Of a stretch of 64,000 nucleotides of DNA, positions 1 to 64,000 are shown piece after piece. Below the pieces are notes generated by a model. That model was given only the letters and a program-made list of their open reading frames with translations, was not told the DNA's origin and made no database searches. The position numbers were made by a program, and so were the translations under genes. The stretch covers positions 1-64,000 of the forward strand of contig JAOGIM010000008.1 of assembly GCA_028150825.1 (NCBI GenBank), given 5' to 3'. The stretch is from Paracoccaceae bacterium. GTDB lineage: Bacteria > Pseudomonadota > Alphaproteobacteria > Rhodobacterales > Rhodobacteraceae. How positions within the stretch are numbered: the first letter of the stretch is position 1; each line of letters begins with the position of its first letter.

Positions 1-1
1 G

Positions 2-520
2 CTTGAGGAATGGTTGTCTTCCATAACCCGGCTAGGCTTTGCGACCGGTGACAGTGATAGTGGTTCCGAACAAGGATTTGCGGCTGCTGTTTTTGCTCAA
101 ATGTCCGAGCAACTGGAAAATATACAGGATATGTTTATCCAGTCCGACATATCGCGTGCGGTGGTTGATCAAAAACTTGGTCTGCTAAGTGACGCGCTGG
201 GAACTCTGGCTAATCGTATGGAAGCCAACGCACCCAGCACCCAAGCCTTAGAGCGCGTCGCCGTGGGTCAGGAGCGGCTTTTAGAGGTTCTTACTAGTAT
301 TGAGCATAGCGAAGCTATGAATGCTGAAAGCCGTATGCGACTGCGGTCTATCGATGTCCAACTGTTGCGACTGTTAGAAGACATTTCTACGGGAAGACAG
401 GAATCCACATCGACCATTAGGAATGAAATTGAGATCCTGACAAAAGTGATTATGGCTGCGACGGGGCAGGCTAGCGGAGCAGTGGAGAAATCTTTAGATA
501 TTGATCGACAGGAGCCGTAG
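2..520 (+). CDS. C-terminal part of a probable TolQ/ExbB/MotA-like channel protein (5' truncated)
   Basis: The reading frame is open to the left edge of the window; codons from base 2 read LEEWLSSITRLG and continue without a start until a TTG at 14, so this is most likely the 3' end of a gene starting upstream. What is visible is a soluble, heptad-rich, alpha-helical tail without membrane segments. It ends 8 bases before the start of a MotB/OmpA-like gene. In Rhodobacteraceae such genes often follow an ExbB/TolQ/MotA-family channel gene, which is the basis for the call. The family assignment is inference from context, because the channel helices lie outside the window. Confidence 0.5.
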   Translation, partial: LEEWLSSITRLGFATGDSDSGSEQGFAAAVFAQMSEQLENIQDMFIQSDISRAVVDQKLGLLSDALGTLANRMEANAPSTQALERVAVGQERLLEVLTSIEHSEAMNAESRMRLRSIDVQLLRLLEDISTGRQESTSTIRNEIEILTKVIMAATGQASGAVEKSLDIDRQEP

Positions 521-528
521 TATTTAGC

Positions 529-3171
529 ATGGCGCTCTCAAGACGGACAGGACAACGATTTCAGGCTTCTATCTGGCCGGGCTTTGTTGATGCTATGACA
601 GGTCTGCTCTTGGTGTTGATGTTTGTTCTGACCATTTTTATGGTCGTTCAATTTGTCCTGCGCGAAACAATTTCTGGTCAAGAAAGCGAATTGAACCTGC
701 TGACTGCTGAAATTACGGCGATTTCTGAGGCGCTTGGTCTCGAGCGAGAAAAAGTAAGTTCGCTTGAAAGCGATCTAGGCACTTTGGCGGCAACGCTTGG
801 TATGACCCAATCTGAGCTCAGCAAGCAAGCGTTGCGCATAGCTGAGCTGACTGGCCAGCGTGATAATGCAATGGTATCTCTTGATAGTGCAAATTCCCGC
901 ATTTCAGCGTTTGAAGATCAGGTTATCACGCTGCTGTCGTCGCAGACCAAGGCTGAGGCGACCATTGCTTCTCTGGAAACAGAAAAGGCCAACCTGCTGT
1001 CCAAACGGGAGGCGCTCAACTTGGCGCTGGCGACTGCGCGAACAGAAATAGATCAAGCTGCAGAAGAGGCCCGGCGCAAGGCAGCAGAGCGTCAGGCTCT
1101 AGAGAGTTTGATAGAGAACCTGAATAATGAACGTGATGAAAGCTCAGTTCTGATTGCACAGCAAACTGAAGATCTTCAAAATCTCGAAGATGTTTTGTCT
1201 GAAAAAGAGGCTGCACGGCTTGTATCGAGTGCTGCTGCTGAGGCGCTTCGAAGCAAATTGGCATATGCTGACAGTGAATTGACTGCTATGACACTCGCTT
1301 TGGAAGAGCAGCGGCGAAAAGCAGAAGAGACCCTGATTATACTGGCTGCGGCTCAGGCCGCCAAATCTGACTTTGAAGAGATTTTACGAGACACGCTCTT
1401 TGCTTTGGAAGCCGCTAAGGTTAAACTTCAGGCACAGGGTGATGAGATTAGCAATCTTGAGGCAAAGGCGAGTAATGCAGCCTCGGAATTTGATAAATCA
1501 GAACTTGCTTTGGCTGCAGCCTTCGCACGCCAAATTAATCTTGAAACTCGTATAAATGTGCTTAAGGAGCAACTTGCTACAAGCATTCAGAATGGCGTTA
1601 ATAAAGAAGCTGAGTTTGGCGTGCTTGGGCAAAGTTTGTTGGATGCTCAATCCCAAATTGACTTATTGGAACGTACCAGATTAACGGGTGAGGAGCGTCT
1701 TGCGCAATTGCAAGTACGGCTTTCAGGGGTGCTTTTGAATCTTAAAAAAATGCGACTAGAGCAAGGTAAAACTAAAAAAAGTACGCAGGATTTGCAATCA
1801 AGCCTTTCTCAAACTGAGCGGGAGTTACTTGATACACAAAAGCTTAATGCTGAAAAAGAGACCTTCGTGGCCTCTTTGGAACAAAAGATCACGTCACTGC
1901 TTTTGGAGCTCGATCAAAAAGACCAAAGGCTAAAAGTCCAAGTTGCTCGGCAGGCTGCATTACAAGACGAGCTTGAAATATCAAAAAAAGCCTTTGCTTC
2001 AGAGCAAAGCACAAACGCTGTCTCGAACCAAATTACGCAGACGGTAAAAGAGCAATTGGCCGAGGCGTTGCTCAATTTGACTCAGACTAAAAAGGACCGC
2101 GAAAATGCAAATCGTGGGGTTCTGAAATTAAGGGAACAGCTTAAGAAAATAGAGAGTAATACTTTAACAGACAAACGTTCGATTGAAGCCAAACTTGCAG
2201 CGGCACTTGCGGCGACTGCAGTTGCAAAGGAGAAATCAGAACAGGTTCAAGAACAGCTAAAGCAGGCTTTGTCAGCAAAACTAATAGCTGAAAACCAGTC
2301 TGCGGTGCGGTTAGATAAAACTGTCGAAAAGGAATTGCTCAGGTCGCAGGCGATGGCGCTGCTTAAAGAAAAAGAGAATGAGCTGCAAAAATCGACACAA
2401 GAGACCCTGCGATTGGAAAAACAAACAACAATCCTGAATGTACAACTTGCTCAATTGCGCAGGCAAATGGGGCAGCTGCAAGCGCTTTTGGAAGTGTCAG
2501 AACAAAAAGATATCGACAGCAAAGTAAAGCTACAAAATATGGGTAACCGGTTGAATGCCGCTTTAGCCAGGGCCGTTGTGCAGGAACGCAAGACCCGCAA
2601 ACTCGAAGAAGCTGAGCGCAAACGACTTGAAGACGAAAAAATGCGTCTTGAAAAAGAACAACTGCGACTTGAAGAAGAGAAAAAAATTCTGAGTGAGACT
2701 ACTGAAGATCTTGAAAAGTATAAATCTGAATTTTTTGGTAGGTTGCGGGAAGTTCTAAGTAAGCGGGAAGGCGTCAGAGTAGTTGGCGACCGATTCGTCT
2801 TTTCATCTGAAGTTCTGTTCGCGGCGGGTCAGGCAAAGCTCTCACGTGATGGGCAGAAAGAAATTACCAAAGTTGGCCACATTCTGAATGAAATTATGAT
2901 TGAAATTCCCAAGAATATTGATTGGATTATTCGGATTGATGGCCACACGGATTCCACCCCCATAAAAAATTCAGAGTTTTTTGAAGACAATTGGGATCTG
3001 AGCCAGGCAAGAGCGCTCTCAGTGGTCAGATTTATGATCTCAGAACTTGACATTCCACCGCACAGGTTAGCTGCAAACGGATTCGGAGAGTTTCAACCAA
3101 TTAATCGTGACACTTCGTTTGAAGCTAAAGCTCAAAACAGACGGATTGAACTGAAGCTAACCGAGCGGTAA
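529..3171 (+). CDS. MotB/OmpA-like membrane protein with a very long coiled coil
   Basis: The protein has 880 residues. Residues about 17-45 form one membrane helix beginning WPGFVDAMTGLLL; Asp21 sits where MotB and ExbD carry the proton-conducting aspartate. Residues about 50-735 are almost pure heptad-type coiled coil rich in Glu, Lys, Leu and Ala. Residues about 755-880 are an OmpA/MotB-type peptidoglycan-binding domain with the motifs IDGHTDSTP and QNRRIELKL. With the upstream gene it would form a proton-driven or envelope-tethering complex of the TolQ-TolR/MotA-MotB kind in the inner membrane and periplasm. The coiled coil is far longer than in MotB. The physiological role is unknown to me. 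Confidence 0.8.
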   Translation: MALSRRTGQRFQASIWPGFVDAMTGLLLVLMFVLTIFMVVQFVLRETISGQESELNLLTAEITAISEALGLEREKVSSLESDLGTLAATLGMTQSELSKQALRIAELTGQRDNAMVSLDSANSRISAFEDQVITLLSSQTKAEATIASLETEKANLLSKREALNLALATARTEIDQAAEEARRKAAERQALESLIENLNNERDESSVLIAQQTEDLQNLEDVLSEKEAARLVSSAAAEALRSKLAYADSELTAMTLALEEQRRKAEETLIILAAAQAAKSDFEEILRDTLFALEAAKVKLQAQGDEISNLEAKASNAASEFDKSELALAAAFARQINLETRINVLKEQLATSIQNGVNKEAEFGVLGQSLLDAQSQIDLLERTRLTGEERLAQLQVRLSGVLLNLKKMRLEQGKTKKSTQDLQSSLSQTERELLDTQKLNAEKETFVASLEQKITSLLLELDQKDQRLKVQVARQAALQDELEISKKAFASEQSTNAVSNQITQTVKEQLAEALLNLTQTKKDRENANRGVLKLREQLKKIESNTLTDKRSIEAKLAAALAATAVAKEKSEQVQEQLKQALSAKLIAENQSAVRLDKTVEKELLRSQAMALLKEKENELQKSTQETLRLEKQTTILNVQLAQLRRQMGQLQALLEVSEQKDIDSKVKLQNMGNRLNAALARAVVQERKTRKLEEAERKRLEDEKMRLEKEQLRLEEEKKILSETTEDLEKYKSEFFGRLREVLSKREGVRVVGDRFVFSSEVLFAAGQAKLSRDGQKEITKVGHILNEIMIEIPKNIDWIIRIDGHTDSTPIKNSEFFEDNWDLSQARALSVVRFMISELDIPPHRLAANGFGEFQPINRDTSFEAKAQNRRIELKLTER

Positions 3172-3265
3172 TAGGGTTGGCACTTGTACTTCCATATTGG
3201 AGAACGTCCTTTTTGCATATAAATATATGAAGTACGCCTCTGACCTTGATATGTGTAAAAGCGAA

Positions 3266-3298
3266 AAGAGGGTATGTTTGTATTAAACCAACCCTCTT
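3266..3298. terminator. Hairpin between convergent genes, possible bidirectional terminator
   Basis: AAGAGGGT at 3266-3273 pairs with ACCCTCTT at 3291-3298, and GTTT/AAAC inside the loop can extend the stem. It lies between the convergent ends of the OmpA-like gene and clpA. There is no strong T tract on either side, so termination is inferred from position and symmetry. Confidence 0.5.
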
Positions 3299-3341
3299 CT
3301 AGATCATTGCCAGACTACTCAAAAATAGACCCGTTTCCGCA

Positions 3342-5672
3342 TCATTCCGCGGTGAGAAGTGGTGGTTTGTTTCCCGACAGCTGGGGCTTGGCGGGACCCT
3401 CCAGCTTAAGGGATATCTCTCCTTTGTTCACTCCTACCTTGACTAAACCGCCCTTGGCGAGTTTACCAAATAGGAGTTCTTCTGCTAAAGGTTTTTTGAT
3501 ATGCTCTTGAATGACTCGCGCCAAAGGGCGCGCACCCATCTTCTCGTCATACCCTTTGTCAGCTAGCCATTGTGCCGCACCTTGTGTAAGCTCAATCGAT
3601 ACATGTCGATCCATAAGCTGAGCTTCCAACTGGAGAACAAATTTTTCGACTACTTGAAGAATTGTCTCTTTGGGCAGAGATGCAAAACTGATGACTGCAT
3701 CCAAACGGTTACGAAATTCAGGTGTGAATGTCCGCTCAATTGCAGCCGTGTCTTCGCCCTCACGGCGATCCCGTCCAAAACCTATGGCAGCTTTGGCCAT
3801 TTCAGAAGCGCCCGCATTTGATGTCATTATCAAAATAACATTGCGGAAATCAATTGAACGGCCATTGTGGTCTGTCAATGTCCCATGGTCCATGACCTGA
3901 AGTAAGATATTAAACACGTCAGGGTGCGCTTTTTCGATCTCATCCAACAGCAAAACGCAATGTGGATGCTGATCGACACCATCGGTCAACTGACCACCCT
4001 GATCAAATCCAACATAGCCAGGAGGCGCCCCAATCAGGCGACTCACGGCGTGTTTCTCCATATATTCCGACATATCGAAACGTAGGATTTCAACGCCCAA
4101 AGTATCTGCAAGCTGCTTAGCCACTTCGGTTTTTCCAACACCGGTTGGCCCGGCGAACAGATAACTACCGATGGGCTTTTCAGGCTCGCGCAGGCCTGCC
4201 CGAGCCAATTTAATTGCCGAGGACAGGGCTTCTATTGCTTTATTTTGGCCAAATACAACGCGCTTTAGGCTTGTCTCAAGATCTCTAAGGATAACGGAGT
4301 CGTCCTTGCTAACACTCTTTGGAGGGATCCTAGCTATTTTCGCAACAACAGCTTCGATCTCTTTAATGCCGATAGTTTTGCGACGCTTACTTTCTGCAAC
4401 AAGATGCTGAGCGGCGCCGGCTTCGTCTATCACATCTATGGCTTTATCGGGTAGCTTGCGATCAGTGATATAGCGCGCTGAAAGCTCGACTGCGGATTTG
4501 ATCGCATCCGCGGTATATTTGATGCTGTGATGATCCTCAAAATATCTCTTAATGCCGCGAAGTATTTTGATGGTGTCATCTACGCTCGGTTCCTTCACAT
4601 CAATTTTTTGGAATCTTCGGCTGAGCGCGCGATCTTTCTCAAAATGCTGGCGATATTCTTTATAGGTGGTTGATCCCATAGTCCGTAATTTACCGCCTTG
4701 AAGGGCAGGTTTTAGCAGGTTTGACGCATCCATAGCTCCTCCAGACGTTGCACCAGCACCGATGACAGTGTGGATTTCATCAATGAAAAGTACGGCATCC
4801 GGGTGATCTTCCAACTCATTCATCACCGCCTTAAGGCGTTCTTCAAAATCGCCACGATATCTAGTGCCGGCTAAAAGTGCTCCCATATCAAGTGAATAAA
4901 TCGTCGTATTTGAGAGAACTTCTGGCGTGTCACCTGATACAACTTGTCTTGCAAGGCCTTCTGCAATCGCAGTTTTACCAACGCCGGGATCGCCGACAAG
5001 CAATGGGTTGTTCTTGCGCCTGCGGCAAAGCACCTGAACGCAGCGCTCAACTTCTGAGCTCCGACCAATCAATGGATCAATATCGCCCTCTTGCGCTTTG
5101 ACATTAAGATCAACGCAGTATTTGGCTAGGGCAGATTCTTTCTTTTCTTCGCCCGACGAACGCTCTGACCCCAACGGTTCTTCTTCAAATTCGCTTGCGC
5201 CGATCACTGGACGCGATTCTCCAAAGTTTGGATCTTTTGCCACGCCATGCGCAATGAAGTTTACAGCATCATAACGTGTCATATCTTGATCTTGAAGAAA
5301 ATAAGCGGCATTGGATTCTCGCTCGGCGAAGATAGCGACAAGCACGTTTGCACCTGTCACTTCTTTCCGCCCTGAAGATTGAACGTGGATCGCGGCGCGC
5401 TGGATCACTCTTTGAAAGGCTGCGGTCGGCACTGCTTCAGATCCCTCAATTTCAGCGACAAGACTTTCAAGGTCACTGTCGATGAATTCCACTAAGTTTT
5501 TTCGCAGTTGAGTAAGATCTACATCACAAGCTTTTAGAACTTTTTCGGCATCCGGCTCGTCGATTAGTGATAAAAGCAGATGTTCAAGTGTTGCAAATTC
5601 ATGCGATCTAGTATTGGCTATCGCGAGTGCCGAGTGAATTGCGTGTTCTAAAGTAGTCGAAAATGAAGGCAC
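3342..5672 (-). CDS. clpA: ATP-dependent Clp protease ATP-binding subunit ClpA
   Basis: This is the unfoldase that feeds N-degron and other substrates to ClpP in the cytoplasm. The 776 residues show the family order: a Clp N-domain (about 1-145), a first AAA+ module with Walker A GDPGVGKT near residue 230 and Walker [10 protein letters not shown], and a second AAA+ module with GPTGVGKT and [10 protein letters not shown]. Length is usual for ClpA, and the lack of a long middle coiled-coil domain separates it from ClpB. The adaptor gene clpS, often next to clpA, is not in the flanks here. It follows gloB on the same strand after a 150-base gap. Confidence 0.96.
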
Positions 5673-5822
5673 GTTAGGGTGCTCCTTTGTTTATGTCGGG
5701 CTGCTCACCCAGTTACGTAGTATCATTATTAAAGTTTGGTCGATCTTTCCCGGTCTTCAAGTCCTTTTTGCGAAATTTATGCCAAGATCACCAAAAATGT
5801 CGAATTAAATCCAAAATGAATT

Positions 5823-6590
5823 CTAAAATTTGTCTTTTCTTTTACGAATTTCGGCAAAAACCTCTGCATCGGTATTATTTTTCATTCCTAGGTTGTCTCG
5901 TATTTCTGCACTTTCTGGGCGTAAAAACGGGTTTGTTTCTAACTCTTCTTTTAGGGTCGAGGGAACCGTAGGAATTTTTCTTGATCGTTTTCGCGTTATC
6001 TCGAGGATGCGGCTTTGAAGAGCCGTATTACCAGGCTCAATTGTGATCGCGAAGCGCCCATTTTCTGACGTATATTCATGTCCTGAACAAACGGTCAGGT
6101 CTGGATTAAGAGCTTTTAGCTTGCTGAGGCTCTCCCACATTTGAACAGCGTCGCCTTCAAACAGGCGCCCACAGCCAAGGGCCATCAAGCTATCAGCCGT
6201 AAACAAGAGATTTGATTGCTCAAAATAAAATGCAATATGCCCAATTGTATGGCCAGAAACATCGAATACAACCCCAGTATTGGAGCCCACGGAGATCGTA
6301 TCCCCCTCGACAACGCTTTCATCCAAATCTGGCAGTCGATGCTGGTCTGCTTCGGCTCCAATCACTCTAGCAGGATGTGATTTTAAAAGTTCCTCCAGGC
6401 CTTCTACGTGATCCTGATGGTGATGCGTCAGTAATATATCAGTAAGACGCCAACAATTTTCTTCAAGGATTTTACTGATTGGGGCTGCCTCTGGTACATC
6501 CACAAGCAATGTTTTCCCGTCGGTAGCATCGTGCGCCAAAAAAGCGTAGTTGTCTGACAAACACGGAATTGTAATTAATTCAAACGACAT
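5823..6590 (-). CDS. gloB: Hydroxyacylglutathione hydrolase (glyoxalase II)
   Basis: It hydrolyses S-lactoylglutathione to lactate and glutathione, the second step of methylglyoxal detoxification. The 255-residue protein is a metallo-beta-lactamase fold with the metal motif THHHQDHVEG near residue 55, then SGHTIGH, FTADSLM and CSGHEYT, all diagnostic for GloB. The C-terminal helical substrate domain is present, ending with NPFLRPES and RKRKDKF. The start at 6590 gives the usual family N terminus. It is upstream of clpA on the same strand and divergent from the methyltransferase at 6652, an arrangement I associate with Roseobacter-group genomes. Confidence 0.95.
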   Translation of the reverse strand: MSFELITIPCLSDNYAFLAHDATDGKTLLVDVPEAAPISKILEENCWRLTDILLTHHHQDHVEGLEELLKSHPARVIGAEADQHRLPDLDESVVEGDTISVGSNTGVVFDVSGHTIGHIAFYFEQSNLLFTADSLMALGCGRLFEGDAVQMWESLSKLKALNPDLTVCSGHEYTSENGRFAITIEPGNTALQSRILEITRKRSRKIPTVPSTLKEELETNPFLRPESAEIRDNLGMKNNTDAEVFAEIRKRKDKF

Positions 6591-6651
6591 GGTAATTTTG
6601 GCCTAATTTGTTATACTTCGCCAAGTTTGGCCCATCTGAAAGATCAGTGCA

Positions 6652-7434
6652 ATGCATCTAGACGTGCAGGAACTAAGAAACTTTTATTATCGGCAGCCGC
6701 TGGGTAAAGCCGTTAAACGTACTATAAAAAATAAAATAGTGCGGATATGGCCTGACACCAGCGGTCAAACGGTCGCAGGGTTTGGCTTTGCCGTTCCCTT
6801 GCTACGTCCTTTTTTGACAAGATCTCGCCGGGTAATCGCTTTGATGCCGGGACCACAAGGAGTTGTTTCTTGGCCCTCACGCCTTGAAAACGTTTCCGTT
6901 CTTACTGATGATGCCATGTGGCCGCTAGAGACTGGTCATGTTGATCGCCTTATCGTTTTGCACGGGTTAGAAACTAGTGATGATCCGAATTCTGTTCTTG
7001 AAGAAGCTTGGCGTGTTCTGGGCCCAGGTGGACGAGCACTCTTCATCGTGCCGAATCGCGTAGGGCTGTGGTCGCGCAGCGAACACACGCCCATGGGATT
7101 TGGCCGGCCTTATACAATTAGTCAGCTCGAGACCCAGTTACGCATTCAGGGTTTCCTGCCAGAGCAATCATCAGCCACTCTTTTTCAGTTACCGTCTTTT
7201 AAAAAGGGCTGGCAAAGGTTTGGACCATTTCTGGAAAAAGTTGGGCAAAGCCTACCCTTTCTTGCTGGGGGCGTTTTGATTGTAGAGGCCAGCAAACGCG
7301 TTCAACCCCTCACCGGGAGCAGAGAAGAAAAAAAGAAAAGAAAGAGGTTGGGAGTGCTCGATGGTTTTCGGGAGGCCAAGCCCAAGCCTTCTTTGGTCCC
7401 CCTGAGGCCAAATGTTGAATTAAAATTTGACTAA
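6652..7434 (+). CDS. Class I SAM-dependent methyltransferase
   Basis: The 260-residue protein has a methyltransferase type-11 fold: the glycine-rich SAM region is around TVAGFGFAVPLLRPFL, the central acidic strand region around MWPLETGHVDRLIVLHGLE, and the post-motif strand is RVLGPGGRALFIVPNR. A Lys/Arg-rich C-terminal tail follows. The N terminus MHLDVQELRNFYY is characteristic of a Rhodobacteraceae family that sits divergently from gloB. The methyl acceptor is not known. It starts 61 bases from gloB on the opposite strand, so the two promoters share a short intergenic region. Confidence 0.85.
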   Translation: MHLDVQELRNFYYRQPLGKAVKRTIKNKIVRIWPDTSGQTVAGFGFAVPLLRPFLTRSRRVIALMPGPQGVVSWPSRLENVSVLTDDAMWPLETGHVDRLIVLHGLETSDDPNSVLEEAWRVLGPGGRALFIVPNRVGLWSRSEHTPMGFGRPYTISQLETQLRIQGFLPEQSSATLFQLPSFKKGWQRFGPFLEKVGQSLPFLAGGVLIVEASKRVQPLTGSREEKKKRKRLGVLDGFREAKPKPSLVPLRPNVELKFD

Positions 7435-7696
7435 AGTACCCGATTCTTCTTGGGTGAATAAGGTGTTTAAGTTAGTTGGATTTGCACTGCTTACATCGGC
7501 AGTTGGTTTGCCCCCCCCAAAAAAAGTTGTTTTCATGTTGGGACTAAGTAAATAAAATGTGCGATGGGGTGTTGCTAGGTGCGAAAGGCTCTGCTAAACC
7601 CAGCGCGATTTTGTCGAAAAACTACGGCAGTAAATGCAACTTGCAAAGATCTTGGTCATTAGCCCAAGTCTTAGGAATAAAATCGGAAGGGTGGAC

Positions 7697-8257
7697 GTGT
7701 CCGAACCAGCTTCGATCTCCTCTGGCATTGCCGCGCGATATGCGCAGGCCGTGTTTGAATTAGCAAAAGAGCAGAAGTCTATCGATAAGCTTGAAACGGA
7801 TGTTGCTGAATTGAGCGACGCAGTTGATATAAGTAAAGACTTGGTTTCTTTGATCACCTCTCCAATTTACAATCGCAACGCCCAAGCAAAAGCAATCACA
7901 GCAATTGTTGATAAAATGGGGCTTCTTGCGATCTTTGAGCGTACCTTAAGCTTAATGGCTGCGAAACGTCGCCTGTTTGTGCTTCCGGCTTTTTTGGATT
8001 GTCTTGAAGGCCTTTTGGCGGATCACAAAGGCGAAGTAAGCGCAGAGGTAATATCCGCCAAAGCACTGACGAAAACACAGTCAGACAATCTGTCCAAAGC
8101 AATCTCTGCTAGGGTTGGTAAAATTGTCAAAATAAAAGCAACTGTTAATGAGGACATCATTGGTGGTCTTGTCGTAAAGGTAGAGTCTAAGATGATTGAT
8201 ACATCGATTCGCTCTAAACTAGTTTCCCTCCAAAACGTAATGAAAGAGGTCGGATAA
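7697..8257 (+). CDS. atpH: ATP synthase F1 subunit delta
   Basis: This is the stator-stalk subunit linking the F1 catalytic head to the b subunits. The reading frame extends further upstream, but the family N terminus SEPASISSGIAARYAQAV follows a GTG at 7697 that has GGAAGG at 7685-7690 in good position, giving the usual 186 residues. The C-terminal signature DEDIIGGLVVKV-like segment (NEDIIGGLVVKVESK) is present. It is the first gene of atpHAGDC; the atpA start codon follows the stop directly. The F0 genes are not in the window, as is usual for this group where F0 is a separate operon. Confidence 0.93.
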   Translation: MSEPASISSGIAARYAQAVFELAKEQKSIDKLETDVAELSDAVDISKDLVSLITSPIYNRNAQAKAITAIVDKMGLLAIFERTLSLMAAKRRLFVLPAFLDCLEGLLADHKGEVSAEVISAKALTKTQSDNLSKAISARVGKIVKIKATVNEDIIGGLVVKVESKMIDTSIRSKLVSLQNVMKEVG

Positions 8258-9796
8258 ATGGGTATCCAAGCAGCCGAAATTTCTGCAATTCTAAAAGAAC
8301 AAATTAAAAACTTTGGCCAAGACGCGGAAGTCGCCGAAGTAGGGCGCGTGCTCTCCGTTGGTGACGGTATCGCCCGTGTTCACGGATTAGATCAAGTTCA
8401 GGCCGGTGAGATGGTCGAGTTCCCGGGTGGCATCAAAGGTATGGCATTGAACTTAGAAGCTGACAATGTAGGTGTAGTTATCTTTGGTAGCGACCGCGAC
8501 ATTTCGGAAGGTGACGTTGTCAAACGTACAAATTCGATCGTTGATGTTCCGGCCGGCAATGAGCTTCTAGGCCGAGTGGTAGATGGACTGGGCAACCCTA
8601 TTGACGGAAAAGGCCCGATCGCCTCATCTGAGCGCCGCGTCGCAGACGTCAAAGCGCCTGGAATTATACCGCGAAAATCTGTTCATGAGCCGATGGCGAC
8701 TGGTCTGAAATCGGTTGACGCTATGATCCCGATTGGTCGGGGCCAGCGTGAGCTGATCATTGGGGACCGCCAAACTGGTAAAACAGCGGTTGCGCTCGAT
8801 GCGATCCTCAACCAGAAAAGCTATAATGAGGCGGCTGGAGACGACGAGAGCAAGAAGCTCTATTGCATCTATGTTGCTGTGGGTCAGAAAAGATCAACAG
8901 TTGCCCAGCTGGTGAAAAAGCTTGAAGAGAGTGGCGCGATGGAATACACTATTGTTGTTGCTGCGACAGCCTCTGATCCTGCTCCAATGCAGTTTCTTGC
9001 GCCCTATTCGGCGACATCTATGGCGGAATTCTTCCGCGACAATGGCCGCCATGCATTGATAGTTTATGATGATCTTTCAAAACAGGCTGTTTCTTACCGG
9101 CAGATGTCACTTCTTCTACGTCGTCCCCCAGGGCGTGAAGCTTATCCTGGAGATGTTTTCTACCTTCATTCACGTTTGCTAGAGCGTTCTGCGAAGTTGA
9201 ACGAAGATAACGGATCGGGCTCTTTGACCGCTTTGCCAATCATCGAAACACAAGGTGGCGATGTGTCTGCGTTTATACCGACGAACGTGATTTCTATTAC
9301 GGATGGCCAGATCTTCTTGGAAACAGAATTGTTTTACCAAGGTATCCGTCCTGCGGTAAATACTGGTTTGTCAGTTTCCCGAGTTGGGTCATCGGCTCAG
9401 ACATCCGCGATGAAAACTGTAGCTGGCCCGGTAAAGCTTGAGTTGGCTCAGTATCGCGAAATGGCTGCCTTTGCTCAATTTGGATCTGATCTAGACGCTG
9501 CAACTCAGGCATTGCTTAACCGCGGAGCACGTTTGACAGAACTTATGAAGCAATCTCAGTACGCTCCTCTGACGAATGCAGAAATAGTATGCGTTATTTT
9601 TGCTGGAACGAGTGGCTACCTTGACGAGGTGCCTGTCAAAGAAGTAGGCCGTTTCGAGGCCGGCATGCTGGCTCATCTTCGCAATAAACACTCTGATCTT
9701 CTTGACTTTATTACTAAGGAAGATCCGAAGGTCAAAGGCGAAGCCGAAGATAGGATCAGGTCAGTTCTTGATGAATACGCAGCAGATTTTGCGTAA
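8258..9796 (+). CDS. atpA: ATP synthase F1 subunit alpha
   Basis: This is the non-catalytic nucleotide-binding subunit of the F1 hexamer. The 512 residues have the beta-barrel N domain, Walker A GDRQTGKT at about 169-176, Walker [10 protein letters not shown] and the alpha/beta signature [13 protein letters not shown]. Length and ends match the family. The ATG directly follows the atpH stop codon, indicating translational coupling within the atp operon. Confidence 0.98.
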
Positions 9797-9808
9797 GGAG
9801 AAGATCTT

Positions 9809-12126
<2,318 letters not shown>

Positions 12127-12137
12127 AGGAGGCCATA

Positions 12138-12563
12138 ATGGCACAGACTATGCAGTTTGACCTGGTTTGCCCAGAGCGTCGCTTGGCCTCTCTTGAGGTG
12201 ACGTCCGCACAAATCCCGGGTACTGAAGGGGATTTGACGGCTATGCCGGGGCACATGCATCTAATTACGACTTTGCGTCCAGGCGTTTTGAAAGTTTATA
12301 GCTCTGAAGGCGATCAAGAGTTTGTGGTTACTGGTGGGTTTGCAGAAGTGGGTGAAGGACTGACTGTTTTAGCTGAAAATGCTGTTTTGCGGTCTGAAAT
12401 GGCGCAGAGCGATTTTGATGCGATGATTAAAGAGGCCAAGAATATCTATGTTCAGGCCAAAGAAAACTTCGTTAGTGAACCTGGGCCGGTTGATGAGGCG
12501 GCAAAAATGATGTCTGATATGGTCGCTTTGGGTGATGAGATTGGTCTAAACGCTGGGCGCTAA
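12138..12563 (+). CDS. atpC: ATP synthase F1 subunit epsilon
   Basis: The 141-residue protein binds gamma at the foot of the rotor and can inhibit ATP hydrolysis. The N-terminal beta-sandwich contains PGTEGDLTAMPGHMHLITTL and the FVVTGGFAEV segment typical of epsilon. The C-terminal part is helical and acidic. AAAGGAGG at the end of atpD provides the ribosome site 11 bases after the atpD stop. It closes the operon; no obvious strong terminator follows at once. Confidence 0.95.
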   Translation: MAQTMQFDLVCPERRLASLEVTSAQIPGTEGDLTAMPGHMHLITTLRPGVLKVYSSEGDQEFVVTGGFAEVGEGLTVLAENAVLRSEMAQSDFDAMIKEAKNIYVQAKENFVSEPGPVDEAAKMMSDMVALGDEIGLNAGR

Positions 12564-12965
12564 ATCTAAGATTGTTTACTCAAAGTGCACGTGGTTTTAC
12601 ATGCGGACTGATATATATAAAGGTTAGATTAGATCAAGAAAACGGCCGGCGGGCTGCTTTAAATTTATGGAGCCTCGCTTTTCTTGGAATTTAGAGCACT
12701 TAGAGCTTTGTACTCACCGCCTTTGGAGCATTCAGTTCTAACCTCAAAAAAAAATATAGATCTTGTTTTTTTATTTCATTCAATTTTGTTTATTTAGCAA
12801 AGGTCCGTTGCAATATTCATCAGTCACATCTCTCGTACGTATGATTTCCAGCTAGAATTGAACATTATGTAAGGTACGACTGTATTACGATCTTATTGCG
12901 ACGGGCATGGACAAGCTGATCGAATCTAATGTTTTTTACTGGGTAAAGTGGACATCCATTTTAAA
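12564..12965. other. Intergenic region between convergent atpC and porin gene
   Basis: About 400 A+T-rich bases without a credible gene. I see no tRNA-like fold or long ORF. The only clear element is the porin terminator at its right end. Confidence 0.6.
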
Positions 12966-12995
12966 AAAAAGAGCGGTCAAATGACCGCTCTTTTT
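12966..12995 (-). terminator. Rho-independent terminator of the first porin gene
   Basis: An A-run, then GAGCGGTC (12971-12978), loop AAAT, GACCGCTC (12983-12990) and a T-run form a perfect hairpin with A/T flanks on both strands. On the minus strand it lies just after the porin stop codon. The same stem with a different tetraloop follows the second porin at 20462-20490. Confidence 0.9.
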
Positions 12996-13011
12996 GTATA
13001 TAAAGTATTGT

Positions 13012-13851
13012 TTAGAATGTGAATCCAACACCTAGGATCATAGTATCGTTTGAGTCTGTTGCAGCATGAACTGAAACGCCACCGCCCATGGAAACAGAAG
13101 CATCGATTTCATATGCATCTTCTTCGTCTGTTGCATAAGAAACCGTCATATTACCAGCAGAGTAAGATACGCTTGCATTCCAATCTTCTTTATTGTCGGC
13201 TGAATAGGACAAAGACACGTCGCCCATTGTGTAACCAACACCAAACTCAGTTACGGCATCATCGCCGTCTACCATGTCAGCACTTGCGCTCACTGTTGCG
13301 TCGCCAAGACCCATTGAGGCAGATACTTTATAAGCAGATTTACCATCATCGTTAGCGTCTGTACCAACCACGCCAACAGAAATCGCTCCCATTGCGCCAG
13401 AAGCACTGTAAGACATCTGAGGCTTGCCTGCAGCTGCTTCGGTATCATATGTAAGAGCGATTGAAGCACCACCCATTGACGTACTTACACCGATATCGCC
13501 ATTTTGATCATCATCATAAAGATCATCTATCGCTTGATTGTCGAACGATACCGTTGTGCCGCCCATGGAAACCTTAACGCCTGGAGTTCCAATATCGCCG
13601 GCTTGCGAGTCAAGTTCTTTATCAGCATAATCAGCAATCTTACCACCGCCGATATCGTCGCCAACTGACAAAGTCATTCCGCCGTCTGTTGTTACAGATG
13701 CGCTGATCGCAATATCCATACCAGACCATACTTCGCTGTCAGTATTGTTGCTAAGAATGCCAGCGCCAGCGCGACCAGATAGGCTAACTTCAGCTGCAGC
13801 AAGACTTGCAGTCATTGCTAGGGCTGTAGTTGCGAGAAGAACATGTTTCAT
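13012..13851 (-). CDS. Outer-membrane porin, Rhodobacter type (copy 1)
   Basis: The 279-residue precursor has a signal peptide MKHVLLATTALAMTASLAAA cleaved before EVSLSGRAG, then alternating beta strands rich in Gly, Ser, Asp and Met, and a terminal phenylalanine in GVGFTF, the usual outer-membrane assembly signal. This fits a general diffusion porin of the Rhodobacter capsulatus/Roseobacter family. The start ATG has a GAGG ribosome site about 10 bases upstream, and there is a strong terminator downstream. A close paralogue lies at 19591-20442. The mature protein is very acidic, for example YDDDQNGD, which suits a marine organism. Confidence 0.9.
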   Translation of the reverse strand: MKHVLLATTALAMTASLAAAEVSLSGRAGAGILSNNTDSEVWSGMDIAISASVTTDGGMTLSVGDDIGGGKIADYADKELDSQAGDIGTPGVKVSMGGTTVSFDNQAIDDLYDDDQNGDIGVSTSMGGASIALTYDTEAAAGKPQMSYSASGAMGAISVGVVGTDANDDGKSAYKVSASMGLGDATVSASADMVDGDDAVTEFGVGYTMGDVSLSYSADNKEDWNASVSYSAGNMTVSYATDEEDAYEIDASVSMGGGVSVHAATDSNDTMILGVGFTF

Positions 13852-14415
13852 ATTTTTTTCCTCGGTTTGTTATTCCATTCCCATGAAAGTGAATCCTACA
13901 CAGGTATAAGAGGCTTTTCGCCTTTTTCGCTGTGCTTTTGCAAGAGATGGAGAGTTGTTTGGTGTTTGCGAGCTAAAAATGATGCAGCATTGCCACAGTT
14001 CTCGTCCTTAAATCATTTTTTTAAATGCTAATATCGTCTACTTTTGGTTTAACTACTAATTTTTGTAATTTTGATTTTACGTAATGTTTCAATGTGTTTC
14101 GTTTCTGTGGCGATTTGTGATCAGAAGTCAATATTCAACTCTCTCAAATTGGATGATCGCACTTTGATTCTTTTAAAATTGCATTTCAGTTGAAACTTTT
14201 TTTAAAATAACAAGACCGTGAATTAAGTTTCTTGGAGCTTTGTTGGCAAATTGTCGACGCAGTATTTGCGTATAAGAATGCAGGTTAATCATTGTAAACT
14301 TAACTTATTTATTAGAAATTTTTTTCTAATACTTAATTGATAGTTATCTCTCTGGACCCTTTGCCCGCAAAGCCTTATCAGAGGGTCGATAATAGTTTCA
14401 CAAAGGAAATGATCC
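13852..14415. other. Divergent promoter region between porin 1 and leuS
   Basis: About 560 A+T-rich bases upstream of both a minus-strand porin and plus-strand leuS. It has no credible gene. It presumably holds the strong porin promoter and the leuS promoter plus the leader hairpin at 14355-14387. Confidence 0.6.
14355..14387 (+). promoter_or_regulatory. Hairpin in the leuS leader
   Basis: GACCCT at 14355-14360 pairs with AGGGTC at 14382-14387, enclosing a second small inverted repeat (TTTG/CAAA around CCCG). It ends 28 bases before the leuS ATG. A regulatory role is inference only; no known riboswitch class is recognised. Confidence 0.3.
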
Positions 14416-16980
14416 ATGTCACGCTATTTAGCTGCTGAGATTGAGCCAAAATGGCAAAAAGCTTGGGACAATTTCGAGGTATTTAAAGCTGTACGAGATG
14501 AGAACCGTCCCAAGTATTACGTGCTAGAAATGTTTCCTTATCCTTCCGGGAAATTACATATCGGTCATGTGCGAAACTATACAATGGGCGATGTGATTGC
14601 ACGCTATAAAATGAGCACAGGTCACAATGTCTTGCATCCTATGGGTTGGGACGCTTTTGGTATGCCGGCTGAAAATGCAGCGATGGCCATAGGAGGCCAC
14701 CCCAAAGAATGGACGTATGGCAATATCAATCAGATGCGCCAACAGATGAAGCCACTTGGGCTTTCAATTGACTGGTCACGTGAATTTGCCACTTGCGACC
14801 CGGAATATTACGGGCAGCAACAGGCTTTGTTTTTAGACTTTCTTAACAAAGGCTTGGTCTATCGCAAAAATGCCGTCGTAAATTGGGATCCAGTTGATAT
14901 GACCGTTTTGGCCAATGAGCAAGTCGAGAGTGGTCGAGGATGGCGCTCAGGGGCCTTGGTCGAACGACGCGAATTAACACAATGGTTTTTTAAGATTTCA
15001 GACTATGCCGGCGACTTACTTGACGCTATTGATGTGCTGGATGACTGGCCTGCCAAAGTTAAACTAATGCAGGCAAATTGGATTGGGAAATCGCGCGGTC
15101 TTGAATTCAGCTTTGAAACCATAGGGGCCCCAGATGGCTTTGATGAGATAGATGTTTATACAACACGACCAGATACCCTTCTGGGCGCTTCGTTTGTCGG
15201 TATTTCCTCAGATCATCCATTGGCTCGTTACCTTGAGACTGAGAATCGTGATATTGCAGCATTCAACAAAGAGTGCAGGCAGATGAGTACTTCTGAGGCC
15301 GATATGGAAAAGGCCGATAAAAAAGGTATTGATACTGGCATTAGAGTGCGCCATCCTCTAAACCCAGCCTGGGAATTACCAGTTTGGGTCGCAAACTTTG
15401 TTTTGATGGATTACGGAACCGGCGCTATTTTTGCCTGCCCTGCGCATGATCAACGCGACTTAGATTTCTCACTCAAATATAATCTCGAGGTCAAAGATAC
15501 TTTCTTTGCCTTAGAGAATGAAACGCCCGTGGGAACTAAGGCATTCGTCCCGCCCAAAAGCGAAAAGGTGAGATGGATAAACCACTTTGCAGGTCTGGGT
15601 GTTGCAACAGGCCAGGAAGCTATTGATGCTACGATTACCCATGCCGAAAGCCATGGCTGGGGAAAGGGCGTCACCAACTATCGACTACGCGACTGGGGCT
15701 TGAGCCGACAACGCTATTGGGGCTGCCCCATCCCTGTGGTTCACTGTGTAACCTGCGGTGTTGTACCAGAAAAAAAAGAAAACCTCCCCATCCGCTTGCC
15801 AGATGACGTGACTTTTGATAAACCCGGTAATCCCTTGAACCGCCATGCTACTTGGCGCGATTGCGCCTGTCCATCATGTGGAGCTCCAGCTCAGCGTGAA
15901 ACAGATACCATGGATACATTTGTAGATAGTTCCTGGTATTTTGCCCGTTTCACTTCTCCAGATGCAGCGACCCCCACAGATCAGGAAGACCTAAATTACT
16001 GGATGAATGTTGATCAATATATCGGCGGCGTGGAACATGCTATCTTGCATCTGTTATATTCACGGTTTTTCTGCCGTGCCATGCAGTTAACAGGGCATGC
16101 AAATCAGAAAAATGCGCAAGAGCCCTTTAATGCTCTCTTCACGCAAGGCATGGTTACTCATGCGATATTCAAAACGGCTAAGGATGACGGGCGGCCAGTC
16201 TACCACTATCCCGAAGAAGTCGAATTGCGTGAAAACAAGGCTTATTTGATCGCAGATGGGCGGGAAGTTGACATCGTTCCGTCCTCCAAGATGTCCAAAT
16301 CAAAGAACAATGTTGTCGATCCTGAACGGATCATCGAACAGTATGGGGCCGACACAGCGCGTTGGTTTGTTCTTTCAGATAGCCCTCCGGAAAGAGATGT
16401 AGAATGGACTGCGAGTGGCGCAGAGGCGGCCTACAAGTTTCTTGGCCGGGTTTGGTTAATCTCTCATCGAGTGGCACAAATGCCTTCAGACGAGCTCACT
16501 GATAGTGATAACGACCTCTTGCAGGAAATGCATAAAACAATCCGTGACGTGACCTTAGGCATAGAAAGCTTTGGATTTAATGCTGCTATTGCAAAGCTTT
16601 ATTCTTTCACCAATACGCTGTCTAAATCCAAAGCAAGTGCCGTGGCGCAAAAACTATCCATTATTACGCTTGCCCAACTGATGTCGCCAATGACACCACA
16701 TCTGGCAGAAGATATCTGGCAGCATCAGGGTGGCACTGGATTTATTGCACAGGCTCCTTGGCCAGTTTTTGACAAAAATATGTTGGTTGAAACAACAGTC
16801 ACTCTTCCCGTCCAAGTCAATGGAAAGCGGCGTGCTGAAATTACAATTGCTAAAGATCTTGAGAAATCTGAAGTTGAAAAACTGGCGTTGATGCAAGAGG
16901 CTGTGATCAGGGCACTCGAAGGTGCAGACCCAAAAAAAGTTATTGTCGTACCGGGGCGGATTGTAAATGTGGTGGCCTAG
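14416..16980 (+). CDS. leuS: Leucyl-tRNA synthetase
   Basis: It charges tRNA-Leu with leucine. The 854 residues carry the class I motifs: the HIGH-type motif in [13 protein letters not shown] near residue 45 and KMSKS in [10 protein letters not shown] near residue 625. Between them lies the CP1 editing domain with [13 protein letters not shown]. Zinc-binding type cysteines occur around CVTCG and CPSCGAP. The start ATG has AAAGGAAATG upstream. The 3' end overlaps lptE by 14 bases, so leuS-lptE-holA is one operon. Confidence 0.98.
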
Positions 16981-17455
16981 GCAATATTTATTAGTGGGAA
17001 TTTGCCTGCTATTGGCATCCTGCGGTTATCAACCCATTTATGGGACCTCCGGTGTGGCCTACCGATTGGAAAGAAACGTCTCAATTGAAGCTCCGTCCGA
17101 CCGTGCGGGCTATGTTTTGTATCACCAGTTAAATAAATATCTCAAAGATGCAGACGACGGAGAATATAAATTGTCGTTTAATATTTCCCAAACATCGTCG
17201 CGGGTAGCGATAGACGAAAATGGGCGGGCGCATCGAGCATTGCTGGAAGGCTTTGCTACTTTTGATCTACGTCGGGCCAGTGATAACAAAACTGTAGTAA
17301 AAGGCCGCGTTAAGGGCTTTACAGGATACTCGACGTTGGCCACATCAGTCGCCAGTCATGCCTCAAGTCGCGATGCAACTCAACGCTTGATGACCATGCT
17401 GGCAGATAAGATCATGTATGAATTGGTTCTCGCCGCTGACAAGGAGGATTTTTGA
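16967..17455 (+). CDS. lptE: LPS-assembly lipoprotein LptE
   Basis: LptE is the outer-membrane lipoprotein that plugs LptD during lipopolysaccharide insertion. The 162-residue protein has a lipoprotein signal [13 protein letters not shown] with the lipidated cysteine near residue 19. The following GYQPIYG is the usual start of mature LptE in this group. The remainder is a small alpha/beta domain. The gene starts inside the leuS 3' end and ends inside the holA start, the typical leuS-lptE-holA arrangement. Confidence 0.88.
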
Positions 17456-18465
17456 AACTTCCCAGCAATAGAACCAGCACATATTTTGACGCACCAGAAG
17501 TGGATAGGATGGGTGTTCTAATATATGGTCCCGACGCCATGCGCGTTACTCTGAAAAGACAGGCTTTGGTAAAGGCCTTGATTGGCCCAAATGGAGAAGA
17601 AGAAATGCGACTCAGTCGGGTTTCTGCCTCAGAGCTTAGGAAAGATCCCGCTCTTTTGAGTGATGCGATCAAGTCACAGAGCTTTTTCCCAGGCCCAAGG
17701 GTGACCCTTTTAGAAGATTGTTCTGACACTGTAATAAAAATTGTGTCCGCCGCAGTTGAGGATTGGGCCACAGGGGATGCCCAAATTGTGATCACCGCGG
17801 GCCAGCTTAGAGCAACATCGGGCCTCAGAAAACTCTTCGAAGCACATGCTAACGCCTATGCCGCCGCAATTTATGTAAACCCACCCACGCAACAGGAAAT
17901 TCAGGCCCAGTTAGCCAAAGCGGGATTTAATGCCCTTGGGTCACAAGTTCTTCAGGCACTAACGGCCTTGTCGTGGACGATAGAGCCAGGTGATTTTCAG
18001 CAAACTTTAGAAAAACTTGCGCTCTACAAGCTCAGTGATGCAACCCCTGTAACGATCCAAGACATAGACGCCTGCGCACCACTGTCTCAAGAGGCGGGTT
18101 TAGATGATGTCCTCAATTGCGTTGCGGAGGGTCGTTCTGACGAGATCGGTCCGATTATGGAACGGCTTTTTTCGCAAGGAACACAACCTGTCGCGGTTTG
18201 CATAAGTGCTACACGTCATTTCAAATCTTTGTTTCTGATCGCATCAGACACTGCAGGCATAGCCGCACTGCGCCCGCCCGTTTACGGACTACGCCGCGAT
18301 CGTTTACAGAGACAAGCCGGTAACTGGGGAGTGACTAAATCAAAGCTGGCGATTGAGATGTTGACTGATGTTGATTTAACTTTGAGATCATCTGGTCAGA
18401 AAGCACCCAGTATTGCTTTGGTAGAACGTGTTATGATCCGACTTGCAATGATTGCGACCCGATAG
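17452..18465 (+). CDS. holA: DNA polymerase III subunit delta
   Basis: Delta opens the beta clamp as part of the clamp loader. The 337-residue protein starts at a TTG (17452) that overlaps the lptE stop and has a strong AAGGAGG at 17441-17447. The N-terminal motif GVLIYGPDAMRV is the family hallmark in alphaproteobacteria, and the length is usual. It is the last gene of the leuS operon. A 6-bp inverted repeat (18464-18482) overlaps the stop codon but has no T tract, so it is only a weak terminator candidate. Confidence 0.93.
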   Translation: MKLPSNRTSTYFDAPEVDRMGVLIYGPDAMRVTLKRQALVKALIGPNGEEEMRLSRVSASELRKDPALLSDAIKSQSFFPGPRVTLLEDCSDTVIKIVSAAVEDWATGDAQIVITAGQLRATSGLRKLFEAHANAYAAAIYVNPPTQQEIQAQLAKAGFNALGSQVLQALTALSWTIEPGDFQQTLEKLALYKLSDATPVTIQDIDACAPLSQEAGLDDVLNCVAEGRSDEIGPIMERLFSQGTQPVAVCISATRHFKSLFLIASDTAGIAALRPPVYGLRRDRLQRQAGNWGVTKSKLAIEMLTDVDLTLRSSGQKAPSIALVERVMIRLAMIATR

Positions 18466-18499
18466 GCGCTTAATCAGCGCCTGAAACGCTTTAAGTCCT

Positions 18500-19423
18500 T
18501 CAGAACAATCCTGGAAGATTATTGACGATTTGCTTAAGGTTGTTTGGATTGAGGTGAGCATATCGCTGTGTCATGTTTGGACTCGAGTGGCCTAAAAGTT
18601 TTTGCACCTCATAAAGTGTTACCCCATTTTGAATGAGAATACTGGCATAGGTATGGCGTAAATCATGAATTCGTACATCTTCAATCCCAACTTCAGAGCG
18701 GGCCTTAGCAAAAGAAACTTGAAAATCATTATATGGTTTTCCAGTCTTTGGGTTTTTTACCAAATAAGAGTTGTGCGTCATTGGGAATCCCAAATCCTCT
18801 GACTTATTGCGAATGGCAATGATAATTGCTTTGGCCTTTTCACTCAGATAAATGACCCGCCTTTTGCCCGATTTACTGATCGGAACGATCAAAGCACTCT
18901 CTTGCATATCAATGTGACACCACTTGGCCAGACGAATTTCACCGCAGCGCGCCCCAGTTAGGATTAAGAGTTCAACGACAAAACCCAAAAACGGGTGTTT
19001 GCTTTGGTAACAACAGTTGATAAGCAAGGTAATTTCTTGGGGAGTAAGAAATCTTTGTCGTAGGTCACCCAGGGAAATTTTACGGTGATTGTTTACTGCA
19101 TTATCATTTGGAATTAACTCCCAACGAACTGCAACACGCATCATGCGTTTTAAGAGCACTAAATGTTTAATTATCGTAGAATTAGCATAGCCCGCTTCAA
19201 CTTGCAGTCCAATCCAGCGATCAACCTCAAATGCTTTTACCTCATGGATCATAGTACTCCCAAAGTATGGTGATAAGTTTTTATAATAGGTATATTTGTC
19301 ATGGCTAAAGGTCTTTTTGTAAGACTTGATGTATGGCAAATAAAGGCTTTGAAAAAAGTGGTCAAACGAAAACTTCTTAGTAATTTGGTCTGTAAATTCT
19401 ATTGTTCTAGTATATCTGCGCAT
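18500..19423 (-). CDS. Tyrosine recombinase / phage-type integrase
   Basis: The 307-residue protein has an N-terminal SAM-like core-binding domain (about 20-120) and a C-terminal catalytic domain with the complete set of residues: Arg in GARCGEIRLA, His-x-x-Arg in HDLRHTYAS, His in LLGHSS and the nucleophile Tyr in TQRYAHL. It is therefore probably active. It stands alone: no excisionase, phage or conjugation genes adjoin it, and no tRNA target was seen. It points away from porin 2 and converges on holA. The flanking DNA is notably A+T-rich, which suggests a mobile remnant. Integron or XerCD identity is unlikely given the context. Confidence 0.9.
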   Translation of the reverse strand: MRRYTRTIEFTDQITKKFSFDHFFQSLYLPYIKSYKKTFSHDKYTYYKNLSPYFGSTMIHEVKAFEVDRWIGLQVEAGYANSTIIKHLVLLKRMMRVAVRWELIPNDNAVNNHRKISLGDLRQRFLTPQEITLLINCCYQSKHPFLGFVVELLILTGARCGEIRLAKWCHIDMQESALIVPISKSGKRRVIYLSEKAKAIIIAIRNKSEDLGFPMTHNSYLVKNPKTGKPYNDFQVSFAKARSEVGIEDVRIHDLRHTYASILIQNGVTLYEVQKLLGHSSPNMTQRYAHLNPNNLKQIVNNLPGLF

Positions 19424-19590
19424 GTATTAATACTCCTTAGTAGTTAAATTATATCCTTAAGAGTCATTTTTTTATACTTGTAAGTACTTATATTACTTTA
19501 TATATAAAAAAATATACTTTTTACTGTTCAATAATTACTGATAAGCGACCTCATACTGCTCATTAACGCCAAATTTTACCAAAAAATATC

Positions 19591-20442
19591 TTGAAACCGA
19601 CTAAACGTGTTCTTCTCGCGACTACAGTTCTAGCAATGACTGCAAGTCTCGCAGCAGCTGAAGTTAGCCTTTCGGGTCGTGCTGGCGCAGGCGTACTAAG
19701 CCAAAACGACTCAAGTGAAGTTTGGTCTGGTATCGACATCGCAATCGGCGCATCTGTTACAACCGATGGTGGAATGACCCTTTCTGTCAGCGATGATATC
19801 GGTGGTGGTCAGATTGCTGATTACGCCGACAAGGAACTGGACGATCAATCTGGAACAATTGGTACGCCAGGCGTTACGATTTCGATGGGTGGCACATCGG
19901 TTACTTTTGACAATCAGGGTGTTGATGATCTCTATGATGACGACCAGACCGGAGATATCGGTGTAAGCACCTCAATGGGTGGAGTTTCAATTGGTTTGAC
20001 ATATGATACTGATGCTGCTGCAGGCAAGCCTCAGATGTCTTACAGCGCTTCTGGCGTAATGGGAGCAGTATCTGTAGGTTTGATCGGTACTGACGGAGAT
20101 GATAACGGTAAGTCAGCTTACGAAATTTCTGCATCTTATGGACTTATGCCAGGTGCCACTCTAAGCGTGTCTTCAGATAATGTAGATGGAGCTGATGCTG
20201 TAAACGAGGTCGGCATTAGTTATGCAATGGGAGATGTAAGCTTTTCCTACTCGACAGACAGCGAAGAAGATTGGGACGCAGGAGTTAGCTACAAGACTGG
20301 CAACATGAGCGTATCATACACAAATGACGAAGAAGATGAGTATGAAATAGATGCTTCTGTAGACATGGGCGGCGGCGTTAGTGTGAATGCTGCAACGGAT
20401 CATACAGAAACATTCATCGTGGGTGTTGGTTTCACATTCTAA
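19591..20442 (+). CDS. Outer-membrane porin, Rhodobacter type (copy 2)
   Basis: The 283-residue precursor is collinear with the porin at 13012-13851 and shares long identical stretches such as AAAEVSLSGRAGAG, GDIGVSTSMGG and AAGKPQMSYSASG. It ends in VGVGFTF. The best start is TTG at 19591, with no clear ribosome site. Aligned with porin 1, the paralogue's ATG falls on an ACT codon here, and similarity stops at that point. The upstream 167 bases are A+T-rich and lead to the integrase gene. A strong terminator follows. Whether the gene is well expressed from its present 5' flank is uncertain. Confidence 0.88.
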   Translation: MKPTKRVLLATTVLAMTASLAAAEVSLSGRAGAGVLSQNDSSEVWSGIDIAIGASVTTDGGMTLSVSDDIGGGQIADYADKELDDQSGTIGTPGVTISMGGTSVTFDNQGVDDLYDDDQTGDIGVSTSMGGVSIGLTYDTDAAAGKPQMSYSASGVMGAVSVGLIGTDGDDNGKSAYEISASYGLMPGATLSVSSDNVDGADAVNEVGISYAMGDVSFSYSTDSEEDWDAGVSYKTGNMSVSYTNDEEDEYEIDASVDMGGGVSVNAATDHTETFIVGVGFTF

Positions 20443-20461
20443 TGTGAAGATCATTTTGGAT

Positions 20462-20490
20462 AAAAGAGCGGTCGTTTGACCGCTCTTTTT
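20462..20490 (+). terminator. Rho-independent terminator of the second porin gene
   Basis: AAAAGAGCGGTC (20462-20473), loop GTTT, and GACCGCTCTTTT (20478-20489) followed by T residues form a perfect hairpin 20 bases after the porin stop. The stem matches the one after porin 1. Confidence 0.92.
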
Positions 20491-20551
20491 TGTTTGTTAC
20501 TTGCATTTTTGTCTGAGTTATTGTGTTTAACAGCAGCATAGAGGAAAATAT

Positions 20552-21214
20552 ATGTCGTTGAGTGAAATTGAACAACGTATAGCCGCAGCTGAAGTCGTTC
20601 ACGGCAGAGAAGCTGGCAGCACGCTTCTGATTGCCGTATCCAAAGTCCAGCCAAACGATCGCGTTAAAGGTGTTCTAGACCAAGGTCATAAGTGTTTTGG
20701 TGAGAACCGCGTACAAGAAGCAGCCTCTAAGTGGCCCGAGTTTCGCCAACAGTTTCAAGGTCTTGATTTACATCTAATTGGCCCGCTGCAGTCCAATAAG
20801 GCGCGCCAAGCTATGGAGCTCTTTGACGCGATTCATTCGTTAGATCGCCCCAAACTTGCTCGCACGTTGGCGCGTATTGCTCAAGATCTGGGCAAATGTC
20901 CGGATATCTTCGTTCAGATCAACACTGGCAAAGAGCCACAAAAAGCCGGACTTATGCCCGAAGATACTGATAGCTTTGTCGCCGAATGTAGGAAACTAGA
21001 TTTGCCGGTACAAGGCTTGATGTCCATTCCGCCGAACGACGAGCCCGCGAGTCCACATTTTGAAAACCTTGCTAATATGGCTGAAAGAAACGGTCTTTCG
21101 GGGCTGTCGATGGGCATGTCTGGCGATTTTGAAGAGGCCATCCGCTATGGCGCAACACATGTTCGTGTCGGGTCGGCTATTTTTGGTGACCGTATCTTTG
21201 AGGTGAAACGATAA
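20552..21214 (+). CDS. YggS-family pyridoxal-phosphate homeostasis protein
   Basis: The 220-residue single-domain protein has the alanine-racemase-like barrel of PLPHP/YggS. The PLP lysine is in LLIAVSKVQP near residue 36, followed by CFGENRVQEA, HLIGPLQSNKA and the phosphate-binding end LSMGMSGDFEEAIRYG. These proteins bind PLP and influence vitamin B6 and amino-acid pools without known catalysis. The ATG has GAGGAAAAT upstream. Its 3' end overlaps the convergent L,D-transpeptidase gene by 38 bases. Confidence 0.95.
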   Translation: MSLSEIEQRIAAAEVVHGREAGSTLLIAVSKVQPNDRVKGVLDQGHKCFGENRVQEAASKWPEFRQQFQGLDLHLIGPLQSNKARQAMELFDAIHSLDRPKLARTLARIAQDLGKCPDIFVQINTGKEPQKAGLMPEDTDSFVAECRKLDLPVQGLMSIPPNDEPASPHFENLANMAERNGLSGLSMGMSGDFEEAIRYGATHVRVGSAIFGDRIFEVKR

Positions 21215-21701
21215 GTTTTGTCCCGAACGTGATATTTTTTACAATTTCTATAAGATGCTCTTGATGAAACGCGACGCAGCCTTCTGTGGGGTGCCCTAGC
21301 TTGCGCCATTGATGGATGAAAATTGCACTGCCACGCCCTTTTACGGCATAGGGCCAGTTCCAGTTGGTTAATACAACAATGTCGTAAAGTGGATCTGGCC
21401 GCCAGAGCCTTTCATATCCAAAATCAGATGGTGCGCGGATCATCATATTGTAATCTGGGTCTTTCACATCGTCTGACCATAGATCACAAAGTTTCAAAGG
21501 TATGGCCCAATCTGTTGGTCTTGCGATCCTGTCGCGTCGATAAAGAAGTCCAACAATTTCATGCACACCTTCAGGGGTTGCCCCGTCCCCTTCTTTCTTT
21601 CGCGATGTGGTACCGTTTCGTCCAATACTGCACGGATAGTGACGTTGTCCAAAGCGTGCACCCTTCGGTGAAATATAAATATGTCTGAGATTATCCCTCA
21701 C
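21177..21701 (-). CDS. L,D-transpeptidase (YkuD) family protein
   Basis: The 174-residue protein carries the YkuD signature: IFIHQW followed by HPTEGCVAF, in which the cysteine is the expected nucleophile. Family members cross-link peptidoglycan or attach proteins to it. No signal peptide is visible at the N terminus MRDNLRHIYISP, so export is unproven. The start overlaps the ribA stop by four bases (ATGA type), so it is co-transcribed with ribA. The 3' end overlaps the YggS gene on the other strand. Confidence 0.85.
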   Translation of the reverse strand: MRDNLRHIYISPKGARFGQRHYPCSIGRNGTTSRKKEGDGATPEGVHEIVGLLYRRDRIARPTDWAIPLKLCDLWSDDVKDPDYNMMIRAPSDFGYERLWRPDPLYDIVVLTNWNWPYAVKGRGSAIFIHQWRKLGHPTEGCVAFHQEHLIEIVKNITFGTKLIVSPQRYGHQK

Positions 21702-22786
21702 AGAAGGTGGCCAGATTTTTTTGCTTTGGTGTCCATATATGCCTCGTTATGTTCGTTTCGATCAGTAATTAGTGGCACCCGATTAGATACAGTAATATGG
21801 TTACGCTCCATCATCAGAATCTTGGCAGGGTTGTTTGTCATCAGTTGGATCTTACTTATACCGAGGTCTTTTAGGATCGAAGAAGCCAGCCGGAAGTCGC
21901 GCTCATCATCTTCAAATCCAAGCCGATGGTTGGCTTCAACTGTATCAAACCCTTCATTTTGGAGCGAATAAGCGCGCATTTTATTTGCAAGCCCAATGCC
22001 GCGGCCCTCTTGATTTAGATACAAGAGTATACCAGATCCAGATTGGCCCATTTGTGTCAGCGCAGATTGCAGTTGAACGCCGCAATCACATTTCAAACTA
22101 CCCAGGACATCCCCTGTGAAACATGCCGAATGGATTCTGACCAAAACAGGTTCGGACGGAGATGGGTTTCCAATTTTCATGGCATAATGTTCTTCTGCCC
22201 CAGTTTTGGGGCGAAAAATATGTAATTTGCCCATTTCTGCTGCCGCAATGGGGAGGTTGGCAGAAACGATGTCTGTCAATACGACTGCTTCTGAAAGCAA
22301 AGGTGCAGTTTCTTCTATGTCGAGCACTGTCAATTTATTGTTTTGGATCAATGTCTCGGTATCTTTGACGTAGGCGATAACGGCTGCAGGCAACAACTGT
22401 GCAGATTTCACAAGGCTAAGTGCCAAGCGTTCAATTCTGACTTCGCCCTCGCGTTTGTATTGAAACGGGCCTTTGAGTGGGTTTTTTAGGTCATCTGATG
22501 GGTTTGCAACGGATTTGATCCAATCAAGCTCTGCTTCACTCGACAAGTTGAGCCGTACCAAATCTTTATCATAAGCTCCAATTTTGAGGGTCAAAGCGCG
22601 CTTTGCCGTGAGTACCAAAAGAATATCATCAGATATGTTATGCAATTCCTTTAATCTTTGATCTAACAAGGTTTCTGCTGGAATCAATAGCGCATCCTGC
22701 TTTGCTCTAAGAACAACGGGTACGCCCATCCGTAAATCAGTGCGTGCGCGTGAAATCTGTTCTCTTATGTCAGGACCAAATGGCAC
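21698..22786 (-). CDS. ribA: GTP cyclohydrolase II with a divergent N-terminal domain
   Basis: It converts GTP to the first riboflavin precursor. The 362-residue protein has a C-terminal GTP cyclohydrolase II domain (about 165-350) with the zinc-binding cysteines in CFTGDVLGSLKCDCG, LNQEGRGIGLANK and LMTNNPAKI. The first 160 residues resemble the size of a RibB-like domain but lack recognisable DHBP-synthase motifs, as in other Rhodobacteraceae enzymes. It is divergent from the response regulator gene and coupled to the L,D-transpeptidase gene downstream. Confidence 0.9.
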   Translation of the reverse strand: MPFGPDIREQISRARTDLRMGVPVVLRAKQDALLIPAETLLDQRLKELHNISDDILLVLTAKRALTLKIGAYDKDLVRLNLSSEAELDWIKSVANPSDDLKNPLKGPFQYKREGEVRIERLALSLVKSAQLLPAAVIAYVKDTETLIQNNKLTVLDIEETAPLLSEAVVLTDIVSANLPIAAAEMGKLHIFRPKTGAEEHYAMKIGNPSPSEPVLVRIHSACFTGDVLGSLKCDCGVQLQSALTQMGQSGSGILLYLNQEGRGIGLANKMRAYSLQNEGFDTVEANHRLGFEDDERDFRLASSILKDLGISKIQLMTNNPAKILMMERNHITVSNRVPLITDRNEHNEAYMDTKAKKSGHLL

Positions 22787-22980
22787 TGGCTGTTTCCCAC
22801 ATTGTTGGATTGTCCAATTTTCTTGTGGGCCAAACCTGCAGGAGGGTCAATATTTCATTTCCAGGTGGGTTTGTTACAAAACTGGTACTTTTCAACAAGT
22901 CTGTGTTAGATTTAAGGAGCAACACTTGCAAAATAACACATAAATTCACATGTTTTGTTAACGCTAATCAGGAAAGTATC

Positions 22981-23667
22981 ATGGCGCAAACGAAAAGTAT
23001 ACTGCTTGTTGGTGACGAAGAAGATCTCCGCGGTGCACTTGCCGAGCAGTTTTTGATTACAAAGGAATTTCAAGTTCTTGAGGCCGGATCGGGCAAAGAG
23101 ACCCTTGAGTTTGTCCGTGAAGACCTTTTTGACATCATAATTCTGGACGTTGGTCTGCCAGATATTGATGGATCTGAACTTTGCAAATTAATACGTAAAC
23201 AAGGTGTGAAATGCCCAATTATTATGTTGACTGGGCACGATGCGGATTCTGGTGCTATTTTAGGTCTGGCTGTTAGTGCAAACGACCATGTAAGAAAACC
23301 TTTTAAATTCAAAACGCTACTAGCGAATACACGCTCTCAGTTAAGACATTTTGAACAGTCAGAGGATGCAACCTTTACGCTTGGACCATACACTTTTATG
23401 CCTGCGGCAAAAATGCTGATCAATAGTAAAGAACAAAAAATTAGGTTAACAGAAAAGGAAGCCAACATCTTGAAATTTCTGCTGCGAGCGGATAGTACCG
23501 TAGTGCGTCGCGATGTTTTGTTGCATGAGGTGTGGGGATATAATGCAGGTGTTACAACCCATACCTTAGAGACCCACATATATCGTTTGAGGCGGAAAAT
23601 CGAACCAGATTCCGAAAAAGTATCCTTGTTGGTCACAGAGGGTGGCGGTTATAAAGTTGTTGCTTAA
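22981..23667 (+). CDS. OmpR-family response regulator
   Basis: The reading frame is open upstream, but the ATG at 22981, with AGGAAAG just before it, starts the conserved protein. The 228 residues comprise a receiver domain (about 5-120) with the phosphoacceptor Asp56 in IIILDVGLPD, Thr in MLTGHDAD and Lys in VRKPF, then a winged-helix domain with RLTEKEANILKFL, VWGYNAGVTTHTLETHIYRLRRK and GGGYKVV. No histidine kinase gene adjoins it. The regulon is unknown; orthologues are widespread in Rhodobacteraceae. It is divergent from ribA. Confidence 0.92.
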   Translation: MAQTKSILLVGDEEDLRGALAEQFLITKEFQVLEAGSGKETLEFVREDLFDIIILDVGLPDIDGSELCKLIRKQGVKCPIIMLTGHDADSGAILGLAVSANDHVRKPFKFKTLLANTRSQLRHFEQSEDATFTLGPYTFMPAAKMLINSKEQKIRLTEKEANILKFLLRADSTVVRRDVLLHEVWGYNAGVTTHTLETHIYRLRRKIEPDSEKVSLLVTEGGGYKVVA

Positions 23668-24139
23668 TTTGAACCCTAACTAAAGGCTGTATCGGAATAT
23701 TTTTAATATTATTCATTGGTCAAATGGATTTACTGCGTAAATCTGGGCAAAGGTAAGTAACCTATCTGTTGGACTAGTCCGGACTTATCAGGTCGCTTTT
23801 GCACTATTTAAAAATTTTGTAATAATTTTTGTCGTATTGCTGCAATAAAGAAAGCACTAAAGCTGAAGCTTTTTAACCTGCTTTGAGCGAACGCCAAGTT
23901 ATTGAGAATCTTTCTCCAGATCCTTGCTCGAATACAATGTCGCATCACCCTTGAAGGCTTCATGTGAGCGTTAATCACATAGGTGTCGTGTGGATAATAT
24001 CGACGATATCGAAGATATTATTTTCAGAATAATATGGGGTTTCACTTAAGAGTTAGTTCTTATAATAAGTATTAACGCTGCACGCTATTAGGGAAATATG
24101 CTAGGGCGGAGGAAAAGTCTTAGCATAAGGAAGTAAGGA
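23668..24139. other. Intergenic region upstream of xthA
   Basis: About 470 bases with no credible ORF or recognised RNA. It contains a perfect 8-bp A/T inverted repeat, ATATTATT at 24015-24022 and AATAATAT at 24028-24035. That could be an operator or a weak structure. Confidence 0.5.
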
Positions 24140-24928
24140 TTGTCTTTCACGATTGCCACTTGGAATATAAACTCAGTCAGACTGCGCGCGCCTTTGGTAG
24201 CAAAGCTTCTCCAAGAAGAGGGACCAGATGTTTTATGTCTGCAAGAGTGTAAATCCCCTGTAGATAAAATCCCTCTAAGTGATTTTGCATCCTGCGGGTA
24301 CGAACACATGGTTGCCCGAGGTGAAAAGGGTTATAATGGCGTTGCTGTTTTATCGCGATTGCCTCTGCAAGAGGTGGGGTCGGAAGATTTTGCAGCACTT
24401 GGGCACGCCAGACATATAGCCGCCAGATTGGAAAATGGCGTCGTCATTCATAATTTCTATGTTCCTGCTGGAGGGGATATTGCAGATTCTGATGTTAACC
24501 AAAAGTTTTGTCAGAAAATGGATTATCTTAGGGATATGCAAGCCTATTTCCAAAGGGAAGTTCCACAAAAATCAATTTTAGTCGGAGATCTTAATATTGC
24601 TCCAAGAGAAGACGATGTATGGGATCACAAAAAATTGTTGAAAGTTGTCAGCCATACTGCTGTGGAAGTTGACGCGTTAGCCAAAGTTCAAAAGGCAGGC
24701 AATTGGGTTGATATCACACGCCAAGATGTGACTGAGGGTAAATTATATTCGTGGTGGTCCTATCGTGCAAAGAACTGGGATGATGCTGATAAAGGCCGTA
24801 GATTGGATCACATATGGGCAACTGCCGACATTGCAGCAACGGGACACAGCTCGCATATTGTCCGCAATGCGCGTGGTTGGGATAAACCGAGTGATCACGC
24901 TCCAGTTTTTGCAACTTTTGACCTTTGA
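24140..24928 (+). CDS. xthA: Exodeoxyribonuclease III (AP endonuclease)
   Basis: It cleaves abasic sites and trims 3' ends in base excision repair. The 262 residues contain the family landmarks ATWNINSVR at the N terminus, CLQECK with the metal-binding Glu, VGDLNIAPREDDVWD, WSYRAKNWDDADKGRRLDHI and the catalytic SDHAPV at the end. The start is a TTG at 24140 with AGGAAG six bases upstream. Length is normal. Confidence 0.95.
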   Translation: MSFTIATWNINSVRLRAPLVAKLLQEEGPDVLCLQECKSPVDKIPLSDFASCGYEHMVARGEKGYNGVAVLSRLPLQEVGSEDFAALGHARHIAARLENGVVIHNFYVPAGGDIADSDVNQKFCQKMDYLRDMQAYFQREVPQKSILVGDLNIAPREDDVWDHKKLLKVVSHTAVEVDALAKVQKAGNWVDITRQDVTEGKLYSWWSYRAKNWDDADKGRRLDHIWATADIAATGHSSHIVRNARGWDKPSDHAPVFATFDL

Positions 24929-24984
24929 TTCTTCTGAAAAAAGCACCATATAACTAATTAAGCTAGATATGATAAGGTCATACA

Positions 24985-25899
24985 ATGTTGGAATTGGGTC
25001 AAACGGACAGCAAGACACAGGATCATTTGATATCGGATGTCGACGAAGCAAGTTTTATGGCGGAGGTGATCGAAGCAAGCAATTTGATACCAGTCATTGT
25101 TGATTTTTGGGCACCTTGGTGTGGTCCATGCAAGACATTGGGTCCGCAATTAGAAGCGGCCGTGACTGGCGCTAAGGGCGCAGTCAAGATGGCTAAAGTA
25201 AATGTTGATGAAAACCAAGGAATTGCTGGTCAGTTGCGCGTTCAATCCATTCCAATGGTCTATGCATTTTGGAAAGGTAAGCCGATTGATGGCTTTCAAG
25301 GCGCAGTACCTGCATCTGAAGTTGCTGAATTTGTTCAACGAGTCGTCCAAACGTCAGGTGGTGAGGTTGATAGTGGGCTAGACGACGCAGTTGCAGCCGC
25401 CGAGGAATTTCTGGTGGATGGGGCAGCTGATGACGCGGCGCAGACATTCGCGGCAATCCTTGAAGAGAATCCAAATCACGCTGGCGCTTACAGTGGATTG
25501 GTACGCTCTCATATTGCGCTGGAAGACTTTGAACAAGCTGAGGCAGTGCTGAATGGGGCACCAGTGGAAATTGCACAGACCCCTGAATTGGAAAGTGCTT
25601 TTGCGCAGCTTGAGCTGGCTAAACAAGCCGAGGATGCAGGCCCCTTGGAAGATATACGCGGCAAGCTAGAAGCAGCGCCCGATGATTACCAGACCAGGCT
25701 GGATTTTGCTCAGGCGCTCTATGGTGCCGGCAATGCACAAGAAGCAGTGGATGAATTGCTTGAAATTTTTCGCCGTGACAAAGATTGGAATAATGGGGCG
25801 GCCAAAGCCCAATTATTCACTATTTTTGAAGCCTTAAAGCCAAATGATCCGGTCGTATTAAAAGGGCGTCGTGAACTAAGCTCTTTGATATTTGCCTGA
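24985..25899 (+). CDS. Thioredoxin-TPR fusion, CnoX/YbbN-like
   Basis: The 304-residue protein has an N-terminal thioredoxin domain (about 20-125) with the intact active site WAPWCGPCK (Cys46, Cys49) and the cis-proline SIPMVYAF. A tetratricopeptide-like helical region (about 135-300) with FAAILEENPNHAGAYSGL follows. This is the architecture of the chaperedoxin YbbN/CnoX, which protects proteins from oxidation and hands them to chaperones. Unlike E. coli CnoX, the active site keeps both cysteines. It lies just upstream of a LON-domain gene, a common pairing in this group. Confidence 0.9.
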   Translation: MLELGQTDSKTQDHLISDVDEASFMAEVIEASNLIPVIVDFWAPWCGPCKTLGPQLEAAVTGAKGAVKMAKVNVDENQGIAGQLRVQSIPMVYAFWKGKPIDGFQGAVPASEVAEFVQRVVQTSGGEVDSGLDDAVAAAEEFLVDGAADDAAQTFAAILEENPNHAGAYSGLVRSHIALEDFEQAEAVLNGAPVEIAQTPELESAFAQLELAKQAEDAGPLEDIRGKLEAAPDDYQTRLDFAQALYGAGNAQEAVDELLEIFRRDKDWNNGAAKAQLFTIFEALKPNDPVVLKGRRELSSLIFA

Positions 25900-25925
25900 A
25901 GCCATCGTAGTGCTAAGTTAAAAGT

Positions 25926-26564
25926 ATGAAAATAGATATTGACCTTCCCGAAGCCATTCCAGTGTTCCCACTACCTGGCGCATTACTACTTCCGCGGTCT
26001 CGATTGCCTTTGCATGTTTTTGAACCCCGATATCTCGCTATGATAGAAGATGTTCTTAAAACACCTGATCGTTTGATTGGCATGATCCAGACAAGTGAGC
26101 AAAACGGGGAGGAGCGTATGCAGTCGATTGGCTGTGCAGGTCGTCTAACGCAGTTTTCTGAGACAGAAGACGGTCGGTACATGCTGACTTTGAGCGGAAT
26201 AAGCAGATATCGCATCAGAAACGAGGTGACCGGTTTTACGCCGTATCGACGCTTTGAAGTAAACTGGAGCGGGTTTGAAAAGGATAAATCTGTTTGTGAA
26301 AAGGATCCAAATTTCGATCGTAAGAATTTTTTTAATCTTTTGTCTCGGTACTTTCAGTCTCGTGGTCTGTCCACGGATTGGGAGACGCTCAAAGATGCAG
26401 ATGACGAGTTACTGATAAATTCTTTGTCCATGCTTCTAGATTTTGAAACTGAAGATAAACAAGCCTTGCTTGAAGCTCCATCGCTCGTTACGCGGCGCGA
26501 AACAATCGTTACTTTGATCGAATACGGAATGCGCGGCGGGGATGGCGAGGATATAATACAATGA
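25926..26564 (+). CDS. LON substrate-binding-domain protein
   Basis: The 212-residue protein is an isolated LON N-terminal (PUA-like) domain with the landmarks [25 protein letters not shown] at its start, IGMIQTSE and [14 protein letters not shown]. It lacks the ATPase and protease parts of Lon. Such proteins are conserved in alphaproteobacteria without a settled function. The stop overlaps the Trm112 start by four bases, so the two are translationally coupled, downstream of the thioredoxin gene. Confidence 0.9.
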
Positions 26565-26767
26565 CACAGTCTGAAAATGGATTTGACCGTAAAATGTTAG
26601 AGGCGCTTATTTGTCCACAAACACATTCCACCTTGAAATTTAATCAAGAGAGCCAAGAACTAGTCAGTTCAAAGGCTGGAGTAGCATATCCGATAAGGGA
26701 CGGAATACCGGTGATGCTGATAGATGAAGCGCGTCAAATGTCAGATGAAGAATTTTTATCGCATTAA
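26561..26767 (+). CDS. Trm112/YcaR-family protein
   Basis: The 68-residue protein shows the family core [17 protein letters not shown] and [17 protein letters not shown]. In eukaryotes and archaea Trm112 activates methyltransferases; in bacteria the role is poorly defined. Only one cysteine of the zinc-ribbon pattern is retained, which is common in alphaproteobacterial members. It overlaps the LON-domain gene by four bases and the convergent hydroxylase gene by 12. Confidence 0.88.
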
Positions 26768-27970
26768 ATCAGGTAGGTTGCCGCGCACACCTGCAGCTTC
26801 TCGTATGAATGTTCTTTTGATACTTGGAAGCAGATTTACTACACCCATACCAATTGTGCGTAGGTTGCGTAAAATAGAATTATCGTTTGAAAATAATCGG
26901 TTAAGCGCATCCACCGTCAGTGTGAGCGCCGTTGCGTCAAAACGGCGCCATTCTTGATAGCGGGCTAATACGGCTTGTGATCCAAAATCTTCACCGCGGT
27001 CCTTCGCCTCTTGGCAAAGTTGCGCAAGTGCTGCAATATCGCGCATTCCAGCATTCAGGCCCTGCCCGGCAATCGGATGCATTCCATGTGCAGCATCGCC
27101 AATAACAGCGATGCGCTCTGCGATGAAACTATTTGCAATACTCATATCGAGGGGATAAAAAAAACGCTCACCTACAAGTTTGATTTCACCCAAAAAATCA
27201 CCAAAGCGGGGCCGTAGTACATCCAAATATGCACCTTTGTTCATTGCCATGATAGAGCGTGCATTTTCGGCCGTCTCTGTCCATACGATTGAACAGCGAT
27301 TATCCTTTAGTGGCAAAATCGCAAGTGGGCCGGGGGGCATGAAATGTTGATAGGCAAACCCATTGTGAGAATATTCGTGTTCTAAGGCGCACACCAGCGC
27401 AGATTGAGAATAATTCCAACCAGTATAAGTCACGCCCGCTCTTTTTGCGGAGGGACTGTTGCGTCCATCTGCACATATGACAAGCCTCGCATGAACCTGA
27501 CCGCCATCATCTAGGGTAACCATAGAAGTGGTCGTTTGAGTCGTTTGATTATCTACACGCCGGCCACCTAGATACGTGATATTTTTAGTATCAAGTAAGC
27601 GCCGTTGGATCGTTGAACGAAGATGTCTGTCCTCGATCATATGCCCCATCGGACCTTCGTCTAAGCCATATTTGTCAAAATGCAAAAAGAATGGTGAAGG
27701 CTGTTCTCCAACGGCCCCGTCTGTTACTTTTATATCATGTATCGGTTGCGCACCTGTCTCAAGGTCGCCCCATAGCCCAAGAGCCTTAAGCATGCGCCCA
27801 GATGACATAGCCATGGCATACGATCGGCCGTCAAAATCGGGATCTTTCCGCTTCTTCGCGCCAGTTGCGTCTATGATGCTAACGGAAAACCCGTTGTTGG
27901 CAGCTGCCATGGCCATCAAAGATCCGGTTAATCCGCCACCAATAATCGCAATATCTGTTGTACTCTTCAT
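26756..27970 (-). CDS. UbiH/UbiF-type FAD-dependent hydroxylase
   Basis: Likely a ubiquinone-biosynthesis ring hydroxylase. From the ATG at 27970 the protein has about 404 residues, starting with the FAD dinucleotide motif [15 protein letters not shown]. An in-frame ATG at 28006 would add 12 residues, and neither start has a clear ribosome site. Further motifs are [13 protein letters not shown] and the flavin-binding [18 protein letters not shown], which define the UbiH/UbiF/Coq6 family. Which ring carbon it hydroxylates cannot be told from sequence alone. It is divergent from the amidase gene. Confidence 0.9.
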
Positions 27971-28055
27971 AATGTTTAATATGGTATCTTTGACCGACTT
28001 GTCCATGCGCGCAGATGCCGCGAACCGTGCGAAAATATAAAATGAGGCTCAGCCA

Positions 28056-29384
28056 ATGCAAAATATTCTTAAAATGTCAGCTGCGGACCTAGGCCGGTCA
28101 ATTGCTGAGGCTCGGCATGATCCTATCGAGATTACACGGGCCTATCTTGATTCTGCACAAAACCACTCTGAAATGGGCCGCATATTTACCATGTTGACTA
28201 CAGAGCGGGCAATGTTAGAGGCTGGTGCTGCGTCGCTTCGGGCTAAATCAAGTCAGCGACTTTCTCCATTGGACGGCGTCCCGATCAGTTGGAAAGATCT
28301 CTTTGATACCTGCGGCCATAAGACAGAGGCAGGTAGCGCTTTGCTTTCTGGAAGACTTCCTCAAACTGATGCGAGATGCTTAAAAAATGCGACGGCTCTT
28401 GGGCTGGTTTGCTTGGGAAAAACACATATGTCAGAACTGGCATTTTCTGGCTTGGGGCTTAATCCTGTTACTGAAACACCGCCTTGTGTAAACGATTCGG
28501 GAGCAGTTCCTGGGGGGTCTTCATCTGGAGCCGCCGCCTCGGTTGCCTTTGGTTTGGCGGCTGGAGCGATTGGTTCTGATACGGGTGGATCTGTTCGTAT
28601 TCCAGCAGCATGGAATGATTTGGTCGGCTTGAAGACAACATCTGGAAAAATTTCGCTCCAAGGGGTGGTACCGCTTTGTGAGAAATTTGATACGGTTGGG
28701 CCGCTTGCTAAAACAGTTGAGGATTGTGCTCTTTTGTTCTCTGCATTGTGTGGTGAGACGTCGATTGATCTAAAAGAATCGTCAGTTAAGGGAACTCGGC
28801 TGGCAATTTTGCGTGCAGAGGCCATTAATGAGGTGCGCGATGCGCCTGCCAAGGCTTTTGATCAATCAGTCAAAGCGCTCCGAAACGCTGGTGCACATGT
28901 CGACGAGATCACGCTTGAATGTGTCTCTGAAGCAATGGGTCTAACAGGAGTATTATTTAATTCAGAAGCTTATGGAACTTGGAAAGAAGTCATTGAAAAG
29001 AACCCGGATGTTATGTTCGACAAAATCTTGGCCCGCTTTCGTGGAGGTGCCAGTATCCAAGCCTCGGATTATGTCGCCGCATGGCAGAGCTTGGAAAAGC
29101 TGAGGCAAGCGTATCAATCGGCAACTCTGGGATACGACGCCATCTTATGCCCGACATCGCCTATTACGCCGCCAAACGCAGCACGTCTTATGACGGATGA
29201 AAACTATTATGTGACTGAAAACCTTCTGTCTTTGCGCAACACTCGGGTTGGAAACCTTTTGGGCTTATGTGCCATAACATTGCCGACAGGGGTGCCAAGT
29301 TGCGGTTTAATGATGTTCGCTGGGCCCAATAAGGAAAAGTGGCTTTTGCGGCTTGCCTCGGCCGTGGAGCGAGTATTAGGCTGA
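28056..29384 (+). CDS. Amidase-signature family hydrolase
   Basis: The 442-residue protein carries the Ser-cisSer-Lys triad: Lys in PISWKDLFDT, the cis serine in PGGSSSGAAASVA and the nucleophile Ser in GSDTGGSVRIPAAW. These show an active amidase-signature enzyme. It is related to GatA, but no gatB or gatC adjoins it, so it is more likely a general amide hydrolase. The substrate is unknown. GAGG nine bases before the ATG at 28056 supports this start. It opens a plus-strand series with an aminotransferase and ftsK. Confidence 0.9.
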   Translation: MQNILKMSAADLGRSIAEARHDPIEITRAYLDSAQNHSEMGRIFTMLTTERAMLEAGAASLRAKSSQRLSPLDGVPISWKDLFDTCGHKTEAGSALLSGRLPQTDARCLKNATALGLVCLGKTHMSELAFSGLGLNPVTETPPCVNDSGAVPGGSSSGAAASVAFGLAAGAIGSDTGGSVRIPAAWNDLVGLKTTSGKISLQGVVPLCEKFDTVGPLAKTVEDCALLFSALCGETSIDLKESSVKGTRLAILRAEAINEVRDAPAKAFDQSVKALRNAGAHVDEITLECVSEAMGLTGVLFNSEAYGTWKEVIEKNPDVMFDKILARFRGGASIQASDYVAAWQSLEKLRQAYQSATLGYDAILCPTSPITPPNAARLMTDENYYVTENLLSLRNTRVGNLLGLCAITLPTGVPSCGLMMFAGPNKEKWLLRLASAVERVLG

Positions 29385-29526
29385 AAAAAACGCAACTTTT
29401 ATAATAAATTGAATTATCGTGGTTACAATAGCTAACTTTTTACGTGTTTTTGTAGACGTGACGGCCAAGCTAAGTTAAACTACTTGAAACGGGGCGATAT
29501 GATCCCGGTAATTGAGGCTAAAAAGA

Positions 29527-30705
29527 ATGTTTCCTGAGCGGTTTTCGAACCTTCCAGCTTATCCATTCTCACGACTGCGCATCCTGCTTGATGCGCATGC
29601 GCCAGGAGATACTGCAGCACCTATGGCAATAGGAGAGCCCACGCATGCCTTTCCGCAATGGATATTGCAAATCATTCAAGATCATTCAGTAGGCTTTAAT
29701 TCTTATCCTCCAAATGACGGTACACCAGAGTTCCGAAGTGCCATCACGGCTTGGATCGCGCAGCGTTATGGTGTGCCAATTGATCCTAACAAAAATGTCA
29801 TAGCCTTGAACGGTACGCGCGAGGGGCTCTATAATGCTGCGATGGCACTTTGTCCCCAGACCAAAGCCGGCAAAAAGCCAGTTATTTTGACACCTAATCC
29901 GTTTTACCAAGTCTATATGTTTGCCGCCTTGTCCGTAGGGGCACAACCAGAATTTGTTCCAGCCACCAAAGAGACTGGATTTTTGCCAGATTATGCTGGT
30001 TTGGAGCTGGAAATCTTGGATCGGGCGTCTTTGGCCTATATTTGCTCGCCAGCCAACCCGCAGGGAGCTGTCGCGGATCGGAGCTATTGGCAAGATTTAA
30101 TTCGTCTTGCGGAAAAACATGATTTTCGCATTCTGGCCGACGAGTGTTACAGCGAGATTTATCGCACGGCCCCGCCTGTGGGTGCTTTGCAAGTTGCGCA
30201 TGAAATGGGTGCAGATCCGGACCGTGTTATGATTTTCCATTCCTTGTCCAAACGTTCTAATCTTCCCGGGTTGCGCTCCGGTTTTGCCGCATCAGGGGAA
30301 AAAGTGATTTCACTCATGAAAACAATGCGCGCCTATTCGGGTGCGCCTTTGCCATTGCCGCTGCAAAAAGCGGCTGAGGCGGTTTGGTTGGACGAAAAAC
30401 ATGTCCAAGAAAATCGAAGGCTTTATGTTGAGAAATTTGCGTTAGCGGATGATATCTTTAGCGATATTGCTGAATACACTTCGCCTGAGGGAGGTTTTTT
30501 TCTTTGGCTTGCCTGTCAGAATGGTGAAGAAGCCGCGCTGGAGTTATGGAAAGAAGATGGCATCCGTGTCTTGCCGGGCCGTTATTTGTCCCAAGATGTT
30601 AACAATCAAAATCCAGGTGATGGATATATCAGGGTCGCCTTGGTTGCTCCCAAAGACCAGATTGAAATTGGGCTGCGCAAATTGCGCAACCGCCTTTATA
30701 GATAA
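29527..30705 (+). CDS. PLP-dependent aminotransferase, class I/II
   Basis: A TTG at 29512 is also in frame, but the ATG at 29527 has GAGG eight bases upstream and gives the usual [18 protein letters not shown] start. The 392 residues include the substrate-region [18 protein letters not shown] with the PLP-binding Asp and the PLP lysine in [15 protein letters not shown]. The specificity is uncertain: aspartate, aromatic or succinyl-diaminopimelate aminotransferase are all possible, the last suggested only by similarity to DapC-type enzymes. It stops 10 bases before ftsK. Confidence 0.9.
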
Positions 30706-30715
30706 AGAGGTAATA

Positions 30716-33586
30716 ATGGCATACCATCAGACAGAAGAGCGCAGCCCGTTTCTGGACAGCAATCTTCAGATGACGTTGGCGCGACGTGGTGTCGAGCTTT
30801 TGGGACTTGGACTTATTGGTTTGGGCGTTCTGATTGGCATTATGATATCAAGCTATTCACCGGAAGATCCAAGTTGGTTATCCGCCACTGATGCGCCCGT
30901 TCAGAATATTCTGGGTGTAACTGGAGCGTCTATAGCAGCCCCGGTCATGCTTATTCTGGGATGGGCTAGTTGGTGTTTTGCGGCGTTAATTGCTGCTTGG
31001 GGTATCAGATGCTTCATGCATAAAGGGGCTGAGCGTGCCCTTTGGCGGTTGATCTTCTCACCCTTCGCTATTGCACTTATGGCGATCTATTGTGCCAGCC
31101 TTGTACCACCCTTGTTGTGGACCCATAGTTTTGGCATGGGTGGCCTGTTTGGGGACACTTTCTTACAACAGATTTTGACATTTTTACCCGTCAGACATGC
31201 GGTTGGTGTGACGATAGTATCCTTTGCAACTGGGATTATTTTTATAGCTATGTGCCTATATTGTATGGGATTTACTCGCACCGAACTGAGTTGGATCATA
31301 CGACTTTTACTGGTAGGTTTTGTGCTAAGTTATGCCGGTTTAATGACCCTTTTAAGTGGTGGTGCCAGCAGCGTGATGCAGACTTCGCGCACTTTACAGG
31401 CGCGCCAAAATCGCAGACATCAAAAACGCGGTCAAATATTTGTAAAACGCACCCAAGAGCCGGCTATGGCTGACCAACCCAAGCTCTTTATCCCACGTGC
31501 TCCTGATTTGGTTGGGGCGGGGGAGCAACTGGAACCTGAAGCCATTAAGACAAAACAGAAGCACAGCTTCCTTGCGCTGATGCCCGCTTTGATCAAGCGG
31601 CCAGAAAAAATGCTTGAGGCTGAGCTCTTTGAAAACTATGCGGATGATGATGTAACTGAAGTGCCTGGAGACGATCGCATTCGAGCAAAAATTAGTAAAG
31701 TCATTAAATCGCGCGTTCGAAGTGGTCCTGAACTTATTACGAAAACATCCCTAGTATCTAAGCGAACTGGACCGGATCAAGCCTGTGCTTTTGAAGACTA
31801 TCCTAATGCATCTGCCCGATTGGAGCCAGTTGTGAGCGCAGAAAAAGGCAGGTCAAAGAACGATCACCTGTCCGAAGATGAAATTGCGGTCGTTCAGGAT
31901 ATAGTTTCCCAAGAGACCGAAGGCGCTGACGCTTATTCACTTATTGCATCAGGCGTACTACCAAAAGTGGAAAGCAGAAAAGTTGTCCAACCGGCCGCAC
32001 GGCGGGATATTGCGCCATCTGCACGGGCCAAAAGTGAAGCACAGCCAAGTCTGCAATTTGAAGATAATTCAGCTGATTATGAACTTCCGCCACTGAGCCT
32101 TTTGTCCAACTCAATCAAAGTCGAGCGTCAGTACCTCTCCGACGAAGCGCTAGAAGAAAATGCCCGTCTGCTTGAGTCCGTTTTGGATGATTATGGAGTT
32201 CGGGGTGAAATCGTTTCAGTACGTCCAGGCCCAGTCGTCACTATGTACGAACTTGAGCCTGCTCCAGGTCTAAAAGCCAGTCGTGTCATTGGACTGTCAG
32301 ATGATATCGCGCGCTCGATGTCTGCTCTGTCTGCCCGTGTTTCGACGATTCCTGGGCGTACCGTTATTGGCATTGAATTGCCAAATGAAAGCCGCGAAAA
32401 AGTTGTTTTGCGCGAAATTTTATCTGCAAAAGCATTTGGGGATGGCAATCAGCGGCTTCCTATTGCTTTGGGCAAAGATATTTCTGGTGAGCCAATGGTG
32501 GTAAATCTGGCAAAGATGCCCCATCTGCTTATTGCTGGTACAACTGGTTCTGGTAAATCAGTTGCAATCAATACGATGATATTGTCGTTACTTTACAAGC
32601 TTACGCCCGAGGAATGTAGATTGATCATGATCGATCCCAAAATGCTCGAACTAAGTGTTTATGATGGTATTCCCCATTTACTAAGCCCAGTTGTCACCGA
32701 TCCCAAAAAGGCAGTCGTCGCTTTGAAGTGGGTCGTAGGCGAAATGGAAGAGCGTTATCGCAGAATGTCAAAAATGGGCGTGAGAAATATTGATGGCTAT
32801 AATGGACGCGTTGCCGATGCCTTGTCCAAGAAAGAAATGTTTAGGCGAACAGTCCAGACAGGATTTGATGATCAAACGGGAGAGCCGATTTTTGAGACCG
32901 AAGAATTCGCACCTGAGAAAATTCCCTATATTGTTGTAATTGTAGACGAAATGGCAGATCTCATGATGGTTGCTGGAAAAGAGATTGAAGCCTGTATACA
33001 GCGGCTGGCGCAAATGGCGCGCGCCTCTGGCATTCATCTTATAATGGCGACGCAGAGGCCTTCCGTAGATGTCATAACTGGGACAATCAAAGCAAACTTT
33101 CCAACGCGGATATCATTTCAAGTGACCAGTAAAATTGATAGCCGTACAATTCTTGGAGAAATGGGCGCGGAGCAGCTTTTGGGTATGGGAGATATGCTTT
33201 ACATGGCTGGTGGATCCAAGATCACCCGTTGCCATGGGCCTTTCGTAAGCGACGAAGAAGTTGAAGAGGTAGTAAGCCATCTTAAGGCCTATGGTCCCCC
33301 ACAATATAAAAGTGGTGTTGCTGATGGACCAGGGGATGGAAATATGGAAGGTATTGATTTGGTACTTGGCCTAGGTGGCAATACAGATGGCGAAGATGCA
33401 CTTTATGATCAAGCCGTTTCAATTGTTTTGAAAGATCGCAAATGTTCTACTAGTTATATACAGCGCAAGCTTGCTATAGGATATAATAAAGCGGCGCGGC
33501 TGGTTGAGCAGATGGAGGACGAACGTCTTGTCACACCCGCCAATCATGTTGGTAAACGCGACATCCTGATCCCTGAGCAGCAATAA
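30716..33586 (+). CDS. ftsK: DNA translocase FtsK
   Basis: FtsK couples division to chromosome segregation, anchoring at the septum and pumping DNA toward dif. The ATG at 30716 has AGAGG five bases upstream; the open frame before it overlaps the aminotransferase gene. The 956 residues comprise four to five membrane helices (about 25-205), a variable linker (about 210-440), the motor domain with Walker A GTTGSGKS and Walker [18 protein letters not shown], and a C-terminal gamma winged helix recognising polar DNA motifs ([22 protein letters not shown]). All parts look intact. Confidence 0.96.
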
Positions 33587-33655
33587 ATTGCCGATGCTTG
33601 CACGTTTATGGTTCTTAGGGCTGTCCTTCAATATTTTCATGAGTAAGTTGGTCGA

Positions 33656-34261
33656 ATGATGATTAGTCGGTTAATTTTAATACTGTCCCTTGGATTGCTT
33701 GCATCCCCACTTAGTGCTGAAAAAATTACTTTGGGCGCGTTGTCTGCATATTTGAATGGTTTAACAACATTTCAAGCAAACTTTACTCAAATCAGCGCTG
33801 ATAGCAGCCTTTCAACTGGAGCCCTTTATATTAAGCGGCCGGGTCGCGTGCGGTTTGAATACGATCCACCTAATAACGCTCTTGTGCTTGCCGCTGGAGG
33901 ACAATTGGCCATTTTTGATCCAAAGGGAAATTTAGAGCCCGAAAGCTATCCACTTAGTAAAACACCATTGTCTCTCATCCTGGCTGATACTATTAATCTA
34001 GCAGAGGACAAAATGGTCACAGGTCATGAATATGATGGCATATCCACAATTTTGACCGTCCAAGACCCCAATTTCTCTGAGCGTGGTATTATCCGTTTGG
34101 TATTTACTGGACCGGTACCGCAACTTCGCCAATGGTTAATACAGGATCAGAACGGAGATCAAACAGTGGTTGTTTTAAATGATATGGAAACGCATCTTAG
34201 CCTTCCTGAAGGCCTTTTTAATATCCTTCTAAACCGGGAAAAGCGTAAATCTAAAAATTAG
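33656..34261 (+). CDS. lolA: Outer-membrane lipoprotein carrier protein LolA
   Basis: LolA carries lipoproteins across the periplasm from LolCDE to the outer membrane. The 201-residue precursor has a signal peptide LILILSLGLLASPLSA cleaved before EKITL, then the half-barrel with TFQANFTQISADSSLSTG, KRPGRVRFEYDPPNN and VLNDMETHLSLPEGLF. Two consecutive ATG codons begin the gene. The ftsK-lolA order is common in the group. Confidence 0.92.
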   Translation: MMISRLILILSLGLLASPLSAEKITLGALSAYLNGLTTFQANFTQISADSSLSTGALYIKRPGRVRFEYDPPNNALVLAAGGQLAIFDPKGNLEPESYPLSKTPLSLILADTINLAEDKMVTGHEYDGISTILTVQDPNFSERGIIRLVFTGPVPQLRQWLIQDQNGDQTVVVLNDMETHLSLPEGLFNILLNREKRKSKN

Positions 34262-34334
34262 TATATCCAATTATAACCTGAGACCTCTTACCGCCGTAAT
34301 TACGTCTAGACCGTATTACTTTTAACTTTTTTAA

Positions 34335-34922
34335 CTATAAACGACCACATCCTTTGAGCTGGCGACGGTACATAGAAGAACGGCGGTCTACTTTATTAGC
34401 CACTTTCAAGAGCCATGATTTGTTTCGGTAACTGCCTCGCGCATAGCCAGTTTGACCCTCATGATAGGCCAAATATTGATTTTTAGAATTCGATAGAGAG
34501 ATTTTATTTCGTCTTTTGGTTTCAACCATATACCAGCCCATAAAATCAGTGGCATCGCGTATGTTGCTGCGCCTTGCGACAAAGCGGCCTGTCGACTGTT
34601 TGTACTCATTCCAAGTGCCATCTAAGGCTTGGGCATATCCATATGCAGAACTTTGTCTGCCTCGGGGTATGATGCCAAGAAAATAGCGCATAGGCGTTTT
34701 AGCATTACTGCGGAAACGGCTTTCTTGGTGAATTATAGCCATTTGTACATTAACTGGTACCCCCCAGCGTTTTTCAGTTAATTTAAAGGCTCTGTAAAAA
34801 TGCGGCCGCTGTTCTAAAATTGAACACGCATTATCTAAATTGCGCGGGGCACTTCCCGAGGAAAAAACACCACACGAACCGATTAAAACTGCTAGACAAA
34901 GCATGCGAAGGGGTCTGCGCAT
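34335..34922 (-). CDS. SLT-domain lytic transglycosylase, putative lipoprotein
   Basis: The frame opens at 34964, but the ATG at 34922 gives MRRPLRMLCLAVLIGSC, a lipoprotein signal with the lipidated cysteine at residue 17, so this start is preferred. The mature part is a transglycosylase SLT domain with the catalytic Glu in IIHQESRFRS, AYGYAQALDGTW and YLAYHEGQTGYARGSY. It would cleave peptidoglycan glycan strands at the outer or inner membrane. It converges with lolA. Confidence 0.88.
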   Translation of the reverse strand: MRRPLRMLCLAVLIGSCGVFSSGSAPRNLDNACSILEQRPHFYRAFKLTEKRWGVPVNVQMAIIHQESRFRSNAKTPMRYFLGIIPRGRQSSAYGYAQALDGTWNEYKQSTGRFVARRSNIRDATDFMGWYMVETKRRNKISLSNSKNQYLAYHEGQTGYARGSYRNKSWLLKVANKVDRRSSMYRRQLKGCGRL

Positions 34923-35192
34923 AAGCCACTCACTTTTATGATTTGTTTTTTTATCATATAACATTTTTCTCGTCGACAGAAGACAAATTCCAAATCAAAT
35001 AGGCAATGATTTAATGGAATTGCGCGCAAATTTTCATCATTAGTTGCTTCAATTTAGTTAAGTCAGATGTGTGGGTTAGACAAGCTGCGAATGTCCAAAA
35101 AATCATTACAGACTGGTTCTGGTAATTTAGACTCTTTTATTGGACAAAAGCCCCTTGAAAGAAGTAATAATCACGAGTAGGGGCTTATTGAT

Positions 35193-35519
35193 ATGTTTAC
35201 TCAAAGCGCAAAATATTATCTAGGTCAGGTCGTCCGGCATAAAAAACATCCCTTTAGGGGAGTTGTTTTTGACGTAGATCCAGAATTTAACAATACTGAG
35301 GAATGGTACCAGTCTATTCCTGAAGAGGCGCGGCCGGTAAAGGATCAACCCTACTATCACCTGCTTGCTGAGAATGATCATAGTTTTTATGTAGCGTATG
35401 TCTCAGAGCAGAACCTTATTGAAGATATAACGGGAGAGCCGGTTGGACATCCCGATATCCCAGATCTGTTTGGGCCGTTTCAGGACGGGCATTACCCTTT
35501 GCATTTTCAATTTAATTAA
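35193..35519 (+). CDS. hspQ: Heat-shock protein HspQ
   Basis: The 108-residue protein is a YccV-like beta fold with the family segments KYYLGQVVRHKKHPFRG, VVFDVDPEF, DQPYYHLLAENDHSFYVAYVSEQNL and HPDIPDLFGPF. In enterobacteria HspQ is a specificity-enhancing factor for Lon. TAGGGG eight bases before the ATG is the ribosome site. CTTGAAA near 35154 resembles a heat-shock -35 element, but no matching -10 at a workable distance from the start was found. Confidence 0.93.
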   Translation: MFTQSAKYYLGQVVRHKKHPFRGVVFDVDPEFNNTEEWYQSIPEEARPVKDQPYYHLLAENDHSFYVAYVSEQNLIEDITGEPVGHPDIPDLFGPFQDGHYPLHFQFN

Positions 35520-35594
35520 AATTGGCTTTAAAACTTAAAGACGTATATCGTATAAAGACCATATTAGTTGCATCGACACATGCCGGATTAATGT

Positions 35595-37172
35595 TTAGTA
35601 TCCGATAGCACAGCCATCTTTTCTGGGATCTGAGGCACCTTCCAAAACACCTTTCTCGTGCATGAATATTGCCTGTGATCCACCGATAGCCGGAACATTC
35701 TGATTTATGCTGTGACCAAGATCGGCGAGCGCCTGCACCACTTCTGGTGCATAGCCGCGTTCAATTTTAAGCGTTCCTGCTTCTGAAAAGCATCTGGGTG
35801 CATCTATCGCCTCTTGAGGGGAAAGTGAGAAATCTAGCATATTGCTCACTATTCGTGAATGACCCGTTGACTGATACTGGCCACCCATCACGCCAAACGG
35901 CATCACCACTCGGTTGTCCTGACGCAGAATTGCGGGGATAATAGTATGCATTGGCCTGTGTCCACCATGTAATTCGTTTGCATGGCCTAGGGTAAGGTTA
36001 AACCCAGCCCCCCTATTTTGAAACAATACACCATAGCGATTACTGGCAATACCTGAACCAAAGCTGTCAAAAATGGAATAAATGAGCGAGACGACCATGC
36101 GGTCTTTATCTATGACGGTGATGTAGATTGTGTCTTTATGGGGAGCCTCGCTAAGCCCCGGTTTTGTCGTCATTGCTTTACTTAAATCAATTAGGCTCGC
36201 CAGGCGTTTTGCGGTGTCTATCGACAGCATCTCTTCCAGCGCAGTCGTATTATTAGGATCGGCAACGATGCGGTTGCGTGCGTCATAGGCAAGCTTGGTT
36301 GCTTCTGCCTCTATGTGGGCTCTCTGCGCTCCGAAAGGGTCCAGCGCTGCTATGTCAAATTGAGCCAGAATGTTGAGTAATAAAATAGCCGTTGCACCCT
36401 GTCCGTTTGGTGGGTGTTCAACCAATTCCATGCCCTTGTAATGGCCCGCAATTGGATCTGTATAAAAAGCCTTCTGCTCTATGAAATCTTCCAAAGTATG
36501 AGCGCCTCCCAAAGCCTGTAGGGACGTCACCATGTCTTCTGCAACATTACCTCGGTAAAAACCGTCACGACCCTTTAAAGCTATTTTCTCGAGAACTTCG
36601 GCCTGACCAGGAGCTACGAATATGTCCCCAACTTGCAGTGCTTTTCCGGCTTGAGAAAATTTTGATGTGGCACTGTCATTCAGGCGATGGACCGCACTGG
36701 ACCAGTCGTACGCAACCTTTGGTGCCACCGGCACGCCTTCTCTGGCATATTTTATGGCCGGTGCAAGGATCGCATCAAGCCCCAACGTACCCCAATCATT
36801 GCTTAATTGACAAAACGCATCAATAGCTCCTGGTATAGTTACCGCGTCAACGCTCTCGGTTGGTATAACGCTATAACCTTTATTGCGCATCATCTGTGCA
36901 CTCAGCCCCATGGGTGCTTTTCCTGAGCCGTTCATGGCCTTTATCTTGTCTGTACCTGCCGGTGAAAACAGAACAAAGCAATCCCCACCAATCCCTGTCA
37001 TCTGTGGTTCGCACAAGCCCAGCAGTACCGCCCCCGCAATAGCCGCATCCATCGCATTGCCGCCACGCTCTAATATATTAATGGCAGTTTTAGCTGCTAG
37101 TGGGTGAGACGTAGCACAAAGCCCGTTTTGGGCAAATACTGGTGATCTACCAGGCAAATGAAAATCACGCAT
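35595..37172 (-). CDS. Gamma-glutamyltransferase family protein
   Basis: The 525-residue protein is an Ntn hydrolase precursor of the gamma-glutamyltransferase/glutathione hydrolase family. The autoprocessing threonine is in HKDTIYITVIDKD, near residue 345, and the large-subunit region has ERGGNAMDAAIAG and MTGIGGDCFVL. No signal peptide is visible, which fits the cytoplasmic group of family members and makes a role on substrates other than periplasmic glutathione possible. It is flanked by convergent hspQ and a gene-poor stretch upstream. Confidence 0.9.
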   Translation of the reverse strand: MRDFHLPGRSPVFAQNGLCATSHPLAAKTAINILERGGNAMDAAIAGAVLLGLCEPQMTGIGGDCFVLFSPAGTDKIKAMNGSGKAPMGLSAQMMRNKGYSVIPTESVDAVTIPGAIDAFCQLSNDWGTLGLDAILAPAIKYAREGVPVAPKVAYDWSSAVHRLNDSATSKFSQAGKALQVGDIFVAPGQAEVLEKIALKGRDGFYRGNVAEDMVTSLQALGGAHTLEDFIEQKAFYTDPIAGHYKGMELVEHPPNGQGATAILLLNILAQFDIAALDPFGAQRAHIEAEATKLAYDARNRIVADPNNTTALEEMLSIDTAKRLASLIDLSKAMTTKPGLSEAPHKDTIYITVIDKDRMVVSLIYSIFDSFGSGIASNRYGVLFQNRGAGFNLTLGHANELHGGHRPMHTIIPAILRQDNRVVMPFGVMGGQYQSTGHSRIVSNMLDFSLSPQEAIDAPRCFSEAGTLKIERGYAPEVVQALADLGHSINQNVPAIGGSQAIFMHEKGVLEGASDPRKDGCAIGY

Positions 37173-37648
37173 TTTAACTTTCTCCCATTGGTCTCACGAA
37201 TAGTATCTGAAACTGTCATCATAATACCAGTGAATATTCGGGGAGGGGAAGACGTGTCTGTTGCCAGCCATTTTCTGCTGGCAAAGGTCTGGTCGGTGTC
37301 GAGCCACCCGTATAAGCTATTATCAAATATGCGATAGGTTTAAGGTCGCAATAAGTGCGAAAAAGGAGGGATTTAGGCAAATCAAACCAGGTTTGTAAGA
37401 ATTATCTAAAGGCTGGTTTGAAGATTGAGGATATTGATGCCCTGGAGTCGCTTATTGTATACCTCGTCAGAAATAACGGAAATCAGCCTACAGCTAAAGC
37501 CGCCTCTAGGCAGTTTCTTTTTTTTACTAGAGTAGGTTGCCATGGGCCGACACTTCGCTAAAGAATTAAAATTGGCGCAAGTATCAAAAATTTTTGTTGA
37601 AAATTGATTTTCCTACAAGGACCCCTTTAATTTTATGTCCTGCTTAAG
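37173..37648. other. Gene-poor region upstream of the gamma-glutamyltransferase gene
   Basis: About 475 bases. A 68-codon frame starting with GTG at 37355 has no ribosome site and no recognisable similarity and is not called. The region holds the inverted repeat at 37261-37284 and adjoins the decayed kinase gene. Confidence 0.5.
37261..37284. repeat. Perfect 8-bp inverted repeat upstream of the gamma-glutamyltransferase gene
   Basis: TTGCCAGC (37261-37268) and GCTGGCAA (37277-37284) flank an 8-base loop about 90 bases before the minus-strand gene start. No T tract follows. An operator role is possible but unproven. Confidence 0.4.
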
Positions 37649-37841
37649 TCAGCTCTCAACATCATGTTCGACATTATTATTGAGCACTTCTGCTAGTATA
37701 AGTTCTATGAAATAGAAACCCTTTGCCTGAGGCCTGTCCGCCATAAAATGCTCTTTCAGGTCTTTGAGCATTTTGAGAACGATCAAAAATCTTAAGTATC
37801 TCTAATTTCAAGCCTATTTCGTGCCAAATCATTTTATCCAT
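37649..37841 (-). pseudogene. Remnant of an RsbW-like anti-sigma-factor kinase
   Basis: On the minus strand, a frame starting with ATG at 37841 reads MDKMIWHEIGLKLEILK, like the N terminus of RsbW-type kinases. A second frame then reads LKMLKDLKEHF followed by FIELILAEVLNNNVEH, the N-box of HATPase_c anti-sigma kinases (family form ELVLAEALNNVVEHA). The two parts are in different frames and the second ends in TGA at 37649-37651, before the remaining ATP-binding boxes. The gene is therefore frameshifted and truncated. It lies directly behind the STAS gene, the usual order of partner-switching modules. The identification rests on reading the motif by eye. Confidence 0.6.
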
Positions 37842-37847
37842 CCAGTT

Positions 37848-38201
37848 TTAGGCTAATTGAGTTCCCGTCAAAGCTAAATCCGCATCTTCATAAATATCGA
37901 AGATTGCATCCATCTTGGTAAGTCTACATAAGTTCTTGAAAAGGTACCAAGTTGACAAAGATTAAACTTTCGGTAACTGGCCCATAACTTCCATAACGCT
38001 AACAATGGCTTCTAAGCTGCTTGAGCCTATATATATGGCGCTTTCTAAATTAAGAATGATCCGCTCAGTTGTTTTGGCAACCGCAGAAAGGATAATATCC
38101 GTGAACTTTATAACACAAGCCGCATCGATGCGGTCTGTACTTATTCGAAGAGTCACAGAACCACCGTGTTTTTCAATATCGAATGTCATTATAATTCCCA
38201 T
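37848..38201 (-). pseudogene. STAS-domain anti-anti-sigma factor gene with in-frame stop
   Basis: The first 79 codons encode a STAS domain (FDIEKHGGSVTLRIS, RIILNLESAIYIGSSSLEA) and end at TAA (37962-37964). Reading on in the same frame gives 37 more codons including CRLTKMDAIFDIYEDADLAL, which matches the normal C terminus of these proteins, up to TAA at 37848. One nonsense codon therefore interrupts an otherwise complete gene of about 117 codons. The usual DSSGLG motif around the phosphorylated serine has become GSSSLE, which also points to relaxed selection. A sequencing error is the main alternative. Confidence 0.75.
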
Positions 38202-38274
38202 GGATTGCGTATCAGTGAAAGGCTAGACGGGAAAGGTTGCTTTTTGTACATAGAAATTAAAAAGGAGTGTTAGA

Positions 38275-39447
38275 TTGGAAAAAGTTGTTATTTGTGGAGC
38301 CGCGCGTACACCGATTTGTAAGTTCCAAGGGAATTTTGATGGCATTCCTGTGGCAGATTTGGGCGGAAGTGCAATTAAGGCTGCTATGACTGGGGCAGGT
38401 GTGAATTCGGTTGATGAGGTGGTTATGGGCAATGTGTTGCCCGCTGGCCAAGGTCAGGCCCCTGCGCGGCAAGCGGGCTTTGCTGCAGGTCTTGATGCGT
38501 CTGTTCCCGCGACGACCTTGAATAAAATGTGTGGTTCTGGAATGAAAACCACTATGATCGCTTTTGACCAGATTTCGTTGGGTTACACGGATGTGATGGC
38601 GGTTGGCGGTATGGAGAGCATGTCCAATGCGCCATATCTATTGCCAAAAATGCGATCTGGCGCACGCCTTGGACATGGCGAAGTAAAGGATCACATGTTT
38701 CTTGATGGGTTAGAGGACGCTTATCAAAAAGGGCGTCTAATGGGGGCATTTGCGGAAGATTGTGCAGAAAAATATCAATTCACCCGCGAGGCTCAGGACG
38801 ATTATGCTCTGACGTCTTTGTCCAATGCGATCAAGGCACGAGAGGTGGGCGCATTTGAAAATGAGATTACTGGGTTTTCTTACAAGACTCGCACAGGTGA
38901 TATTACGATTTCAAATGATGAACAGCCAGATAAAGCGTGCCCTGAAAAGATACCGCTTCTCAAACCGGCCTTCCGCAAAGATGGAACTGTGACAGCTGCA
39001 AATTCTTCATCTATTTCAGATGGAGCTGCTGCGCTAGTTTTAGCCTCAAAGTCTTGTGCCGATCAAAATGATCTGACTGTTCGCGCGCGCATCTTGGGCC
39101 ATGCGAGCCATGCACAGGAACCGAGCTGGTTTGCCACGGCACCTATTCCAGCGGCGCAAAAGTTACTCTACAGCATCGGCTGGGCTGTGGATGATGTTGA
39201 GCTTTGGGAAGTGAACGAAGCCTTTGCCGTCGTCCCAATGGCCTTTATGCAAGACATGGGTATTGCTCGTGACAAGATAAATATCCATGGCGGTGCATGC
39301 GCATTGGGTCATCCAATAGGAGCTTCGGGTGCGCGCATAATTGTGACCTTGCTGAATGCGATGGAGCGATATGACCTCAAGCGTGGTGTTGCTGCTATCT
39401 GTATCGGAGGCGGTGAAGGCACTGCGATTGCAATCGAGCGCAGTTAA
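38275..39447 (+). CDS. Acetyl-CoA C-acetyltransferase (thiolase)
   Basis: The 390-residue enzyme condenses or cleaves acetoacetyl-CoA type substrates. The acyl-accepting Cys is in NKMCGSGMK near residue 88, with the active-site His in GGACALGHPIGASGARI and Cys in AICIGGGEG at the C terminus. The start is a TTG at 38275 with AAGGAG about seven bases upstream. No reductase or phaC gene adjoins it, so a role in polyhydroxyalkanoate, amino-acid or fatty-acid metabolism cannot be decided. Confidence 0.93.
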   Translation: MEKVVICGAARTPICKFQGNFDGIPVADLGGSAIKAAMTGAGVNSVDEVVMGNVLPAGQGQAPARQAGFAAGLDASVPATTLNKMCGSGMKTTMIAFDQISLGYTDVMAVGGMESMSNAPYLLPKMRSGARLGHGEVKDHMFLDGLEDAYQKGRLMGAFAEDCAEKYQFTREAQDDYALTSLSNAIKAREVGAFENEITGFSYKTRTGDITISNDEQPDKACPEKIPLLKPAFRKDGTVTAANSSSISDGAAALVLASKSCADQNDLTVRARILGHASHAQEPSWFATAPIPAAQKLLYSIGWAVDDVELWEVNEAFAVVPMAFMQDMGIARDKINIHGGACALGHPIGASGARIIVTLLNAMERYDLKRGVAAICIGGGEGTAIAIERS

Positions 39448-39547
39448 ATGTGTTGATTATATGTGCTTACAAAAAGTACTGATGTAACTGAACTACAGAG
39501 AAAGTGATTGCATTGATTTGATGGCAACAGTTTCGGAGAAAATGTTT

Positions 39548-40222
39548 CTATCCACTCACGGCCTTGGGAAGAATAACAATTTCCACGCGCCGGTTTTGGG
39601 AACGCTCTTGGGCAGTCAGGTTAGATGCGGTAGGTTGATCTTCGCCACGGCCCATCGTCATAATTCTTGAAGGGTCAACCCCATTATTAAGCAAGACTCT
39701 GGAAATACTTTCAGCGAATCCTGCGGAGAGAATATGATTGTAACTGGCAGCACCAGTATTGTCAGTATGACCGACGACCTGAATGCCTGTATCTGGGTAA
39801 GATCGCAAATTATTCGACAAAGTGTGCAAATCTGCTATGAGATCGGAACGCAAAGAAGTACTATTAATTGAAAACAAGATATCCTGTGGTAGGGACACAA
39901 TTAGTTGATCGCCCGTATTTTTGAATGAGATTTTTGCGCTTTCCATGTCTCGGCGCAAATCTGATTCTAGTTTATCCAGCTGATTGCTACTAAGTACACT
40001 AGCGTGGCTTCCAAGGCCTGCGTTTTTCAAGACGTGACCGCGTCAATCAGTGCCACCATCACTGTTCTGAAAGTTGCCTACGGCACTCTTAAGTTCACCA
40101 ATAATTCTGCTCTTTTTTGTTTTATCATAATTATTTGGTGTATCAAATATTTCAACTTTAAAACAGGCACTTAGTGCAATTAACCCTATAAGAGAAAAGC
40201 AATTTTTTTTTTAAAGTTTCAC
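39548..40222 (-). pseudogene. OmpA-family lipoprotein gene interrupted by in-frame stops
   Basis: The intact 160-codon part (39548-40030) encodes an OmpA-type peptidoglycan-binding domain with LPQDILFSINSTSLR, VVGHTDNTGAASYNHILS, MGRGEDQPTASNL and SQNRRVEI. Upstream in the same frame, across a TGA at 40043-40045, lies a lipoprotein signal reading CFSLIGLIALSAC plus the linker. A further TAA (40211-40213) precedes it after a possible GTG start at 40222, next to a run of ten A residues. Without readthrough the remaining domain would lack its signal and stay in the cytoplasm, so the gene is probably non-functional. Confidence 0.7.
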
Positions 40223-40327
40223 AGTCCACCTGCAAAAAATCAAATATACTATATTTTATAAGTCATTTTTCGAATCCTGATAGTTGCATTCTTTACATGC
40301 GCGAAATAGTGCCGTTTCATTTGATGA

Positions 40328-41164
40328 TTACTTTGCATCCCGCCTTGCAGCTTCATAAGCAAGCATTGTTCTTTTGACAGGTAATCCCCAATGATAACCA
40401 CCAAGCTCTCCCGATTTACGTAAAGCTCTGTGGCATGGAATAATCCAGCTGATTGGGTTTTTGCCAATCGCAGTTCCAACGGCCCTTGTTGCTTTGTGAT
40501 TTCCAACCGCATTTGCAATATCAGAATAAGTTGTCACCTGACCTGGTGGAATTTGCATCAAGGCCGCCCAAACTTTTATCTGGAAAGGGGTCCCTATCAA
40601 ATGAAGTGGTGGGGCTTTTGAAGCTTTAAAAACGTCTTGAGCCAATTGATTGGCTTTATCAGAGTGAGCTTCAAAATAGGCTTTGGGCCAACGATTGAAC
40701 ATATTTTGAAGAGCCTCCTTGCGTCCACTCTCAGCAGAAAACGCAATTCCGCAGATACCGCGATCCGTAACCATAACAAGCGCTTCTCCAAATGGGCTAT
40801 CCTGCCAGCAGTAGCCGATCTTGATTTCATTGTCTTGTCTAGCAAATTCGTCTGGACCCATGGCTTCCCATCCCACGAACAGGTCTTGCAATCGTCCTGT
40901 GCCTGACAAGCCGAATTCTTGGGCGGTTGCGATGGTTGAATGGTGGTTTTGCAAAAGCTCTTTTGAATATTCCAGCATTAGATACTGTTGATATTTCTTA
41001 GGCGAAAGACCAACCCATTTTGAGAATAAATGTTGAAAATGCGCACTGCTCATTCCCATTCGTGTCGATAGCTCAGACAGCGACAGAGCCTTTTCAGCCT
41101 GATCAATCTCTTGGATCGCGTTTTTTAAGACGTTATAGGAGTGGTTAGTTTCAGAATTATCCAT
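40328..41164 (-). CDS. AraC-type HTH fused to O6-alkylguanine-DNA alkyltransferase (Ada/Ogt-like)
   Basis: The 278-residue protein has an AraC-family helix-turn-helix domain (about 10-105, with LSELSTRMGMSSAHFQHLF) and a methylguanine methyltransferase domain (about 115-270) with TPFQIKVWAALMQIPPG, AVGTAIGKNP and the methyl-accepting Cys244 in IIPCHR. It lacks the N-terminal phosphotriester-repair domain of E. coli Ada, so it may repair DNA and regulate transcription without that methylation switch. It is divergent from the kinase gene at 41391. Confidence 0.93.
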   Translation of the reverse strand: MDNSETNHSYNVLKNAIQEIDQAEKALSLSELSTRMGMSSAHFQHLFSKWVGLSPKKYQQYLMLEYSKELLQNHHSTIATAQEFGLSGTGRLQDLFVGWEAMGPDEFARQDNEIKIGYCWQDSPFGEALVMVTDRGICGIAFSAESGRKEALQNMFNRWPKAYFEAHSDKANQLAQDVFKASKAPPLHLIGTPFQIKVWAALMQIPPGQVTTYSDIANAVGNHKATRAVGTAIGKNPISWIIPCHRALRKSGELGGYHWGLPVKRTMLAYEAARRDAK

Positions 41165-41390
41165 ATTTAGGGTTTTCCTTTAGCAACACGCTGCCAGGCT
41201 GATTGGTGCAATACGTACCAAATTGTGCGCGATAGGCTTGTCTTTTGTAAGACATAAAGGCATATATTTTCAACGTTGTGAACGGCCGTTATCTCAGTGC
41301 AGGCGCAATTTTTGAAAATTATATTTTGTACCACATTTTTCAGAAGTGCGTTTAATCGAAAAATTGTAAGTTGATTAAGGAACCGTGAAT

Positions 41391-42380
41391 ATGAAAAAAT
41401 ATCAGGTTATGGGCATTGGGAATGCAGTCGTTGATGTAATCACTACCGCCGAAGATACTTTTCTTCATGAAATGAATATCGAAAAAGGCATTATGCAGTT
41501 GGTTGACAGTGATAGAGGGGATATACTTTACGCAGAAATGAAGGATCGGATCCAAGCTCCAGGTGGGGCTGTCGCAAATACGCTTGCCGGTCTTGGTGCA
41601 TTGGGCGTGCGTACAGCCTTTATTGGGCGCGTCTGCGACGATCCTTTGGGAGAGTTTTATGCCAGTTCGATGCAAAAAGATGGGACTGACTTTTTAAATG
41701 CTCCTATCGTCGGTGGAGAATTACCAACCTCCAGGTCAATGATTTTTGTCTCGCCTGATGGAGAGCGGTCGATGAATACCTATTTAGGTATCTCTGCTGA
41801 GTTGGGGCCAGATGATGTTCCAATCGATGTGGCTTCCCAAACCGATTTTGTTTTTTTAGAAGGGTATTTGTTTGATAAAGACAAAGGGAAAGAGGCCTTC
41901 AAACGGCTTGCACGAGTATGTAGATCTGCAGGGGGCCGCGCTGGTATTGCCATTTCTGACCCTTTCTGTGTCGAGCGGCATCGAAGCGATTTTCTCACCC
42001 TTATCGAGCATGAGCTCGATTTTGTGATGGGTAATGAGGATGAAGTGAAATCACTTTTTGAGACAAATGATCTAGATATAGCACTTCAAAAGGTATCGAC
42101 GATTTGTGAGTTAGTGGTCTGTACACGTGGTGGAGATGGGGTCAGCGTGATAATTAAAGGGCGACGCATTGATGTCACTGTCGGTCGTGTCCTCCCGGTG
42201 GATGCCACGGGTGCTGGTGATCAGTTTGCTGCGGGATTTTTATTTGGGTTGATCAATGATTGCGATATCGTAAGCTGTTGTAAAATGGGGGCTATCGCGG
42301 CTGGCGAAGTCATTGGACACATTGGCCCGCGCCCACAAGAGGATATAAAAAAACTGATCAAAAACCAAGGACTTTTGTAG
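41391..42380 (+). CDS. PfkB-family kinase, adenosine-kinase-like
   Basis: The ATG at 41391 lies eight bases after AAGGAA and is preferred to the in-frame GTG at 41385. The 329-residue protein has PfkB landmarks: the N-terminal GIGNAVVDVI, PGGAVANTLAGLGALG and IGRVCDDPLG, and the C-terminal anion-hole and catalytic motif DATGAGDQFAAGFL with the base Asp. The sequence is most like the adenosine kinase/sugar kinase branch common in alphaproteobacteria. Substrate assignment is by family only. Confidence 0.9.
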   Translation: MKKYQVMGIGNAVVDVITTAEDTFLHEMNIEKGIMQLVDSDRGDILYAEMKDRIQAPGGAVANTLAGLGALGVRTAFIGRVCDDPLGEFYASSMQKDGTDFLNAPIVGGELPTSRSMIFVSPDGERSMNTYLGISAELGPDDVPIDVASQTDFVFLEGYLFDKDKGKEAFKRLARVCRSAGGRAGIAISDPFCVERHRSDFLTLIEHELDFVMGNEDEVKSLFETNDLDIALQKVSTICELVVCTRGGDGVSVIIKGRRIDVTVGRVLPVDATGAGDQFAAGFLFGLINDCDIVSCCKMGAIAAGEVIGHIGPRPQEDIKKLIKNQGLL

Positions 42381-43280
42381 GCTAATTACATTTTTATTTG
42401 CTTCAGCGCTTAACTTAAAATGTTAGCCAAGTTGCTCAAATTGGCTTCAATCTGCTGATCTGAGATGATCTGAACATACAAATTTGTAGTTTATGTTGAT
42501 GCTTAAGGCCCAAAAAAAATAGATTTAGTAATCGACTTTTCTAAACAACACGCTGTGTTTCTCACTTCTTCCGAACCACATAAATTCCATACACTTTTTA
42601 AACATCTGATCCTATCGGGGAGATTGAACCAAAATGCTCACGTTTCCGATTGTGAAATTTCTTAGTCTTTTTAACATCGACGACTAAATTGAACTCAATC
42701 TTCACCCCTTAAAATTATTTATAAAAAACAGTTTGTTGCAAATTAGATTGTCGAAGATTTTAACACGCATTCTAATATGCAGTTTCTAAATAACATTTTT
42801 AACAAGGATGTCGCTGGGTTGCCTAGGCTTGGCGTTATTACGTCGTTCTCTAAAAAGAAATCGAGCAATTCCCAATTATTGTTGGCGTCCCTTTTTGAAT
42901 GTTGTTACACGGGCCGTAGCTTCATTTGTCTTGACCCTTAAAATGATCAAATAGTATCAAAGTTTTGTTCAGCTTAAGCAAAAAAAAATTTGAAATTGAC
43001 TGCAAAATTCGTGGTGCAACTTTATGGCCATACGCAGCGTACAAATCAAGTTTCTGAAAGAGCATTTATAGATAACATCGCAACGCTTTTATCAAGTATC
43101 CGCAATGATTTGCCGACCAGATTTTTTGGATAAAAAAACATTTCTTAAAAAACTTTTAGGGTTCATGGATGGGTCAGGCTAATATAAAAATATTTCCCAG
43201 TTAATGGTTTTTTTGGACTTGACCAATCTGCTGTGGAAAACATTATGGCGCAGCAGTGTTTTTTATGATTGAGGGTTCCC
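42381..43280. other. Large A+T-rich intergenic region
   Basis: About 900 bases, the longest gene-free stretch of the window. The only short frame of note is 42777-42941 (54 codons, MQFLNNIFNKDVAGLPRLGV at its start), which has no ribosome site and no recognised family. I see no tRNA, clear terminator or repeat. It may hold decayed sequence. Confidence 0.5.
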
Positions 43281-43661
43281 ATGGGATATCAGTACGACAT
43301 TAATAATATATTCGCAAAAATTCTGAGGTCAGAGATTCCGAATAAGACTGTAATCGAGACAGATCATTCATTAGCTTTTGAAGATATCAATCCTCAGGCT
43401 CCTGTTCACGTGTTAATTATACCGAAAGGTCCCTACGTTAGCTATGACCATTTTGCACAGGAGGGATCTGATCAAGAGATAGTTGATTTTAATCGTACAA
43501 TTGGAGAAGTCTGCAGGATTACTGGAGTCCAAGCCCATAGCGGTGGCTATGGATTTCGCACGATTTCGAATACAGGTGAACATGGTGTACAAGAAGTACC
43601 TCACCTGCATGTTCACATCCTTGGTGGCCGTTGGCTTGGCAGAATGTTGTCCAACACCTGA
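43281..43661 (+). CDS. HIT-family protein (HinT-like)
   Basis: The 126-residue protein is a histidine-triad nucleotide-binding protein with the catalytic HLHVHILGG near the C terminus and IFAKILRSEIPNKTV, FEDINPQAPVHVLIIPK upstream. HinT proteins hydrolyse purine phosphoramidates such as aminoacyl-AMP. The ATG at 43281, six bases after GAGG, is preferred to an in-frame TTG at 43269. It converges with the ABC ATPase gene. Confidence 0.93.
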   Translation: MGYQYDINNIFAKILRSEIPNKTVIETDHSLAFEDINPQAPVHVLIIPKGPYVSYDHFAQEGSDQEIVDFNRTIGEVCRITGVQAHSGGYGFRTISNTGEHGVQEVPHLHVHILGGRWLGRMLSNT

Positions 43662-43674
43662 ACCTAGATCTGAT

Positions 43675-44613
43675 TTAGGAAGATTTCGTTGATGTAATTT
43701 TTAGAAAGACATCTTCTAGGTCGGCTTCAACTGTTTTAACGTCTTCAATGCCGATTGCCGCCTGCCGAATTAGCTCAAGGACATCACCGGCGGTTATTCT
43801 TGAGGAAGAATATGAGAGGACGAGCCTGCCGTCGTCAAGAATATTGCTGTCTACCTGTGGATGATGAGGAAATTTAGGAGATCCAGTTGAGGCTTTTATA
43901 ACTAGAGATTTGCGATCCAACTGCGCAAGTAAGTTTTTAGTGCTGTCCCTTGCGATAACCTGTCCATGATCCAAAATTGCGAGTTCTTCGCACATTTTTT
44001 CAGCTTCCTCAAGATAATGCGTCGTCAGAATAATAGTCGTACCATGTTCCTCATTCAGCCTGAGCATATTCTCCCAGAGCATCTGCCTAACTTCCAAATC
44101 AACCCCCGCAGTTGGTTCGTCCAAAACGAGTATTTGCGGTTTATGGACTAAGGCTTTGGCCAGTAATAGACGTCTGCGCATTCCCCCAGAAAGGGTCCTT
44201 GCATAGGCATCAGCTTTATCTGAAAGTCCAACAAGTTTCAAAATCTCATCACTTTGCCGTTCATTTTTGGGAATGCCGTATAATCCGGCTTGAACGTCCA
44301 AAGCGGCGCGTGGCGTAAAAAATGGATCGAGATTTAATTCCTGTGGCATTACACCGATTGCAGCGCGAGACTGTCTTGGATTATTGTCCTGATCAAAGCC
44401 CCAAATCATTACAGAACCTTTAGTTTTCAAAACTAGTCCTGCCAAAATGTTGATCAATGTCGATTTTCCGGCTCCATTTGGACCCAGAAGGCCAAAAACT
44501 TTGCCTGTAGGAACTTTTAAATCAATTCCTTTTAAAGCTTTTTTTTCTGGACTTTGCTTGGTTGATGCATAGGTTTTAAATAGTTGTTTAATTTCGAGCG
44601 CCGATTTCAGCAA
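43675..44613 (-). CDS. ABC transporter ATP-binding protein (ABC-2 export type)
   Basis: The 312-residue ATPase has Walker A GPNGAGKST at about 44-52, signature LSGGMRRRLLLAKAL, Walker B ILVLDEPTAGVD and the switch His in LTTHYLEEAE. The C-terminal extension of about 90 residues is usual in YadG/DrrA-like ABC-2 exporters. The permease gene is not adjacent in the window, so the partner and substrate are unknown. It is divergent from the zinc-finger gene at 44685. Confidence 0.9.
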   Translation of the reverse strand: MLKSALEIKQLFKTYASTKQSPEKKALKGIDLKVPTGKVFGLLGPNGAGKSTLINILAGLVLKTKGSVMIWGFDQDNNPRQSRAAIGVMPQELNLDPFFTPRAALDVQAGLYGIPKNERQSDEILKLVGLSDKADAYARTLSGGMRRRLLLAKALVHKPQILVLDEPTAGVDLEVRQMLWENMLRLNEEHGTTIILTTHYLEEAEKMCEELAILDHGQVIARDSTKNLLAQLDRKSLVIKASTGSPKFPHHPQVDSNILDDGRLVLSYSSSRITAGDVLELIRQAAIGIEDVKTVEADLEDVFLKITSTKSS

Positions 44614-44684
44614 TATACTTGCCCCTTTGAAACTGATCCCTCATAAAGGAGCTAAAGCACATTCCACCAAAAGGAAATGGTTTG

Positions 44685-44867
44685 ATGGCCACTGCCGTAC
44701 CGGAAATTAAAATAGTTGAAAATTACAGAATATCTTGTGATGGCGGTGAGAGCGCTCTTGGGCACCCCAGAGTATGGCTTCAAATTCCAACTGAGAAAGG
44801 TTGGGTTGAGTGTCCATATTGTGACTGTAAAATGATCCACGCTGATTTTGCGGATAACCCTCGCTGA
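44685..44867 (+). CDS. Small zinc-finger protein, NDUFS6-like
   Basis: The 60-residue protein has the pattern CDGGESALGHPRVWLQI followed by CPYCDCKMI, the zinc-binding signature of the mitochondrial complex I subunit NDUFS6 and its alphaproteobacterial homologues. A role with complex I is known for the mitochondrial protein; here it is inferred. The ATG at 44685 with AAAGGA upstream is used; a TTG one codon before is in frame. It converges with the fleQ-like gene. Confidence 0.9.
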   Translation: MATAVPEIKIVENYRISCDGGESALGHPRVWLQIPTEKGWVECPYCDCKMIHADFADNPR

Positions 44868-44896
44868 TAAATGTAACTTAAACTTATAAAAGTTGT

Positions 44897-46000
44897 TTAG
44901 TTTCTGGGTTTGGATTGAAAAGACCTATTCATCACAGCGTAAAATTTTATCTTTTCTAGAAGGGCTTCCTGTGTCAGACCAAGGTTTTGCGCTGCTTTCT
45001 CTACGCTACCGTTTGCATAATCAAGGGCTGTGGTTATCAATTTTTCTTCAATTTCCGATAAGAATTGATTTAAGTTAAGGGGTTGGTTTCTTGCAAAGTA
45101 GCTGGCAAAGTCGTGCTTTTCTTGAAAGGAACCCCCAGCAGAGACTGGAATATCATTCATCGCTATGGATCCGACGTCGTCCCAAAGGCTCGCTTGGGCA
45201 ATCTCGCTGCCTTCGCCAGTTTCAAAGTTTGGCATAAGCGGTTTTATTTTGTCGATACCGAGCGTCTGACCACTGAAAAGAACTGAGCATTTTTGTAAAA
45301 AATTTGCCAGTTCACGTATATTACCAGGCCATGAGTATGCTCTTAGAAAGCCCATTGCTTCGGGATCAAAACGTGCTGGCAGAATTTTCTTTTCAGTTTT
45401 TTTTAGGCGTAAAGATAGAACTGTAATAAGCTCCTCTAAATCTTCAGTACGCTCTGCCAATGGTGGATTTTCGATTGTATAAACAGCGATGCGGTAGAGC
45501 AGGTCTGCCCTGAATTTTCCTTGTCGGGCTAAATCGCCAATATCGGTATGAGTGGCGCAGACAAGTCTAAAATCCACCGGTGTGGACTTTTCGGAGCCGA
45601 TTTTCTGCACTGTTTTTGTTTCCAGAACGCGGAGTAATTTAGCTTGCAGAGAAAATGGCATGTCACCAATTTCATCCAGGAAAAGGGTTCCGTCAGCGGC
45701 CTCTTCTACTTTGCCTTTTCGCGCTTTGTCGGCTCCTGTAAAAGAGCCTTTTTCATAACCAAAAAGTTCAGCCTCTAAAAGTTCCGAAGGAATAGCGGCA
45801 GAGTTTACGGCGACAAAGTTTCCTTTCCTACCAGAGAGCTTATGAATTCCCTTGGCGATAAGTTCTTTGCCAGAACCTGTTGGGCCAACTGCAAGCACAT
45901 TAACGGGATAGGGAGCAGCCATTTCTATATGTTGGCGTACATCTTGTATTTGGTCGGAAGACCCTGCTATCAAATTGTCAAGAAATTTAGAACCTGCCAT
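44897..46000 (-). CDS. fleQ: Sigma-54 activator FleQ-like, with Fis HTH and no receiver domain
   Basis: The 367-residue protein begins directly with the AAA+ sigma-54 interaction domain: Walker A GPTGSGKE at 39-46, the sigma-54 contact loop as GSFTGA (85-90, instead of GAFTGA), Walker B TLFLDEIGD and the arginine-finger region YSWPGNIRELANF. A Fis-type helix-turn-helix ends it (about 310-355, EKAAQNLGLTQEALLEKI). No N-terminal receiver is present. It is divergent from the fleT-like gene at the head of the flagellar operon. In Rhodobacter sphaeroides FleQ is the DNA-binding partner in a FleQ/FleT activator of Fla1 flagellar genes; the assignment here is by architecture and position. Confidence 0.82.
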   Translation of the reverse strand: MAGSKFLDNLIAGSSDQIQDVRQHIEMAAPYPVNVLAVGPTGSGKELIAKGIHKLSGRKGNFVAVNSAAIPSELLEAELFGYEKGSFTGADKARKGKVEEAADGTLFLDEIGDMPFSLQAKLLRVLETKTVQKIGSEKSTPVDFRLVCATHTDIGDLARQGKFRADLLYRIAVYTIENPPLAERTEDLEELITVLSLRLKKTEKKILPARFDPEAMGFLRAYSWPGNIRELANFLQKCSVLFSGQTLGIDKIKPLMPNFETGEGSEIAQASLWDDVGSIAMNDIPVSAGGSFQEKHDFASYFARNQPLNLNQFLSEIEEKLITTALDYANGSVEKAAQNLGLTQEALLEKIKFYAVMNRSFQSKPRN

Positions 46001-46115
46001 CGATATTTGTTACCTAAAAATCACCTTAATACACAACATTTTTGACACCATTCTAAAGAATTAGCCAGACCAATAATTGCTTATATCAGCAGTTTTAATA
46101 GGACTTCAAAGTTTT

Positions 46116-46131
46116 TGGCACGCAAATTGCC
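46116..46131 (+). promoter_or_regulatory. Sigma-54 (-24/-12) promoter of fleT
   Basis: TGGCAC, five bases, then TTGCC fits the consensus TGGCAC-N5-TTGCW except for the last base. The expected start site near 46142 leaves a leader of about 15 bases with the GGAG ribosome site. Confidence 0.88.
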
Positions 46132-46156
46132 TTTTGTTACTTGAAGGAGAGTCAAT

Positions 46157-47311
46157 ATGCTTTACTCGATACAGGTCTGTAATTTTGCTGCTGCTTTGCC
46201 TATTTCGCGTATACTTCAAAATTATCAGTGCCCAACAATTGAGCACCTCGACAAACAATCTGGGATTGAGCGCGGTGGTCAAAAAGTAAAGGCAATTTTG
46301 AGCTTGGCCTTTGAAAAAGAAATAGGCGGTCTGAAAAACGTTGTCGAGCTAATCAAAAGACGCGGTGCTAAATCCCTAGCTATTATCGAAGAGAATGCAA
46401 AGTCGTTTTCTGTAGAGCGTTCTATGAATGGTGCTTTGCTACGTATAGCTCTACCCAAAACTGAACACTCCCTTGAAAAACAGTTTTTACTGAACCTTGC
46501 GGTGAGTTTCATCACGGAAGGTGAAAGTACCATTGCAGCGGATCCGCGCTCTATCGATCTTCTGACACTCAGCCGGAAGGTCGCAAAATCAAACGTAAAT
46601 GTTTTTGTGAATGGTCCTACTGGAAGTGGCAAAGAAATTCTCGCGCAGTACATCCATAAAAACTCTCCACGTGGCTCAAACGCTTTTGTGGCAATTAACT
46701 GTGCAGCGATCCCGGAAAATATGTTAGAAGCTTTGTTGTTTGGTCACAAGAAAGGGGCGTTTACTGGGGCATCTACTGCCAGTGATGGCATTTTCAAAGC
46801 GGCTGATGGCGGGACTTTACTGCTTGATGAGGTGTCTGAAATGTCCATGCCGCTGCAAGCGAAGCTGCTAAGAGTGCTGCAAGAAAAATCTGTTGTGCCG
46901 CTTGGTGCTTCTACGGCGATTCCAATCGATGTTAGGACTCTGGCAACCTCGAACCGCAATATTCCACAAGAGATTAAATTTGGGCGTTTTCGCGAAGACT
47001 TATATTTTAGGTTGAACGTATTTCCACTGGCCACTTATGCATTGAATGATCGCGCGGCAGATATCATTCCAATTACTGCAGAATTACTGGTGAGGCACCA
47101 GACAGACCTTGAAGATTTTCCAATCATATCTGGTCCAGCACTAAAAATCTTGCACGATTACACTTGGCCAGGAAATGTTCGAGAATTGGAAAATGTTATC
47201 CAACGCGCCACGGTATTACGCAATGATCGTTTTATTGGCGTTGAAGACATTATGATCGACCGTCCAATGGTTGAAGAAGACACAGTACCCGCAATGGTAG
47301 CACAGGTCTGA
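46157..47311 (+). CDS. fleT: Sigma-54 activator FleT-like, without DNA-binding domain
   Basis: The 384-residue protein has an unassigned N-terminal part (1-125), then a full AAA+ sigma-54 interaction domain: Walker A GPTGSGKE at 153-160, GAFTGA at 200-205, TLLLDEVSEM and YTWPGNVRELENVIQRA. It ends about 30 residues later without a helix-turn-helix. This matches FleT of Rhodobacter sphaeroides, which needs FleQ for DNA binding. GGAGAG precedes the ATG and a -24/-12 promoter lies 26 bases further up. FliE starts 12 bases downstream, so fleT heads fliEFGHIJ. Confidence 0.83.
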   Translation: MLYSIQVCNFAAALPISRILQNYQCPTIEHLDKQSGIERGGQKVKAILSLAFEKEIGGLKNVVELIKRRGAKSLAIIEENAKSFSVERSMNGALLRIALPKTEHSLEKQFLLNLAVSFITEGESTIAADPRSIDLLTLSRKVAKSNVNVFVNGPTGSGKEILAQYIHKNSPRGSNAFVAINCAAIPENMLEALLFGHKKGAFTGASTASDGIFKAADGGTLLLDEVSEMSMPLQAKLLRVLQEKSVVPLGASTAIPIDVRTLATSNRNIPQEIKFGRFREDLYFRLNVFPLATYALNDRAADIIPITAELLVRHQTDLEDFPIISGPALKILHDYTWPGNVRELENVIQRATVLRNDRFIGVEDIMIDRPMVEEDTVPAMVAQV

Positions 47312-47323
47312 GGAGACGACGAT

Positions 47324-47665
47324 ATGTCAAGTATTTCGGGAATTAGTAGCCTTCAGTCTATTAGGTCAGCGCATGAGAGTGCAATGTCAAAAATGGATGG
47401 TATGAGACAAAAATTAGGAGGCGAGGGCGACACAAGCTCTGTGGCGACGTCATTTGCTGATCGTTTGCAATTGTCTCTTAATTCAGTTGCTGATGCGCAA
47501 AGCCAAGCTGCAAAATCAGTTGAGGATTACGAACTAGGCAGAGAAGAAGATTTGAGTAAAGTAATGGTAAATCAACAGATTTCATCGCTTGGTTTTCAAC
47601 TTACTATGAACGTGAGAAACAAAGCCCTGACTGCCTATAAAGAAATTATAAACATGCCAGTTTAA
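47324..47665 (+). CDS. fliE: Flagellar hook-basal body protein FliE
   Basis: FliE joins the MS ring to the proximal rod. The 113-residue protein has the family C terminus VMVNQQISSLGFQLTMNVRNKALTAYKEI-type segment (residues about 80-110) and a low-complexity N terminus. It is the first structural gene after fleT, with AGGAG upstream of its ATG, and is followed by fliF after 20 bases. Confidence 0.9.
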   Translation: MSSISGISSLQSIRSAHESAMSKMDGMRQKLGGEGDTSSVATSFADRLQLSLNSVADAQSQAAKSVEDYELGREEDLSKVMVNQQISSLGFQLTMNVRNKALTAYKEIINMPV

Positions 47666-47685
47666 CTGAGGAACAGAATTAGAAA

Positions 47686-49530
47686 ATGACTGATCTAACT
47701 ACAAATACATCTGTTTCATCTGCCCAGCAGCCTGGTATGCTCCCTGCCGTTGGCGCAGGCTTACAGCGAGCGGGTTCCTTTTATAGACAACCTAGTGTAC
47801 AGCGGGCTCTACCCAGCATCGCAGCAGCTATTGTCGCTATTATTGGGATCGTGCTTTACGTCGCGTTGCAGTCTCCAGAACGGACAACCCTCTTCTCATC
47901 TTTGAGCGAGGTGGAAAAATCTCGTGTTTTTGATGCTTTAAAGAACGGTGGAGTCGATGTGAAGATTGACTCTGTGACCGGTGAGTTGACTGTTCCAGTG
48001 GATGATTATCACTCTGCTAAACTAAATCTGGCTGCTCAGGGTATCCCAATGCAGGGCGCCGAAGGTTACAGTTCATTGGACAATATGCCAATGGGAACCA
48101 GCCGGTCGGTTGAGACGTTGAAGATTAAACAATCCCTTGAGTATGAACTTGCCCGGTCAGTAACGGAAATTGAAACTATCAAAAACGCTAGAGTTCACTT
48201 GGCGATCCCTGAAAGATCTGCGTTTGCCAGAAATACACAGGAACCCAGTGCCTCAGTATTTGTCGAACTTGGGGCCGGCCGCGCGTTAGGTTCGCAACAA
48301 GTTGAAGCGATTGTAAATTTGGTTGCTTCATCGGTTCCAAATTTGCCGAAAAGTAAGGTTTCTATCGTGGATCAAAGTGGTCGCCTACTGTCAAACGCTG
48401 TTCATGATGCAGCCTCCACGGCCTCTGAGTTGCAGTTTCAATACCGCATGAGGATCGAAGAACTATATCGGACACGTGTAGAAAGCCTTCTCACGCCTAT
48501 CGTTGGCCCCGGAAACGTATCTAGCCAAGTTAACATTGATATCGATTTTACAACGCTTGAAGTAACTGAAGATCGCGTTCTACCAGATGATGTGGCTTTA
48601 CTGAGCCAGCAGATAAGCAGAGATCAACAAGTCAGTAAACGCGCCAAAGGTATTCCAGGTGCGATGTCAAATGAACCACCCGCACAGAGTGAATTTTTGC
48701 CCATTAACGAAATGGAGACAGGCAAACAGGATCAATCTGCGGCTACTGCTAAAAATGGTGTGACTGACGCTGCTGGAAACGCTGTTACGTCTAAGGCCAA
48801 TGTCGGTAAGGAGGTCGGCAAATATTCTGGTATGCAAGCTTCTAATGATGGTTCTGGTTCTACAATGGTATCTAGTAACGAAGTTCAAAACTATGAAGTA
48901 AGTCGCCAGATATCCACTCGGAAAATGCCTTCTACAGAAATCAGAAAAGTGACCGTTGCAGTTCTATTGCGCGAACAGTCAATGGTGGCTCCAAGTGGTG
49001 AAGTCCAAATTCTGGCAATTAGTGATGAAGAAAAGGCTGAGATCAAAGAGCTTGTCTCAAGCGCTCTGGGATTGACGCCGGAGCGGGGCGATACTGTGAT
49101 TATTTCCAGTCGTCCGTTTATGACAAAAATCGTAGATGGTATCGCAAAAAATTGGTATGATGAAGCATGGGTAAAAGATCTCATGTCAAAGTCTTTGATG
49201 TTGTTGATTATCTCAGTCGTATCCCTTGCAGTTATTCGTCCACTTTTGTCTAGGCTTTTGACCCCCTCACAGGACTCATTAAAAACAGCCTTTATTGAAG
49301 ATAATGTAGATGATCTTGAAAATATGGAGCTTGGTGAGGGGCAATCCTTAGAAGATCTCAAGGCGAAGCTGAAACCTAAGAAAACGGCGATTTCTGCAGA
49401 AATGCTAGACACAGCGAATTCTTATGATGACAAAGTCGCAATTATCCGAATGATGGTATCGGATGAGTCAGGTCGTGTTGCCAATGTCTTTAAGGCGATG
49501 ATGCAAAATGAAACTGATGTCATCCAATAG
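47686..49530 (+). CDS. fliF: Flagellar M-ring protein FliF
   Basis: FliF forms the membrane MS ring. The 614 residues include a first membrane helix (about 45-65), the periplasmic ring-building motifs (TTLFSSLSEVEKSRV, KLNLAAQGIPMQG, ARVHLAIPERSAF, SVPNLPKSKVSIVDQ), a second helix near 505-525 and the C-terminal FliG-binding tail. The Ser/Gly-rich periplasmic insert near residues 320-400 is typical in position. It lies in the fliEFGHIJ series. Confidence 0.95.
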   Translation: MTDLTTNTSVSSAQQPGMLPAVGAGLQRAGSFYRQPSVQRALPSIAAAIVAIIGIVLYVALQSPERTTLFSSLSEVEKSRVFDALKNGGVDVKIDSVTGELTVPVDDYHSAKLNLAAQGIPMQGAEGYSSLDNMPMGTSRSVETLKIKQSLEYELARSVTEIETIKNARVHLAIPERSAFARNTQEPSASVFVELGAGRALGSQQVEAIVNLVASSVPNLPKSKVSIVDQSGRLLSNAVHDAASTASELQFQYRMRIEELYRTRVESLLTPIVGPGNVSSQVNIDIDFTTLEVTEDRVLPDDVALLSQQISRDQQVSKRAKGIPGAMSNEPPAQSEFLPINEMETGKQDQSAATAKNGVTDAAGNAVTSKANVGKEVGKYSGMQASNDGSGSTMVSSNEVQNYEVSRQISTRKMPSTEIRKVTVAVLLREQSMVAPSGEVQILAISDEEKAEIKELVSSALGLTPERGDTVIISSRPFMTKIVDGIAKNWYDEAWVKDLMSKSLMLLIISVVSLAVIRPLLSRLLTPSQDSLKTAFIEDNVDDLENMELGEGQSLEDLKAKLKPKKTAISAEMLDTANSYDDKVAIIRMMVSDESGRVANVFKAMMQNETDVIQ

Positions 49531-49541
49531 AAGGTTAGAAA

Positions 49542-50561
49542 ATGGCAGAAGAAGTTGAAGAGGTAGTCGAACTCTCGGGCACGCAGAAGTCTGCAATATT
49601 GATGATGCTTTTAGGAGAGGAAGAAGCAGCGCTAATTCTGAAAAACCTCAGCCCTAAAGAAGTACAACATTTAGGCAGAGCAATGTACTCAGTGCAATCT
49701 GCGGATCAGTCAACTGTAAATTCTGTGCTGGATGAATTTCTAGAAATCATCAAAAAGCAAACAAGTCTCGGTCTTGGTGCAGGCAATTATATACGCAATG
49801 TCCTAACCCGAGCTTTAGGTGATGACAAAGCGCAGTCTGTTCTAAGCAGGATTACTCCATCGAGCAGCGAACGGCCAATCGAAATTCTTGATTGGATGGA
49901 CGCGCGTTCGATAGCAGAGCTTATACAGGATGAGCACCCTCAAATTGTGGCTTTGATAGTGTCTTATTTAGACTTTGGCCTTGCTTCGGATGTTCTTGGC
50001 TTATTAGATACGACCCTGCAATCAGAAGTTATTGTTCGAATTGCGACGCTGGAGACCGTTGATCCAGAGGCCTTGCGGGAGCTTGAAAAAGTCATGCAAA
50101 AGAAATTTGCGGCAAATACCAGCTTGAGATCATCGCAAGTTGGTGGAGTGAAGGCCGCCGCGAAAATTATGAACTTTGCCAAAGAAGCAGCTGAAAAACG
50201 CATTATGGGGGACGTCAAGAAAGTTGACAAAGACCTTATGCAGGCAATCATGGACAACATGTTCACGTTTGATAATCTTGGCATGTCTGATGATCGTTCA
50301 CTGCAAACGCTATTAAGAAGTTTGGAACAAGAAGACCTTATACTGTCGCTCAAGGGAGCTGATGATTTATTGCGTGATAAACTCTTTGGGTGTATGTCGA
50401 CTCGCGCAGCCGCCAATATACAAGATGAAATGGAAGCTCTTGGTCCAATTCGTCTGACGCAGGTTCAGGATGCACAGAAACGCATAATTGCTGTTGCGCG
50501 TAAAATGTCTGACGATGGTACAATCGTGCTGGCGGGACGTGGTGGCGAAGAAATGGTTTAA
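49542..50561 (+). CDS. fliG: Flagellar motor switch protein FliG
   Basis: FliG is the torque-transmitting switch ring protein. The 339 residues have the three FliG domains: N-terminal (LSGTQKSAILMMLLGEEEAA), middle with the EHPQ motif in QDEHPQIVALIVSYLD, and C-terminal charged helix with EDLILSLKGADDLLRDKLF and MSTRAA. It starts 11 bases after fliF and ends two bases before fliH. Confidence 0.96.
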   Translation: MAEEVEEVVELSGTQKSAILMMLLGEEEAALILKNLSPKEVQHLGRAMYSVQSADQSTVNSVLDEFLEIIKKQTSLGLGAGNYIRNVLTRALGDDKAQSVLSRITPSSSERPIEILDWMDARSIAELIQDEHPQIVALIVSYLDFGLASDVLGLLDTTLQSEVIVRIATLETVDPEALRELEKVMQKKFAANTSLRSSQVGGVKAAAKIMNFAKEAAEKRIMGDVKKVDKDLMQAIMDNMFTFDNLGMSDDRSLQTLLRSLEQEDLILSLKGADDLLRDKLFGCMSTRAAANIQDEMEALGPIRLTQVQDAQKRIIAVARKMSDDGTIVLAGRGGEEMV

Positions 50562-50563
50562 TC

Positions 50564-51502
50564 ATGAGCGTACTTGCTGAGCAATTTTCTAAAGTTGATA
50601 AACAAAATCACTCTCGTATGAAGGGAGCGATCGAAGATGCCTTAGCGGCAGACTTTAAAGTTGAAGAGGAACCAAAGCATCGTCAAGAAAATAGGTTTTC
50701 TAAAAAGCCGATAGAGTTTTTTGTGCGTGAGAAAATTGCCCCTGAGTCTCTCAGGCGCTCTGAGAAATATGATTCCGAACCCACTAGCAATGAAGAAGTT
50801 GAAGCTTCAGAGGCGATTGATGAGGCAGAGATTAGTCACCAGGAATCTGGTCATATATCCCAGGAAAACTCTGAGATAGACGATACTAATCCACAAGGTG
50901 TGGCATTCTCGAAATCATCTGACGACCTAGATGAACTGGCTGAAGATTTGGCGGGAAACGATGAAGTGGAACTTGGCTCAGATGATGCCCTACCGAATAT
51001 TGATGCGCTGTCGCAAAAAGAAGATACCGCTCAAACCGAACACTATGACGATGGGTTTGCAGCGGGACGCGCGGCGGCACTGAGTGAGCTTGAGGAACAA
51101 AGAATTGAAAACCTAGAAGTTTTAAGATCTATTTCTGAAAAACTTTTGACAGATTCTTGTTTTGATTTTGATGATATTTCAACTAAAGTGCTAGATACCG
51201 TGAATGAGCTTTCAAGTCAGCGTTGTGGAATAGAGATAGATAAAAACCCCGAAGGGTTTTTAGATCGGATTGAGCAGCAGATAGACCAAGTTCGCAATTT
51301 GTCCAAAGATCGGTGGGTTTTTTTTAACGATCTTGATTTAGAATCTCTGAGGACCTTTGATGAATTCGAGAATTTTTTTTCAGATGCAAAGGTACGGAGT
51401 GATCCTCAGCTCAAGCGCGGTGATGTTATCGTTAAAGTGGGCGGTGTTGAACTTAGGGATGCGCCTTTTTCAGATTATGAAGAAGGATCTTTAGATGAGT
51501 GA
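50564..51502 (+). CDS. fliH: Flagellar assembly protein FliH-like
   Basis: FliH regulates the export ATPase FliI. The 312-residue protein has a long acidic, low-complexity N terminus (about 60-160, rich in Glu, Asp and Ser) and a C-terminal FliH/YscL-like domain with GFAAGRAAALSELEEQR and RGDVIVKVGGVELRD. It is longer than typical FliH because of the acidic stretch. It overlaps fliI by eight bases. The call relies on both the C-terminal domain and the fixed position between fliG and fliI. Confidence 0.85.
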   Translation: MSVLAEQFSKVDKQNHSRMKGAIEDALAADFKVEEEPKHRQENRFSKKPIEFFVREKIAPESLRRSEKYDSEPTSNEEVEASEAIDEAEISHQESGHISQENSEIDDTNPQGVAFSKSSDDLDELAEDLAGNDEVELGSDDALPNIDALSQKEDTAQTEHYDDGFAAGRAAALSELEEQRIENLEVLRSISEKLLTDSCFDFDDISTKVLDTVNELSSQRCGIEIDKNPEGFLDRIEQQIDQVRNLSKDRWVFFNDLDLESLRTFDEFENFFSDAKVRSDPQLKRGDVIVKVGGVELRDAPFSDYEEGSLDE

Positions 51503-52826
51503 TCTTACAAACGAACTGATGCGCGATCTGGATCGTAAGTTGCAACCTCAGCTTGGATCTCGTTTGTCAGGTAAAGTTTTGAAGTTTGATGGTTTGACCG
51601 CGCATTGTGATGGCTTCCCAGCACGTGTTGGGTCGATCTGCAAAATATCGACAGGTTCATCGGATGTCTTCGCCGAAGTGATCAGTTTCAAAGATGGATT
51701 AAACCAATTAGTTGTTTTTGATCTTGGGGCTGGAATACGTGCTGGTGATAAGGTGACGCTGGTTGACGAAGGTCAAACAATTTCAGTTGGTGAGCATCAT
51801 CTAGGTCGAGTTTTTGATGCTATGGGTGAGCCACTTGATGGACGTCCTGAACCGCGCGCGACTGACACTTGGCCACTTTATGGAAAGCTGATTAACCCTC
51901 TTGAAAGAAGCCATATTTCAACAGTTCTAGATGTTGGTGTGCGTTCCATCAATGCGCTTTTGACGATTGCTAAGGGTCAGCGTGTTGGTATTATTGCTGG
52001 CTCAGGTGTTGGAAAGTCCGTTCTATTGAGCATGATTACGAAACACAGCGATGCAGATGTTATTGTGGTTGGCTTAATTGGTGAGCGGTCTCGCGAAGTG
52101 CTTGAATTTGTTGATCGGGTTTTTGATGCAGAAACCCGTAAAAAACTCTGTGCGGTTGCTGTCCCTGCAGATCGCTCGCCACTCTTACGCATCCGAGGCG
52201 CAAATCGGGCTACTGCGATTGCCGAGTATTATCGCGATCAGGGTAAAAATGTTCTTCTGATTATGGACTCTCTGACTCGCGTTGCGCATGCGCGACGTGA
52301 AATAGGTCTGGCCTTAGGCGAACTTCCGACATCAAAGGGTTACCCTGCTTCTGTGATTGCATTGATCTCGGGTCTTATTGAGCGCGCCGGTATGGGCACG
52401 ATACGGACCAAAGGATCTATTACGGGTATTTACACGGTGCTCGCTGACGGCGACGATGCCAATGACCCAGTGGTTGATACAGCCCGTGCCATTCTTGATG
52501 GTCACGTTGTTTTAAACCGCGAGTATGCAAACATGGGCATATATCCTGCGATTGACATATCCCAATCTGTGAGCCGCGTGATGTCAGATGTTGTGACAAG
52601 AGAGCATAGTGAGCTTGCTAATAAGCTTAAACAATTGATCAGCGTTTACAATGAAAACAAAGACCTTATCCTTATGGGTGGCTATGCTGCAGGACAAGAC
52701 GCTGATTTGGACGAAGCTTATAAAAAATGGCCAAGGATTTTGGAATTTTTAAAGCAAAACCCATCAAAAATGGAAAAGTTTGCTCCAGCACTTGAAGACC
52801 TTAAAAAGTTACTGAAAGAGGGTTAA
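51495..52826 (+). CDS. fliI: Flagellum-specific ATPase FliI
   Basis: FliI powers and energises type III flagellar export. The 443 residues carry Walker A GSGVGKS near residue 170, GLIGERSREVLEFVD, Walker B VLLIMDSLTRVAHARREIGLALGE (parts conserved with F1 beta) and LPTSKGYPASV. Length and motifs are normal. Its ATG lies inside the fliH end and fliJ starts directly after its stop. Confidence 0.97.
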   Translation: MSDLTNELMRDLDRKLQPQLGSRLSGKVLKFDGLTAHCDGFPARVGSICKISTGSSDVFAEVISFKDGLNQLVVFDLGAGIRAGDKVTLVDEGQTISVGEHHLGRVFDAMGEPLDGRPEPRATDTWPLYGKLINPLERSHISTVLDVGVRSINALLTIAKGQRVGIIAGSGVGKSVLLSMITKHSDADVIVVGLIGERSREVLEFVDRVFDAETRKKLCAVAVPADRSPLLRIRGANRATAIAEYYRDQGKNVLLIMDSLTRVAHARREIGLALGELPTSKGYPASVIALISGLIERAGMGTIRTKGSITGIYTVLADGDDANDPVVDTARAILDGHVVLNREYANMGIYPAIDISQSVSRVMSDVVTREHSELANKLKQLISVYNENKDLILMGGYAAGQDADLDEAYKKWPRILEFLKQNPSKMEKFAPALEDLKKLLKEG

Positions 52827-53246
52827 ATGAAGCCAACCCGCCGCAAATCGGTGCTTGAAAAAATAGCGCGTAAGAATCTTGCGGATACGGCCAAACTTAA
52901 AACGCAACTTGTAGAGCAGCAAAATCATCTCATCGAAATCCAAGATCTTATTGTTCGGGTGCGAGACTTGCAAGAAAATGCTCAAGAAAGTCAGTTTGTC
53001 AGTCCGACAGAACTTAGGGCAGCGCGGTGGTATTCTCTTAAATTATCCGAACAGTTCACGATATTAAATAATAGGGTTGAGTTCATTGAATCTGAAATCA
53101 ATAACCTGCGATCAATGTCCCGCACGCAATCATTAAAGAATACTAAGCTAGATAAACTGATAGCTGAAGCAAAAAATATGATCCGTATAGAACGCGATCG
53201 GGAGCAAGATAAAAAGGCGAGCTTCGTATATGGCGTAAAAGCATAA
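52827..53246 (+). CDS. fliJ: FliJ-like flagellar export chaperone
   Basis: The 139-residue protein is almost wholly helical and charged, with a coiled-coil pattern, a basic N terminus (KPTRRKSVLEKIARK) and no membrane segment. Its position, starting at the base after the fliI stop, and its length fit FliJ, the stalk-like protein of the export ATPase. Sequence conservation of FliJ is low, so the call depends mainly on context. Confidence 0.75.
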   Translation: MKPTRRKSVLEKIARKNLADTAKLKTQLVEQQNHLIEIQDLIVRVRDLQENAQESQFVSPTELRAARWYSLKLSEQFTILNNRVEFIESEINNLRSMSRTQSLKNTKLDKLIAEAKNMIRIERDREQDKKASFVYGVKA

Positions 53247-53312
53247 CAAAGACATTACTTGCTCATCGCAAGCGACTTGTAAGTTCTGAATGCCGATTAT
53301 ACCAGACTAATT

Positions 53313-53328
53313 TGGCATACAACTTGCA
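53313..53328 (+). promoter_or_regulatory. Sigma-54 (-24/-12) promoter of fliK
   Basis: TGGCAT, five bases, then TTGCA is a near-perfect -24/-12 element. The expected start near 53339 precedes the fliK ATG at 53363 by about 24 bases. It excludes the upstream in-frame start at 53312. Confidence 0.88.
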
Positions 53329-53362
53329 ACAAGTCATCAGAATCTATCAAGGTGACCGCATT

Positions 53363-56300
53363 ATGAGTTTCGTAAATTCCTCACTATTAAACACAGGTGT
53401 AGTGTCCTCTAACCTGAGTTCTGAGACAATTGCTGCCGGTGAAAGTGGGGATTTAAATCAGGAATTTTCCAAAATGTTGCAATATTTGCGGCAAGAACAG
53501 AGTGGAAAAGAAGATTATGAGCCAAAACACGGAGTAGCCAAAGAGGGTTTATCGAAAGAGCATTCCACAAACTTCGAAGCGCCAATGAAAAACCTTTTAG
53601 GATTTTTGGAAACGTTCGAAGGTCAGGTGGCAAAAGTTTCTGGACCCAAATCGAGCGAAGCGAATGCAGCTTTGGCACCGGTAGCGGATAAGCTAGCATC
53701 ATTAGCCCAATTTTTGAGCATTTTGCAAGAAAAGTTAAATGAGGGCTCTGGAAGCCCAGTTGAAAAGGTCGTCATGCATGCTGATGCCGGTGTTGATAAC
53801 CTCGACCTCAATGAACTTGCCGACGAGTTGACACAGGTCAGAGTCGTCTCTGACCAACTCAATGGCCCCTCTAAATTACCAATATTTAGAGATAAAATTA
53901 AGAGTCTACCAGTAATCAATTCTAAAAATGATGTGTTCAAAAATGGCGCAACACTCATTGCCCCAGATACATCTGGCTTGAAAAGAGATGACAGCGGTAA
54001 TCCACTTGTGATTTCCAAAATGAAATCACACGGTGGTTTCGAGGCAAAGTCTCAGAGCCTGATTGCAAAAGATCTATCAAACACACTTTCACAACTTCAA
54101 GTGCTTGTTTCAAAGGTTAAGCTAGCATCAAGCGGTAGAAATGGAGAAGTGATTGCCTCTGATCCAGATGCGAGCAGAGTTGCTAATATTTTGGACGTGC
54201 TTAAAGGCATCGACCTTAACAAACTTTTTTCCAATTCTGACAAATCTACGGCGACTGCAGACATAGCACCAGACGTAATTAATAACCCCACCATAGATGA
54301 GCTTATGACAATTTTGAATAAGGTGAAATCTGAAGAAGGTTCACTGGCGTCGATTGAACGTCCCAAGGTCGCTAACGTTTCTGTTGCTAAAAAAAATGTC
54401 TCTGAAGGTCCTCCGCTATTGGAATTGCCTATGCGTACGTCTGATGTTGTGTTTGCATCAAAAAATGACATTACAAGCGTAGCTATCAAAAACCTCCCAC
54501 AAGCCCTACGTGCAATAACCGTACCGGTAGAGCAGCTCGCCGAAGAAATTTCTGCTGCTGATCTTTCGAGTGAAGTGGCGAAGGTTTCTGGCCAACATTC
54601 CATTACTTCGGTGAGTACGCCTGTGCAAAAGCCAGATACTGAAATGTTGACGGTAACAGACGTTGGTGTTGAAGCAGTTCGTGAAAGTGACATCACATAC
54701 AGCCGTGATGAAAAAATAGCGGTTAAATTAAACCAAGCATCAGCTCAAAGTCTAAAAACAATATCTACCAAAGAACTTATGCAAACTATGGAGACTGATG
54801 CTGTTTCAGGAGCTAATACTGCTAAAAAATTGTATTTCAAGTCGCCTGAACGATTAACAACACAGCCGGTTGGACAAGTGGCGCCCAAATTTCCTGAACA
54901 AGAGGTGCTAAAATCACCTGAACAAGAGGTGTTAAAATCACCTGAACAAGTGATGCTTGAATTACCTGAACAAGAGGTGTTAAAATCACCTGAACAAGTG
55001 ATGCTTAAATCACCTGAACAAGTGATGCTCAAATCACCTGAACAAGTGACGCCCAACTCACCTAAAAAAGCGATGCCCAAACCACCCGAAAACATCACAC
55101 CCAAATCACCTGTGGACTTAGAAGCACAGGAGATAAAGCCAACCCCTGAAATTGTCAAAAATTCAGCGCAGAGTTTTCAGGAGGGTGATATAAGTAAGAT
55201 AAATGTTGAGGCCAAAACAGTAAAGGCGCCTATCGAGCAAACAATACAACTTGACAATGAGACTGCCGTCACGGATGCAAAACTCAATCTCGAGCGGGCA
55301 GTCAAGAATAGTACGGTTGAAGTGCCGGATGTTAAATTGAAAACGGCTGAGCTCGCCGCTTCTGGAAAAATAGAAAAAAATGGATCTCTAAAAGTTTCAA
55401 AAGATGACATGCCTGCTCATCAAACGACTTTACGTAATAATTTAGACTTCAAAAGCGCAGATGTTAGCCTACAACCCAAAGTGGTCAAGGTGGCTATTCA
55501 AGATGTGAATGAGGTTAGACCCGAAGTTACTGCAAAGAGACTTGAAGTGTCAGACACTACTAAGCTGATGGAAACGGGCAAAGCTGAGCCTAAGTTAAGT
55601 GCTGAACTAGATAAGCGCCCTGTGTATGGCATTCCAAAAGATAATGAAAATCTTGAAAAAAGTTTTTCTAAAATGGCTGAAAAAGTGGCTGCTGCTAAGC
55701 AAGCGGTACCAGGTCAAAAATCCCAGCACGCCCAAGCCCAAGCTGCAGATATGTTCAATATTGAGCCTCCCAAGATAAGGCATCATTCTACGGGGGGAAA
55801 TACAACTCTGGGTCCGAAGCCTGTAACCAACTTCGTTGCACGAACAACTCAGACTTTCGTAGCCCAACATAAAGCTTTAGTACTCAAAAAATCGATGGGA
55901 GATGCTTCAGCTATGTCGTCTACCGTTGGCGTAAATGCCGACGCTGCAACAAGTCAGCAAATTGCGGCTTCGTCGGGCAGCCAAAGTCAGACAGGGCAGG
56001 GCTCAAGCGGGTCAAATATGCTTGAGAAATGGGCAGATAGCCATTTAGAACTAAGTTCCAGAGGCTGGGCAACCAATATGGCTAAAACGATGGTCTCAGC
56101 GTTGAACCGTGGTCAAGAAAGATTGATGTTCTCACTTTCGCCACCCTCATTGGGTCGCATTAGTATAGCCTTCACGAGCACCCGGGGTGCATTGGACGTG
56201 CGTATACAAGCAGAACGCAAGGCAACGATTGCACTTTTGGGCGATGCAGAAGGAAAATTGACGTCAAACCTAGAAAGTGCTGGTCATCGGGTGAACAGTC

Positions 56301-56497
56301 TTTCATACGCAGATATGAATTCGGATGGAGCAAAATTTGATTTTGATCATAATCAAAGTTCAAATAATGAGAATAAAGAAAAAGACAAAAGCGATTCTTT
56401 GCAAGAGGACAAATCTGCAAGTCGAGAGGTTATCGCCGAAGGCAGTGTGGTAACAAACAAAAAAGCAGATGACTCGCTTGTGAATATCACCGTTTAA
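53363..56497 (+). CDS. fliK: Flagellar hook-length control protein FliK, very long
   Basis: FliK measures hook length and switches export specificity. An open frame begins at 53312, inside the -24/-12 promoter, so the ATG at 53363 after AAGGTGACC is chosen; the protein then has 1044 residues, more than twice the usual size. Residues 1-850 are low-complexity and poorly conserved, including an 8-residue repeat block at about 508-587 (SPEQxVxLK type). The C-terminal Flg_hook domain is clear: AKTMVSALNRGQERLMFSLSPPSLGRISI and VRIQAERKATIALLGD (in parts). A Gln/Ser/Asn/Lys tail ends it. It heads fliKLMN. Confidence 0.88.
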   Translation: MSFVNSSLLNTGVVSSNLSSETIAAGESGDLNQEFSKMLQYLRQEQSGKEDYEPKHGVAKEGLSKEHSTNFEAPMKNLLGFLETFEGQVAKVSGPKSSEANAALAPVADKLASLAQFLSILQEKLNEGSGSPVEKVVMHADAGVDNLDLNELADELTQVRVVSDQLNGPSKLPIFRDKIKSLPVINSKNDVFKNGATLIAPDTSGLKRDDSGNPLVISKMKSHGGFEAKSQSLIAKDLSNTLSQLQVLVSKVKLASSGRNGEVIASDPDASRVANILDVLKGIDLNKLFSNSDKSTATADIAPDVINNPTIDELMTILNKVKSEEGSLASIERPKVANVSVAKKNVSEGPPLLELPMRTSDVVFASKNDITSVAIKNLPQALRAITVPVEQLAEEISAADLSSEVAKVSGQHSITSVSTPVQKPDTEMLTVTDVGVEAVRESDITYSRDEKIAVKLNQASAQSLKTISTKELMQTMETDAVSGANTAKKLYFKSPERLTTQPVGQVAPKFPEQEVLKSPEQEVLKSPEQVMLELPEQEVLKSPEQVMLKSPEQVMLKSPEQVTPNSPKKAMPKPPENITPKSPVDLEAQEIKPTPEIVKNSAQSFQEGDISKINVEAKTVKAPIEQTIQLDNETAVTDAKLNLERAVKNSTVEVPDVKLKTAELAASGKIEKNGSLKVSKDDMPAHQTTLRNNLDFKSADVSLQPKVVKVAIQDVNEVRPEVTAKRLEVSDTTKLMETGKAEPKLSAELDKRPVYGIPKDNENLEKSFSKMAEKVAAAKQAVPGQKSQHAQAQAADMFNIEPPKIRHHSTGGNTTLGPKPVTNFVARTTQTFVAQHKALVLKKSMGDASAMSSTVGVNADAATSQQIAASSGSQSQTGQGSSGSNMLEKWADSHLELSSRGWATNMAKTMVSALNRGQERLMFSLSPPSLGRISIAFTSTRGALDVRIQAERKATIALLGDAEGKLTSNLESAGHRVNSLSYADMNSDGAKFDFDHNQSSNNENKEKDKSDSLQEDKSASREVIAEGSVVTNKKADDSLVNITV
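54884..55123 (+). repeat. 24-bp tandem repeat array inside fliK
   Basis: About ten head-to-tail 24-bp units with the form AAATCACCTGAACAAGAGGT or variants encode an in-frame octapeptide of the type SPEQEVLK/SPEQVMLK. Units 2-7 are closest; units 8-10 are diverged (PPENITPK). The unit length keeps the frame, so copy-number change would alter FliK length in steps of eight residues. Confidence 0.93.
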
Positions 56498-56512
56498 TAA
56501 AGGGGCGGACGA

Positions 56513-57148
56513 ATGGCAGAAGAAGAAGAACCAAAGAAAAAATCCAATATAGTCACAATACTTATTTTTGTCGTAGCTGGATTTGTATTGGTTGCAATTG
56601 GCCTAGGCGTGGGCTTTATGGTATTTGGCGGGTCACAAGGTAATCCCCAAGACATTGCTAATGAAATTGTCAGCCAAAAGGAAGGTGAGCCAGCGGCTGA
56701 TGCCGAAGAAGAAAACGAAGAAGAGTGCCAAACGGATGCTGAAGGTGAGATTATTTTGGATGAAGAAGGCAACTGTTTACCTGTAACAGATCCTGAAAAA
56801 GTATCCAAAGAAACACCTGAAAAAGAAGTCTTCCAGACATTGTACTATGAGCTTCAAGGTAATTTGACCACAAATCTAAAAGGATCTAGAAGATTCTTGC
56901 AAATTGGAGTAGGTGTATCCACCAAATACGACCAGGCAATTTTAACAAATGTCGAAACTCACCTGACGGCTTTAAAAGCTGATATTTTGGCGGCTCTTAG
57001 TGATTATACTGAAGAGATGGTCGAAGGCCGCGAGGCTCGTAAGATGCTTGCAAATGATTTGAGGGACGTAATAAATGCGAAGCTGGAGGAGCTAGAAGGC
57101 TTTGGTGGAATCGAAGAAGTTCACTTAACGTCTTATGTGCTACAGTGA
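56513..57148 (+). CDS. fliL: Flagellar basal-body protein FliL
   Basis: FliL supports stators at the motor. The 211-residue protein has a short cytoplasmic N terminus, one membrane helix (about 14-37, VTILIFVVAGFVLVAIGLG), then a periplasmic acidic linker (about 50-100) with two cysteines, and a stomatin-like FliL domain ending in LRDVINAKLEELEGFGGI and VHLTSYVLQ. GGGGCGG lies near the start. It sits between fliK and fliM as usual. Confidence 0.92.
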   Translation: MAEEEEPKKKSNIVTILIFVVAGFVLVAIGLGVGFMVFGGSQGNPQDIANEIVSQKEGEPAADAEEENEEECQTDAEGEIILDEEGNCLPVTDPEKVSKETPEKEVFQTLYYELQGNLTTNLKGSRRFLQIGVGVSTKYDQAILTNVETHLTALKADILAALSDYTEEMVEGREARKMLANDLRDVINAKLEELEGFGGIEEVHLTSYVLQ

Positions 57149-57158
57149 GTTATAACTG

Positions 57159-58145
57159 ATGTCATCATCATCAAAGCTATCAAAGAACGAAGTTGACGCC
57201 CTGATCTCTGGATTAGATGGTGCAGATGGCGTCCCGGAGGGTTTGGATCAGACGGCTGCCGACAAGAAAGTCCGGGACTTCACATTTGGTTCAGACGATC
57301 TTTCGCTTTTAGGAGACTATTACGCTCTGAGGGTAATCAACGAACGCTTTGCCAGATTTTCACGTATTGTGTTTCAACCTATGTTGAAGTTGGCACCGCG
57401 CGTGACAGCCCTTAATCCAACGGTTAAAACTTTCGAAGATTATAGCTTTGCCTCTGAGCCCTTTATGAGCCTGACTTTGGCCCGTATTGAATTTCTTAGA
57501 GGTAATCTGATGATGGTGATTTCTCCGGATCTGGTATCAAAGCTAACCAATGCCTACTACGGTGGTAATCTAGGCCTAACTAAGACAACACGCCGAGCGG
57601 AATTTACCTCTACCGAGACGCGGATGATTGAGATTATCACGGAGGGTTTAATCGAATCTCTGGATATTGCTTGGAGCGAATTGATTAAACTTGAATTTTC
57701 GGATGTAACCCGGGAAGAAAATTTACAGTTTGTTTCATTTGTTGAGGAAACGGAGCAAGTCATTTGTTGTGCATTTGAAATTCAGTTGCCTGGAACTGAG
57801 CCTGCGTCTTTCGATGTTTTGTATCCTTTGCAAACTCTCAAGCCAATCGCGGCCCAACTAAGATCTCGGATGCAGTCCGATAGTGTTGGCAGTCTGACTT
57901 GGACAGAGCGTCTTCAAAACGCTGTTTTCAATGTTCCGTTGTCCTGTACCGCGCGCCTAACGACAGTCGACAAATCAATGGCACAGGTGTTGAACTATAA
58001 ATCAGATGATATCTTACCAATAACGATTAATGGGCCTTTAGAGTTGGTTGTTGAAGATCGTGAGTTCTTTGAGGCAGAGTTGGGTGATGTTGGTGGAACA
58101 CTGGCAATTAGCTTGTTGCAGCAAAACCTGAAAAAAAATAAATAG
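57159..58145 (+). CDS. fliM: Flagellar motor switch protein FliM
   Basis: FliM is the C-ring protein that binds CheY-P. The 328 residues begin with LSKNEVDALISGL, the CheY-P binding segment, followed by the middle CheC-like domain and the C-terminal SpoA domain (KSDDILPITINGPLELVVEDREFF). Length and order are normal. It lies 10 bases after fliL and 15 before fliN. Confidence 0.95.
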   Translation: MSSSSKLSKNEVDALISGLDGADGVPEGLDQTAADKKVRDFTFGSDDLSLLGDYYALRVINERFARFSRIVFQPMLKLAPRVTALNPTVKTFEDYSFASEPFMSLTLARIEFLRGNLMMVISPDLVSKLTNAYYGGNLGLTKTTRRAEFTSTETRMIEIITEGLIESLDIAWSELIKLEFSDVTREENLQFVSFVEETEQVICCAFEIQLPGTEPASFDVLYPLQTLKPIAAQLRSRMQSDSVGSLTWTERLQNAVFNVPLSCTARLTTVDKSMAQVLNYKSDDILPITINGPLELVVEDREFFEAELGDVGGTLAISLLQQNLKKNK

Positions 58146-58160
58146 GATGAGGAGTGAGAG

Positions 58161-58478
58161 ATGAGCGAAGAGACTGTAGAGACAGAAAGTCGTCCACCCT
58201 CAAAGCCAGATAAGATTGGCTCTGAGAAGCTCAAAATTCTTGAAAGTATTGAGGTTAATATTTCTATTGAGGTTGGGCGCACAGAGATGACCATCAAAGA
58301 CTTATTGTTGTTGAATGAAGGGTCTGTCATCGAATTGGACCGTCTGGCAGGAGAACCTCTGGATATACTTGTTAATGGTGCAATTATTGCCAAGGGCGAA
58401 GTCGTTATGGTTGGTGAGAGATACGGCGTTCGATTTACAGATATTGTCGATCCAGAGGAAAGAGTGGAATCTGTTTAA
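58161..58478 (+). CDS. fliN: Flagellar motor switch protein FliN
   Basis: The 105-residue protein is a SpoA/FliN domain with ISIEVGRTEMTIKDLLLLNEGSVIELDR-type core (residues about 33-62), GEPLDILVNGAIIAKGEVVM and RYGVRFTDIV. FliN forms the base of the C ring with FliM. GGAGTGAGAG precedes its ATG. A sigma-54 promoter lies three bases after its stop, ahead of fliO. Confidence 0.95.
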   Translation: MSEETVETESRPPSKPDKIGSEKLKILESIEVNISIEVGRTEMTIKDLLLLNEGSVIELDRLAGEPLDILVNGAIIAKGEVVMVGERYGVRFTDIVDPEERVESV

Positions 58479-58480
58479 AC

Positions 58481-58496
58481 TGGCACGATTTTTGCC
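58481..58496 (+). promoter_or_regulatory. Sigma-54 (-24/-12) promoter of fliO
   Basis: TGGCAC, five bases, then TTGCC lies wholly within the 41-base gap between fliN and fliO. The predicted start near 58507 falls in the AAAGGAGG ribosome site, giving a leader of only about 13 bases. Confidence 0.88.
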
Positions 58497-58519
58497 TCCT
58501 TCCTTAAAGGAGGCAATCT

Positions 58520-58810
58520 ATGAACGGTTTAGAAGACTTAAATCAGAAAATCATTATAGTTGTCGCCTTTACTGGGTTTTTGCTGCTTGTTTGGTGGTAC
58601 GTAAAAACCCAAGTCTCTAACACGGTCGACGTTGAAGGCAATGGAAAACTGAAGCATATTGAAAGCCGTAGACTTGCGCACGCTGCGATTTTATCAGTTT
58701 TCGAAGTCAACCAAAAAACTGTTTTAATTTTGCAAGATAAGCAAGGCGCCTCAGTTTTAGATATCTCTGCGACTGGCCAGAAGGGACGCGATAATGACGT
58801 CTTGGCTTAG
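58520..58810 (+). CDS. fliO: Flagellar biosynthesis protein FliO
   Basis: The 96-residue membrane protein has a single helix (about 10-28, IIIVVAFTGFLLLVWWYV) and a cytoplasmic part with KLKHIESRRLAHAAILSVFE and VLILQDKQGASVLDI, in keeping with FliO, which helps FliP assemble. AAAGGAGG stands seven bases before its ATG. It overlaps fliP by 17 bases. FliO is poorly conserved, so position between fliN and fliP matters to the call. Confidence 0.85.
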   Translation: MNGLEDLNQKIIIVVAFTGFLLLVWWYVKTQVSNTVDVEGNGKLKHIESRRLAHAAILSVFEVNQKTVLILQDKQGASVLDISATGQKGRDNDVLA

Positions 58811-59591
58811 GCTACCAGTTTATACCCCTAGATTTTTAGTATTTTTTTTCGGTGGGTTCTTAATCGCTATTTTTTGTGGTGTATCCTCTGGCTTTGCGCA
58901 AGTGGCGTCCATACCAGGTTTACCTGCTTTGCAAGTAAGTCAAGGAGCAGATGGCGCTCAGCAATATTCGCTATCGCTGCAGATCTTAGCTCTGATGACC
59001 GCGATCACGTTACTACCAAGCATGCTGCTTGGAGCGACGTCGTTCACTAGGATAATTATAGTTCTATCACTTCTCCGGCAGGCGCTTGGAACTCAACAAA
59101 CGCCTCCAAATCAGGTTTTGGTCTCTATAGCATTGTTTCTAACAATATTTATAATGTACCCAACTCTTGAAGAGATCTACTACACGGCGGCGAGCCCCTA
59201 TCTTGAAGGACAGCTCGATATAATTCCTGCCATAGAGAGTTCGTCTTCTATTTTGAAAGAGTTTTTGGTTCTGAACACGCGTGAGAGAGAATTGGCAATG
59301 TTTGCCGAGCTTGCGGGTGATGCCCCTTATAATTCGAATGTAGATGTCCCTTTTAATGTTCTTATGCCTGCTTTTATCACGTCGGAACTCAAGACAGCCT
59401 TTCAGATTGGCTTTCTTCTTTTCTTACCGTTTCTCGTGATTGATATGGTTATTGCATCGGTTTTGATGTCGCTTGGTATGATGATGCTAAGCCCGATGCT
59501 GATCGCGTTGCCTTTTAAACTTCTCTTGTTTGTAATTGTAGATGGCTGGGCCATGACGGTTGGTTCTATTGCCTCTACCTATCTGAATTGA
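58794..59591 (+). CDS. fliP: Flagellar export gate protein FliP
   Basis: FliP is the core of the type III export gate. The 265-residue protein has an N-terminal cleavable signal (about 1-38, ending SSGFAQ) and the family segments LSLLRQALGTQQTPPNQVL, MYPTLEEIYY, FITSELKTAFQIGFLLFLPFLVIDMVIASVLMSLGMMM (in part) and SPMLIALPFKLLLFV. Four membrane helices are expected. It is followed by fliQ after seven bases. Confidence 0.95.
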   Translation: MTSWLRLPVYTPRFLVFFFGGFLIAIFCGVSSGFAQVASIPGLPALQVSQGADGAQQYSLSLQILALMTAITLLPSMLLGATSFTRIIIVLSLLRQALGTQQTPPNQVLVSIALFLTIFIMYPTLEEIYYTAASPYLEGQLDIIPAIESSSSILKEFLVLNTRERELAMFAELAGDAPYNSNVDVPFNVLMPAFITSELKTAFQIGFLLFLPFLVIDMVIASVLMSLGMMMLSPMLIALPFKLLLFVIVDGWAMTVGSIASTYLN

Positions 59592-59598
59592 ATGTATA

Positions 59599-59865
59599 AT
59601 GGAATTTGACTCAAACATCGAACACTTAAGGTTGGCTTTTTGGAATGTTGTTATGGCCGCAGGTCCTATCTTGGGAATCGCCCTTGTTGTTGGTTTAATA
59701 ATTGGGGTCATTCAGGCTGCAACATCCATAAACGAAATGACTTTGAGTTTTGTGCCAAAGTTGGTTTTTGTTCTGGGTGGTTTTGCCTTGCTATCGTCTT
59801 TTATACTGACTCGGCTTTCCGATTACTTTGCTTTCATTTTTGATTCCATCACAGCGTTAGGCTAA
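59599..59865 (+). CDS. fliQ: Flagellar export gate protein FliQ
   Basis: The 88-residue protein has two membrane helices with the family pattern AAGPILGIALVVGLIIGVIQ and ATSINEMTLSFVPKL. FliQ assembles with FliP and FliR in the export gate. Its length is standard and it lies between fliP and fliR. Confidence 0.95.
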   Translation: MEFDSNIEHLRLAFWNVVMAAGPILGIALVVGLIIGVIQAATSINEMTLSFVPKLVFVLGGFALLSSFILTRLSDYFAFIFDSITALG

Positions 59866-59868
59866 AAT

Positions 59869-60690
59869 ATGGAGGGCCTTTTAGTAGAGCAGACCACTGG
59901 TATTCCTGGGCTTTCACTGCCTAACCTTTTGCAGTTTATAACAGTCTTCTTCTTTAGTGCATTGCGCATTGGAGCATTCTTGATAACGGCTCCCTTCTTT
60001 GGCGCGACATCAGTCCCACTTTCAGTTCGTATCATGACAGGAATGGTTTTAGCAGTTGCTTTCATTGGCCAAGTGGATCCTTCTATTATTATACAAGCGG
60101 ATTTGGCAGATTTATTAAGAATGATTTTTGTCGAGCTGTTTATTGGAATTTGTATCGGTTTAATTGTAAGCATGCTGTTTGCCTCGGTGTCGCTGGCGGG
60201 TGAGAAAATAGCATCTTCTGGCGGGCTTGGGTTTGCAGCCCAAGTTGACCCAACAACAGGTGGACAAACGCCAGTTATAAGTAATCTTCTTACGCTGTTT
60301 TTGATAGTTATATTCTTATCTATTGATGGCCATCTGGCGCTCATTGGAGCCCTATATCATAGCTACAGTATATTTCCTCTTGGAGGGAATTTTCCAGTTC
60401 AGGCAGCTAGTGAGTATGGTGTGAAAACGGCGAGCCATATGTTTGAAATTGCCTCTGTTATAATGTTGCCAGTTGTAGCTTTGCTTTTGCTCACAAACTT
60501 TGCGGTGGGTGTTATCACACGGTCTTCTCCGCAACTAAACCTATTTTCTTTTGCCTTTCCAATTACAATGATGGTTGTTTTCTTGGCACTTTATGCCTCT
60601 GTAACGCCGCTTGGATATGGAATGGAAGAAATTGTCGAATTTAGCATTGATTACATGGATAAATTTTTCACGGAGATGCGTGATGGCTGA
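59869..60690 (+). CDS. fliR: Flagellar export gate protein FliR
   Basis: The 273-residue membrane protein has several helices and the family segments FFFSALRIGAFLITAPFFG, ELFIGICIGLIVSMLFASVS, GEKIASSGGLGFAAQVDPTTG and SPQLNLFSFAFPITM. FliR completes the FliP5-Q4-R1 gate. Its stop overlaps the flhB start by eight bases. Confidence 0.95.
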   Translation: MEGLLVEQTTGIPGLSLPNLLQFITVFFFSALRIGAFLITAPFFGATSVPLSVRIMTGMVLAVAFIGQVDPSIIIQADLADLLRMIFVELFIGICIGLIVSMLFASVSLAGEKIASSGGLGFAAQVDPTTGGQTPVISNLLTLFLIVIFLSIDGHLALIGALYHSYSIFPLGGNFPVQAASEYGVKTASHMFEIASVIMLPVVALLLLTNFAVGVITRSSPQLNLFSFAFPITMMVVFLALYASVTPLGYGMEEIVEFSIDYMDKFFTEMRDG

Positions 60691-61828
60691 AGAAGACGCC
60701 CAAGAAAAGACTGAGGAACCAACTGCCAAACGGTTAGAAAAGGCGTCAGAGGATGGAACAGTTCTACAATCAAAAGATCTTATGGTTTTTACAACGCTAT
60801 TTGTTGGATTACTAGTTTATTATGGGCTTTTGAATGTTTCAAATTTGATGCTTGGTCAGTGGGGTGCATTTTTCCGGTTTGATTTGAAAGAGTTCAAAGG
60901 GGAGGCAGTTCGGCTTTCCTTTGAGGCAGTGAAATACGTTGTAGTATGGGGTATGATTATAGGAATTCCGTTGGTTATTGGGATTTTAATGACGCAAGCC
61001 TCGCTTTCTGGAACTATTAATTTTGCTCCAAAGGCAATGGCATTCAAAGGTAATCGAATAAACCCTGTGAATGGGCTTAAACGAATGTTTGGCCCGAAAG
61101 CCTTATTTGAACTTGCAAAATCTGTAATAAAAGTGGTCTTTTTAATTGGAGCAGCGGCAGCAATAATTTTTGTACAGTTACCAATTCTTATGACTGCGTC
61201 GCATGCGGATTTAACGAACGGTTTGGGGCGGGTTCATGATGTATTCATTGCTTTATTTGTAACGTTGCTTCTAGTTTTGGCATTCATAGCGCTGTTAGAT
61301 GTTATGTATCAGCGATATACGCATGTAAAACAATTAAAAATGAGCAAACAGGAAGTGAAAGATGAGAATAAGCAAACTGAGGGTTCGCCAGAGGTTAAGG
61401 GTAAAATTCGAAGAATGCAGATGGAATCTTCGCAACGAGCCTCACAGCAACGCCAAGCATTAGGCGATGTACCGTCTGCGACTGCGATTATTACAAACCC
61501 GACCCATTTTGCTGTCGCTTTGAAATATGAGGTGGGTGAGCGTGGCGCCCCTGTTATCCTCGCTATGGGCCGTGGCAAAATGGCGGCTGACATTATTGAG
61601 ATTGCGAATAACGAAACTGTCCCAATCTTTCAGAGCCCACTGTTGGCGCGGGCTTTATTTTTTACCGGTAATATTGGTCAAGAAATTCATGAAGAATTGT
61701 TTAGTGCGGTGGCCGCTGTATTGGCGTTCATCTTCCGCATCGCCAACGGAGAAGAGTTAGAAGCGCCTGATGTCGAAATTCCAGATGATCTAAAGTTTAC
61801 CGAAACAGGAGGGCCGTTTAATGCCTAG
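60683..61828 (+). CDS. flhB: Flagellar export switch protein FlhB
   Basis: FlhB switches export from hook to filament substrates. The frame extends upstream to 60611, but the ATG at 60683 gives the usual start AEEDAQEKTEEPTAKRLEKA. The 381 residues have four membrane helices (about 30-215), a linker with KIRRMQMESSQRASQQR and the autocleavage motif NPTH at residues 272-275 (TNPTHFAVALKYE), so processing is expected. The FliK-dependent switch can thus operate. Its 3' end overlaps the next gene by eight bases. Confidence 0.96.
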   Translation: MAEEDAQEKTEEPTAKRLEKASEDGTVLQSKDLMVFTTLFVGLLVYYGLLNVSNLMLGQWGAFFRFDLKEFKGEAVRLSFEAVKYVVVWGMIIGIPLVIGILMTQASLSGTINFAPKAMAFKGNRINPVNGLKRMFGPKALFELAKSVIKVVFLIGAAAAIIFVQLPILMTASHADLTNGLGRVHDVFIALFVTLLLVLAFIALLDVMYQRYTHVKQLKMSKQEVKDENKQTEGSPEVKGKIRRMQMESSQRASQQRQALGDVPSATAIITNPTHFAVALKYEVGERGAPVILAMGRGKMAADIIEIANNETVPIFQSPLLARALFFTGNIGQEIHEELFSAVAAVLAFIFRIANGEELEAPDVEIPDDLKFTETGGPFNA

Positions 61829-62066
61829 ACTTACATATAAGAAATCGCTAAGCCTAGGAGAGGCTATAAGCTCTGTTTGTTTTTTTGGTGTTGGCGTTGT
61901 CTGGCTATCAGAGGGCATAGATTTTTACATCCTTAACCAATTTCTGCGAGCATTTGGACTATTCCTGTGTGCAATTTTGAGTTTTGCTGCGTGCCTGCGA
62001 TATGTCATTCAGAATGTCCTTTTTAAACTGATTTTTGGCGTTGATATTCATGAAACCGGAAAATAA
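61821..62066 (+). CDS. Small two-helix membrane protein after flhB, unknown function
   Basis: The 81-residue protein has two hydrophobic helices (about 14-31 and 38-62) with a short loop WLSEGIDFYILNQF, and charged ends (PRLTYKKS, HETGK). I do not recognise a family. AGGAGGG lies seven bases before the ATG, and the start overlaps the flhB stop by eight bases, so it should be translated with flhB. Position suggests a role in flagellar export or motor assembly, which is inference only. Confidence 0.7.
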   Translation: MPRLTYKKSLSLGEAISSVCFFGVGVVWLSEGIDFYILNQFLRAFGLFLCAILSFAACLRYVIQNVLFKLIFGVDIHETGK

Positions 62067-62262
62067 ATCACTCTGTCGCGGTTGTGGGCATTTTTACGTG
62101 ACTTACGATATGCATAAGCCGTGGGGTTGTCGCCATTTTGGCTTTAAATCTAAAAAATTGCCGGCTCAGTTGGTTACAGAAGTAAGTGGCACGAATTGTG
62201 CTTCTAAAGTTTTTAGAGCTCCGCTGGGGCAACAAAAAAGGAAACTGGCAGATGGCAGGTAA
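62050..62262 (+). CDS. Small four-cysteine, probably zinc-binding protein
   Basis: The 70-residue protein (ATG at 62050; a longer in-frame start at 62035 lies inside the preceding gene) has CRGCGHFYVTYDMHKPWGC and SGTNC, that is Cys9, Cys12, Cys27 and Cys50, a likely zinc site. The pattern resembles short proteins of other proteobacteria with CxxC-x2-YYVTWDPxxPxGC and MGFKSR, sometimes labelled uracil-DNA glycosylase, a name not justified by this sequence. A basic tail ends it. It overlaps neighbours on both sides (17 and 11 bases). The function is unknown. Confidence 0.72.
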   Translation: MKPENKSLCRGCGHFYVTYDMHKPWGCRHFGFKSKKLPAQLVTEVSGTNCASKVFRAPLGQQKRKLADGR

Positions 62263-63085
62263 TAAATCTGCAACACCGGCTGACGTTGAAAAGAGTATCC
62301 AGATTGCTTTAGACGCTGCGGATGCTGCAATGGATGTAACGTCCGAGTATGCGAAGGTTGCACAACAGATAAAAAAATCGACAAATATGCTCTCCAGTAT
62401 TGAGAAGCTGGGCAGGATTGGTGTCATAATCGGGTTTGTCACGGGGATCAGTGTAGCGGTCTTATCGCTTGTTATGTTTTTTTCAGCCTCCTCCAAGCTT
62501 AAAGTTCTGATGCAAACAAATACAGAACTTTTAACTGTGTTTGTTGAAAACGTCGATATTTTTAATGAGAATATCGCCAAGCTTGAACCGGCCTTGAATG
62601 ATCTAGATCTTTTAACCAAAGCTGTTGATAAAGTCGGATCTGGAATGATCTCTTATGGCGATAAGTCAGAGATGATGGGCTCGGAAATTAGAGTGGCGAT
62701 CGAAACAATGAACGGAATTACTCCTGCAGTCAGGTCTCAAATGGCAGATATGCAGGAAAAGACCTCCGTTATGAACTCAGAATTGACCATGTCCCTTGCC
62801 GAAATGACCAATGAAGAATTCAAAGCGCAAAACATGATTATGGGCAATTTTACGCGCTCTGTTATTGATGCGTTACAGTCTATGTCTGATACATCAGTTG
62901 ATGTCAAGGAACAGCGCGCCGCGGTTCAGTCACTGCAGGACGTCAATGCAGAACTTGCAGCTCGCATTGCAACATTAGATCAACGTTTAGATACGGCAAA
63001 ACGCGAGGCTTCGCGAGCTCGCAAGGCGGCCGCGGCCAAACCAAAGAAACAAGCGGTCAATGGCGATATCATCAAGTTCCCGTAG
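62252..63085 (+). CDS. Bitopic coiled-coil membrane protein, candidate MotF
   Basis: The frame opens at 62186, but the ATG at 62252 with AAGGA nine bases upstream is the better start and gives 277 residues. A cytoplasmic helical N terminus (1-52), one membrane helix (about 56-78, GVIIGFVTGISVAVLSLVMF) and a long helical region with a coiled coil near 215-265 are visible, ending in a Lys/Ala-rich tail. In Rhodobacter sphaeroides a bitopic protein MotF, encoded in the Fla1 cluster near flhA, is needed for motor rotation. Topology and position here fit that, but I could not compare sequences, so the identity is a hypothesis. Confidence 0.65.
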   Translation: MAGNKSATPADVEKSIQIALDAADAAMDVTSEYAKVAQQIKKSTNMLSSIEKLGRIGVIIGFVTGISVAVLSLVMFFSASSKLKVLMQTNTELLTVFVENVDIFNENIAKLEPALNDLDLLTKAVDKVGSGMISYGDKSEMMGSEIRVAIETMNGITPAVRSQMADMQEKTSVMNSELTMSLAEMTNEEFKAQNMIMGNFTRSVIDALQSMSDTSVDVKEQRAAVQSLQDVNAELAARIATLDQRLDTAKREASRARKAAAAKPKKQAVNGDIIKFP

Positions 63086-63115
63086 AATTCTACATATGCT
63101 AAGGTTTAATTCCTA

Positions 63116-63922
63116 ATGTCACAAGAAGAAATAGAAGCCGGAGCTGAGGCCAAAGATCAGGATATCGCTGATAAGGTTCTTGAAATTAAAAAAGTTGTCG
63201 GCGGGTATGGAAAGAATTTAGGCATTAGAAAAGCTGATGTCATCATTGGAGTTGATGGGGATGCATTTTTTGGTACGTCTAAAGAATTCAATGACTATTT
63301 TGATACCGATGAGGACGATGATATTGCACAAAGCCATAAGCTCGTTTTGACAATTAAACGGGAGGAAGCTGTTTTTAATGTTATTTGTCATCAGAAAATA
63401 TCCTGTAAATTCGAACAGGCAGAAAACCCCTACCCAAATCCCAGCGAATGGGTTCAACAGGCTTTAGCGATGGCAAAGCATGACGAACTAGCGGAGTACC
63501 TAATTTACTACGACAATAAGAAAAACGCGGAGCTTCTGTTGCGCTCCAAATCACTTTTGGCAATGGTTGTTCCGCCGTTTTGGTTTCTTAATCAAAGGAT
63601 GCCAGAAGCAATGGTCGCCAGTGTTCTTGGTGGACTAGCGACACTAACCGTTCATTGGAGTTTAGCTGTCATTTACTATGTAATTTTATGTCTTTACGTT
63701 GGGCGCGAGCAATTAAATATGGCTATGAACTTTATGAGCTACAAACGAATGATCTACATGCAGTCAATCGCGGCTATAAACGAACTGCAAGCCCAAATAG
63801 CAGCTTTGGCTATTGATAGTGACCTTTATTTCCAAAGACCTGTTGAGGGCTTGCTTCAGGAAAAAAAGCGACGCAAGAAAAAGTCAAAAACTGCAAGCTT
63901 GAACACGGTCACAGAGCAATGA
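63116..63922 (+). CDS. PDZ-like membrane protein after the flagellar genes, unknown function
   Basis: The 268-residue protein has an acidic start, then a region (about 25-100) that resembles a PDZ fold: NLGIRKADVIIGVDGDAFF followed by LVLTIKREEAVFNV. A helical segment follows, then two or three hydrophobic stretches (about 147-200, including SLAVIYYVILCLYVG), and a cytoplasmic helical tail ending in KKRRKKKSK. There is no protease motif. It follows the candidate MotF gene after 30 bases with AAGG upstream. The PDZ reading is by eye; the function is unknown. Confidence 0.6.
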   Translation: MSQEEIEAGAEAKDQDIADKVLEIKKVVGGYGKNLGIRKADVIIGVDGDAFFGTSKEFNDYFDTDEDDDIAQSHKLVLTIKREEAVFNVICHQKISCKFEQAENPYPNPSEWVQQALAMAKHDELAEYLIYYDNKKNAELLLRSKSLLAMVVPPFWFLNQRMPEAMVASVLGGLATLTVHWSLAVIYYVILCLYVGREQLNMAMNFMSYKRMIYMQSIAAINELQAQIAALAIDSDLYFQRPVEGLLQEKKRRKKKSKTASLNTVTEQ

Positions 63923-63951
63923 AGCCAGAGCTGACGAATTATTTGTTAATC

Positions 63952-63982
63952 AGCCAAACTATTTCTTGACTAATGTTTGGCT
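63952..63982. repeat. Perfect 8-bp inverted repeat downstream of the last gene
   Basis: AGCCAAAC (63952-63959) and GTTTGGCT (63975-63982) flank a 15-base loop, 30 bases after the last stop codon. There is no T tract on the plus strand. It may be a terminator or an operator for a gene beyond the window. Confidence 0.4.
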
Positions 63983-64000
63983 AAAAGTCGCACAATGTAA

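Follow-up and report, generated by a model that had tools for sequence, protein, structure and literature searches.

The four genes that lie directly behind flhB in the window (the whole stretch of 64,000 nucleotides analysed here) form a real module, and the third of them is, as judged by its sequence, an orthologue of motF. We consider it reasonably probable that the four genes serve as an accessory module to a flagellar motor of the C. sphaeroides Fla1 type ('fla3-type'); MotF and the product of the fourth gene would act in stator activation, and the products of the first two would be dispensable. A preliminary description of this DNA had put forward an uncharacterised four-gene module; the module stands, whereas its being uncharacterised throughout does not, since one of the four genes, as MotF, has already been characterised.

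All features described here are read on the forward strand, and the overlapping or closely spaced arrangement of the four genes was confirmed. The end of flhB (60683..61828; Pfam PF01312, 3.7e-102; alignment A4) overlaps by 8 bases the start of gene A (61821..62066), an open reading frame with homologues that encodes an 81-residue membrane protein with two helices, its two hydrophobic stretches being recognised by eye. A overlaps by 17 bases gene B (62050..62262), which also has homologues and whose 70-residue product carries four cysteines (CxxC...GC...C); its start is the ATG at 62050, with a TTG at 62035 as an upstream alternative. B in turn overlaps by 11 bases gene C (62252..63085, 277 residues; profile, alignment and hydropathy), and a gap of 30 bases leads to gene D (63116..63922), whose 268-residue product is predicted from homologues, alignment and an AlphaFold model to be a PDZ-domain membrane protein. 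Against the nearest relative (L136), dN/dS is 0.07/1.64 for A, 0.11/0.55 for B, 0.02/1.22 for C and 0.154/1.86 for D, and by this comparison all four genes are under purifying selection. The A and B proteins of the window gave no Pfam or NCBIfam family match at E up to 1; the matches of C and D all fell below the curated cut-offs, those of C being mostly to coiled-coil families.

The cluster of the window is, from its sequence features, of the fla3 type, to which the RSP_0032-0083 cluster of C. sphaeroides also belongs. The FlhB proteins of both belong to one class, apart from the rest, with scores of 608 bits for the window and 598 bits for C. sphaeroides that arise partly by construction, as both are rows of the profile; they are 47% identical, and FlgT is present in both the window genome and C. 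sphaeroides. A new observation is that FlgT appears to track this FlhB class, FlgT_N being matched in 24 of its 27 genomes (20 above the curated cut-off; FlgT was not detected in G097, G172 and G176) and in none of 27 flagellated control genomes, which were chosen by hand in the upper portion of the list rather than at random. The co-occurrence with one type of flagellar cluster that had been anticipated for the module was found for D. When D and FlhB were each searched in the same 394 family genomes, full-length D was found in 25, all inside the 27 with an FlhB of at least 440 bits; among the 280 genomes with an FlhB of no more than about 250 bits there was none. The FlhB profile drew rows from 13 of the 27, in each case from a D locus, and D is present in 12 of the 14 that contributed none. 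A D match of any kind occurs in 105 genomes; in 80 of these it covers the PDZ part only, mostly in long frames which, from their length, are probably RseP-like, and these 80 were left out of the D count. The need for D is not absolute, since G275 has MotF without D, and G076, which keeps A at flhB, has no full D match.

The order flhB-A-B-C-D is seen in 40 of the 41 cluster loci found via B and is kept at about 20% protein identity. All four genes are found at 54 of 70 loci examined. This set omits L106 and L151, which duplicate L015 and L016, and its loci are not all independent: L111, L118, L131 and L145 each repeat another locus, and G903 is apparently the L122 genome. Nereida ignava (L140), which can be cultured, carries the full set of A to D. 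Over 22 loci, excluding that of the window, the distances of C and D follow those of FlhB (r 0.83 and 0.77, respectively; 0/2000 permutations), and those of FliP follow less well (r 0.48-0.53). An alternative in which only MotF serves the motor, with A, B and D as operon passengers that have other functions and are kept by linkage, seems unlikely to us: it would fit the many relatives of B outside flagellar clusters and the C. sphaeroides Fla1 flagellum, which works according to PMC7277832 and in whose cluster A and B were not found, but it is opposed by the distribution of full-length D over the FlhB classes, by the purifying selection on all four genes and by a gene order that lasts at such low identity.

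The proposal that the 62252 product is MotF was upheld. A profile built from six C sequences, that of C. sphaeroides not among them, finds at 6e-22 the gene between flhB and rpoN in C. sphaeroides 2.4.1 (a reference genome recognised from a plasmid 99.9% identical). This gene encodes a protein of 24.77 kDa whose best 21-residue hydropathy window is 54-74, in agreement with the 24 kDa and the membrane span 54-74 given for MotF in PMC7277832. C of the window likewise lies between flhB and rpoN in a fla3-type cluster and is bitopic, its single span (residues 58-76, 62423..62479, at the hydropathy maximum) preceding a large C-terminal part. The two proteins thus share one span near residues 54-76, a long C-terminal part, homology and the C-terminal end described below, whereas that of the window is longer (277 versus 239 residues), is accompanied by A and B, and is 15% identical to its counterpart (alignment A8); identity among C homologues falls to 13-27%. 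With C partly coiled-coil, single scores may be inflated, and the matches are backed by synteny. MotF homologues occur in at least 26 of the 27 genomes of the window's FlhB class, as well as in further alphaproteobacterial families, which disagrees with the earlier view that MotF is known only from R. sphaeroides Fla1.

Despite this divergence, MotF has, as the alignment of homologues indicates, a conserved C-terminus, which has not been described before. In the window it reads IKFP (63071..63082), and [FY]P forms the end of 60 of 61 distinct C homologues, with the sequence of L188 dropped because a contig end cuts through it; the exception, from G862, ends in KFSR. The stretch before this end is periplasmic and variable, and is often rich in A, K and P.

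In PMC7277832, C. sphaeroides MotF is described as joining FliL in relieving the MotB plug, which lets the stators conduct protons, and as being recruited through the H-ring protein FlgT; the motF mutant, described for C. sphaeroides only, is Mot minus and is suppressed by plug mutations in motB. C of the window, as MotF, would act with FliL on the plug in the same way and would be recruited via FlgT, and the most likely function of its [FY]P end would be docking to a partner in the periplasm, for which FlgT is the strongest candidate. The phenotype of that mutant argues against a role of the module, or of its A-B part, at the export gate (FlhB) instead of the stator, which we regard as very unlikely; A does overlap or abut flhB, and keeps this place in G027, G223 and G341, where C and D are found at other sites, but no link of C or D to secretion was found.

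Other accessory proteins offer points of comparison. The MotF of Sinorhizobium and Agrobacterium (PMC9812332) shares with C its name and a suppressible motility defect, in S. meliloti via motA mutations; unlike C, it is called a FliL paralogue in the title of a reference therein, whereas none of 33 C homologues matches FliL at 0.01, this family being absent among the 22 Pfam families that they match, and C thus differs from S. meliloti MotF in the FliL domain. CP1-CP4 of Phaeobacter inhibens, reported as essential for motility, are also uncharacterised cluster-specific proteins of Rhodobacterales flagella, but belong to another, archetypal fla1-type cluster (PMC12363192). MotE and MotK of C. 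sphaeroides Fla2 and the E-ring protein FlgY are again accessory proteins linked to stator function, but are periplasmic and part of another flagellar set (PMC10954123, PMC13023049). Both of these groups are set apart by description only.

The model of D consists of a PDZ-like N-terminus and a helical membrane hairpin. Residues 17-103 (63164..63424; mean pLDDT 91.6) superpose with VIA on RseP PDZ2 (3id4; Z 8.7 over 74 residues, rmsd 1.8) and GRASP65 (Z 9.0), and in profile searches D matches DegP in the PDB at 1.2e-5 and PDZ_6 is matched by 5 of 7 D members, at best at 1.5e-4. Foldseek gave a best E of 8.6e-3 and no match at E ≤ 0.001. The N-terminal part of D is thus predicted to be a PDZ domain; the C-terminal half has a tentative match to the Pfam model DUF2628 in 2 of 7 members (best 1.1e-4). 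The similarity to the PDZ domains of RseP and DegP is in predicted fold and in a weak sequence match; in contrast to them, D has a membrane hairpin, its model has no protease part and its PDZ domain is probably cytoplasmic, the charge behind the hairpin being net positive in 39 of 40 D members and a signal-like N-terminus being present in none of the 40. C. sphaeroides retains D beside MotF, as the gene between motF and rpoN2, and D appears to be a hitherto undescribed companion of MotF. We propose that D is an inner-membrane protein in which a short helical hairpin carries the PDZ domain, which is probably cytoplasmic. The most likely task of D would be to hold MotF (or MotA/FliL), or to position it, on the cytoplasmic face of the motor. 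The C-terminal end of MotF was considered as a ligand of this PDZ domain and rejected: direct contact is unlikely, as the end is periplasmic and the domain is probably on the other side of the membrane.

A, as a membrane hairpin, and B, as a presumably metal-binding protein, would be auxiliary and losable. The four cysteines of B are invariant in 58/58 aligned members. The sequences retrieved place B in a widespread four-cysteine family whose members elsewhere are mostly not beside flagellar genes, so that the tie to the flagellum, which held for D, did not hold for B. Among 80 named B loci, 39 are without A, C or D, and at 3 of these (L143, L147 and L156, Aquificota) a search with 18 query proteins, a set without hook and filament genes, found fliN-fliM-fliG near B on the opposite strand. 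When the neighbours of 14 B loci were read by eye, a flgF-like gene was seen next to B in L143 and L147; in L159 a flagellin lay about 2 kb from B. With flagellar genes near so few of these loci, a flagellar descent of B was rejected as a general statement, and a role specific to the motor is made less likely by the relatives that B has outside flagella. Compatible with our preferred explanation, B might bind a [4Fe-4S] cluster or zinc and adjust motility by sensing the redox or metal state, a tentative suggestion that draws on the invariant cysteines and on hints of a HiPIP (Foldseek E 6.3, probability 0.10; Pfam BssB_TutG in 1 of 14 B members at 0.078) or, equally weak, of a zinc ribbon. Every one of these hints is below significance; a PF18512 search of 200 genomes gave two matches, both below the cut-off, no relative of B was found in a PDB sequence search, and its model, of middling confidence (pLDDT 75), gave no VIA match with Z of at least 2.

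How stators open only at the completed motor is a long-standing question, and MotF was previously known as a single lineage-restricted protein. Here this partly known motor accessory proves to be part of a larger conserved four-gene unit and to carry a near-invariant two-residue C-terminus that was not visible from one sequence alone. More speculatively, and with considerable doubt, MotF and D could form a two-sided stator-licensing clamp, in which the [FY]P end would sit in the FlgT H-ring and the PDZ domain of D on the cytoplasmic side, the stator opening only at a finished motor. We know of no PDZ-based checkpoint with a C-terminal tag in flagella; the clamp, if true, would be one, with only its core kept in C. 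sphaeroides. Both the MotF end and its near-constant PDZ neighbour exist in this laboratory model, where they are directly testable.

The sigma-54-type site expected before fliO is present (TGGCACGATTTTTGCC, 58481..58496), 23 bases ahead of this gene (58520..58810), an open reading frame named from its place between fliN and fliP and the first gene of the likely transcript; the site is likely, from its sequence and position, the promoter of the fliO to D transcript. Sigma-54 sites with at most one mismatch number 9 in the window against 2.9 expected. Of 64 loci, which are related to one another and do not include that of the window, 25 have a somewhat looser core pattern between fliN and fliP and the other 39 have no such match; among random segments, 98 of 3200 have the pattern. 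A candidate internal promoter at 62187 was rejected: it has one mismatch and falls on conserved codons of B, and in only 3 of 62 loci does a core site lie in the 350 bases ahead of C. No terminator was found in the stretch scanned directly behind D.

No relatives of D were found among viral contigs. On plasmids, D is found only on pOA238_118 of Octadecabacter arcticus. A tblastn search of plasmids with two C proteins gave no match and was insensitive, since it missed the C gene that a profile search finds on pOA238_118. The FlhB of this plasmid is the best match among 240 plasmid records, at 51.3%, the 29 other matches listed being at 37.2% or less.

Gene A (61821-62066, + strand) overlaps flhB by 8 bases, gene B (62050-62262, +, with an ATG start) overlaps A by 17 bases, gene C (62252-63085, +) overlaps B by 11 bases and gene D (63116-63922, +) follows after a 30-base gap, an arrangement that agrees with the preliminary description. 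In all four dN is far below dS against the nearest relative, and thus they are real genes. At E values up to 1 no Pfam or NCBIfam family was found for A and B of the window, and the matches of C and D were all below cut-offs. The sigma-54 site ahead of fliO, proposed earlier as the promoter of the set, is present in the window, and a core sigma-54 site is enriched before fliO in relatives (25 of 64 loci versus 98 of 3200 random segments, a comparison that is not a probability because the 64 loci are kin).

Position, mass and membrane span in Cereibacter (C.) sphaeroides identify C as MotF. One replicon of genome G051 shares 99.9% identity across 6000 bases with plasmids recorded as C. sphaeroides 2.4.1, and this genome is therefore that strain. 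Its Fla1 cluster has the order flhB-C-D-rpoN, with neither A nor B found in it. The C protein has 239 residues, 24.77 kDa and its best 21-residue hydrophobic window at 54-74, and the review PMC7277832 describes MotF as a 24 kDa protein that spans the membrane at residues 54-74, has a large C-terminal part in the periplasm and is recruited through FlgT, and whose mutant is Mot minus and is suppressed by motB plug mutations. The D protein of the same cluster is a misfit for MotF, with its hydrophobic maximum at 134-154. The suggestion that the product starting at 62252 may be MotF is thus borne out. The locus tag RSP_0067 proposed with it agrees with the part of a transcript table in PMC9779115 where flhB is RSP_0066 and RSP_0067 is hypothetical, although this entry may mean C or D. 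The name MotF itself covers two proteins, that of C. sphaeroides and one of Sinorhizobium and Agrobacterium, a FliL paralogue by a reference title in PMC9812332. In the nomenclature of PMC12363192 the cluster is fla3-type; that paper mentions a single such cluster off the chromosome, which may be the Octadecabacter one seen in this analysis.

A single-protein search of 61 Rhodobacteraceae genomes, including the window's own, detected C in six of them and D in four. A D profile gave matches in 105 of 394 family genomes, covering most of the protein in 25 (at least 121 bits) and the PDZ part only in the other 80 (at most 30 bits); the neighbourhoods of the 25 are flhB-A-B-C-D or a reduced version. 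Some FlhB was found in 307 of the 394, and its scores form two classes: at least 440 bits in 27 genomes and about 250 bits or less in the rest. All 25 D genomes lie inside the high-scoring class, and the expected co-occurrence with one flagellar cluster type holds for D (25/27 versus 0/280), an association that is partly by construction, since all 14 rows of the FlhB profile were taken at D loci, 13 of which belong to the 27 genomes; among the 14 high-scoring genomes that gave no row, D is present in 12. Counted over the 27 genomes, 25 have A, 15 have B, 26 have C and 25 have D, with C of G076 looked for at flhB only. G076, which has no full D, keeps A at flhB, and G275, also without D, has C, with A, B and D not found adjoining flhB. 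Three genomes (G027, G223 and G341) retain A at flhB, with C and D at other places or on a different contig; in G368 flhB is accompanied by A and by a C truncated where its contig ends, and D was located on a separate contig.

Beyond the family, a search of 190 genomes of the class at E values up to 1e-8 returned six D matches: the window's own, four full-length ones from other families (three in the order flhB-A-B-C-D, the fourth cut by a contig end) and G397 with the C-terminal part only. A scan for B gave 80 loci; B stands with C and D in 41, and with flhB and A as well in 40, the remaining one (L116) being cut by a contig end. Among these cluster loci, several of them from genomes already in the family search, are Nereida ignava, HIMB11, a Lentibacter assembly, IMCC14465 and PS1-clade genomes. 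The titles of three are non-alphaproteobacterial, namely Arcticimaribacter (L110), Verrucomicrobiales (L129) and Flavobacteriales (L141); these contigs have the same kind of flagellar cluster with A-B-C-D and are probably mislabelled or mixed bins. A and B overlap in 52 of 54 loci, B and C in 44 of 55, and C and D are spaced by at most 60 bases in 48 of 64. At L019, a locus without B, the roughly 700 bases between A and C are filled by a minus-strand frame of unknown kind (about 9000-9760), and at L018:14108-14677 a minus-strand gene adjoins C.

The structure model of D is confident (mean pLDDT 91.6). It has a PDZ domain at residues 17-103, then a small alpha-beta segment (111-142), some short helices and a hairpin of two helices (163-179 and 181-209), and it closes with a strand and a helix. 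The best PDB match by Foldseek stays at 8.6e-3, with none reaching E 0.001; VIA placed the PDZ domains of GRASP and RseP on top, with Z 9.0 at best, and the D profile matches DegP at 1.2e-5. Of 40 D sequences, none starts with a hydrophobic stretch and 39 carry a net positive charge after the hairpin, so that by the positive-inside rule the PDZ domain is probably cytoplasmic. Over 22 loci the distances of C correlate with those of D (r 0.83) and of FlhB (0.83), and those of D with FlhB (0.77), as expected of jointly inherited parts; FliP distances follow the three less well (r 0.48-0.53). The near-constant adjacency and shared presence of C and D suggest that D would work with MotF. The titles and abstracts of the literature searched, a scope outside which the original MotF paper lies, hold no description of D or of the gene set.

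An alignment of 33 C homologues, all but three of which are 13-27% identical to the window protein, shows conservation of the membrane span, of an N-terminal helix motif (approximately I-x-x-AL-x-AA-x-A) and of the C-terminal end. This end is [FY]P in 60 of the 61 distinct sequences from 68 loci, the sole exception being KFSR, and its retention in an otherwise diverging protein suggests a docking tag. FlgT, the H-ring protein needed to recruit MotF (PMC7277832), was detected in 24 of the 27 genomes in the FlhB class, 20 above the curated cut-off, but not in G097, G172 and G176, versus 0 of 27 hand-picked flagellated control genomes. The conservation of the MotF end, the side of the membrane on which it lies and the connection to FlgT suggest that MotF may dock on FlgT through [FY]P; published genetics place the action of MotF on the stator. 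We consider it rather probable that MotF and D form a stator-activation accessory of this Fla1-type motor, with A and B as auxiliary components.

The four cysteines of B are unchanged in all 58 members aligned, and 82 of 398 phylum genomes carry the family, with carriers named from Zetaproteobacteria, Aquificota, Campylobacterales, Clostridia and others. Outside the flagellar set its neighbours are mixed and in few cases flagellar, and with so wide a family B most likely joined the set by recruitment. In three Aquificota loci (L143, L147 and L156) a B homologue lies about 1 kb or less from fliN-fliM-fliG on the opposite strand. Matches of B to HiPIP-like or zinc folds were all below significance, and 2 of 8 A homologues matched DUF2721 weakly (best 9.7e-4, below cut-off).

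The 71.6-kb contig whose first part is the window belongs to an assembly of 62.7% completeness, and 3' of D this contig carries a short fliD-like frame, rpoN, motB, motA and fliD. The short frame (L014:4009-4470 in the window's own locus region, contig about 64008-64469, just beyond the window, minus strand) resembles fliD at 3e-35, besides a full fliD-like gene at L014:9704-11074; in its place the near relative L136 has a far stronger fliD match (1e-131), and a degraded fliD copy or a duplication is possible. A divergent gene pair that by eye resembles sigma-54 activators stands at the cluster head (44897-46000, -, and 46157-47311, +), recalling FleQ/FleT of C. sphaeroides, and the promoter scan placed a sigma-54-like site at 46116. 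The fliK-like protein at 53312-56497 shows by eye a series of almost identical SPEQ-type repeats.
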